Source of the DNA: Caldithrix sp.
GTDB lineage: Bacteria > Calditrichota > Calditrichia > Calditrichales > Calditrichaceae
Length of the DNA: 39,175 nt
Assembly: GCA_014730185.1 (NCBI GenBank)
Contig: WJIP01000046.1
Coordinates: 1 to 39,175 of the forward strand
Direction of reading: 5' to 3'
Made by a program: the position numbers and the translations under genes. The notes under the pieces were generated by a model. It searched no databases and was not told the DNA's origin. It saw nothing but the letters and a program-made list of their open reading frames with translations. This document shows, piece by piece, positions 1-39,175 of the stretch. The number at the start of each line of letters is the position of its first letter. Position 1 is the stretch's first letter.

Positions 1-428
1 CAGGGCTTTCCAAAGATACACGGAAAATTACCACCTTTAATGAACAATTTTCTCTTGAATTTTCGCTTTGATTTTGTCCGCAGCAGCGAAAAGTGTTGTC
101 ACAAAAATGTCTCAGTGGGACAGAAAAATCCCGGAAAAATTTAATGAGATTAATAATATTATTTTGAGTCCATTTCATCAGATTGGCTTAATAATAATAT
201 ATTCAATAACTTAAAAAAATTTTATAAGTATATTTATCGAACCGACAATACTGGTATAATAATTGTATTATAGTTGGCCATAAATTAAAAACAGGAAAAT
301 TTTAGGATTGGAGCACTAAACGGATGATTGATGCAAAGTTACACCAACTATCTCGAGTACTGATTTTTAATTTCGTTAGGACAACATTAATCTATTTATA
401 TTAACTTTTCATTAAATCTGGAGGTATT
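1..428. other. Upstream intergenic region
   Basis: I see no convincing gene here. Frame 3 on the plus strand stays open from the window edge to about position 71 and could be the last 22 codons of an upstream gene, but nothing in it is recognisable. The rest is AT-rich. A TATAAT hexamer at 255-260 could be the -10 element for the cytochrome gene at 429, but there is no good -35 partner. An SD-like GGAGG lies just before the ATG at 429. Confidence 0.4.
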
Positions 429-3047
429 ATGATCAAAAAACTATTACTCATTTCAATTCTGTGCTTATTACCATTTTCGGTTGTTTTGGCGCAGGAAGTT
501 TCCCTCGAACCCTATGGAGTTTCACCGGCTCAAATAAAGGCCGATACGGTTGGCAATGACAACTACGTTGGTATATTGGACCGGGTTTACAGCGGTTTAC
601 TTAATGTTGGTGTTGAAACTGAAATGGTTCTTAAAGGTATGAGCGATATGGCGCTTGTATCTCCAACCTGGACGGTTTTAGAGGCACCTACGAACTCAAT
701 GGCCACAGTTACCACGCAAACAAATGTGGACACCTCCACTCAAATGGCGAAATTCATTCCCGACCTGGCAGGTACTTATGTAATCGAATTTGCAGATCAG
801 GGCGCCAGTGCATCGGTTACTGTAAATGCGGCAACTTATTTAGGTGTTGGCGAAGATGAAGGATGCACCAATGGATTCTGCCACCAGGATCAGGTAACCA
901 ATTGGCGTATGACCGGGCATGCCGATATGCTGAAACGGGGTTTGGATGGAATGGCCAGCTCCCACTACAATGAGTCATGTATCAGTTGTCATACTGTTGG
1001 TTACGATACAATGGCCGTCAATGATGGCTTTGATGATTTTCCATTCGAATTCCCTGCGGAATTAAAAGAGGGAACATATGATTCGTTGAAGAATGAATAT
1101 CCCGAAGCCATGCGCCGCGGAAACATTCAATGCGAATCCTGCCATGGACCGGCCAGTGCCCATGACGGGGCAACGGATGACAATAAAATGGTTGCTTCGC
1201 TGAGTACAAGCGCCTGCGCTACCTGTCATGATGACGATCATTACCATGTATATCCATCGCAATGGAATACAGCAGGGCATTCAAATTTACCACCTTACCC
1301 TGCCGGTAACCGGACAGACTGTGGCGGATGTCATAATGGTGCACAGTTTATACAATTTTCAAAAGGTGAAACCATCACCAAACAACCACCGGTTGATGTT
1401 ACCTGTGCTGTTTGTCATGATCCACATAAAAATACCAATGAATATCAGGTTCGTAACGTTGAAGCAACCTTAGCTAATGGTCAAGTTGTAACAGATGGTG
1501 GTACCGGTAAATTGTGTATGAACTGCCATCAAAATCGTCGTGATGCCGATACGTATACGAATTCACCGCGTGCTCATTATGGGCCGCATTACGCTCCGCA
1601 AGCAGATATGCTGATCGGTACCAATGCCGTCACTTTTGGTAAAAAGTTACCCACATCACCTCATGCACCAGCCACAGAAAATTCTTGTGTGGATTGCCAT
1701 ATGTATGAAAAAGGATCTCATGGTGAGCATGATGAAGACGGCAACCTTAATACAGCCGGTATGCATTCTTTTAGCATGGTCAGCAAAGAAGGTGTGGATA
1801 ATGTTTCTGCCTGTGTGGACTGTCATGGAGACGTAGGCGCCACCTTTGAAGAGAAAAAATTCTTCTTTAATGGTAAGACCGATCACGATGGTGACGGTAC
1901 TGAGGAAGGTTTACAGGCTGAGGTTCATGGATTGATGGATCAATTAGGCGCTATGTTGCCATCCTCCGATCCCCATGCCGATGTGGATTCAACCTGGACC
2001 CGCACCGAACTCAAAGCCGCATTTAACCATCGTTTGGTATATTATGATCACAGCTACGGTATCCATAATCCGGCATATACTGTTTCCCTTCTGAAGGTTA
2101 CAATTCAGGCTCTGGAAAATAACGCAATTGAAGGTGAAGTTGTAGCGATAGATGACATACCCAACGATCAGGGTAAACAGGTTAAAATCATATGGGATAA
2201 ATTTGTTGATGACGGTATTGCAGTTGACCCGGTAGAAAATTATGTCGTAAAACGCTACGATGCTTATGATGATACCTGGACCGGCGTTGGTCAGCATGTC
2301 GCTGACGGCAGTATGCGCTATGCACTGGTTGTACCCACCTTGTTCGATTCTACGGATCAAAGTGATGGTATGACACCATTTATGGTGGAAGCCATAACCG
2401 GTAATGGTAATGTACATCATTCGGAACCGGCTGAGGGGTATTCTGTAGATAACCTCATTCCGCAGGCGCCGGTTAATGTCTCGGCCCTGTTGGCGGATCA
2501 TGATGTCGAATTGTCCTGGGAAGCTGCCGATGATCCCGATATCAACTATTATCAGATTTACCGCGCAACCACCGAAGGATTCGTTCCCGATGAATCCAAT
2601 ATGATTGCCACGACTACCGGTCTGCAATTCACGGACAAATCACTGAGTGATGACACTTATTATTACAAAGTTGTTGCCGTGGATTTCTCAGGCAATATTG
2701 GCGAACCTTCCATGGAAGTAAACGCTAATGTGACAGCGATTGCTGAAAATGCAGCTGTTCCCACGGAGTTTTCTCTGGAACAGAATTATCCAAACCCGTT
2801 CAATCCCACGACAACCATCGATTTCTCATTGCTGAAGGGAGGTAATGTTGCTTTGGTTGTTTACAATTCACTGGGACAGGAAATTCAGACACTTGTGAAT
2901 GAAGAATTGAGCACAGGTCGGTATTCGGTTAATTTCAACGGAAATGGATTGTCTTCAGGTGTGTATTTCTACAGCATCCAAGTTAAAAGTACCAGCGGAT
3001 CAGGCATTCTGTTTCAATCCAAAAATAAGATGATTCTAATTAAATAA
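429..3047 (+). CDS. Secreted multiheme cytochrome c with T9SS sorting domain
   Basis: This is an exported electron-transfer protein of 872 aa. It starts with a signal peptide (charged MIKK, hydrophobic core, cleavage near AQ at 21-22), followed by an Ig-like region (about 30-135). The heme region has eight CXXCH motifs, at residues 184, 235, 263, 298, 326, 363, 420 and 462. It also has one unusual CX4CH (146-152), so up to nine hemes. Extra histidines between motifs could be distal ligands. A fibronectin type III domain follows (about 677-770), then a C-terminal type IX secretion sorting domain (about 783-872) with the NYPNPFNP signature. The layout resembles cytochrome c554-like multiheme proteins of the FCB group. 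The protein is probably delivered to the cell surface for extracellular or periplasmic electron transfer; the redox partner is unknown. It is monocistronic with its own terminator. Confidence 0.9.
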   Translation: MIKKLLLISILCLLPFSVVLAQEVSLEPYGVSPAQIKADTVGNDNYVGILDRVYSGLLNVGVETEMVLKGMSDMALVSPTWTVLEAPTNSMATVTTQTNVDTSTQMAKFIPDLAGTYVIEFADQGASASVTVNAATYLGVGEDEGCTNGFCHQDQVTNWRMTGHADMLKRGLDGMASSHYNESCISCHTVGYDTMAVNDGFDDFPFEFPAELKEGTYDSLKNEYPEAMRRGNIQCESCHGPASAHDGATDDNKMVASLSTSACATCHDDDHYHVYPSQWNTAGHSNLPPYPAGNRTDCGGCHNGAQFIQFSKGETITKQPPVDVTCAVCHDPHKNTNEYQVRNVEATLANGQVVTDGGTGKLCMNCHQNRRDADTYTNSPRAHYGPHYAPQADMLIGTNAVTFGKKLPTSPHAPATENSCVDCHMYEKGSHGEHDEDGNLNTAGMHSFSMVSKEGVDNVSACVDCHGDVGATFEEKKFFFNGKTDHDGDGTEEGLQAEVHGLMDQLGAMLPSSDPHADVDSTWTRTELKAAFNHRLVYYDHSYGIHNPAYTVSLLKVTIQALENNAIEGEVVAIDDIPNDQGKQVKIIWDKFVDDGIAVDPVENYVVKRYDAYDDTWTGVGQHVADGSMRYALVVPTLFDSTDQSDGMTPFMVEAITGNGNVHHSEPAEGYSVDNLIPQAPVNVSALLADHDVELSWEAADDPDINYYQIYRATTEGFVPDESNMIATTTGLQFTDKSLSDDTYYYKVVAVDFSGNIGEPSMEVNANVTAIAENAAVPTEFSLEQNYPNPFNPTTTIDFSLLKGGNVALVVYNSLGQEIQTLVNEELSTGRYSVNFNGNGLSSGVYFYSIQVKSTSGSGILFQSKNKMILIK

Positions 3048-3067
3048 GCTGTATTTGATCCGCAAGA

Positions 3068-3097
3068 GGGGCTCTATTGAATAGAGCCCCTTTTTTT
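3068..3097 (+). terminator. Rho-independent terminator of the cytochrome gene
   Basis: A perfect 10-bp stem (3068-3077 with 3081-3090, loop TGA) is followed by seven T residues. It lies 20 bases after the cytochrome stop. Confidence 0.93.
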
Positions 3098-3282
3098 ATG
3101 TTACGGGCTTAATTTCTCTTCCCATTAAACCCCCTTTATATTAAATTCAAAATCTGGATTATATGGTATGAAATCAAGCCAATTGCTCTCCACCATCTAT
3201 CTGAAATGTATATAATCAGAAACTTGCTTATTGAGATAAGTTATCCTATTTTAAGCCGTTTTTAATGAAAGGGTTTGAGCTC

Positions 3283-4662
3283 ATGGAAATAACAAATGCC
3301 ACTGACTCCTTATTGGTCGATCTGTATGAGTTGACAATGGCTGCCGGATACTTCGAACAGAACTATAATCCGTGGGTTTGTTTTGAATTATTTATAAGAG
3401 ATTTACCACCTAATCGAAATTTTCTAATTGCGGCTGGCCTTGAACAGGTCATAAATTATGTTACACATCTGTCCTTTAATCAAGACCAAATCGAATATTT
3501 ACGCTCCTTGTCAAACTTTAAATACATATCCGATGATTTCTTTCGGTATTTGCATAATTTTAGCTTTAGTGGAAATCTTTACGGTGTTCCGGAAGGTACC
3601 GTTGTTTTTAATGATGAACCGTTAATACAAGTGGAAGCACCTTTGCTTGAAGCACAGATTCTGGAAACATATCTGCTCTCGGCAATAAATTTTCAGACAA
3701 TGGTAGCTTCTAAATCCGCTCGGATTTATCTGGCTGCTACCTCTGATGGTAAAAAACAGCGAGGCGTGATGGAATTTGGCAGTCGCCGGGCTCATGGACC
3801 ACAGGCGGGTGTTTTGGCAGCCCGTGCCTCCTACATTGGCGGATTTATCGGGACATCCAATGTATTGGCTGGGAAGCTTTATCAGATTCCGGTTTATGGA
3901 ACAACCGCTCATTCTTGGACCATGGCCTTTAATGATGAAATTACTGCATTTCAAAGAAATTATGAAATTTACAAGGAGGACACGATCTTTCTTGTTGACA
4001 CCTATGATACCGAAACCGGCATTTTAAACGCTCTGAAAGTGAGTTTAGATTTTAAAGGCATTCGGATTGACAGCGGAAATTTGATTGAAGAAGCTAAAAA
4101 AGCACGACGCATTCTAGATGAACAAGGATTAGATAAGATTATGATATTGTTGAGCGGAGACTTAAATGAATATAAAATTGATGAAATGATTCAGGAGGGG
4201 ACGCCTGTAAATGCCTTTGGGGTGGGTACACAAGTGGCCACTTCTTATGATGCTCCAACCTTACAGGGGGTTTATAAATTGGTGGAATTAACCGATGAGA
4301 AAGGTACGCATTACCGAGCAAAATTCAGTCCCGATAAAATCAGTTATCCTGGGCGAAAACAAGTCTGGCGATTTTTTGATAAAAACTCAATTATGAATCA
4401 TGATTTGATTGCTTTAAACGATGAGGATTTTTCCTCGGAGGCAGAATCACTTATTCAATGTCAGATTGAAAATGGACAGCGTGTTCAAAAACAAGTATCG
4501 CTGGTGAGCATTCAGCAACGCACCAAAAAAAATCTTTCCATGCTCCCGGAGTCCTTAAAACACCTACGGAGTGATCACCCGTATTCCATCAAAGTTTCCA
4601 AAACCCTTAAAACGCTTTTAAATCAATTGCAAAATCAAGTACAAAACATTACACATGATTAA
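3283..4662 (+). CDS. pncB: Nicotinate phosphoribosyltransferase
   Basis: It converts nicotinate and PRPP to nicotinate mononucleotide in the Preiss-Handler route of NAD salvage, in the cytosol. The sequence shows the family N-terminus (TDSLLVDLYELTMAAGYF), the GTTAHSWTMAF core, DTYDT, the GIRIDSGNL segment and the GVGTQ phosphate-binding region. At about 459 aa it has the usual family length. An ATG also exists at 3265. I prefer 3283 because AAAGGG lies at a suitable distance before it and because family proteins begin close to this point. It stands alone between the cytochrome terminator and mtaB. Confidence 0.93.
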   Translation: MEITNATDSLLVDLYELTMAAGYFEQNYNPWVCFELFIRDLPPNRNFLIAAGLEQVINYVTHLSFNQDQIEYLRSLSNFKYISDDFFRYLHNFSFSGNLYGVPEGTVVFNDEPLIQVEAPLLEAQILETYLLSAINFQTMVASKSARIYLAATSDGKKQRGVMEFGSRRAHGPQAGVLAARASYIGGFIGTSNVLAGKLYQIPVYGTTAHSWTMAFNDEITAFQRNYEIYKEDTIFLVDTYDTETGILNALKVSLDFKGIRIDSGNLIEEAKKARRILDEQGLDKIMILLSGDLNEYKIDEMIQEGTPVNAFGVGTQVATSYDAPTLQGVYKLVELTDEKGTHYRAKFSPDKISYPGRKQVWRFFDKNSIMNHDLIALNDEDFSSEAESLIQCQIENGQRVQKQVSLVSIQQRTKKNLSMLPESLKHLRSDHPYSIKVSKTLKTLLNQLQNQVQNITHD

Positions 4663-4740
4663 AAGAGCTGGAAGATACATTGAAATTTTTTCGTTAGATT
4701 TGTTTTGCTGATTAAAAAAATTAAACATTCAACATGAATA

Positions 4741-6042
4741 ATGAAGCATAAAGCAATGCCCAAAGCTTCCTTACATACATTAGGATGCCGTTTGAATCAG
4801 GCCGAAACCGCTATCATTGCCAATAAACTGCAACAACACGGTTTTGAAATTGTAGATTTTGGACAAAAAGCGGATCTGACGGTCATCAATACCTGTACCG
4901 TAACAGAACAAGCCGATGCCAAATGCCGACAGGCTGTAAGAAAAAGTATACGTACAAATCCGGATACTTTTGTTACGGTTATTGGGTGTTATGCTCAGAT
5001 GGATGTACAACGTATTCAGCAGATTAAAGGCGTTGATTTGATAATAGGTAATGAACATAAAATGCAATTGCATGAGCATCTTAATGGTCTGACAAAGTAT
5101 GATCGGCCGCAGGTGATTCATACATCAAAAATTTCAAGGGATACGTTTACCATAGATACCGTCGGTTTATTTGATGCCCACACCCGTGCTAATCTTAAAG
5201 TACAAGACGGTTGTAATTTTGTTTGTTCATTTTGTATTATTGCTACGGCACGGGGACCGGCAAGAAGCCGTAGTTTTGACGATATTATTCGTGAAGCTTA
5301 CGCCTTACGCGATATGGGTTTTAAAGAGATTGTACTTACGGGCGTCAATATTGGTACATATCAGGAAAAAAATTACGGATTTATGGATATCTTGAAAGCA
5401 CTTGAAAAAATAGATGGTATCCATCGAATACGTATCAGTTCCATAGAGCCAACTACGGTATCCTACGAAATACTGGATTATATCGCTGAATCCCGTAAAA
5501 TTTGCAAGCATCTGCACATTCCGGTACAAAGTGGTGATGATCGAATTCTGGAATCTATGCGCCGTAAACACGATAGTCATTTTTTCAGCGATATTATTCA
5601 GTATGCCTATAAAAATATTCCGGATGTAGGTATCGGTACGGATGTTATGGTTGGATATCCCGGAGAGGATGATGCGGCTTTCAGCAATACAAAAAAATTG
5701 CTTGCTGATCTGCCAATTGCTTATTATCATGTATTCACTTATTCCGATCGAAAGAGAACACGATCCTATAAAATGAGACCAAAGGTCGATCATAATGTTA
5801 AGAAACACCGTAATCGTATTATGATCGAACAGGGTAATCGACAAAAACATACATTCTACCAAAAATCTATAGGCAGCCAAATGGATGTGCTTTTCGAGCA
5901 GAATGCTGAAGGTTATTGGCATGGATTGAGCGATAACTACATTCGGGTTGCTGCGGAAGGTGATAATACATTAAAAAATGAAATTAAAAAAGTGCATATC
6001 ACTCGAATGTATGGTGAACGACTGGTAGGAGATCTGCTTTGA
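4741..6042 (+). CDS. mtaB: tRNA t6A37 methylthiotransferase MtaB
   Basis: This radical-SAM enzyme adds a methylthio group to t6A at position 37 of ANN-decoding tRNAs. The N-terminal UPF0004 domain carries the auxiliary cluster cysteines C16, C52 and C83. The radical-SAM CX3CX2C is at C158, C162 and C165. The TLGCRLNQ start and the CNFVCSFCIIATARGPARSR segment are typical of MtaB rather than MiaB or RimO. A short TRAM-like tail follows. The length (433 aa) is normal. The start could also be the ATG at 4756; neither has a strong SD. The stop overlaps the TTG start of miaB, so the two tRNA-modifying enzymes are probably translationally coupled. Confidence 0.92.
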   Translation: MKHKAMPKASLHTLGCRLNQAETAIIANKLQQHGFEIVDFGQKADLTVINTCTVTEQADAKCRQAVRKSIRTNPDTFVTVIGCYAQMDVQRIQQIKGVDLIIGNEHKMQLHEHLNGLTKYDRPQVIHTSKISRDTFTIDTVGLFDAHTRANLKVQDGCNFVCSFCIIATARGPARSRSFDDIIREAYALRDMGFKEIVLTGVNIGTYQEKNYGFMDILKALEKIDGIHRIRISSIEPTTVSYEILDYIAESRKICKHLHIPVQSGDDRILESMRRKHDSHFFSDIIQYAYKNIPDVGIGTDVMVGYPGEDDAAFSNTKKLLADLPIAYYHVFTYSDRKRTRSYKMRPKVDHNVKKHRNRIMIEQGNRQKHTFYQKSIGSQMDVLFEQNAEGYWHGLSDNYIRVAAEGDNTLKNEIKKVHITRMYGERLVGDLL

Positions 6043-7340
6043 GAAAGGTTTACATAGAAACATATGGTTGCCAAATGAATGAGTATGATACGGAAATTGT
6101 CAAAACCATATTAAAACAAAATAACTATGACTTGACCGAGCAACCGGAAGAAGCACAGATTTTATTCTTGAACACATGTTCAGTGCGGGAAAATGCGCAT
6201 CAAAAGGTGTACCAACGTATCAACACACTAAAACAATTACGTAAAAAGGAAAAAAAGCGCGTAATGGGTGTATTGGGATGTATGGCTCAAAATTTACGTG
6301 ATGAATTATTGGATGAGAAAGTTGGTGTTGATTTGGTAGCCGGCCCGGACAGTTATAAAAAACTACCGGCCATGCTCGAGAGTGTGGTGCAAGATGATGC
6401 CCGGCAATATGCTCTTTCACTGTCAGAATACGAAACATATAGCGATATTTTTCCGGTAAGGGAAGAGGGTGTTAATTCCTGGATTGCTGTTATGCGGGGC
6501 TGTGATAATTTTTGTACTTTCTGTGTTGTCCCGTATACCAGGGGTCGGGAACGTAGTCGTGATCCATTGAACGTAGTAGACGAAGTTAAACGACTGACAG
6601 ATCAGGGTTTTAAGCAGATTACGCTTTTGGGACAAAATGTTAATTCATATCAATACGGAACGTCTGATTTTGCGGATCTTATAAACGAAGTAAGTAAGGT
6701 TGATGGTATCGAACGAATTCGTTTCACATCACCACATCCCAAAGATTTCCCCCAAAAATTAATCGAAACGGTAGCCAATAATCCCAAAGCATGCAGACAT
6801 ATTCATCTTCCTCTGCAGGCAGGAAACACGCGCATTTTGGATATGATGAACCGTACATATACCAAGGAAGATTTTCTGCATCTTGTTGACTATATGAAAG
6901 AACGCATACCTGACCTGGCCTTAACAACCGATATTATTGTTGGATTTCCAACGGAAACCGAATCGGAATATCAGGACACCCTTGATGTTATACGCACTGT
7001 TGAATTTGATTCCGCCTTTATGTTCAAATACTCCGAACGTAAGCAAACCATAGCTTCACGTAAATACCCGGATGATGTGAGTGAAGAGGAAAAAACATCA
7101 CGCATCACCCGATTAGTAGAATTACAGCGGAACATCTCATTAAAGCGCAATCAGCAACACATTGGGAAAGTGTTTTCTGTTTTAATTGAAGGCAAAGCTA
7201 AAAAAGACGGTCAATTGATGGGGCGCAATGACGGTAATAAGATTGTCGTATTTGCGGACACGGGTCAAAAGATCGGTGAATTTATTAATATAAAGATTAC
7301 CACAGCATCGACCAATACATTAATCGGCGAAGTCGTATAA
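6039..7340 (+). CDS. miaB: tRNA i6A37 methylthiotransferase MiaB
   Basis: It makes ms2i6A at position 37 of UNN-decoding tRNAs by radical-SAM chemistry. UPF0004-domain cysteines are C11, C47 and C81, and the radical-SAM triad is C155, C159 and C162 (CDNFCTFC). The YGCQMNEYDTE and RGRERSR motifs identify MiaB. The C-terminal part holds a TRAM domain. The start is TTG, overlapping the mtaB stop as TTGA, with AGGAG at 6027-6031. No ATG lies near the conserved N-terminus, so the TTG start is well supported. Confidence 0.94.
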   Translation: MRKVYIETYGCQMNEYDTEIVKTILKQNNYDLTEQPEEAQILFLNTCSVRENAHQKVYQRINTLKQLRKKEKKRVMGVLGCMAQNLRDELLDEKVGVDLVAGPDSYKKLPAMLESVVQDDARQYALSLSEYETYSDIFPVREEGVNSWIAVMRGCDNFCTFCVVPYTRGRERSRDPLNVVDEVKRLTDQGFKQITLLGQNVNSYQYGTSDFADLINEVSKVDGIERIRFTSPHPKDFPQKLIETVANNPKACRHIHLPLQAGNTRILDMMNRTYTKEDFLHLVDYMKERIPDLALTTDIIVGFPTETESEYQDTLDVIRTVEFDSAFMFKYSERKQTIASRKYPDDVSEEEKTSRITRLVELQRNISLKRNQQHIGKVFSVLIEGKAKKDGQLMGRNDGNKIVVFADTGQKIGEFINIKITTASTNTLIGEVV

Positions 7341-7356
7341 CAGATTAGTAGAGTTT

Positions 7357-7370
7357 CTATAGGCCTATAG
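7357..7370. repeat. 14-bp perfect palindrome in the miaB/MBL gap
   Basis: CTATAGGCCTATAG is its own reverse complement. A third CTATAG half-site occurs nearby, around 7398. It lies in the 170-bp gap before the MBL-fold gene and has no U-tract, so it looks more like an operator or dyad than a terminator. Function unknown. Confidence 0.5.
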
Positions 7371-7510
7371 GTGTTTCTTTAAAGCATGTGGAAGCACTAT
7401 AGACTTATGCCAGCAGCGCTTTTTCTCTTCAAAAGGAATTTCCATTCCAGACCTGGATGTCTTAAGTAAAGCTTTAAATTGTTTACACCGTTGCATAAGA
7501 TGGGAGTATC

Positions 7511-8479
7511 GTGTTTCATTTTGACCGGGATATTGTTATTGGTGATATACAATTATGGCTTGATGCCAGGCGTGTAAAGCCATTTGGGTTTATATCGCAT
7601 GCCCATGCCGATCATATAGCCCGCCACAAGGAAATCCTTTGTTCACCACCCACTGCAGAATTTTTAAAAAAGAGATTAAAAAAATCGAATGTTAAAAAAA
7701 TCCCCTACGGACAAATATTTACGATGAAGGATGTAAAATTATCATTACATCCCGCCGGGCATATTTTAGGATCAGCTCAAATTTTGGTACGAAAAAACGA
7801 ACAGTCCTTACTTTACACCGGCGATTTCCGCACTGGGGCATCCCGAACGGTTGAGGATTTCGAAACGGTTGAAGCGGATCAGGTTATTCTGGAGACCACC
7901 TTCGGAAGACCTAAATATGTAATGCCGCCGCGGGAAGATATTGAAGCACGTTTAATCGATCGGTGTAAGGAAAAATTGGCCAAAGGCACAACACCAGTTG
8001 TTTTCGCATATGCTTTGGGCAAAGGGCAGGAAGCACTTAAAATTCTTACCGATGCAGGGTTGCCTGTGGCGGTTGAATATAATATTTATCGTTATATAGA
8101 TATATATAGACGATTCGGTGTACAATTTAAGACATACCGTAAATTTAAACGAAGCGAATATAGAGATCATGTATTACTATTACCGCCCGGATTCCGGCAT
8201 CAACGTTTTATAAGAAATTTGCCTGAAAAATATACGATATTTTTATCGGGTTGGGGAATGGATAATAGTAGTAAATTTCGCTTCCAGGTTGATGAGGTCA
8301 TGCCGATAAGCGATCACGCCGATTACGAAGAACTGATATCTTATATTGAAAGAATTAAACCGGAAGAAATCTACTGTACTCATGGATTTAGGGATTTTGT
8401 CAGCAGATTAAAAAATGCAGGTTACCGGGCTCATGATTTGCAATCCATGTCCCAGCGTGAACTGCATTTAAAGACGTAA
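7511..8479 (+). CDS. MBL-fold exonuclease-like metallohydrolase
   Basis: This 322-aa metallo-beta-lactamase-fold protein resembles the CPSF/SNM1-like and ligase-associated exonuclease group. The metal-binding HAHADH is at residues 30-35. Further ligand positions are visible in HPAGHILGSAQ, YTGDFRTG and SDHADY, with a final histidine in YCTHGFRDF. These fit a nucleic-acid phosphodiesterase. The start is GTG with GGGAG upstream. The related ligase-associated exonucleases sit beside an ATP-dependent DNA ligase, but none is present here, so substrate and role (DNA repair or RNA processing) remain open. The next gene starts 29 bp downstream and may be co-transcribed. Confidence 0.8.
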   Translation: MFHFDRDIVIGDIQLWLDARRVKPFGFISHAHADHIARHKEILCSPPTAEFLKKRLKKSNVKKIPYGQIFTMKDVKLSLHPAGHILGSAQILVRKNEQSLLYTGDFRTGASRTVEDFETVEADQVILETTFGRPKYVMPPREDIEARLIDRCKEKLAKGTTPVVFAYALGKGQEALKILTDAGLPVAVEYNIYRYIDIYRRFGVQFKTYRKFKRSEYRDHVLLLPPGFRHQRFIRNLPEKYTIFLSGWGMDNSSKFRFQVDEVMPISDHADYEELISYIERIKPEEIYCTHGFRDFVSRLKNAGYRAHDLQSMSQRELHLKT

Positions 8480-8508
8480 TACAATTTTGGCTTTAGACGG
8501 GGGAGATC

Positions 8509-10233
8509 ATGTCATCGTTGCAATCAAATTCAGCAAACAAATTTGAGATTGGGCTGGTTATGGCCGGTGCAATTTCAGCCGGAGCCTATTCGGCAGGAGT
8601 CATCGACTTTTTAATACAAGCTTTAGAGGAAATGGCTAATGCCAAACAAAACTTTCCGGATGAGGCCCCGCGGCATGAAGTATCCATAAGCGTGATTTCC
8701 GGCGCTTCTGCCGGTGGAATGACGGCAGCATTGATGACATCAATGTTTAATGAAGAGTATCAGCCGATTACAACCTTACCTGCTGCGTTACCTGATAACA
8801 GTCTTATAAAAAAGAATAAACTATATGATGTCTGGGTAGAGCAAATTGATATCGACGGTTTATTGCAAACGGATGATTTACAGCGAGACAATGAACAGGT
8901 CAGATCGTTGCTGAACTCGCCTATTTTGAATACAATTGCAGAGAACGCATTGCATTTAAGGCCATCATCAGAAAAAAGACCGTACATTACCACACCTTTG
9001 CATCTTTATCTTACCTTAACCAATCTTCGCGGTATCCCTTACACAATCGATTTTGAAGGTGGACAAGGCAGCGGACATCATTTAGCTGCCCATAAGGATT
9101 ATTTTCATTTTGCTATGGGCAACCAATCCAATAGCGATCAGGATTGTGTTTGGCTGGATCCTTCCCAACCGAGTCATTCCCATTGGCAATTATTTAAACA
9201 GTGTGCTCTCGCCACAGGCGCATTTCCCATAGGCCTGGCGCCGCGTTTTATCAGTCGGCCCGCTAAGCATTATGAAACAAGAAAATGGCCCATTCCGCAG
9301 GAAAATGGACAAGCCGATGGCTGTATCCGAATGGATACTATAGCACCGTCCTGGTCAGATAATACGGTTCATAAAAATGGGGAGTATTCTTTTTTGGCTG
9401 TGGATGGCGGTGTAATCGATAATGAGCCCCTGGAATTGGCTCGCAGACAACTTTCCGCAGATCGGCTTTCCAATCCCCGGCGCGCCCGAGAAGCCAATCG
9501 CGCCGTATTATTAATCGACCCATTTCCTGCGATGGATATCATGTCCGCAGATGAGTCCGGGGCTTCAGCCGATTTCGATATTCTGCAAACAGGTATGAAG
9601 TTGTTTACCAGTCTCAAAAATCAGGCCCGTTTTAAGCCAGAAGAGTTAAAACTTGCCTTGAACGATGATGTTTTCAGTCGATTCTTGATTGCTCCCTCAC
9701 GGCGATTATCCAATGGTTCGGCTGCCCGCTATCCCATTGCTTCGGGTTGCATGGGGGGCTTTGGCGGATTTTTACATAAATTGTTCAGAGTTCACGACTT
9801 TCAGCTCGGACGTCGTAATTGTCAAAAATTTTTACAAGATCATTTTGTGATCCCCATGGAAGAAGCCAAACGTAATCCCATTTTTGCAGAGTATGATGAA
9901 CAGGCCTTCAACAGAATAAAACGGACAGTTGATGGCAAAGACATGGTGCCGATTATTCCTTTAGCCGGTAGGGCTACTGAACAAGAATTTACGCTCGCCT
10001 GGGATGGAATCAAAGTGAACCAATCCTTTATCGAAGCTCTACAGCGAAAAATTGATAAGCGTTCTAAAAAGGTGGCATACAGGTTAATTGATAAAAAAAT
10101 TGATGGACTTTTTAAAAAAAATCTGAGCAAACTGGTATATCTATGGAAAGGTGATACCCTCATACAGGGTATCGTAAAAAAAATTGAGAACGATCTCGTA
10201 AAATTCGATTTATTCAGTAGATCAAGCATGTAA
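8509..10233 (+). CDS. Patatin-like phospholipase
   Basis: This is a 574-aa acyl hydrolase with the patatin Ser-Asp dyad. The oxyanion region is a variant (AGAISAGAYSAG, residues 19-30) in place of the classic GGGxRG. The nucleophile is S67 in GASAG, and the catalytic Asp is D299 in VDGGVIDNEP. Patatin-like enzymes cleave acyl chains from phospholipids or other lipids. There is no signal peptide, so it is cytosolic or peripheral to the membrane. The long C-terminal part (about 310-574) is not recognised and has a basic stretch near the end. It has a strong SD (GGGGGAG) and is the first gene of the block that continues with a membrane protein, a holin and an endolysin. Confidence 0.82.
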   Translation: MSSLQSNSANKFEIGLVMAGAISAGAYSAGVIDFLIQALEEMANAKQNFPDEAPRHEVSISVISGASAGGMTAALMTSMFNEEYQPITTLPAALPDNSLIKKNKLYDVWVEQIDIDGLLQTDDLQRDNEQVRSLLNSPILNTIAENALHLRPSSEKRPYITTPLHLYLTLTNLRGIPYTIDFEGGQGSGHHLAAHKDYFHFAMGNQSNSDQDCVWLDPSQPSHSHWQLFKQCALATGAFPIGLAPRFISRPAKHYETRKWPIPQENGQADGCIRMDTIAPSWSDNTVHKNGEYSFLAVDGGVIDNEPLELARRQLSADRLSNPRRAREANRAVLLIDPFPAMDIMSADESGASADFDILQTGMKLFTSLKNQARFKPEELKLALNDDVFSRFLIAPSRRLSNGSAARYPIASGCMGGFGGFLHKLFRVHDFQLGRRNCQKFLQDHFVIPMEEAKRNPIFAEYDEQAFNRIKRTVDGKDMVPIIPLAGRATEQEFTLAWDGIKVNQSFIEALQRKIDKRSKKVAYRLIDKKIDGLFKKNLSKLVYLWKGDTLIQGIVKKIENDLVKFDLFSRSSM

Positions 10234-10365
10234 AAGTTGTATTCAACTTAAACAAATAACGTTTTAATATAATGTTTGAGGATATTGATTTTTGAAATGA
10301 TAAGGCCTCGAAACCGGGTAGTTCAGATAGAATAAGGGCAAAAATTGATACATGGGGGATAAATT

Positions 10366-11160
10366 ATGCCTACTTCTCGCATTGTTTTACTATTACTTAT
10401 TGGTATTGCATTATTAATCGGTTCGATTTTATTGAGGGTTATTTCCAAGGGTAAATATGAGATAAAGACCATTGATCTTGTTTTTATAATTATACCTTTA
10501 CTTTTCGCCGGATTGATAAGTGGCAAAATTAAAGGGCTAGATATTTTTGGTATCAAAACGGATTTCTCCGATCTATTTAATGCCGCGGCCAATCAGCGTA
10601 TTGAACAACAGGTTTCCAGTGTTCCCGTTTCTCCGGTAAGCGATGCGGTTGAAATGATAGAGGCCGGCGAAAAAAGGGGATTGGAAGAAATTCCCCGTTT
10701 AATCGAGCAAAAAACAGAAGCCCTTGCTTTTCAGCTCGCTTATGGCGGTTATTATGGAAGAGCCATAAAAGAATATCTAAATGATTTGTATGGAAGCTCT
10801 TATTTAAAATATGTAATTATAAACAACCCCGATGGTACATTGTTCGGCATGTATAATGCCGTCGATCTCATTGCTTATCTGCGCACCATGGGGGATTCGG
10901 GCTATGATCGCTTTGAACGCATGTTAAATGACGGTGATAGCAGGGCCAGGGCATGGTTAGCTCGCACACCGGGTTTTATTCCGGTTGATGAAGCTGTCGA
11001 TGTTACCATGTCCAAACGAAATGCTCTTAAAAATATGGAAAAGAGCGGCTTAACGGTTCTACCCGTTATCAATGAACAGAATAAATTTATAGGTACTATT
11101 AATAGAGAACAACTAACCACCAGCCTCATCTTAACAGTCACAAATAACATTTCTGAGTGA
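10366..11160 (+). CDS. Two-TM membrane protein with CBS-like C-terminal region
   Basis: I cannot assign a family with certainty. Two hydrophobic helices (about residues 5-27 and 36-55) anchor the 264-aa protein. A linker rich in E, Q and S follows, then a soluble part of about 150 residues. In it, two segments (YLKYVIINNPDGTLFGMYNA and GLTVLPVINEQNKFIGTINR) match the beta-beta-alpha end of CBS motifs, which suggests a ligand-sensing CBS pair. It has its own SD (GGGGGA). Its position between a patatin lipase and a holin-like gene suggests a sensor or regulator at the membrane; this is inference from context. Confidence 0.55.
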   Translation: MPTSRIVLLLLIGIALLIGSILLRVISKGKYEIKTIDLVFIIIPLLFAGLISGKIKGLDIFGIKTDFSDLFNAAANQRIEQQVSSVPVSPVSDAVEMIEAGEKRGLEEIPRLIEQKTEALAFQLAYGGYYGRAIKEYLNDLYGSSYLKYVIINNPDGTLFGMYNAVDLIAYLRTMGDSGYDRFERMLNDGDSRARAWLARTPGFIPVDEAVDVTMSKRNALKNMEKSGLTVLPVINEQNKFIGTINREQLTTSLILTVTNNISE

Positions 11161-11284
11161 ACGTTTTATCAAGGCCATTGTGATCCATTGTCAAACGGAT
11201 AAACAGGGTACGTTTAAGTAAGACAATAGAGAATTTTACGGTTTTAATTAGTTATAATAATCATTTATTAGTGGAGGGAATAAC

Positions 11285-11782
11285 ATGAGTTGGTTATCCG
11301 ATATTTTTTCAGGTGCTTTCGGGGGCGTTGTGGAGCAAGTGGGTAGTGTGGTAGATAAGTTTCATCTGAGCGGAGAAGAAAAGAAAAAACTGAAGATGGA
11401 AATGCAGAGGCTTGTTCAACAAAGGGAGTCGGAAGTTGAAGAAACCATCCGAAAGGAATTGCAGGCCAAAGAACGCGTATTGGTCGCCGAATTACAGCAG
11501 GGAGATAATTACACCAAACGGGCCCGGCCGACCGTGGTTTATGCCGGTTTAATATTTATATTTATCAATTATGTATTAGTACCAATGATTCAGGCGTTGG
11601 CCGATGCTCCGGTAAAACCATTCGATTTACCAGTTGAGTTCTGGGCGGCCTGGGGTGGCATTGTCGGTACTTGGACCATTGGGCGTTCAGCCGAAAAGCG
11701 GGGTGCGAATAATCGATTGACCCGAGCAATCACAGGCAGTCGTAGAGTCAGTCTTTTTGACGATGAACCGGCAAAAGGTTGA
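11285..11782 (+). CDS. Holin of the 3TM gene-transfer-agent type
   Basis: This 165-aa protein resembles the GTA holin family (holin of 3TMs, for gene-transfer release). It has an amphipathic, glycine-rich N-terminus (residues 2-23) and a charged helical stretch (about 30-70). The family-like motif QGDNYTKRARPTVVYAGLIF leads into a transmembrane helix (about 82-105), and a second hydrophobic segment lies at 118-134. Holins make inner-membrane holes that let a cytosolic endolysin reach the wall. The next gene, 10 bp downstream, is exactly such a leaderless amidase. No phage head, tail or packaging genes lie nearby. The SD is GTGGAGGG. Confidence 0.7.
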   Translation: MSWLSDIFSGAFGGVVEQVGSVVDKFHLSGEEKKKLKMEMQRLVQQRESEVEETIRKELQAKERVLVAELQQGDNYTKRARPTVVYAGLIFIFINYVLVPMIQALADAPVKPFDLPVEFWAAWGGIVGTWTIGRSAEKRGANNRLTRAITGSRRVSLFDDEPAKG

Positions 11783-11792
11783 GGATAAAATT

Positions 11793-12629
11793 ATGGATAT
11801 TAAAAATCATAGGCTGAAAAACAGTGGTTTCCAGTTCAAAGAATCACCTAACCATTCCGGTAAAATGAAAGATGGTCAACCCGACAGCATTGTAATCCAT
11901 TACACAGCTGGCGGTTCCGCGGAAAGTGCAGTACGTACGTTAAGCAATCCGGCACGGAAAGCATCGGCACATCTGGTTATAGGTCGTGATGGATCAGTAA
12001 CTCAATTGGTGCCTTTTGATACCGTAGCATGGCATGCCGGAAGAAGCTCGTATGAGGGCAGGAGCGGATTCAATAATTTCTCCATCGGCATTGAAATTGA
12101 TAATGCTGGTAAATTAACAAAAACAGAAGAGGGTCATACTTCATGGTTTGGTAAGGATTATCCGGCAAAAGACGTTATAAGGGCCACCCATCGTAATGAA
12201 CATCAGCCATCCTATTGGCACAAGTACACGGAACAGCAAATTAATTTAGTGTTTGATGTCTGCTCTGTATTGATCGATACTTATGCCATTACCTTAATTG
12301 TAGGACATGAAGAAATTGCTCCATCGCGCAAAACCGATCCGGGGCCTGCATTTCCACTGGATAAATTAAGAGAGCGTTTGCTGCAGACCGAGCGCGCTGA
12401 AGATGGCTCTGCAGATGGCTCTGCAGATGAAGAAACGATGCAAGGGAATGTGGGTGTGGTTACGGCATCCAAACTAAATATCCGTTCTGAGCCTTGGTTG
12501 CAGGCAAAAACTGCTGCGCCGCCTATACCAAGAGGAACCATGCTTAAAATTCTTGACGAAACCGATGATTGGTATCAGGTGGATGTGATCACAAGAGGCT
12601 GGGTAAGTAAGAAATTTGTGAGTACATAA
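11793..12629 (+). CDS. N-acetylmuramoyl-L-alanine amidase with SH3 domain (endolysin-like)
   Basis: This 278-aa peptidoglycan hydrolase is of the amidase_2 / T7-lysozyme fold. It cuts between N-acetylmuramic acid and L-alanine. Predicted zinc ligands are H36 (IHYTAGG), H172 (VGHEEI) and D182 (KTDPGP); the WHAGRS segment is also typical. A bacterial SH3 domain (about 220-277) follows an Asp/Ser-rich linker built on a short DNA repeat. There is no signal peptide, so release would need the holin just upstream. I prefer the ATG at 11793 over the one at 11757 because GAGG (11781-11784) is correctly spaced and the longer form would overlap the holin gene by 26 bp. Confidence 0.88.
   Translation: MDIKNHRLKNSGFQFKESPNHSGKMKDGQPDSIVIHYTAGGSAESAVRTLSNPARKASAHLVIGRDGSVTQLVPFDTVAWHAGRSSYEGRSGFNNFSIGIEIDNAGKLTKTEEGHTSWFGKDYPAKDVIRATHRNEHQPSYWHKYTEQQINLVFDVCSVLIDTYAITLIVGHEEIAPSRKTDPGPAFPLDKLRERLLQTERAEDGSADGSADEETMQGNVGVVTASKLNIRSEPWLQAKTAAPPIPRGTMLKILDETDDWYQVDVITRGWVSKKFVST
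12401..12429 (+). repeat. 12-bp tandem repeat in the endolysin linker
   Basis: The unit agatggctctgc occurs 2.4 times in frame and encodes a D/G/S/A-rich linker between the amidase and SH3 domains. In-frame copy-number change would alter linker length without breaking the protein. Confidence 0.8.
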
Positions 12630-13281
12630 TTTTTAAAATATCCGTTAGAGCTAACGAATACATAGATTTTTCTGAAGAAAATTAAGAATAGACGAACTTA
12701 AATTTCCGAGTACATAACCGTTCGTATGTTCATTATGTCTTAACGAGAGTGTTGCAATCGCTAATGAAGCCGATGAGTTATTTAGACATCCGTTGTTTTA
12801 TGACATATGCTTTAAGATATATCATCGGCATTTCTACATATTTCAACGATAAGTAACTGATACGATGTTTTAGGCTCATTTGACTTGATCCTCCATTCAC
12901 TAACATAAGGGTATTATCGGATTATATTGTGATTTCTTTAAAACATCTTATTGCAGGTATTTCAAAAAAGTGTGAATACATATAATTAAATTTAAATTAG
13001 GAAATTATACGAGATAGATGGATTAAAACACTTCGATTATTAATTTCGAAGAAAAAATGCAATTTTATCATCCTTACTCGTATGGAAGCCAGTAGGATTT
13101 AAATCTTTGATATGGGTCTGAGGTATGGGCGTCCATATAAAGCTTAGGGTCGGATTAACCCGTATAAAATAAATTATATAAAGTGGCGGCAAATTTGCAT
13201 AAATTACGTGCGCCGGCCTAATATAATATTGGATTTTGATTTTTTTAAACCTTGAATCTCTGTTAAACCCTGGATTTTTTT
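12630..13281. other. Gene-poor stretch after the endolysin
   Basis: About 650 bp are AT-rich without a supported gene. A minus-strand frame of 87 codons (13040-13303) has no recognisable domain and runs across the tRNA-Tyr promoter. One imperfect dyad pairs GCCGATGA (12769-12776) with TCATCGGC (12822-12829) across 45 bases; it could be RNA structure or chance. No clear terminator follows the amidase gene. Confidence 0.4.
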
Positions 13282-13311
13282 TTGACTTGAATATATCAAA
13301 CATCTTATATT
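13282..13311 (+). promoter_or_regulatory. Sigma-70-type promoter of tRNA-Tyr
   Basis: TTGACT (13282-13287) and TATATT (13306-13311) are 18 bp apart, ending 16 bp before the mature tRNA. Whether this phylum's main sigma factor uses these exact boxes is assumed. Confidence 0.6.
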
Positions 13312-13327
13312 ATTTGTCCTCAAACAA

Positions 13328-13411
13328 GGGGAGGTAGCGAAGCGGTCAAACGCATCAGACTGTAAATCTGCCGGCTGAATGCCTTCGGAGGTTCGAATCC
13401 TCCCCTCCCCA
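13328..13411 (+). tRNA. tRNA-Tyr (GTA)
   Basis: The acceptor GGGGAGG (13328-13334) pairs with CCTCCCC (13404-13410), and A13411 is the discriminator. The anticodon loop CTGTAAA gives anticodon GTA at 13362-13364. The long variable arm is as expected for bacterial tRNA-Tyr. The T arm is a perfect GGAGG/CCTCC with loop TTCGAAT. The top pair of the anticodon stem is a T-C mismatch. No CCA is encoded. Confidence 0.95.
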
Positions 13412-13439
13412 CATCCATGGAAAGAAGAACCAACTGAAA

Positions 13440-13466
13440 CCCCTGGGCTAAACTCAGGGGTTTTTT
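13440..13466 (+). terminator. Terminator after tRNA-Tyr
   Basis: The stem 13440-13447 with 13453-13460 (CCCCTG/CAGGGG core, five-base loop) is followed by six T residues. Confidence 0.88.
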
Positions 13467-13469
13467 ATA

Positions 13470-13498
13470 TTGATTTTATTTACTTTATCTTTTATATT
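13470..13498 (+). promoter_or_regulatory. Sigma-70-type promoter of tRNA-Val
   Basis: TTGATT (13470-13475) and TATATT (13493-13498) are separated by 17 bp, ending 14 bp before the tRNA. Confidence 0.6.
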
Positions 13499-13512
13499 TG
13501 TTATTCTTTTGC

Positions 13513-13586
13513 GGGGCGGTAGCTCAGTTGGTTAGAGCGCTACGTTGACATCGTAGAGGTCGAGAGTTCAAATCCCTCCCGTCCCA
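13513..13586 (+). tRNA. tRNA-Val (GAC)
   Basis: The acceptor GGGGCGG (13513-13519) pairs with CCGTCCC (13579-13585) with one G-T wobble; the discriminator is A13586. The D stem is GCTC/GAGC. The anticodon stem CTACG/CGTAG encloses the loop TTGACAT, giving anticodon GAC (13547-13549). The T stem GAGAG/CCCTC contains one A-C mismatch. No CCA is encoded. Confidence 0.94.
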
Positions 13587-13592
13587 CATGAC

Positions 13593-13623
13593 ACCACGGG
13601 TTGATCACTCGTGGTTTGTTTTT
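13593..13623 (+). terminator. Hairpin between tRNA-Val and thrS
   Basis: ACCACG (13593-13598) pairs with CGTGGT (13610-13615), extended by two more pairs to a seven-base loop, then a T-rich run. It terminates the tRNA-Val transcript. Because thrS begins 33 bp later without another visible promoter, it may act as a partial terminator or attenuator for thrS; this is inference. Confidence 0.75.
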
Positions 13624-13655
13624 ATAGATCGAGAAAGAACGGAAGGAATTCCATT

Positions 13656-15581
13656 TTGTCATATATTGAAATCACATTTCCGGATGAATCTGTAAAAAAA
13701 TTTGATCCGGGTATTACTCCTCTTGAAGTTGCCAAGAGTATTAGTAACTCTTTGGCTAAAAGGGCCGTTGTGGCTAAATTTAACGATCATAAAATTGATT
13801 TGCACAGCCCTATTCATAAATCCGGTAAATTACAAATTCTGACTTTTAATGAAAAAGAGGGCAGGGATGTATTTTGGCATTCATCCGCCCATCTTATGGC
13901 CCAGGCGATTAAGCGTATTTATCCGGAGGCTCAGTTAGGCATCGGGCCTTCCATCGAAGATGGATTTTATTACGATATTGATCTCGACAGACCTATTACT
14001 CCCGAAGATTTTGAAACGATTGAAGCAGAAATGAATAAAATTGTCGAGGAAGATTTTCCGACCCAGCGGATTGTTTTAACACCAACGGAAGCTGTCGAAT
14101 TTTTTAAAAATAAGAACGAACTATTAAAAATAGAGTTGATTGACGAGTTGGATAATGCCGACGAAACGATTTCAGCATACAGTCAGGGTGAATTTACCGA
14201 TTTATGTCGCGGGCCACATGTGCCGTCCACCGGTGTATTAGGTAAAAATTTTAAATTGCTATCCGTAGCCGGGGCCTACTGGCATGGCGATGAAAACAAT
14301 AAAATGTTGCAGCGCATTTATGGCACTAATTATCCCGATAAGAAGTTGTTAAAAAAACATTTAAAGCGCATTGAAGAAGCTAAAAAACGCGATCATCGTA
14401 AGCTGGGTAAAGAATTACAGTTATTTAGTATCCAGGAGGATATCGGTAGCGGATTAATTCTTTGGCATCCCAAAGGTGCATATATGAGGCACCTCATTGA
14501 GAATTACTGGAAAGAAGAACATATCCGTAATGGATACCAATTGGTATCAACACCGCACGTTGCCAAGCTTGATTTATGGGAAACCAGTGGTCATACGGAT
14601 TTTTACAACGAAAATATGTTCCGCCCGATGTCTGTGGACGAAATGGATTACCAGTTAAAGCCGATTAATTGCCCCTTTCATATGAAAATTTATAACTCGG
14701 AGATTCGAAGTTATCGGGATTTACCCCTGCGATTTGCAGAACTGGGAACGGTTTATCGTTATGAACGCTCGGGTGTTTTACACGGCTTAATGCGCGTCCG
14801 AGGCTTTACGCAGGATGATGCGCATATATATTGTCATCCTGATCAATTAACCGAGGAAATAATTGGTGTACTTGAATTAATGGAAAAGATACTATCGGCA
14901 TTTGGGTTTACGGAATACGATGTATATCTTTCCACCAGGCCTGAAAAATATGTTGGAGATGAGGCGAGTTGGGATCATGCGACTAATGCTCTGCGCGAAG
15001 CTCTGGAAATAAAAAAAATGGATTATGAACTGGATCCGGGCGAGGGGGTTTTTTATGGCCCCAAGATTGATGTCAAAATTAAAGATGTACTTGGCCGATC
15101 CTGGCAGTGTTCAACAATACAGGTTGATTTTAATTTACCGGAAAAGTTTAATTTAAATTTCATGGATGTGGATGGTCAACGGCACCGTCCGATTACCATT
15201 CACCGGGCCATATTCGGATCTCTGGAGCGGTTTTTCGGTATTTTAATTGAACATTATGCCGGTAATTTTCCGCTTTGGTTGGCTCCCGTCCAGGCCAAGG
15301 TCATCCCCATTGCCGACCGCCATATTGAATTTGCCGAAAAAATTAATCAAAAATTGATGGAGCAGAACATCCGTCCGGAGTTGGATAGCCGGAATGAAAA
15401 AGTTGGGTATAAGATTCGTGAAGCAGAAATCCAAAAAGTACCTTATATGATTATCATTGGAGATAATGAAACGCAAAACGGAACGGTATCTGTGCGGCAT
15501 AAAGGGGAAGGCGATCTGGGACAGCTTTCCATGGAAGATTTGATGCAACGTATGAGCCATGAAATAACCAATATGCCATAA
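13656..15581 (+). CDS. thrS: Threonine--tRNA ligase
   Basis: It charges tRNA-Thr. The domain order is TGS (about 1-60), the editing domain with HSSAH and the later CRGPH motif, then the class II catalytic core with CPFHMKIY zinc/active-site residues, and an anticodon-binding domain at the C-terminus. Starting at TTG 13656 gives 641 aa, the usual length. The TTG has a good SD (AAGGAA, 13643-13648, spacing 7). An upstream GTG at 13611 in the same frame lies inside the terminator hairpin and adds a non-conserved leader, so I reject it. This is the first gene of the conserved thrS-infC-rpmI-rplT-pheST order. Confidence 0.95.
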   Translation: MSYIEITFPDESVKKFDPGITPLEVAKSISNSLAKRAVVAKFNDHKIDLHSPIHKSGKLQILTFNEKEGRDVFWHSSAHLMAQAIKRIYPEAQLGIGPSIEDGFYYDIDLDRPITPEDFETIEAEMNKIVEEDFPTQRIVLTPTEAVEFFKNKNELLKIELIDELDNADETISAYSQGEFTDLCRGPHVPSTGVLGKNFKLLSVAGAYWHGDENNKMLQRIYGTNYPDKKLLKKHLKRIEEAKKRDHRKLGKELQLFSIQEDIGSGLILWHPKGAYMRHLIENYWKEEHIRNGYQLVSTPHVAKLDLWETSGHTDFYNENMFRPMSVDEMDYQLKPINCPFHMKIYNSEIRSYRDLPLRFAELGTVYRYERSGVLHGLMRVRGFTQDDAHIYCHPDQLTEEIIGVLELMEKILSAFGFTEYDVYLSTRPEKYVGDEASWDHATNALREALEIKKMDYELDPGEGVFYGPKIDVKIKDVLGRSWQCSTIQVDFNLPEKFNLNFMDVDGQRHRPITIHRAIFGSLERFFGILIEHYAGNFPLWLAPVQAKVIPIADRHIEFAEKINQKLMEQNIRPELDSRNEKVGYKIREAEIQKVPYMIIIGDNETQNGTVSVRHKGEGDLGQLSMEDLMQRMSHEITNMP

Positions 15582-15616
15582 ATAATGAATGTATTAGCAA
15601 AGATGAGGAGTTTATC

Positions 15617-16126
15617 ATTACCAAAAAGAAAACACGCATAAATGATGACGTCCAGGCACCGGAAGTTCGTGTAATCAGTCCGGATGGTGAACAGATTGGC
15701 ATTATGACTGTCAACGAAGCCTTAAACAAGTCGCAGGATTATGGATTGGATCTTGTGGAAATTGCACCATCTGCCAAACCTCCGGTTTGCAAAATAATGG
15801 ATTATGGAAAATATGTTTATGAACAAAATAAAAAAGAGAAATTAAACAAAAAGAAACAGCATACTGTAACCGTTAAAGAGATTCGTATGCGGCCGAAAAC
15901 AGAAGAACATGACCTGGATTTTAAACTCAAGCATGCCCGGTCATTCCTGGATCAGAAGAATAAAGTAAAATTTACCGTGCAGTTCAGGGGCCGTGAGCTG
16001 GCCTACAAAGAGTTCGGAGAAAGGCTACTGGAACGGGTAGTGGAAGAACTTGAAGATGTTGGAAAAATTGAACAACCGCTTAAATTCGAAGGCCGTAATA
16101 TGACTATGGTTATGACTCATAAATAG
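15617..16126 (+). CDS. infC: Translation initiation factor IF-3 (AUU start)
   Basis: IF-3 binds the 30S subunit, blocks premature 50S joining and checks the start codon. The ATG at 15704 would give only 140 aa and cut the conserved N-domain. The same frame extends upstream through residues typical of IF-3 (TKKKTRINDDVQAPEVRVIS). It meets no ATG but has ATT at 15617, six bases after a strong GAGGAG (15605-15610). That gives 169 aa, close to normal. ATC at 15614 is the alternative. A rare AUU/AUC start is known in infC of other bacteria and underlies IF-3 autoregulation. The C-domain (from about residue 90) is intact. Confidence 0.93.
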   Translation: MTKKKTRINDDVQAPEVRVISPDGEQIGIMTVNEALNKSQDYGLDLVEIAPSAKPPVCKIMDYGKYVYEQNKKEKLNKKKQHTVTVKEIRMRPKTEEHDLDFKLKHARSFLDQKNKVKFTVQFRGRELAYKEFGERLLERVVEELEDVGKIEQPLKFEGRNMTMVMTHK

Positions 16127-16141
16127 GAAGGGGTTAGTTTT

Positions 16142-16336
16142 ATGCCGAAAATGAAATCCAATCGCGGGGCGTCCAAACGTTTCCGGGTAACAGCTAATGG
16201 TAAAATTAAGCGTCATAGCGCCTTTCATAGTCACATCCTTACAAAAAAATCTTCCAAACGTAAACGCAATTTACGCAAAGAAAGTCATATTGAGAAGGTT
16301 GATGTGTCTCGTGTAAGTAAGATGATTTTGAAATAA
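16142..16336 (+). CDS. rpmI: 50S ribosomal protein L35
   Basis: This small basic 64-aa protein has the family pattern [21 protein letters not shown] and ends normally. It lies 15 bp after infC with an AAGGGG SD and 21 bp before rplT, the usual infC-rpmI-rplT operon. Confidence 0.96.
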
Positions 16337-16357
16337 AATTTTAAAAGGAGATAAAAA

Positions 16358-16705
16358 ATGCCGCGCGCTACTAATAATGTTGCATCCAGACAGCGGAGAA
16401 AAAAAGTTCTGAAAGAGGCCAAAGGCTATCGTTTAGGAAAAAGCCGATTATATAAAACCGCTAAAGACCAGGTTGAAAAAGGATGGTTGTACGCCTATAG
16501 AGACCGGAGAACCAAGAAACGTAATTTTCGCAGCTTATGGATTACGCGTATCAATGCGGCCTGTCGCTTAAACGGTGTTTCTTATTCTGTTTTTATGAAT
16601 AACCTTAAAAATTCGAGTATTGAATTGAACCGAAAAGCACTGGCAGATATGGCTGTGAACGATCCCAATGCATTCAGTGAATTGGTGAAAAAAATAACTG
16701 CGTGA
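16358..16705 (+). CDS. rplT: 50S ribosomal protein L20
   Basis: This 115-aa RNA-binding protein is needed early in 50S assembly. The N-terminal basic tail ([18 protein letters not shown]) and the [19 protein letters not shown] core are diagnostic. The SD is AAAGGAG. L20 represses its own operon in some bacteria; no leader resembling the known L20 sites was recognised here. A strong terminator follows. Confidence 0.97.
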
Positions 16706-16725
16706 TTTAATAAGCCCCGAAATAT

Positions 16726-16755
16726 AAGGAAGTGTTGTGAAATGCTTCCTTTTTT
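16726..16755 (+). terminator. Terminator after rplT
   Basis: An 11-bp stem (16726-16736 with 16741-16751) is capped by a GTGA tetraloop and followed by T residues. It separates infC-rpmI-rplT from pheST. Confidence 0.9.
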
Positions 16756-16864
16756 CTTATGTAGACTTAAATGGTTTTGAATAACTTAAACGAGATCGTC
16801 ATCTAGGTGAAAACTTACGGAAAATTTGAGAGATGGACAACGTAAACCCAAATCGGTTTAGCCA

Positions 16865-17872
16865 ATGTTTGAAGAAGTGGAAAAAATAAAAAAAGCATAT
16901 TTCGAAGACGCCAAAAAAGTTAAAACATCTGATGATGTTGAAAAATTACGAATTAAATATCTGGGGCGTAAGGGTGCGGTTTCATCGGCTTTTACTATGA
17001 TGGAAGAGGTACCGAACGATAAGAAACCAATGTTGGGTAAAGCCCTTAATCAACTCAAAACTGAACTTGAAAATCATTTCGCGACATTACAACAGGAATT
17101 TAAAGCATCACTCAATAAAAGGGAAACGATCGATTTAACCCTCCCGGGGCGCAAGCCTAACACAGGCAGGAAACATCCCATAGCTCAGGTTGAGGATGAA
17201 ATAAAAACCATATTCAAGGGCTTGGGATTTGTTGTTGAAGATGGCCCGGAAATCGAAAATGACTTTTACAATTTCGAAGCCTTAAATATTCCCAAGTCTC
17301 ATCCTGCCAGAGACATGCAGGATACGCTATACATCAATGATGATATTGTTTTGCGCACCCATACATCGCCTGTACAGATTAGAGTCATGGAAAAAAAGCA
17401 ACCTCCCGTACGGATGATAGCCCCCGGCAGAGTTTACCGGAGGGATACGCCGGATGCCACTCATTCACCCTTTTTTCATCAGGTTGAGGGCTTAGTCGTT
17501 GATAAGGATATTTCCTTTGCCGATTTGAAAGGCGTCATTGAGGCCTTTGCCCACCGTATGTTTGGTAAGGATATTAAAGTACGTTTTCGACCTAGTTTTT
17601 TTCCTTTTACCGAACCCAGTGCCGAATATGATTTTAACTGTGTGTTTTGCCGGGGACAAGGTTGTCGGGTATGCAAACAAACCGGCTGGATCGAAATTTC
17701 AGGCGCGGGTATGGTACACCCCAATGTATTTCGGGCGGTGGGTTACGATCCCGAAATTTATAGCGGATATGCTTTCGGAATGGGGATTGACCGCATCGCG
17801 ATGCTAAAATTTGATATAGATGGCATCCGAACGTTTTTTGAAAATGACATTCGATTTCTAACTCAGTTCTGA
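16865..17872 (+). CDS. pheS: Phenylalanine--tRNA ligase alpha subunit
   Basis: This is the catalytic subunit of the (alpha-beta)2 enzyme that charges tRNA-Phe. It has an N-terminal coiled-coil tRNA-binding arm (about 1-90). The class II core shows VEDGPEIENDFYNFEALNIP and HPARDMQDT, motif 2 (GRVYRRDTPDATHSPFFHQVEG) and motif 3 (GFAMGIDRIAML-like, read here as YAFGMGIDRIAMLKF). The length (335 aa) is normal. It has no strong SD and its promoter is not obvious. pheT follows 11 bp downstream. Confidence 0.95.
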   Translation: MFEEVEKIKKAYFEDAKKVKTSDDVEKLRIKYLGRKGAVSSAFTMMEEVPNDKKPMLGKALNQLKTELENHFATLQQEFKASLNKRETIDLTLPGRKPNTGRKHPIAQVEDEIKTIFKGLGFVVEDGPEIENDFYNFEALNIPKSHPARDMQDTLYINDDIVLRTHTSPVQIRVMEKKQPPVRMIAPGRVYRRDTPDATHSPFFHQVEGLVVDKDISFADLKGVIEAFAHRMFGKDIKVRFRPSFFPFTEPSAEYDFNCVFCRGQGCRVCKQTGWIEISGAGMVHPNVFRAVGYDPEIYSGYAFGMGIDRIAMLKFDIDGIRTFFENDIRFLTQF

Positions 17873-17883
17873 TAAGGTCTGTG

Positions 17884-20277
17884 ATGAAAGTTTCTTACAA
17901 GTGGTTAAAAGATTATATTGATATAAAGCAATCACCTGCAGAATTGGCCGACGCATTAACCGAAGCCGGACTCGAAGTTGAAGAACTGATTCCCCAGGTA
18001 CCATATTTTAACGGTGTTATAGCCGGTAAAGTTACCGAAGTCGCCAAACATCCCAATGCGGATAAACTTTCCGTGTGCAAAGTAATTACTTCTCAAAATG
18101 AGAAGGCGGAAGAGCATCAGGTCATATGCGGAGCACCGAATGTTGCAGAAGGACAGTATATACCCTTTGCTGCCGTCGGAGCTACATTACCAAAAGGATT
18201 TAAGATAAAAAAGGTTAAAATTCGAGGGGTCACTTCCAGCGGAATGATCTGTTCCAAAGAAGAATTGGGGTTGGAAAGCTCCTCGGAAGGTATTTGGGCA
18301 TTCGATGAACCAACACCTTTAGGTACAGATATTTATCCTCTTCTGAAAGACAAAGAAGATTATATCCTGGATATCGCTGTTACGCCCAACCGTCCCGATT
18401 GTCTCAGTATCATTGGTGTTGCCAGAGAAATTGCGGCTTTAACCGGCAATGCACTGCACTTACCGGATATAAATGTACCGGATGAAAAAAACAAATCGGC
18501 GCAGGATTTAATCCATATTGCTATTGAAGATGCAAGCGGTTGTCATCGTTATGCCGCACGGATTATTTCTGATGTTACGATTGATGAAAGCCCGACTTGG
18601 ATACAAAAACGCCTTGAGGCTGTTGGGCTACGACCCATTAATAATGTGGTGGATATTACAAATTTTGTGTTGATGGAAATGGGTCATCCATTGCATGCCT
18701 TTGATATGGATCGTTTGAAGGGTCCGGAAATTAATGTGAGAAGCAGTTCACCGGGAGATACTTTTACGACATTGGATGATAAAGAACGTGTGCTACCTGA
18801 AAACACGGTTATGATATGCGATAATACGCAGCCTGTTGCCATTGGCGGGATAATGGGAGGGCAAAACTCAGAGGTGACCGCTGCAACACGCAATATTTTA
18901 CTGGAAAGCGCCTATTTCAAGCCGGAGCGTATCGCTGTGGCCAGTAAAAAACTGGGGTTAACCTCGGATGCTTCTCAACGTTTCGAAAGAGGCGCTGATA
19001 TTGAAAATATTATTACCGCCCTGAACAGGGCTGCTTCATTACTGGCCGAATATGCACATGGTAAAGTATTACAAGGCGTAGTCGATGAATATCCCCGAAA
19101 ACATCCACAGAAAAAAGTGTCCTTCCGACCCGAGCAGGTCAATCGCCTGTTGGGTAGTTCATTTGAAGACTCATTCATAATAGACACATTAAAGAGGTTA
19201 CAGCTTAACTATAAAAATGGTGTTGTTGAGGTTCCCAGTTTTAGGGTGGATATTGCTCAGGAAGCGGATCTGGTCGAAGAAGTTGCCCGGTTAGTGAATT
19301 ACTCTAACTTACCATCGAAGCAATATACTAACATTCAATATGATGTGGAAACATATTCGAAGGAAGAAGAACTCAGTTTCCTAAAAACTAAACTAATTGA
19401 ACTGGGTATGATGGAAATAGTCACCAACAGTATGTTGAAAAATTTAGAGGCCAAACCTTTTTACGATGGGAATCTGGTTCATATTATGAATCCAATAAGT
19501 GATGATATGACCACCATGCGTCCCTCTCTGATTCCCGGAATGCTTAAGACATTAGCGTACAACATTAATCGCAGTAATAATGATCTTAAAATTTTCGAGC
19601 TAGGAAGAGTCTTCCTGAATTACCGTGTAAAAGATATTCCGGAGCAACCCTATCGTTTAGCGGTAGTTATGACAGGAAATCGTTTCGAAGAGAACTGGGC
19701 AGCACCGGGCGAACTTATTGATTTTTATGATATTAAAGGTATACTCGAATCTTTCGTTGAAAAAATATTCCTTGACAACTTTCAATTTATTTTATATGAT
19801 GCATCAAACATATTCTCTGCCAATGAAACGATTGCATTGCAGGCAAATGAAAAAATAATTGGATATTGCGGGCGATTGAATGAGGCGGTCACCAGTCACT
19901 TTGATATAGATGTGCCGGTTTACGGATTTGAAATAGACGTGAATTCTATGTTGCAATACATGCGCACGGACCGGCGCTATCAACCGGTTTCCCGTTATCC
20001 TTTCAGTGAACGTGATATGGCAATTGTGATTGATCGGCGAATAAATGCCGGTGATATTTTAAAGTTGGTTAAAGAAGAGGGCGGTCATCTATTACAGAGA
20101 GTAAAAATCTTTGATGTTTATCGGGGTGATAAAATACCCGAAGATAAGCAAAGCCTTGCTATCCGTTTACGTTTCCAAAGTAATGAGAGAACACTAAGCG
20201 ATTCGGAAGTTGATGCGGTCTTCACCAGGATCGTCAATAAGGCAAAGCAAAAATATAACGCATATTTGCGGAAATAG
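17884..20277 (+). CDS. pheT: Phenylalanine--tRNA ligase beta subunit
   Basis: This 797-aa subunit carries editing and tRNA binding. In order it shows the start MKVSYKWLKDYI, an EMAP/OB tRNA-binding domain (about 38-150, KHPNADKLSVCKV), and B3/B4 editing (about 210-385, LRPINNVVDITNFV). B5 and the class II-like core come next, and a C-terminal FDX-ACB domain (from about 700, RYPFSERDMAIVIDR). A GTG at 17881 is in frame, but ATG 17884 sits at the right distance from AAGG (17874-17877). It ends 3 bp before the next start, so coupling to the small division genes is likely. Confidence 0.95.
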   Translation: MKVSYKWLKDYIDIKQSPAELADALTEAGLEVEELIPQVPYFNGVIAGKVTEVAKHPNADKLSVCKVITSQNEKAEEHQVICGAPNVAEGQYIPFAAVGATLPKGFKIKKVKIRGVTSSGMICSKEELGLESSSEGIWAFDEPTPLGTDIYPLLKDKEDYILDIAVTPNRPDCLSIIGVAREIAALTGNALHLPDINVPDEKNKSAQDLIHIAIEDASGCHRYAARIISDVTIDESPTWIQKRLEAVGLRPINNVVDITNFVLMEMGHPLHAFDMDRLKGPEINVRSSSPGDTFTTLDDKERVLPENTVMICDNTQPVAIGGIMGGQNSEVTAATRNILLESAYFKPERIAVASKKLGLTSDASQRFERGADIENIITALNRAASLLAEYAHGKVLQGVVDEYPRKHPQKKVSFRPEQVNRLLGSSFEDSFIIDTLKRLQLNYKNGVVEVPSFRVDIAQEADLVEEVARLVNYSNLPSKQYTNIQYDVETYSKEEELSFLKTKLIELGMMEIVTNSMLKNLEAKPFYDGNLVHIMNPISDDMTTMRPSLIPGMLKTLAYNINRSNNDLKIFELGRVFLNYRVKDIPEQPYRLAVVMTGNRFEENWAAPGELIDFYDIKGILESFVEKIFLDNFQFILYDASNIFSANETIALQANEKIIGYCGRLNEAVTSHFDIDVPVYGFEIDVNSMLQYMRTDRRYQPVSRYPFSERDMAIVIDRRINAGDILKLVKEEGGHLLQRVKIFDVYRGDKIPEDKQSLAIRLRFQSNERTLSDSEVDAVFTRIVNKAKQKYNAYLRK

Positions 20278-20280
20278 ACA

Positions 20281-20565
20281 ATGACACTAGTACATTTTGA
20301 CAAACTTAAAAATTATATTGAAGAAATATCGATTAAGTATCAACAGTTAAAATATAAGAACATTCAACTTGAAAAAGAGAACCAAAAACTTAAACAGCAA
20401 CTTGATAATTCCGATGTAAATCCGCAAATTAAAAACTATAACGAAAAGCAAAAAACAGAAGTCGAACAGTTAAAAGAAAAAAATGAGGAAGTAAAAAAGC
20501 ACCTGCTTTCTTTAATTAAACAATTGGAAAATAGGGTGGCGAAACATAGCGGTGTTGATACCTAA
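20281..20565 (+). CDS. Small coiled-coil protein, ZapB-like
   Basis: This 94-aa protein is almost entirely a predicted coiled coil: heptads rich in L, K, E and Q from about residue 5 to 90, with no membrane segment. Its size, composition and position directly before zapA suggest a ZapB-like Z-ring partner, since ZapA and ZapB work together in other bacteria. Coiled coils carry little family signal, so the name rests mostly on context. It starts 3 bp after pheT. Confidence 0.6.
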   Translation: MTLVHFDKLKNYIEEISIKYQQLKYKNIQLEKENQKLKQQLDNSDVNPQIKNYNEKQKTEVEQLKEKNEEVKKHLLSLIKQLENRVAKHSGVDT

Positions 20566-20581
20566 AACTTAGAGGATTGTC

Positions 20582-20869
20582 ATGGCTCCTGGCCAAATAA
20601 AGGTTAATATATTCGGATCGGAATATACACTTCTCTCTGACAATAATGAAAATTATGTATTTGAAATTGCAAAGTATATTGATCAAAAAATGCGTGAAAT
20701 TGACAGTTCACAAAATGTAAAAACCACAACAAAGATTGCCATTTTAGCAGCTTTGAATGTGGCAGATGAACTATTCCAGGAGCGCGATTATAGACAAAAA
20801 CTATTAGACCAATTGAATGAAGAATCAAAAAAAATGGGAAACTCATTAAAGGATGTTTTAGAAAGTTAA
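20582..20869 (+). CDS. zapA: Cell division protein ZapA
   Basis: ZapA bundles FtsZ filaments at mid-cell. The 95-aa protein has the family layout: a beta-rich N-terminal domain (IKVNIFGSEYTLLSDNNENY), VFEIAKYIDQKMREI, then the helix with KIAILAALNVADELFQ and a coiled-coil tail. It lies 16 bp after the coiled-coil gene with an AGAGGA SD. The probable 6S RNA begins about 20 bp after its stop, a neighbourhood also seen in E. coli (zapA-ssrS). Confidence 0.88.
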   Translation: MAPGQIKVNIFGSEYTLLSDNNENYVFEIAKYIDQKMREIDSSQNVKTTTKIAILAALNVADELFQERDYRQKLLDQLNEESKKMGNSLKDVLES

Positions 20870-20890
20870 GTAAAATATTCTCATAATGTG

Positions 20891-21070
20891 AGCCCTGTGT
20901 TTCAATTGCAGGTCTAAGTATAGGACCAACACCTACACAACAAGGGAGCCGAGCTCTGGGCGATGAATGTATGCCCCATCATTTAAGGGGAAACATGATC
21001 CGCTCAGGAGGTGCCCATCATGTTAGACTAGGATCCTAGAATTAGACCGCTGGAATGCAGGGCTTTTTTT
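20891..21070 (+). ncRNA. ssrS: Probable 6S RNA (SsrS)
   Basis: The 239-bp zapA-rny gap folds as a rod typical of 6S RNA, which binds the housekeeping RNA polymerase. Positions 20891-20904 pair with 21051-21064 over 14 continuous pairs (four of them G-U). After a small internal loop 20911-20917 (GGTCTAA) pairs with 21042-21048 (TTAGACC). A third stem pairs TAGGA at 20921-20925 with TCCTA at 21034-21038. Then comes a large central region with an apical hairpin (GGGC 20958-20961 with GCCC 20973-20976). The closing stem runs straight into a T tract (21064-21070), so it doubles as the terminator. Length is about 175 nt. Identification rests on fold and zapA context, not on a model search. Confidence 0.72.
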
Positions 21071-21108
21071 ATTTTCCTAGAGAAATTGATTAAGGAGATA
21101 AATTTAGA

Positions 21109-22656
21109 ATGAACTTTATTATCTGGATAATAGCTGCTTTGATCGGTATCCTTATCGGCTGGCTGCTCAATTCCATGATTGGTAACAATAACTTTGCTTC
21201 GGCCAAAGCTAAAGCCGAGCAACTGATTAAAGATGCAAATGATGATGCGGAAAGTTTAAAAAAAGAAAAACTCATTGAGGCTGATGAAGAAATTTATGAT
21301 CAACGGCAGAAGCTGGAAGAAGAATTCCGTTCCAGAAAAGAAACGCTTATAAAAGATGAAAACGAGTTGACAACCCGTGAGAATGATCTGGAGCGCAAAG
21401 CCGATTTAATCTCTAAAAAAGAGCAGGAATTGGTTATACAGAAACGTGATATTTCCAATCGGGAAAATCAACTGAAATTTAAGCAGGAAAAACTGGACCG
21501 TATGCTCGATGAGGAAAATGTTAGGTTGGAAAAAATTTCAGGACTTACAAGGGATCAGGCAAAGAAAATATTGATGGATAACTTAATTGATGATGCCAAA
21601 AGGGATGCCGCACAGCAGATCTATAAAATTGTGGACGATGCCCAGAAAGAGGCTGAAAAAAAAGCCAGAAACATACTGATTTCTGCTATGCAGCAGACTG
21701 CCACGGATCATGCCATCGAATCTACAGTCTCTGTGGTTACCTTACCCACTGATGATATGAAAGGACGTATTATCGGAAGGGAGGGGCGCAATATCAGAGC
21801 ATTCGAAGTTGTAACCGGCATCGATGTAATCGTTGATGATACGCCGGAAGCGGTTATTTTAAGCGGTTACGATCCTTATCGTAGGGAAGTGGCTCGCATT
21901 ACCATGGAAAAGTTGATTACTGACGGACGCATTCATCCAGGCAGGATTGAAGAGACCTATGAGAAAACAGTCGAAGATATCAGCGAATATCTGACAGAAT
22001 TAGGCGAGCAAGCTCTACTGGAAACGGGGGTACATGGTATTCATTTAGATTTAGTCAATATGCTGGGTAAATTACGCTATAGAACCAGCTATGGGCAAAA
22101 TGTATTGCAGCACAGCAAAGAGGTATCCATCATTGCCTCCATTATGGCTGCCGAACTGGGGCTGGACGAAGCGACGGCCGCCCGGGCTGGTATTCTTCAC
22201 GATATTGGTAGGGCTGTGGATCGTCACAATGAGGGCAGTCATACGCAAATCGGATATGATATTGCCAAAAAATATGGTGAAAATGCAATCGTTTTAAATG
22301 CCATTTTGGGCCACCATGGAGAAGTGGAACCGATCTCTCCCATAACCATCCTGGTGCAGATTGCCAATGAAATCAGCAGTTCACGCCCGGGCGCCCGTAG
22401 GGAAGTTATTGAAAATTTCGTTCAAAGAATGCACAGCATGGAAGATATAGCCCTTTCTTTTGATGGTGTTAAGGCTTCTTACGCCATTCAAGCCGGAAAA
22501 GAGGTAAGAGTCATTATTGATCATGATAAAATTGATGATTCTACAAGTTATCAGCTGGCCAATGACATATCAAAACGCATTCAAAGCGAAGTGGATTACC
22601 CCGGTCAAGTAAAGGTGGTTGTTATCAGAGAATTCCGATCCATTGATCTGGCGTAA
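21109..22656 (+). CDS. rny: Ribonuclease Y
   Basis: This membrane-anchored endoribonuclease starts mRNA decay. The 515 aa show an N-terminal TM helix (about 3-24) and a long charged coiled coil (about 28-200). A KH domain contains MKGRIIGREGRNIRAFE, and an HD domain contains the metal-binding HDIGRAVD motif (near residue 363), followed by the family C-terminal domain. The length is standard for RNase Y. Its start lies 38 bp after the T tract of the 6S RNA, so it needs its own promoter or read-through. Confidence 0.95.
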   Translation: MNFIIWIIAALIGILIGWLLNSMIGNNNFASAKAKAEQLIKDANDDAESLKKEKLIEADEEIYDQRQKLEEEFRSRKETLIKDENELTTRENDLERKADLISKKEQELVIQKRDISNRENQLKFKQEKLDRMLDEENVRLEKISGLTRDQAKKILMDNLIDDAKRDAAQQIYKIVDDAQKEAEKKARNILISAMQQTATDHAIESTVSVVTLPTDDMKGRIIGREGRNIRAFEVVTGIDVIVDDTPEAVILSGYDPYRREVARITMEKLITDGRIHPGRIEETYEKTVEDISEYLTELGEQALLETGVHGIHLDLVNMLGKLRYRTSYGQNVLQHSKEVSIIASIMAAELGLDEATAARAGILHDIGRAVDRHNEGSHTQIGYDIAKKYGENAIVLNAILGHHGEVEPISPITILVQIANEISSSRPGARREVIENFVQRMHSMEDIALSFDGVKASYAIQAGKEVRVIIDHDKIDDSTSYQLANDISKRIQSEVDYPGQVKVVVIREFRSIDLA

Positions 22657-22688
22657 TTGAAATAAGGAAGCAGTAAAGGAATAATAAA

Positions 22689-23594
22689 ATGGATGATCCC
22701 AAGCTATTGAAAGGTAAAATTGTTGCACAGCATGTCAATCAACGTGTGGAAAAAATGGTACAGCTATTAAATGAGCATGGCGTTCAACCCAAATTGAGTG
22801 TGGTACTTGTAGGCGATGATCCCGCATCTAAAGTTTATGTCAAAAGAAAAGGCAAATCGTGCGAAAAACTTGGCATCAAATCAGAAACCATCCAACTACC
22901 CGATACGACAACAGAAGGCGAATTACTGGATATCATTGAACAATTGAACAAGGATACAGACAATCATGGTATACTTGTTCAACTTCCACTACCCAAGCAA
23001 ATTCGGGAAGAAGTCATTATTCGAAGTGTCAATCCACTAAAAGATGTCGATTGTTTTCATCCTCAAAATGTAGGTTTATTGGTGACCGGGAATCCTTATG
23101 TATTACCCTGTACACCTGCGGGCATTTTAGAAATTCTGAAATATTACGAGATTGAGACCGAGGGTAAACATGCGGTTATTATCGGACGAAGCAATATTGT
23201 AGGTAAGCCATTGGCCAATCTACTGGTACAAAAACAAAAAATGGCTAATGCCACAGTAAGTGTGATCCATAGTCGTACGAAGGATTTGGCTGAATACACA
23301 CGTCAGGCGGATATTTTGATTGCTGCTATTGGTAAAGCGGAATTTGTTCATTCCGATATGATTAAAGACGGCACTGTTGTTATCGATGTTGGTATAAATA
23401 GGGTGGATGCCGATAATGAAAAAGGATATCGGTTGGTGGGTGATGTTAATTTTGATAGTGTGTTTTCCAAGGTGGCTCGTATTACCCCTGTACCCGGGGG
23501 CGTGGGACCTATGACCATTGCAATGCTCATGCAAAATACGATTACAGCTGCATCATTTCAGGAAGGCATAACGATCGAAAAAACGGCTAATTAG
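22689..23594 (+). CDS. folD: Bifunctional methylenetetrahydrofolate dehydrogenase/cyclohydrolase
   Basis: It interconverts 5,10-methylene-THF, methenyl-THF and 10-formyl-THF with NAD(P). Catalytic Y50 and K54 (YVKRK) sit at the same positions as in the E. coli enzyme. HGILVQLPLP and the dinucleotide-binding GRSNIVGKPLANLL are clear, as is the C-terminal TPVPGGVGPMTIAML. The length (301 aa) is normal. It is 32 bp after rny with an SD-like GGAA, and probably in the same transcript. Confidence 0.95.
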   Translation: MDDPKLLKGKIVAQHVNQRVEKMVQLLNEHGVQPKLSVVLVGDDPASKVYVKRKGKSCEKLGIKSETIQLPDTTTEGELLDIIEQLNKDTDNHGILVQLPLPKQIREEVIIRSVNPLKDVDCFHPQNVGLLVTGNPYVLPCTPAGILEILKYYEIETEGKHAVIIGRSNIVGKPLANLLVQKQKMANATVSVIHSRTKDLAEYTRQADILIAAIGKAEFVHSDMIKDGTVVIDVGINRVDADNEKGYRLVGDVNFDSVFSKVARITPVPGGVGPMTIAMLMQNTITAASFQEGITIEKTAN

Positions 23595-23816
23595 CAAAAA
23601 ATGAGGTCTGGAAATCTCAAAAATTAAGATCATTTTGGGAAACAAATTAGAAGGCAAACCGTTTTAATTAATACTACACAGAACAGACTAAAACGATATA
23701 AAACGGGTAATAAATAACTTTTTAGTACCCGAACAAAAGTGCATGAACAGAATCGAAACGTTTCATTTGAGAGCCGATAATAGTCAAAAACACTGCATAT
23801 TTTAGGGTAATATTTA

Positions 23817-24137
23817 ATGGATACCATAGTTATATTACTCATTTTTTTACTTGTACTTTTATTCATTCAACTGTTTGCCCTCTTTAAGGTTCGTTATTTA
23901 ATCCGACGATTGAAAAAATTGATGAACGATTTGAATAAGGCCAGTGTTATACCCGGCTTTCAAACTAAATATAATAATCGGAAATGCCAATTTTGCAAAT
24001 ATCGAAAAACTTACCTTAATGTGGATAGTGAAAATGTTCCGTTTTATTACGTTTGCCAATTGCACAAAAAAGTTATATCCTTGAATGATCAATGCAATAA
24101 ATTTAAACTTGATCCTTATTATTATACCAAGGCCTGA
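23817..24137 (+). CDS. Small membrane-anchored cysteine-rich protein
   Basis: I do not recognise a family. The 106-aa protein has one N-terminal TM helix (about 3-23), a basic stretch (25-35) and a short soluble tail. The tail contains C57-x2-C60, C80-x2-H83 and C93, a possible zinc site. The orientation is probably tail-in by the positive-inside rule. It starts after a 222-bp gap from folD and lies 62 bp before the DUF58 gene, with which it may be co-transcribed. The ATG at 23817 lacks a clear SD. Confidence 0.6.
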   Translation: MDTIVILLIFLLVLLFIQLFALFKVRYLIRRLKKLMNDLNKASVIPGFQTKYNNRKCQFCKYRKTYLNVDSENVPFYYVCQLHKKVISLNDQCNKFKLDPYYYTKA

Positions 24138-24199
24138 GTTAATCTGAAAAAAATGTATTACCCCTTTTTTTCTTTACTTGAACCGGAATTTTTGGAGCA

Positions 24200-25096
24200 A
24201 TGAAGCAGGAAACCATTAAATATCTTCAGCCCCATACCGTAACTAAGTTAGCCAATTTGGAAATGATTGCCCGGCTGATGGTGGAAGGATATCTGACCGG
24301 CCTACATAAAAGTCCTTTCCATGGATTCAGTGTAGAATTTTCTCAACACAGACAATATTTACCTGGTGATTCGCTAAGATTTGTTGACTGGAAAGTATAT
24401 GGTCGCACCGATCGTTATTATATCAAACAATATGAACAAGAAACCAATCTGCGCTCTTATCTGTTATTGGATATATCTGAATCTATGAATTATTCCAGTT
24501 CCGATATAACCAAGCTGCAATACGCTAAATATCTGAGCGCTGCTTTATGTTTTATTATGTTACAACAGCGGGATGCTATTGGTATGACCCTGTTTGATAA
24601 TCAAATTCGGGATACCCTCATGCCCAAATCGGTAATGTCTTACCTGAATTTACTGTTGAAAAAACTGGAATTGATTAAGACCGGTCGCGACACTCAGATC
24701 AGTACCGTCCTGCATCAAGTAGCCGAGCAGATAAAACGCAGGGGACTGATAATATTACTTTCTGATTTGTTGGATGATCCGGAAAAAATATTGGCGGGTA
24801 TGAAGCATTTCAGGCATAATGAACACGAAGTGCTCATCTTTCATATTCTTGATGATCAGGAAGTAGATTTTGATTTTTCCGGCGATGTGCAATTTGAAGA
24901 CCTGGAAACATCCGAAACAGTAAAAACCGAACCCTGGTTTATTAAGGAAGCTTATCAAAAAAATATCCGGGAATTTCTGGATTATTTTCGGGTTCAGTTC
25001 AGCAATAATCGTATAGATTATCAACTCCTGAAAACATCAACCCCATTTGACAAAGCTCTTACCCAATATCTCTTGAAGCGCAAAAAGTTGTACTAG
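24200..25096 (+). CDS. DUF58 / vWA-like protein
   Basis: This is a 298-aa cytosolic protein of the DUF58 family. The diagnostic run HRQYLPGDSLRFVDWKVYGR, followed by YIKQYEQETNLR, opens a vWA-like domain whose metal site is DISES (DxSxS). DUF58 proteins usually sit beside MoxR ATPases and vWA/BatA-type membrane proteins and help mature other proteins. None of these partners is in this window, so its target is unknown. Its stop overlaps the stop of the convergent PqqD-like gene by three bases. Confidence 0.85.
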   Translation: MKQETIKYLQPHTVTKLANLEMIARLMVEGYLTGLHKSPFHGFSVEFSQHRQYLPGDSLRFVDWKVYGRTDRYYIKQYEQETNLRSYLLLDISESMNYSSSDITKLQYAKYLSAALCFIMLQQRDAIGMTLFDNQIRDTLMPKSVMSYLNLLLKKLELIKTGRDTQISTVLHQVAEQIKRRGLIILLSDLLDDPEKILAGMKHFRHNEHEVLIFHILDDQEVDFDFSGDVQFEDLETSETVKTEPWFIKEAYQKNIREFLDYFRVQFSNNRIDYQLLKTSTPFDKALTQYLLKRKKLY

Positions 25097-25464
25097 CGCT
25101 CTGACCCATCCGAAGGACAATAGATATCAATGAATTTTTCACGTTGCAACTGAAGTAAAAACTTGCTTAAACGCTCATAAATTTGATTTAAATCTTCACC
25201 GAAGGCCTTACGCATTTCGGTCCCTATTTTTTCTACTGTGGTGTTTCCGTCACAATGTGTCCATACCAACGTACCAATTTTATCTAGTTTTATTTTGAAG
25301 TGTTTGGTTTTCATAAGAGGGTCAAATAATTTTTTAGCCACTCTGTTACGAAACTTAGGTCGGAGAATAATAATCAGGTCGTTTTCTTCATCCATTTCCC
25401 AATCGCAATTGCGTCGGGGATAGCAAACCAGCAATTGATTAATAGTTTCCGGTTTCATAGGCAT
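25093..25464 (-). CDS. PqqD-like peptide-chaperone domain protein
   Basis: This 123-aa protein contains the PqqD fold: a LILRPKF-like strand near residue 35, then IGTLVWTHCDGNTTVEKIGTEM and a helical tail. PqqD-type domains bind the leader of a substrate peptide and present it to a radical-SAM or other RiPP enzyme. No such enzyme, precursor peptide or PQQ gene is visible here, so a stand-alone role is possible. It may start at codon 1 or 3 (both ATG; GGA is better spaced for the second). It shares the strand with the upstream OPT transporter but is separated by a terminator. Confidence 0.7.
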   Translation of the reverse strand: MPMKPETINQLLVCYPRRNCDWEMDEENDLIIILRPKFRNRVAKKLFDPLMKTKHFKIKLDKIGTLVWTHCDGNTTVEKIGTEMRKAFGEDLNQIYERLSKFLLQLQREKFIDIYCPSDGSER

Positions 25465-25481
25465 TCCGTTTATAAATTAAA

Positions 25482-25511
25482 AAGGGATGGAAATCTCAGT
25501 TTCCATCCCTT
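25482..25511 (-). terminator. Terminator of the OPT transporter gene
   Basis: A 12-bp perfect stem (25482-25493 with 25500-25511, six-base loop) is followed, on the minus strand, by a T-rich run (25472-25481). It lies 24 bp after the transporter stop and before the PqqD-like gene, whose transcription may depend on read-through. Confidence 0.88.
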
Positions 25512-25535
25512 GTAAAATGGTAATTCAATTGTAAT

Positions 25536-27542
25536 TTATTTATTATTTTGTGCAGCTTTTACGGGTATACGGATTAACAGAAACGCCAATCCAATGAAAA
25601 CTAAAAAGCCAATTATGGCACTGGGTTCCTGAACGCCCAGGACGGATACGGCAAAATGTTTTAATGAACTGATTTTGGCGTCACCCAGAAAATGCTCTAC
25701 CCCGGATAACCGTTCGCCAAGCACAACAAAAGCCAGGATTACAGCCATCAAGGCTTCACCGGCAATCAAACCGGAAGATAGCAGTACACCTTTGTTTTCG
25801 GCCTTGGTTATCTGATCTTCTGTAGCTTTGTTCCGTTTTTGAACAACACTCAAGATCCACCGAATGATACCACCGATAAAGATAGCTGAAGTGGAATGAA
25901 AGGGGAGATACATACCCACGGCCACTAACATAGGAGAAGGAGCTTTGATCAAAATGAGACCAACGGCAAAAAACATACCGGCAATAACCAACGGCCAGGC
26001 CATTTCACCCGACACAATACCTTTTGCCATTAAAGCCATTAATCCTGCCTGGGGCGCGGGTAACTCCGCACTGCCGATCTGATACACCTGATCCATCGCC
26101 CACATGGGCCAAACCAGTACCAACGCAGCTATGATAACACCAATAATTTCACCGACTTCCATTTTCCATGGCGTACCGCCTAAAATATGACCAACTTTAA
26201 GATCCTGAGTCATATCGCCGGCAATACCCGCTGATGTGCAAACCACACCGGCCACACCCAATACAGCCAGTACCCCGTGCTCTCCTGTAACACCGATAAT
26301 GACCAGTAAAACCGCGGCTATCAGCAAAGAACTTAATGTCAAACCACTGATGGGATTGTTGGATGATCCCACCAAACCAACCAGATATCCGGCAACGGCT
26401 GCGAATAAAAAGCCGAGTACAATCATAATGATGGTCAGAACAAATGCGCCTCCAATGGAATGTGCAAAATAATCATAAAGAAAAAACAAGGGGATCGCCA
26501 GCAATAAGATAGCAATACCAACTTTTTTGAAATCCAAATCAATTTCCAGGCGGCTGACGGCTTCACTGTGTTCTTTCTTTTCTCTTAAATCACGAATGGC
26601 TTTGGTGATACCGGCAAATAATGAATCCTTCAGATTATAGAGCGTATAAAAGGCGGCGATAATCATTGTTCCAACGGCAAAAGGCCGTATTTGTTTTAGC
26701 CAAACCTCCTCAGCGATCTCCAGCCATGAATGTCCTCCGGCACCGGCCATGTCTGCCAGTGCAGGATTAATGAAAATTCCCAGAGGTACAAGTACTAACC
26801 AACCCATGGCGGCTCCGGCGAATAATACTGCCGAAACCCGTAAACCAACGATAAATCCCACCCCAACCAGAGCAGGGGAAGCGGCCGGTGTTTCAAAAAG
26901 AAAGCCACCGCCGTAACCAACTTTCGTACCCAGCATATCGATTTTGGATTTTGCCAAATGGAAAAAGTCCCTTGTATAATCGGCAACGAGATGGATACCG
27001 TTGGAATTTTTTATCAACTCCCAGACAGCTGCCAATCCCATGCTCATAAAAACCGCGCCGGCGCCGGTTTGACCACCCTGTCCGGCCTTGACAATTTCCG
27101 CAGCGGCCACACTTTCGGGGAAAGGCAAATCCGCTTCTTCTACCATACTGCGCCTTAGAATCGTTACAAATAAGACACCCAGAGTACCCCCCATAAACAT
27201 TATCAATGTGCTTTCCCAGTAGTGTAGTTCTTCCCAAACACCGCTGATAACAAATGCGGGGATTGTGAAAATGGCACCTGCAACCAAAGCTTCACCGACT
27301 GACGCGGTTGTCCGGGCTATATTTTCTTCCAAAATCGTACCCTTCAAGGCCCGTAAAGCGGCCATGGCCACGACAGCTGCCGGAAAGGTAGCTGCAACGG
27401 TCAGACCTGCTTTCATTCCCAGATAGGCGTTGGCAGCACCAAGCACAACTGCCATTACAACACCCAAGACAAGCGCTTTAATACTAAGTTCTTTTAATTC
27501 AGAATGAGCAGGAACAAACGGCTTGAACTCCTGATGATCCAT
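25536..27542 (-). CDS. OPT family oligopeptide transporter
   Basis: This 668-aa inner-membrane transporter belongs to the OPT/YSL superfamily. Bacterial members are thought to take up peptides or metal chelates. It has many hydrophobic helices across the whole length and the family N-terminus ELSIKALVLGVVMAVVLGAA with NAYLGMKAGLTVAATFPAAV. Internal features are DLPFPESVAAAEIVKAGQ and AGDMTQDLKVGHILGGTP. Substrate cannot be inferred. A promoter-like pair lies upstream at 27610-27638. It diverges from the MerR gene across a 305-bp gap. Confidence 0.92.
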   Translation of the reverse strand: MDHQEFKPFVPAHSELKELSIKALVLGVVMAVVLGAANAYLGMKAGLTVAATFPAAVVAMAALRALKGTILEENIARTTASVGEALVAGAIFTIPAFVISGVWEELHYWESTLIMFMGGTLGVLFVTILRRSMVEEADLPFPESVAAAEIVKAGQGGQTGAGAVFMSMGLAAVWELIKNSNGIHLVADYTRDFFHLAKSKIDMLGTKVGYGGGFLFETPAASPALVGVGFIVGLRVSAVLFAGAAMGWLVLVPLGIFINPALADMAGAGGHSWLEIAEEVWLKQIRPFAVGTMIIAAFYTLYNLKDSLFAGITKAIRDLREKKEHSEAVSRLEIDLDFKKVGIAILLLAIPLFFLYDYFAHSIGGAFVLTIIMIVLGFLFAAVAGYLVGLVGSSNNPISGLTLSSLLIAAVLLVIIGVTGEHGVLAVLGVAGVVCTSAGIAGDMTQDLKVGHILGGTPWKMEVGEIIGVIIAALVLVWPMWAMDQVYQIGSAELPAPQAGLMALMAKGIVSGEMAWPLVIAGMFFAVGLILIKAPSPMLVAVGMYLPFHSTSAIFIGGIIRWILSVVQKRNKATEDQITKAENKGVLLSSGLIAGEALMAVILAFVVLGERLSGVEHFLGDAKISSLKHFAVSVLGVQEPSAIIGFLVFIGLAFLLIRIPVKAAQNNK

Positions 27543-27847
27543 AGACGCACTCCTCCGGTTAGATGGAAAATTCGCTTAATGTATGAACAATTCAGCAAAA
27601 ATAAGTTAAAAAGTAGGTCTTTATGAGCAAAATGTCAAGCTTAATGCAGGTTCTTATTTGTGACCATGAATCATCTGAAAAACTTACGATATTTATTGTC
27701 CAAATTATGTCAAACGATTTATATAACATTAAAATCCGGCAATTAATATCATATAATCTTGTTTCGAGAAGATATAAGAATTAACTTGTATTTAAAGTTT
27801 TGGTTAATCTTTCTTGAAGTTGTGTTTATGGGTAGTGGGATAGAGTT
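27543..27847. other. Divergent gap between the OPT and MerR genes
   Basis: The 305 bp hold the putative OPT promoter on the minus strand. No gene is visible in the rest, which is AT-rich. A MerR protein often controls the divergent gene, so operator sites could lie here, but no clear dyad was found. Confidence 0.4.
27610..27638 (-). promoter_or_regulatory. Putative promoter of the OPT transporter
   Basis: On the minus strand TTGACA (27638-27633) and TACTTT (27615-27610) are 17 bp apart, leaving about a 60-nt leader. The -35 box is perfect and the -10 box weaker. Confidence 0.45.
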
Positions 27848-28288
27848 ATGACGCAAAAAATCTATTATACCATAGGGCAGGTGAGTCAATTGTTGGAATT
27901 ACCACAATCGGTGTTACGGTATTGGGAAACTGTTTTTCCTCCACTGAATCCCCTAAAATCATCAGGGGGAAGTCGCCAATACAGTGATAATGATGTTGAA
28001 TTGTTGCGTTTTATCCGTAAGCTGCTATATGAGGAGGGTTTCACCATCAAAGGCGCCAATTTAAAAATAGAAAATGAGAAGGCATTACTAAACGTTCTGG
28101 CCGAAGAAAAAAAGGCACTCGGGGTATCGAATTTAAAAATGGAAGCGTATAAAAAAGATGTTGATGAAGATCCTAACCCATCGCGAGTAGATCAAATCAA
28201 TCATAGTGAAAAAGAACTGGTGGAACATATTATAGGACGATTACGCAAAATTGTAAAAATACTGGATGATTCACCAAATCAAAGTTGA
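27848..28288 (+). CDS. MerR-family transcriptional regulator
   Basis: This 146-aa DNA-binding protein has an N-terminal winged helix-turn-helix (YYTIGQVSQLLELPQSVLRY, then WE and GGSRQYSDNDVELLRFIRKL) of the MlrA/CarA-like branch. A helical, charged C-terminus follows. It lacks the cysteines of the metal-sensing MerR proteins. The gene lies upstream of tRNA-Pro and divergent from the OPT transporter; either could be a target. Bacteria of the FCB group commonly carry such a gene without a known ligand. Confidence 0.85.
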   Translation: MTQKIYYTIGQVSQLLELPQSVLRYWETVFPPLNPLKSSGGSRQYSDNDVELLRFIRKLLYEEGFTIKGANLKIENEKALLNVLAEEKKALGVSNLKMEAYKKDVDEDPNPSRVDQINHSEKELVEHIIGRLRKIVKILDDSPNQS

Positions 28289-28322
28289 TTTTAATTTAGT
28301 ACTTTTATAAATTTATGAATTA

Positions 28323-28396
28323 CGGAGCGTGGCGCAGTCCGGAAGCGCACTTGAATGGGGTTCAAGGGGTCGCTGGTTCAAATCCAGTCGCTCCGA
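28323..28396 (+). tRNA. tRNA-Pro (GGG)
   Basis: The acceptor CGGAGCG (28323-28329) pairs with CGCTCCG (28389-28395), with discriminator A28396. The anticodon stem CTTGA/TCAAG encloses ATGGGGT, giving GGG at 28357-28359. The T arm is CTGG TTCAAAT CCAG. No CCA is encoded. A possible promoter (TTGATT 28285-28290, TATAAA 28306-28311) has a short 15-bp spacer. Confidence 0.95.
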
Positions 28397-28400
28397 CAGA

Positions 28401-28428
28401 AATGGGGATTAATAATCCCCATTTTTTT
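28401..28428 (+). terminator. Terminator after tRNA-Pro (GGG)
   Basis: AATGGGGAT (28401-28409) pairs with ATCCCCATT (28415-28423), followed by a T run to 28428, only 5 bp after the tRNA. Confidence 0.92.
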
Positions 28429-28467
28429 ATACTTTGACAAAGCCTTCTGTATTTGAGTTAGACATTC

Positions 28468-29148
28468 ATGCAAACATATGATGTACTTATTCCTGTTTTT
28501 AATGCCCAATCCAAAATAGGTTTTCTATTAAGAGACCTGAAACGTCTGAGTACGCCTCCCTGTAATATTTTTGTAGTAGATGATCATTCCTCAGATCAAT
28601 CGGTACAGGTTATACAGGAACATGATGTCAAGCTGCAACGACTTTCGCAAAATTATGGCAAAGGATATGCTTTGCGAGTTGGCTTCAATCGATTTTTACA
28701 GGAAAGCACCTCTGATTATTTACTCTGTATGGACGCAGATTTACAACACCCCGTAACGTCGATAAAAAAATTTATACGGCGTTTGCCGATTACTTTTTTA
28801 ATCGGCAACCGCACGCACGACCTTTCCCGAATGCCATGGCCCAGAATTGCCTCAAATCTGATTACTTCATTTATAATTAGTAAGATTACAGGACAAACCA
28901 TTAAAGACAGTCAATGTGGGTTTCGCCTCATACATCGATCCGTTCTAGCTGAAATTGAATTGTCCGAAAACGGGTTTCAACTGGAAAGCGAATTCATCCT
29001 GAAAGCAAATCGTATAGGGGTTCAAACCGAATTTGTGGATATACCAACTATTTACAACGGACATCCGTCAGCCATCAATCACTGGCGGGATACCTGGCAT
29101 TTTATTCGTTTAATTACAAGAGAACTATGGCGTCACAAAAAGATTTAA
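28468..29148 (+). CDS. Family 2 glycosyltransferase, polyprenyl-phosphate type
   Basis: This 226-aa GT-A transferase resembles dolichyl/undecaprenyl-phosphate mannose synthases. The nucleotide-binding VVDDHSSD and the acceptor-contact run NYGKGYALRVGFNRF are present, as are metal-binding DADLQHP and the KDSQCGFRLIHRS signature of the DPM-like group. It has no C-terminal TM helices, so it would act at the cytosolic membrane face. It overlaps pcm by 22 bp. The DUF368 transporter two genes on handles polyprenyl-phosphate carriers, which fits a lipid-linked sugar pathway. Confidence 0.87.
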   Translation: MQTYDVLIPVFNAQSKIGFLLRDLKRLSTPPCNIFVVDDHSSDQSVQVIQEHDVKLQRLSQNYGKGYALRVGFNRFLQESTSDYLLCMDADLQHPVTSIKKFIRRLPITFLIGNRTHDLSRMPWPRIASNLITSFIISKITGQTIKDSQCGFRLIHRSVLAEIELSENGFQLESEFILKANRIGVQTEFVDIPTIYNGHPSAINHWRDTWHFIRLITRELWRHKKI

Positions 29149-29789
29149 TGTATCGAAAACAAAGTGCGAAAATGGTTAATCATTTGCGTAAGCGGGGGAT
29201 AACGGACGAACAAGTGTTGACCGCGATGGAGAGTACCCCCCGGCATAAGTTTGTGGCAGCAGGTATGGAATTTCAGGCCTATGAAGAGAAAGCGTTACCC
29301 ATAGGGTTTGGCCAGACCATTTCCCATCCTTACACGGTAGCGTTAATGAGTCAGGTATTGCAGGTGCAAAAAGGGCAACGCATTATGGAAATTGGCACAG
29401 GTTCGGGGTATCAGGCTGCCGTACTCTGCCGGATGGGGGCTCAGGTGTTTACCATCGAAAAAAATACCTCACTCAGCCGCTTAGCTGAAAAACGACTAAA
29501 ATCTATGAACTGCCATTTTGTAATCCGTACGGGCGATGGCAGTCTGGGCTGGCAGAGTTACGCCCCTTTTGATGCCATCATTGTAACGGCCGGGGCGCCG
29601 GTTGTTCCCCGGAATCTTTTGCAACAAGTTAAAGAAGGAGGGCGGTTGCTCATACCGGTGGGAACAGCCGCCTCCCAGGAATTGACGCTGTTTGTAAAAG
29701 ACGAACAATCATCATTCCGTAAAATAATTATCGAGAATCTGAATTTTGTGCCATTAAAAGGAGTTGACGGATGGTCGGAGGAGGTATAA
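29127..29789 (+). CDS. pcm: Protein-L-isoaspartate O-methyltransferase
   Basis: This SAM-dependent repair enzyme methylates isoaspartyl residues that form in ageing proteins. ISHPYTVALMSQ and motif I (MEIGTGSGYQAAVL) are clear, and the TAGAPVVPRNLLQQVKEGGR segment with GRLLIPVG follows. The length (220 aa) is normal. The start at 29127 lies inside the glycosyltransferase gene; an ATG at 29148 is an alternative that would abolish most of the overlap. It also overlaps the DUF368 start, so the three genes are likely co-translated. Confidence 0.92.
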   Translation: MASQKDLMYRKQSAKMVNHLRKRGITDEQVLTAMESTPRHKFVAAGMEFQAYEEKALPIGFGQTISHPYTVALMSQVLQVQKGQRIMEIGTGSGYQAAVLCRMGAQVFTIEKNTSLSRLAEKRLKSMNCHFVIRTGDGSLGWQSYAPFDAIIVTAGAPVVPRNLLQQVKEGGRLLIPVGTAASQELTLFVKDEQSSFRKIIIENLNFVPLKGVDGWSEEV

Positions 29790-30679
29790 AGCATTATATA
29801 CGCACCTTTTTGGTGGGCGGTATAATGGGTGTCGCTAACATTATACCGGGTGTCAGTGGTGGGACCATGGCTGTAGTTTTTGGCATTTATGAAGATTTAA
29901 TGGAAGCCTTGAGTAATTTTTTAACCAACCGGCAAAAACGGTGGCAATATATTCGTTTTTTAGCCGTGCTGTTCATTGGGGCCGTTGTGGTCATTTTATT
30001 GCTTTCCCGCGTATTGGCCTGGTGTTTCGATCATTATCCGTTGATGACCGTTTATTTTTTTATGGGGTTGATCCTGGGCAGTATACCTGTGGTTGTACGC
30101 ACGCACCACGATATGAAAATGAATATGCGGCGTATTGTTATGCTGATATGCGGTATCGCCCTGGTTGTCATTCTCGCTCTATTACAAACCGATACGAAAG
30201 GGCAGGGCAACACATTCAATTATTTAAATATTGGTCTGCTGGATTACCTCTTTTTTGTCGTTGCCGGAGCTTTGGCCGCCTCGGCCATGATTATTCCCGG
30301 ACTGAGCGGTTCATTTATCCTGCTGCTTCTGGGAGCGTACCGAACCGTGCTGGATTCCATTTCCGGATTGACAGATACATTGATTGGTCGGGGACTGACT
30401 GATACCATGCGCGTGCGGCTGCTGATTTTACTAGCCCTGGGTGCGGGCATCGTTATAGGTATTATCGGTTTTGCCCGGCTGATGAATTGGGCGCTGAAAC
30501 ACTATCCGGCGGTGACCATGTACTTAATTCTGGGTCTTATTTTGGGATCATTTTATCAGCTTTATCCGGGTTTTACTTTTAACTGGAACGGGGCAGGCTC
30601 TCTCCTGACATTTGTTATCGGTCTATTCATATCCTTGAAATTCGGTGAAGAAAAAGCACCTAAACAGACAGCACATTGA
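29771..30679 (+). CDS. DUF368 polyprenyl-phosphate transporter
   Basis: This 302-aa protein with about eight TM helices belongs to DUF368 (PopT-like). The family opens with GGIMGVANIIPGVSGGTMAV and repeats AMIIPGLSGSFILLLLGAY midway, an internal duplication. Members of this family are reported to recycle undecaprenyl phosphate across the inner membrane. AAGGAG (29758-29763) is placed 7 bases before the ATG inside pcm, which supports this start. Grouping with a polyprenyl-type glycosyltransferase fits a carrier-lipid role. Confidence 0.88.
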   Translation: MVGGGIKHYIRTFLVGGIMGVANIIPGVSGGTMAVVFGIYEDLMEALSNFLTNRQKRWQYIRFLAVLFIGAVVVILLLSRVLAWCFDHYPLMTVYFFMGLILGSIPVVVRTHHDMKMNMRRIVMLICGIALVVILALLQTDTKGQGNTFNYLNIGLLDYLFFVVAGALAASAMIIPGLSGSFILLLLGAYRTVLDSISGLTDTLIGRGLTDTMRVRLLILLALGAGIVIGIIGFARLMNWALKHYPAVTMYLILGLILGSFYQLYPGFTFNWNGAGSLLTFVIGLFISLKFGEEKAPKQTAH

Positions 30680-30702
30680 TGGACGAAAATTACTGGTTTC
30701 AG

Positions 30703-30716
30703 TGATGAATTCATCA
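30703..30716. repeat. 14-bp perfect palindrome after the DUF368 gene
   Basis: TGATGAATTCATCA is self-complementary. It lies 23 bp after the DUF368 stop in a 252-bp gap before doxX. There is no T tract, so it is not a terminator; an operator is possible. Confidence 0.45.
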
Positions 30717-30931
30717 ATGGGAGATTTTACATAATTTAGAATCCCTAATTGGCAACAAACCGGTCAGTATAATACATGGCAAAATAAAAAGAAACTATCC
30801 AAAATTAAGCTAAAGAAAGTTAAGTTTTGAGTAGGATTGATAAACTGGATATAGTCACGGCAGGATAGACATAAAATATAAAAATTTACATTAAAATATT
30901 TATTCGAATGTAGAAAAAAAGGATAGCATAT

Positions 30932-31363
30932 ATGCGTAAATTCTTATTTAGAGTCCCGGTTACAGACGTATCGCCTTCTTTAGGACTTCTATTGCATCGT
31001 TTGGTCTTTGGCGGATTCATGGTTTTTGGGCACGGATTGCCCAAGCTGCTTTCCTTCAATGCTAAAGCTCCTCAATTTGCAGACCCCCTGGGCATGGGTC
31101 CGGAGCTCAGCATGGCAGCAGCTGTTTTTAGTGAAGTATTCTGCGGTCTTTGCGTCATGGCCGGGTTGGCCACTCGCTTAGCCGTGCTGCCTCTTATGTT
31201 TACCATGCTTGTGGCGGCATTCGTGGTTCACGGAGGCGATCCCTTTTTTCTGCCGGCCTCGGGAGCCAAGGAACCGGCCCTGCTTTATCTTTCGGCTTTT
31301 GTACTTTTGCTTATTACCGGCCCCGGCCGTTATGCCCTGGATCGCCTGGTGGACAGACAATGA
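30932..31363 (+). CDS. DoxX family membrane protein
   Basis: This 143-aa inner-membrane protein with about four TM helices shows the family features [37 protein letters not shown] and a short C-terminal loop ending in [10 protein letters not shown]. DoxX-like proteins are linked to quinone or thiol redox chemistry, but most have no known activity. The SD is AAAAGGA. It is followed by the DUF4174 gene after 121 bp, and no clear terminator lies between. Confidence 0.88.
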
Positions 31364-31484
31364 AGTTTAGGGCTAACTGGGTAACACAGGTAAAGGCATG
31401 CACTTGCCTATGAAAATTGCAGTTAAGCGATTGATTCATTATTTCGGGCCATAAAAACTTAATGTTATCATTCAGGAGTTAGCT

Positions 31485-31907
31485 ATGAAACCGTTTTTCA
31501 TAATCATGTCTATAGTGAGTCCTTTTATAGTCGTCAAAGGTGAATCTATGCAGACGGTTAAAGATTTTCAGTGGAAGAATCGTATTATTATTGTCGGAGT
31601 AACCGATAACGGCAATTACTACGTAAAAGCACTGTGGCAAAAGAATGACGGGATAACAGATCGGGATATCGTCTGGTTTGTAGCCGACTCCAACAGTATC
31701 CAAACCAATATGGATTCGGTCCATCAAGAGATGGCTAGCAGTGTTCGCTCTTATTTAAAAACGGAAGATAATGGCCTACAGGTTATTTTAATCGGCAAAG
31801 ATGGCGGTATCAAAAAACGGTCTCCAGAACTGAATATCGAAGCCCTGTTCCAGCGAATCGATGCTATGCCCATGCGTATGCAAGAGATGCGGAAAAATGG
31901 ACAATAA
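31485..31907 (+). CDS. DUF4174 domain protein
   Basis: This 140-aa protein has a hydrophobic N-terminus (about 1-20, probably a signal peptide). A thioredoxin-fold-like DUF4174 domain follows, opened by FQWKNRIIIVGV and closed by LIGKDGGIKKRSPELNIEAL and the PMRMQEMRK tail typical of the family. It lacks a CXXC redox pair. The function is unknown; it is probably periplasmic. The SD AGGAG is well placed. Confidence 0.78.
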   Translation: MKPFFIIMSIVSPFIVVKGESMQTVKDFQWKNRIIIVGVTDNGNYYVKALWQKNDGITDRDIVWFVADSNSIQTNMDSVHQEMASSVRSYLKTEDNGLQVILIGKDGGIKKRSPELNIEALFQRIDAMPMRMQEMRKNGQ

Positions 31908-31949
31908 AAGCCTGCAACTATAAAGATGTATTAAAGATAGGAGTTGATT

Positions 31950-32744
31950 ATGGGTCAATCGCTTAAATACCTGTCGATAATTCTTTTATTTTTTGGCTGT
32001 TCAACTAAAACGCTGCTTGTTCCAACCCTATCCTATACGTCAACCAATTTTAGTTTAGAAGAGTTGGATAGAAGATATAAAAAGGTCCCAATTCATCGCG
32101 GACAGGATATTGATGATTTTGTGAAGCAAGTCGCTTATGCAGATGCCGAACCGCTCGTAATGGTCAATAATGGTTATAATAACTTCCAGGTTTTTATTGA
32201 TGAACAGGGACGTGTTGAATCCATATTTAAATTGCAGAAAAGCGATACCCTGTATGATCAAATGGCTGTTGATGCCATTAAAAGAACAGAGTTCAAACCT
32301 CTAAGGATGGATGGTAAACCGACTAAATATGCTGTATTTATGTCATTTTCATTCAACGATCATGATAAAATTTATCCGGTCATTAATGGCATGTGGTCTT
32401 ATCTTAAAATGGCACAAAAGAAACGTTTAAACCTAAATACATCTGATCAAACACAAATTTTTCCATCTGAAGACGTAACGGTAAAACCTACCCTTTTAAA
32501 AGGAGCTTTTCCCCGTTACCCGGATTTAGCACGTAAAAGCGGTGTTGAAGGTGTTGTCGAGGTGAAAATAATTATCGATGAAACGGGAAATGTTATTAAT
32601 AGCACGATTCACAAATCACTGCCAATGTTGGATGCTGCCGCCTTGGAGGCAGCGGATAAATGTAAGTTCAGTCCCGGTTTTGTTGATGGCCAGCCGGTTC
32701 GCGTTTGTATGACCATTCCGTTTCATTTTAAATTGAGCCGATAA
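31950..32744 (+). CDS. Lipoprotein with two TonB C-terminal domains
   Basis: The 264-aa protein starts with a lipoprotein-type signal (C17 in FFGCS). Residues about 75-135 are a weak TonB-like unit (VDEQGRVESIF then AVDAIKRTEFKPLRMDGKP). Residues about 185-263 form a clear TonB C-terminal domain (YPDLARKSGVEGVVEVKIII, then LPMLDAAALEAADKCKFSPG). A true TonB spans the inner membrane with a proline-rich linker; this one has neither, so it may be a periplasmic or outer-membrane partner rather than an energy transducer. The start at 31950 is chosen for AGGAG at 31939-31943; an in-frame TTG lies at 31944. Confidence 0.8.
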   Translation: MGQSLKYLSIILLFFGCSTKTLLVPTLSYTSTNFSLEELDRRYKKVPIHRGQDIDDFVKQVAYADAEPLVMVNNGYNNFQVFIDEQGRVESIFKLQKSDTLYDQMAVDAIKRTEFKPLRMDGKPTKYAVFMSFSFNDHDKIYPVINGMWSYLKMAQKKRLNLNTSDQTQIFPSEDVTVKPTLLKGAFPRYPDLARKSGVEGVVEVKIIIDETGNVINSTIHKSLPMLDAAALEAADKCKFSPGFVDGQPVRVCMTIPFHFKLSR

Positions 32745-33002
32745 AAAGAAAAAATCTGCATCATCTGCAATAACCCAAACATACGATTTGATGGCGCGTT
32801 TTTTAATTTTCATTTCCTGTCGATAGGCCTCACCCCGCGTATTAAATGGCTGGGTATGTACAATTATCCAGGGTATTCCGTATTGCGTGGATTTGACCTG
32901 TCGGGTATTATGTTCATTAAGTCTATTGTTTATGTTGTGGCAATGACCGCAATAAAAACGCCCATAGGGGATACTTTTGATGATGTAAACGAAGTAGGCC
33001 AT
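32616..33002 (-). CDS. GIY-YIG nuclease-domain protein
   Basis: This 128-aa protein begins with the single-domain GIY-YIG fold of the YhbQ type. GIY corresponds to VYI (5-7) and YIG to FYCG (16-19). NNRLNEH supplies the arginine, and the catalytic Glu lies in TRGEAYRQE. It starts 8 bases after tRNA-Pro(CGG) on the same strand and has no Shine-Dalgarno sequence, so it probably shares the tRNA transcript. The domain ends near residue 75. The last 40 or so residues are unlike the family and lie antisense to the 3' end of the TonB-like gene (129 bp overlap), as if the original stop had been lost. In-frame extension upstream into the tRNA is an artefact. Confidence 0.75.
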   Translation of the reverse strand: MAYFVYIIKSIPYGRFYCGHCHNINNRLNEHNTRQVKSTQYGIPWIIVHTQPFNTRGEAYRQEMKIKKRAIKSYVWVIADDADFFFLSAQFKMKRNGHTNANRLAINKTGTELTFIRCLQGGSIQHWQ

Positions 33003-33010
33003 ATCAAAAG

Positions 33011-33085
33011 TCGGGGCGAAAGGATTTGAACCTTCGACCTCACCGTCCCGAACGGTGCGCGCTGACCGGACTGCGCTACGCCCCG
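33011..33085 (-). tRNA. tRNA-Pro (CGG)
   Basis: On the minus strand the acceptor CGGGGCG (33085-33079) pairs with CGCCCCG (33018-33012), with discriminator A at 33011. The anticodon stem CACCG/CGGTG encloses TTCGGGA, giving CGG (33050-33048). The T arm GAAGG/CCTTT has the loop TTCAAAT. No CCA is encoded. It decodes CCG and complements tRNA-Pro(GGG) at 28323. Confidence 0.94.
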
Positions 33086-33292
33086 AAAATAAAACTTTTA
33101 ATTTACGGCTATGTTTTACTAATGTCAAATTCTACCAATAGACTGGATTTGGAAAATATTATTGAGATTTCAAGACTCATATCAAAAACGAAGAACAGGT
33201 CACTATTTAGTTATACAACTGGATCTTAGGAATAATCAGTATCATGATATTTGTTTCACTAAATGATTGTGGTGAAAGAAAAAAGTTTTTCA

Positions 33293-33321
33293 TTGACAGA
33301 TGCAAATATACACTATAAATT
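33293..33321 (+). promoter_or_regulatory. Promoter of the HicB-HicA-like gene
   Basis: A perfect TTGACA (33293-33298) is followed 17 bp later by TAAATT (33316-33321); TATAAA at 33314 with a 15-bp spacer is an alternative. The start codon lies about 40 bp downstream. Confidence 0.5.
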
Positions 33322-33362
33322 GCTACACCCAAGGCGGTAAAGTTAGGTGAGTTTCATTATAT

Positions 33363-33809
33363 ATGAAAATAATCATTAAAAAATTATTTGACGGCAGCCA
33401 GTACATTGCATATTGCGAAAATCTTACCAATTGTTATGCTCAAGCTAAACACGCCGAAGAATTACAAGGTCTTATTAAACGCGCCATCGTTTTATATAAA
33501 GATTACATGGAGCAAAGGGGACAGACTTTGGATGAGGAACCGGAACATCCCATAATTAAACAAAACATCAAATTCGATCGACTTTCATCTGAACAAATTG
33601 GTGCTATATTTAAACGCCATAATTATTACGTGGAATATGCGGATAACCAATCCATTTTAATGCAAAACTCAGATTATCCCTTCAATCATGTGCATCTTCC
33701 GAATGTAAATGAAATTTCGCCTATAATCGTTAAACAGATTTTTGGTAAAGAGAATGTTAGTTATGTTCGCACTACGCCCATGCGGTTGCGAACATCCTCT
33801 TCCGTGTAA
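33363..33809 (+). CDS. Putative HicB-HicA fusion protein
   Basis: This 148-aa protein is not firmly recognised. Residues 1-52 resemble the HicB antitoxin fold: beta strands, then YIAYCENLTNCYAQAKHAEE and a helix LIKRAIVLYKDYME. Residues 72-130 resemble the HicA dsRNA-binding toxin fold: LSSEQIGAIFKRHNYYVEY, then HVHLPNVNEISPIIVKQIF. HicA normally has GSHH with a catalytic His; here that place reads DNQSILM, so the toxin half is probably inactive. Usual hicAB pairs are two separate genes. It might therefore be a domesticated regulator or a degenerate toxin-antitoxin. It stands alone with its own promoter. Confidence 0.5.
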   Translation: MKIIIKKLFDGSQYIAYCENLTNCYAQAKHAEELQGLIKRAIVLYKDYMEQRGQTLDEEPEHPIIKQNIKFDRLSSEQIGAIFKRHNYYVEYADNQSILMQNSDYPFNHVHLPNVNEISPIIVKQIFGKENVSYVRTTPMRLRTSSSV

Positions 33810-34029
33810 GACCTTATTAAAACTATATTAGTTTGACTGTTTTAGTCTTAAATTTGGATTAAATTGAAACACCGTTAATTCCATCCTCCGACATTTTTAC
33901 TTTAATGGATTCCGTTTTTTATTTATAAAAAGCATTTTTTTGGGCTCCTAATGGGTTCGACGATCCTGGTTTGCGAATTACGGAAGCAAACTGTAATATA
34001 GATAGTTTGAATAATAAAGGAGAGCAATT

Positions 34030-34785
34030 ATGGATTTTGCAGTTATTACGGGGGCAGGCAGTGGAATAGGCCAAGCCCTTGCTGTTGAGTTGGCCCGAGA
34101 GAAAAATATTAAAATATTGGGTGTGGGACGTCGATTGCAAACGTTGCAGGAAACAAAAATTCAGTTTCCTGAAAGAATCCATATACTGAAAGCGGATGTG
34201 AGTACCGTAGAAGGTAGAAAAAAAATCGTTAATGCCCTGCCGGATGGTGTTTCTGTCAAATTTCTGATTCATAATGCCGGTACTTTGCAACCGGTAGTAC
34301 CATTAGCAGAAATGAAACTGGAGGATTGGCAGCAACATATGTCGACCAATGTTGAAGGGCCTCTTTTTTTAACTAAGGCTCTGTTGCCCAAACTTGAAAA
34401 CGGACGCATCCTTCACATTTCCTCGGGAGCGGCCCATAAACCGTATCCGGGTTGGGGTGCCTATTGCACATCCAAGACAGCACTGTTTATGATTTATCAG
34501 ATATTGCGCCAGGAGTTAGCCGAAAAGAATATATCGGTAGGTAGTTTAAGACCAGGTGTTGTGGATACCCCGATGCAGGATGAGGTGCGAGCGTCCGATG
34601 AAAATGCATTTCCGGCATTGCCAAAATTTATTCAATATAAAAAAGAAGGAAAATTATTTTCACCCATAAGGGTTGCCCGTTTTATTATTCAATTGTTGTA
34701 TGAACTGGATAAGGATACCTATTCCGGAAAAGAGTGGGATATTCGGGAGCATGAACAAGAATTGAACAATTATAAAAATTTGTAA
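34030..34785 (+). CDS. SDR family oxidoreductase
   Basis: This 251-aa classical short-chain dehydrogenase has the cofactor motif TGAGSGIG (7-14). An arginine pair after strand 2 (GVGRR) suggests NADPH. It also has NAG, the catalytic Ser in HISSGAAH and the YxxxK pair in AYCTSK. The length is typical. The substrate is unknown; the overall pattern resembles sepiapterin-reductase-like or benzil-reductase-like SDRs. A good SD (AAGGAGA) precedes the ATG. It lies 65 bp before the EVE gene. Confidence 0.9.
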   Translation: MDFAVITGAGSGIGQALAVELAREKNIKILGVGRRLQTLQETKIQFPERIHILKADVSTVEGRKKIVNALPDGVSVKFLIHNAGTLQPVVPLAEMKLEDWQQHMSTNVEGPLFLTKALLPKLENGRILHISSGAAHKPYPGWGAYCTSKTALFMIYQILRQELAEKNISVGSLRPGVVDTPMQDEVRASDENAFPALPKFIQYKKEGKLFSPIRVARFIIQLLYELDKDTYSGKEWDIREHEQELNNYKNL

Positions 34786-34849
34786 AAGCCGTATCGGTCC
34801 TTTATCTTTGCCACTATTTTTATATGAATAAACAAGAAAGTGTAAATTT

Positions 34850-35320
34850 ATGCAGTATTGGCTTTTAAAAACAGAACCCAATACCTATTCTTGGGATGAT
34901 TTATTAAACGAAAAAAATCAGACAACCACCTGGGAAGGTGTCCGCAATTATCAGGCCCGTAATTTCATGCGCGATCAGATGAAACAAGGCGATCACGCAG
35001 TTATTTATCACAGTGTGGTTAAACCACAGGTCATTATGGGTATTGTGGAAATTATACGCGCAGCATATATCGATTATTTTGCCTTCGATCCAAAGCATTC
35101 GTATTATGATCCAAAAAGTAATCGGGACGATCCCAAGTGGGTTATGGTAGATGTAAAGGCCAAAGAAGCCTTTGAGCAGCCCATTAGCCGGGATATCTTA
35201 AAATCGATCCCTGAACTCCAAAATATGGTACTCTTTAAAAACAGTCGTCTATCGGTTCAACCTCTGCAGGCCAGTGAATGGCAAATTATATGCTCCCTAA
35301 GTCCAGTGAACGCCATATAA
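34850..35320 (+). CDS. EVE domain protein
   Basis: This 156-aa single EVE/PUA-like domain resembles the THYN1 group. It opens with [16 protein letters not shown], followed by [20 protein letters not shown] and [12 protein letters not shown] domains bind modified bases in DNA or RNA and are common near restriction genes, but no restriction or modification gene lies here. The role is therefore probably general nucleic-acid binding. Confidence 0.9.
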
Positions 35321-35387
35321 AAATAAAATACAAGGAATATTTGAGCGTTATGAGCGTTACACCTGTTTTAATTTAATGAGGATAAGA

Positions 35388-36452
35388 ATGCAGCACGTTA
35401 TGAAACCGAACAGACCGGTTGGTATTGTTGGTTATGGTGCTTATATACCGGCATTTCGCATTATGTCTAGAGATATTTCCAGATTATGGCGCAATGAGCA
35501 GGACTTAAACTATCTTCCCATCGAACAAAAGAGTGTTCCGGGTGCCGATGAAGATACAATTACCATGTCTATCGAGGCTGCAAATAACGCCTTAGCGCGG
35601 GCCCGGGTTAATCCAAACCTCATACGTGCCATATGGGTTGGATCAGAATCTCATCCATATGCTGTAAAGCCCAGCGGAACGGTTGTTGCCGAAGCTTTAG
35701 AGATTTCCCCGCATGCGGTTAGCGGCGATTTCGAATTTGCCTGTAAAGCAGGAACAGAAGCTATTCAAGCAGCTATCGGATTTGTGGGCAGCTCCATGGC
35801 CGATTATGCGTTGGCTGTAGGGATGGATACCGCACAGGGGCGTCCGGGTGATGCTCTTGAATATACCGCTGCAGCCGGTGGTGCTGCCTTCATAATTGGT
35901 CCGGCTGAACAAGCGGTGGCTACCATTGAAGGATCCTATAGTTATGTGTCGGATACACCTGATTTTTTCAGAAGAGCCTACCAAAAATTTCCGGAGCATG
36001 GAAACCGGTTCACTGGTGAGCCGGCTTATTTTCATCATCTAAGAAATTCAGTCGGCACGTTGATGGAAGAAATGGCATTAAAAGCCCATGATTTTGATTA
36101 TGCCGTTTTTCATCAACCCAATACCAAGTTTCCGGTAAAACTGGCTAAAGAATTAGGATTTACCCGTGACCAGATTAAAGATGGTTTACTCGTACCTAAG
36201 ATTGGTAACACTTATGCCGGAGCCGCTGTTTTAGGATTAACGGCCATTCTGGATATAGCCAAACCAGGTTCTCGCATATTGGCGGCCAGCTTTGGCTCAG
36301 GCGCAGGTAGCGATGCATTTTGCCTGAGCATTAATAATCAAATAGAGGAAGTCAGAACTCTGGCTCCCATGACCACTCATTATGTTCGCCGGTCTGTAGT
36401 TATTGACTATGGCACCTATGCCCGTTGGCGCACTAAAATCATCCAGACATAG
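35388..36452 (+). CDS. Hydroxymethylglutaryl-CoA synthase, archaeal type
   Basis: It condenses acetyl-CoA with acetoacetyl-CoA to HMG-CoA. The 354-aa thiolase-fold protein matches the short archaeal class: [13 protein letters not shown], nucleophile C119 in FACKAGTEA, and catalytic H242 in FHQPNTKFP. The start at 35388 follows GAGG (35378-35381) by 6 bases; an ATG at 35376 lacks an SD. It is followed by a thiolase and a DUF35 zinc-ribbon protein, the same trio that forms the archaeal acetoacetyl-CoA thiolase/HMG-CoA synthase complex. No HMG-CoA reductase or lyase is in the window, so direction and product (isoprenoids or another branched acyl-CoA) are open. Confidence 0.9.
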
Positions 36453-36496
36453 ATTTTAATCAAAACTACATGAACTGAATTATAAAGAAATATAAG

Positions 36497-37660
36497 ATGA
36501 ATAAAGTAGCTATTGTAGGTACTGGTCAAACCCCTGTACGTGAGCATTGGGAATTACCGATAAGGCATTTAGCCGTTGAGGCCTTGTTAAATGCACTGAA
36601 TGATAATAATCATGCCGTAACTCCACAGTCTATTTATGTCGGCAACATGTTGAGTGGCGCGCTTAGTGAGCAGGAACATTTGGGGGCACTCATAGCCGAT
36701 TATGCTGCTCTTGAGGGTACAGAAGCTGTAAAAGTGGAAGCTGCCTGTGCCTCCGGTGGTGCTGCCTTCCGGCAGGCGGTTTACGCCGTAGCCTCCGGAA
36801 CAGTTGACAGTGCTGCTATTGTTGGTGTCGAAAAACTTACGGAAATGTCAGGCAAGAACAGCTCATCAGCATTAGCAACCGCAGCAGACGCAGATTACGA
36901 AACCAGTTTAGGGCTCAGTTTTGTTGCTATTAATGCTCTGATTATGCGTCGCTATATGTATGAATACGGCTATGAAAAAGAAGATTTTGCATATTTCCCT
37001 GCCATTGCCCATAACAATGCTCAACAAAACCCAAACGCAATGTTTCATTTCGCTTTTGATAAAGAACAATACAGAAAATCTAAAATGATAGCGGATCCCA
37101 TCAATTTACTGGACTCCAGTCCTATTGCCGATGGTGCCGCAGCAGCTATTGTTGTTCCGCTGGAAAAAGCCAGAAAGATGACAAACAAATATGTCACCGT
37201 TGAAGCTTGTGAGGTAGGCACCGATACTCTGGCTCTGGATAATCGGAAAAACCCCATCTATTTGAAAGCCGTGGAGCGGAGCACTCTAAAAGCGATAAAT
37301 ACTGCAGGAATGAACCATAAGAATATTGATTTTTTTGAACTTCATGACGCCTTTAGCATCATCACATCCTTATCTTTAGAAGCCAGTGGATTTTGCCGGA
37401 TAGGTGAGGCGATAAAAGAAGTTCAAACCGGTCGTTTTAATATAGATGGCCAATTGCCCATCACGACGCATGGTGGCTTAAAGGGCAGGGGACACCCGGT
37501 AGGGGCAACCGGTATGTACCAAATTGTTGAGGCGGTGCAACAACTGATGGAAACCGCGCCTTCTGCATTGCAGCTTGATGATGCATCTGTGGGAATGGCC
37601 CAGAATATCGGCGGCAGTGGAGCAACCGTTATCACAACCTTACTGAAAAGAACCGGATAG
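36497..37660 (+). CDS. Acetyl-CoA C-acetyltransferase (archaeal/SCP-x type thiolase)
   Basis: This 387-aa thiolase lacks the loop of the classic bacterial biosynthetic enzymes and matches the archaeal partner of HMG-CoA synthase. Nucleophile C84 (EAACASGGAA), the HDAF motif (ELHDAFSI) and GGLKGRGHPVGATG are visible. It would make acetoacetyl-CoA from two acetyl-CoA and pass it to the neighbouring synthase. It starts 44 bp after the synthase gene and ends 10 bp before the DUF35 gene. Confidence 0.9.
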   Translation: MNKVAIVGTGQTPVREHWELPIRHLAVEALLNALNDNNHAVTPQSIYVGNMLSGALSEQEHLGALIADYAALEGTEAVKVEAACASGGAAFRQAVYAVASGTVDSAAIVGVEKLTEMSGKNSSSALATAADADYETSLGLSFVAINALIMRRYMYEYGYEKEDFAYFPAIAHNNAQQNPNAMFHFAFDKEQYRKSKMIADPINLLDSSPIADGAAAAIVVPLEKARKMTNKYVTVEACEVGTDTLALDNRKNPIYLKAVERSTLKAINTAGMNHKNIDFFELHDAFSIITSLSLEASGFCRIGEAIKEVQTGRFNIDGQLPITTHGGLKGRGHPVGATGMYQIVEAVQQLMETAPSALQLDDASVGMAQNIGGSGATVITTLLKRTG

Positions 37661-37670
37661 AGGTCGTTAG

Positions 37671-38072
37671 ATGGACATACCGCGTTATTGGCGATTAAGA
37701 AATCAGCGTTACAAACTTGAAGGCAGTCGCTGCAAAGCCTGCGGAAAATTATTTTTCCCCCCCAGGCAAATCTGCACGAAGTGTAAAAAACGGGAAATGG
37801 AACCGTATCGCTTCAGTGGTAGAGGTACCATCTACTCTTACACTACCGTCTATCAGACCTCCGAACGTTTCGAAAAACAATTGCCCAGTATTTTTGCTAT
37901 AGTGAAATTAGAAGAAGATGTTCTGGTCACCGCTCAACTGGCCGATATCCAGGAATGGGCTGTAAAAATCGGAATGGAGGTTAAAATGGTGGTCCGTAAG
38001 ATTTATGAAGAAAAACAGACCGGTCCCATAATGTATGGTTATAAATTCCGGCCCTTAATCGATGTCGATTAA
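37671..38072 (+). CDS. DUF35 zinc-ribbon / OB-fold protein
   Basis: This 133-aa protein has a rubredoxin-like zinc ribbon (C21, C24, C35, C38) and an OB fold (GRGTIYSYTTVYQTSERF through GMEVKMVV). In the archaeal complex this protein bridges thiolase and HMG-CoA synthase and shares the CoA site, so acetoacetyl-CoA is channelled. Its gene order here is the archaeal one, with GAGG upstream. It binds CoA esters but is not known to be catalytic. Confidence 0.9.
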   Translation: MDIPRYWRLRNQRYKLEGSRCKACGKLFFPPRQICTKCKKREMEPYRFSGRGTIYSYTTVYQTSERFEKQLPSIFAIVKLEEDVLVTAQLADIQEWAVKIGMEVKMVVRKIYEEKQTGPIMYGYKFRPLIDVD

Positions 38073-38475
38073 ATCAAAAAACCTCTGGCGTTAATAAGAT
38101 GATTCCTACTGCTGCCGAAATATTCAGGTTTGATATCATCTATATTTAGCGGTTTCTATAAAAACATGCGCTCAAATATTTCTCAATTAAGATCTATTCT
38201 GCATATTAAAATTTATGTAAGCTGCTTTGAATCGATAACCATATCACAATGGGTTTTTACTTTTGATTGTTTGGTTTTTATAAAAATACATGCTGATTAA
38301 CATCGGTACCTACCGTAATTTTTTCTAAAAATAATTGACACGTCTTTTATTAATATGTAAAATTAAGTTAAACTAAAAAATCTATACCTTTTGATTGAGA
38401 CATATTTAGATCTTATAACCTACTTCATATCAGAAATGTTCTTATAAATGGCGCTATTTAAGGAGGAATATCGCT
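38073..38475. other. Intergenic region before the carboxylase
   Basis: The 403 bp hold a strong promoter (38335-38363) and an SD (AGGAGG 38461-38466). The first 250 bp are AT-rich with no supported gene and no clear terminator for the preceding operon. The leader would be about 105 nt. Confidence 0.5.
38335..38363 (+). promoter_or_regulatory. Sigma-70-type promoter of the carboxylase gene
   Basis: A perfect TTGACA (38335-38340) and TAAAAT (38358-38363) are spaced by exactly 17 bp. Transcription would start near 38370. Confidence 0.65.
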
Positions 38476-39175
38476 TTGGCCAAAAGCACTAAGGATGATT
38501 TTATTCAAAGTAAAGCCCAAGTCAATTCTGAAAATCATAAACAAATAGAGAAGTGGTGGCAGGAAGAAACTGACCGTATCCTTGAACAGCGTAAAAATAT
38601 CCGCCTGGGCGGTGGTAAAAAAAATATCGAACGCCAGCATAAAAAAAACCGGTTAACCGCAAGGGAGCGGATCAAGCATCTTCTAGATGAACAATCCACA
38701 TTTTATGAATTAGGTCAGTTTGCAGCCTACGATATGTATTCGGAGTGGGGAGGGGCGCCGGCAGCCGGAACGGTGTGCGGCTTGGGATATATTGAAAATC
38801 GGTTATGTATGATTATAGCCAATGACGCGACCGTAAAAGCGGGTTCGTTTTTCCCTATGACTGCCAAAAAGGTAATCCGTGCTCAAACCATCGCTTATGA
38901 AAATCATATTCCCACAATATATCTCGTTGATTCAGCGGGTATATTTTTGCCCCTGCAGGAAGACGTTTTTCCGGATCAGGATGATTTCGGGCGCGTATTT
39001 TATCTTAATGCCCGTATGAGTGCCAAAGGCATCCCTCAAATTACAGCAATCATGGGTATGTGTGTGGCCGGTGGCGCCTATTTACCGGTTATGACGGACA
39101 AAATTTTGATGACCGAGGGCAGTGGTTTGTTTTTAGGTGGTCCGGCTCTGGTAAAAGCGGCCATTGGTCAGGTGA
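38476..39175 (+). CDS. Acyl-CoA carboxylase beta subunit, methylcrotonyl-type (partial)
   Basis: The frame opens at TTG 38476, 9 bases after AGGAGG, and is open to the window end (233 codons); the 3' end is missing. It is a carboxyltransferase of the biotin-dependent acyl-CoA carboxylases. VDSAGIFLPLQEDVFPDQDDFGRVFY and MCVAGGAYLPVMTDK, with EGSGLFLGGPALVKAAIGQ, resemble methylcrotonyl-CoA carboxylase beta (MccB/LiuB) more than propionyl-CoA carboxylase. The family is normally about 530 aa. Adjacent HMG-CoA genes fit leucine/HMG-CoA metabolism, but it has its own promoter. Confidence 0.87.
   Translation, partial: MAKSTKDDFIQSKAQVNSENHKQIEKWWQEETDRILEQRKNIRLGGGKKNIERQHKKNRLTARERIKHLLDEQSTFYELGQFAAYDMYSEWGGAPAAGTVCGLGYIENRLCMIIANDATVKAGSFFPMTAKKVIRAQTIAYENHIPTIYLVDSAGIFLPLQEDVFPDQDDFGRVFYLNARMSAKGIPQITAIMGMCVAGGAYLPVMTDKILMTEGSGLFLGGPALVKAAIGQV

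Follow-up and report, generated by a model that had tools for sequence, protein, structure and literature searches.

The locus examined here raises the question of whether a holin and a leaderless amidase, standing next to a patatin-like lipase and a CBS-type membrane protein in the genome of Caldithrix sp., are viral debris or parts of a device with which the cell opens itself. The window (the whole stretch of DNA that was analysed, 39,175 nucleotides long) is one of the 398 contigs of a 4.1-Mb genome that is 96% complete. The initial annotation had described four same-strand genes as an orphan lysis-like cassette, and the ORF listing together with Pfam and PHROGs matches placed a patatin, a CBS membrane protein, a holin and an amidase gene, all on the + strand and all with intact reading frames, where it had put them (Table 1).

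Table 1. Genes of the Caldithrix cassette, in window positions
Feature	Position	Strand	Evidence
patatin-like phospholipase, 574 aa, leaderless	8509..10233	+	Pfam PF01734 E=2.5e-10
CBS/Bateman-like membrane protein, 264 aa, candidate sensor or gate	10366..11160	+	PF00571, two TM stretches
GTA_holin_3TM-type holin, 165 aa	11285..11782	+	PF11351 E=8e-24; PHROG 3427 holin
leaderless N-acetylmuramoyl-L-alanine amidase with C-terminal SH3, endolysin-like, 278 aa	11793..12629	+	PF01510, PF08239, PHROG 1794

The genes are unevenly spaced. The gene upstream and the patatin gene are parted by 29 bases, the patatin and CBS genes by 132, the CBS and holin genes by 124, while the amidase ATG at 11793, preceded by a GAGG motif, lies ten bases past the end of the holin gene. 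Judged from these features, this ATG is very likely the amidase start; the TTG at 11757 given in the ORF listing falls inside the holin gene and was rejected. No terminator-like sites were found on the + strand between the cassette genes, one being located at 10736, inside the CBS gene, and the promoter and terminator scans returned no more sites than in shuffled sequences. A single transcript over all four genes is plausible, with the 132- and 124-base gaps, which split three of them, speaking against one operon. The surroundings of the cassette are of the housekeeping type and do not form a defence island: by reading, MtaB/MiaB-type radical-SAM proteins and a metallo-beta-lactamase-type protein are encoded upstream, and tRNA-Tyr, tRNA-Val, threonyl-tRNA synthetase, IF-3, ribosomal protein L20 and both phenylalanyl-tRNA synthetase subunits downstream.

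In the window, no structural, packaging or integrase genes were seen near the cassette and no obvious cargo gene adjoins it. Reading of the free-standing ORFs of at least 70 aa between 8400 and 13400 revealed neither a lipoprotein nor a TM coiled-coil ORF that could form a spanin pair. Genome-wide, the search was confined to four markers, the sheath (PF04984), spike (PF04717), portal (PF04860) and Terminase_6N (PF03237), and none of the four was matched in the Caldithrix genome. The orphan character of the cassette is thus borne out both locally and, by these markers, across the genome, which falls by the same markers into neither the prophage/GTA nor the contractile injection system class. 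Release of particles or gene transfer agents, also proposed in the initial annotation, is left unsupported in this genome by the lack of a match to the four markers. The cassette holin is the only PF11351 protein encoded by this genome. Its family assignment stands, but its topology shows one strong TM stretch (84-102) and one weaker C-terminal helix, not three clear TMs. It shares 38-56% identity with eight holins from viral contigs, some of them encoded directly before terminase-like genes.

The amidase combines an Amidase_2 domain (E=1.8e-30) with SH3_3, and the 278-aa form aligns end to end with a relative from Aliifodinibius. As described at the outset, no signal peptide is evident for this protein, and no leader-type N-terminal hydrophobic stretch was found in the patatin either, both being judged by hydrophobicity and direct reading. 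Full-length relatives of the amidase are encoded by four genomes from a single further Calditrichota genus, several proteobacteria and phages. In the amidase tree, the Caldithrix, Aliifodinibius (L027) and viral (L117) proteins group together (90/89) and join the Calditrichota g12 set at 97/95, with the order inside the group unresolved. In phage Lacusarx, a TM coiled-coil gene comes after the gene for an amidase relative and overlaps with one for a lipoprotein; by reading, these two form an Rz/Rz1-like spanin pair, which supports an endolysin role of the amidase. Other amidase neighbors include a second kind of patatin (L175), a matrixin-type protease (L176) and a CHAT-AAA protein (L170).

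The patatin match lies above the family cut-off. Its nucleophile S67 is positioned in GASAG and D299 in a DGG motif, and alignment with six distant full-length relatives showed S67 and D299-G300-G301 to be invariant, which upholds the catalytic residues initially named. The protein is TIGR03607-like, yet far under the cut-off of that model, and has no sequence match in PDB. The family is wide (313 candidate loci); across 48 of the loci, with 129 neighbors, every Pfam family was seen at most twice. A general linkage of patatins with lysis genes was therefore rejected, as the neighbors of patatin relatives are diverse and mostly unrelated. A first contig scan with the single patatin found nothing, and in viral contigs neither the patatin nor the CBS protein was confirmed. 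Co-occurrence of the full-length amidase with the patatin (9/32 vs 4/38; Fisher p=0.07, uncorrected for phylogeny) was not used as support.

The membrane protein agrees with its initial description as a two-TM protein with a CBS-like tail: two TM stretches lie at the N-terminus, the tail is predicted to be cytosolic, and CBS (PF00571) matches residues 211-251 just above the cut-off (E=1.3e-5, 25.8 bits against 24.0). Of the two CBS motifs that would form an adenosyl-ligand site, Pfam picks up only the second. In a structural model, the best PDB matches of the tail found by Foldseek are CBS pairs (MgtE, CBSX2), but none reaches E<=0.001 (best E 0.011) and the model, built from two sequences, has a pLDDT of 62. 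The tail may be placed weakly in the CBS/Bateman fold class; CBS-like sensing by this protein would go beyond that placement.

We found that three of the four genes recur in a second phylum. A MAG of Aliifodinibius (Balneolota) encodes a patatin, a CBS protein and an amidase which share 49%, 38% and about 56–57% identity, respectively, with the Caldithrix proteins. This locus takes up no more than 4.2 kb and reads, along a single strand, patatin, predicted lipoprotein, 123-aa protein, CBS protein, amidase, so that the order and strand of patatin, CBS protein and amidase equal those in Caldithrix; no holin or phage gene was found there. Judged from the gene order, the presence of three such genes in two phyla cannot be a matter of chance, and this shared order indicates a travelling patatin-CBS-amidase core, of which the holin, the only member of the four missing from Aliifodinibius, is the variable part. 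Relatives that never link the lipase and membrane protein to lytic genes would have refuted the initial annotation; in Aliifodinibius, the patatin, CBS protein and amidase stay together. The co-occurrence of holin and amidase with the patatin and CBS genes, proposed there as a check, holds for the three-gene core in Aliifodinibius but not for the holin, and patatins are not generally neighbored by holins or amidases. Aliifodinibius is the only second genome found with the linked core, and the four-gene form appeared nowhere else in everything searched. The patatin, holin, CBS protein and full-length amidase were all undetected in the other 14 genomes of the host's family, which makes a recent gain of the cassette probable.

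The CBS protein is itself rare, with homologs at L022, L027, L128-L131 and L178. Among 297 sampled genomes of the phylum to which Aliifodinibius belongs, only Aliifodinibius itself encodes it at full length, and one Calditrichota genome (G024) has the CBS protein alone (53% identity). Distant homologs (profile E about 1e-20) are located on Rhizobiaceae plasmids, where they are neighbored, as far as annotation and profile matches rather than function can tell, by lipases, trypsin-like proteases and peptidoglycan hydrolases that lack a leader. A GDSL-Amidase_3-M15 fusion and a trypsin-like protease are encoded divergently from the CBS homolog in both S. fredii and S. meliloti, and in S. fredii LmuA (Lamassu) follows a few genes downstream. 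In R. johnstonii, it is flanked by PG_binding_1 and M15 on one side and by GDSL-like and Trypsin-Endonuclease_NS on the other, with SIR2-HerA nearby. In turn, the E. adhaerens homolog is adjoined by a GH24 lysozyme, a Tle1-like lipase and eCIS genes.

The recurrence of three of the four genes in a second phylum makes it probable that the cassette is a real device for cell suicide or cell opening rather than viral debris. The explanation that we tentatively prefer, with confidence falling a little short of even, is a horizontally acquired, host-encoded programmed-lysis module, probably of an abortive-infection-like kind. The amidase and the patatin would gather in the cytosol, while the membrane-anchored Bateman-like protein would sense a change in nucleotides or energy state, or a viral cue, and restrain or release the system. 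The holin, translated just ahead of the amidase, would then open the inner membrane, upon which the amidase could reach and cut the wall. In phages, the breakage of the envelope is achieved by spanins or, in mycobacteriophages, by the LysB esterase; here the patatin could reach and attack the membrane phospholipids, standing in for spanins. The purpose would most likely be altruistic death, i.e., abortive infection, and in second place controlled release. Abortive infection is favored because distant homologs of the CBS protein adjoin lipases, peptidoglycan hydrolases and known defence systems, and the suggestion is drawn from these neighbors only. Several observations speak against a programmed-lysis module: the linked core is present in one other genome only, patatin neighbors are diverse, the CBS protein stands alone in G024, the surroundings are housekeeping, none of the four proteins has a good PADLOC match, and the 132- and 124-base gaps interrupt the cassette. 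The model also leaves the exit of the amidase from the cytosol unexplained in Aliifodinibius, which lacks the holin.

A phage remnant, in which a leftover holin-endolysin pair lies by chance beside a patatin and a membrane protein of the host that have nothing to do with it, is unlikely, though it draws on the closeness of the holin to viral-contig holins (54-56% identity), the 59% identity of the amidase catalytic domain to one viral-contig protein, the gaps that part the two halves of the cassette and the orphan PF11351 holins detected in three other Calditrichota. It could account for the holin alone and not for the amidase, which in Aliifodinibius accompanies the patatin and CBS protein without a holin or phage gene; moreover, all four frames are intact and the phage and particle markers are unmatched in the genome. 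We consider it less likely still that the cassette serves regulated release, with a subpopulation lysing so that proteins of the cytosol, vesicles or particles escape, in the manner of T10SS or the RcGTA lysis pair. Such release has precedents in the T10SS of Yersinia entomophaga, which runs on host-encoded lytic proteins outside prophages (PMC10847048), and in the orphan rcc00555/556 genes proposed for RcGTA release (PMC3423380), and eCIS genes do adjoin the E. adhaerens homolog. However, the sheath, spike, portal and Terminase_6N markers are matched in neither the Caldithrix nor the Aliifodinibius genome, no obvious cargo gene lies beside the cassette, and a lipase and a Bateman-like protein are foreign to both lysis systems.

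Among the usual T6SS and eCIS effector types are leaderless amidases, patatins, Tle1 lipases and nucleases. An antibacterial effector set, with amidase and patatin as toxins for other cells and the CBS protein as immunity protein or adaptor, would therefore suit the two leaderless enzymes and the Tle1, GH24 and eCIS genes next to the E. adhaerens homolog. This reading is nevertheless improbable, since the spike (PF04717) and sheath (PF04984), the two contractile markers searched for, are unmatched in the genome and the holin has no place in it. We rate just as low a quiet housekeeping role in wall recycling or vesiculation control, despite the resemblance of the amidase to the recycling enzyme AmpD. 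AmpD has no C-terminal SH3 domain and needs no holin; in addition, full-length relatives of the amidase sit in phage lysis cassettes and the other 14 genomes of the host's family lack the cassette. The precedent for such a role is the DLP12 holin-endolysin-spanin operon of E. coli, which modulates vesicles (PMC7918800).

Comparison with known systems showed that phage cassettes, the RcGTA pair, T10SS, DLP12 and LypABC each share one aspect with the Caldithrix locus, and that none combines a lipase, a Bateman-like protein, a holin and an amidase. Like a phage lysis cassette, the locus has a PF11351 holin and a leaderless phage-type Amidase_2-SH3 protein, adjacent and on the same strand, but it has no spanin or phage genes and adds the lipase and the Bateman-like membrane protein. 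The RcGTA genes rcc00555/rcc00556 likewise pair a putative holin with a neighboring lytic gene away from structural genes; yet rcc00555 is a putative lysozyme and not an Amidase_2 protein, no lipase or CBS protein is reported there (PMC3423380), and the Caldithrix genome has no portal, Terminase_6N or sheath match. T10SS resembles the cassette in that host-encoded lysis proteins serve controlled lysis (PMC10847048), but it has spanins and toxin cargo, neither of which was seen in Caldithrix. CBASS CapV is also a cytosolic patatin-family phospholipase, whereas the TIGR03607-like Caldithrix patatin has no PADLOC match and no nucleotide cyclase beside it, its neighbors encoding the metallo-beta-lactamase-type protein and the CBS protein. 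LypABC of Caulobacter is, similarly, an immunity-like host-encoded lysis module outside prophages, but its description includes no holin, lipase or amidase (PMC13236601), and the Caldithrix window contains no CARD or NLR gene. The Rhizobiaceae trypsin-endonuclease fusion near CBS homologs recalls LypC, as far as the published description of a peptidase with a putative endonuclease domain allows comparison (PMC13236601). We found no literature on a patatin together with a peptidoglycan hydrolase in anti-phage operons.

It is possible, though on balance doubtful, that these loci form an undescribed family of suicide modules in Calditrichota, Balneolota and Rhizobiaceae, in which a membrane-anchored Bateman-like protein controls leaderless lipases and peptidoglycan hydrolases. 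The enzymes would be interchangeable (patatin, GDSL or Tle1; Amidase_2, Amidase_3, GH24 or M15), and Caldithrix would have captured a phage holin. If the programmed-lysis reading is true, bacteria have built a non-phage lysis device that hits membrane, wall and lipids together, alongside a nucleotide-sensor-like membrane protein, and programmed lysis gains a testable tie to signals of energy or nucleotides. The device would also be a candidate for the way in which the cell could be opened by immunity-like systems such as LypABC, for which the final lytic effector is unknown (PMC13236601). A parallel build was observed in Hydrogenophilales (L034), where the order is papain, patatin, DUF4231/SLATT-like 2TM protein and Amidase_2.

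In a genome from the host's own taxonomic order (L024), we found an orphan endolysin-holin pair, and phage genes are not evident on the 14-kb contig that carries it. This pair strongly resembles the RcGTA lysis pair (rcc00555/rcc00556; PMC3423380), a putative lysozyme and a putative holin encoded away from the structural genes.

Loci in other genomes related to the cassette genes
Locus	Features	Remarks
L024:6264-7195	Glyco_hydro_108 endolysin, PF11351 holin	orphan; 1-base overlap
L034:7032-11064	papain-like protease, patatin, DUF4231/SLATT-like 2TM protein, Amidase_2	consecutive; Hydrogenophilales
L167:6507-7334	amidase-SH3	followed by small genes of 131, 114, 144, 167 and 120 aa
L170:4841-7294	amidase-SH3, adjoining CHAT-AAA (NACHT-like) protein	Beggiatoa
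L175:3390-6903	amidase-SH3, adjoining patatin-like gene (893 aa)	both on one strand
L178:4053-18704	CBS-2TM homologue, GDSL-like lipase, Trypsin-Endonuclease_NS fusion, M15 peptidase	Rhizobium johnstonii

Full-length relatives of the leaderless amidase (amidase-SH3) are encoded in housekeeping surroundings in four genomes of one other Calditrichota genus (L166-L169), where several small genes (TM, lipoprotein, coiled-coil) come after them; there, amidase-SH3 appears to be a domesticated endolysin accompanied by partners that resemble spanins or holins.

The 893-aa patatin-like protein of L175 differs in kind from the patatin of the window, an ortholog of which is also present on that contig, ~12 kb from the tabulated pair. 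In Nostocales (L014, L031-L040), patatin is preceded by a conserved row of peroxidase, hypothetical and GMC oxidoreductase genes. The gene set with the distant homologue of the CBS-like membrane protein in R. johnstonii is adjoined by SIR2-HerA.
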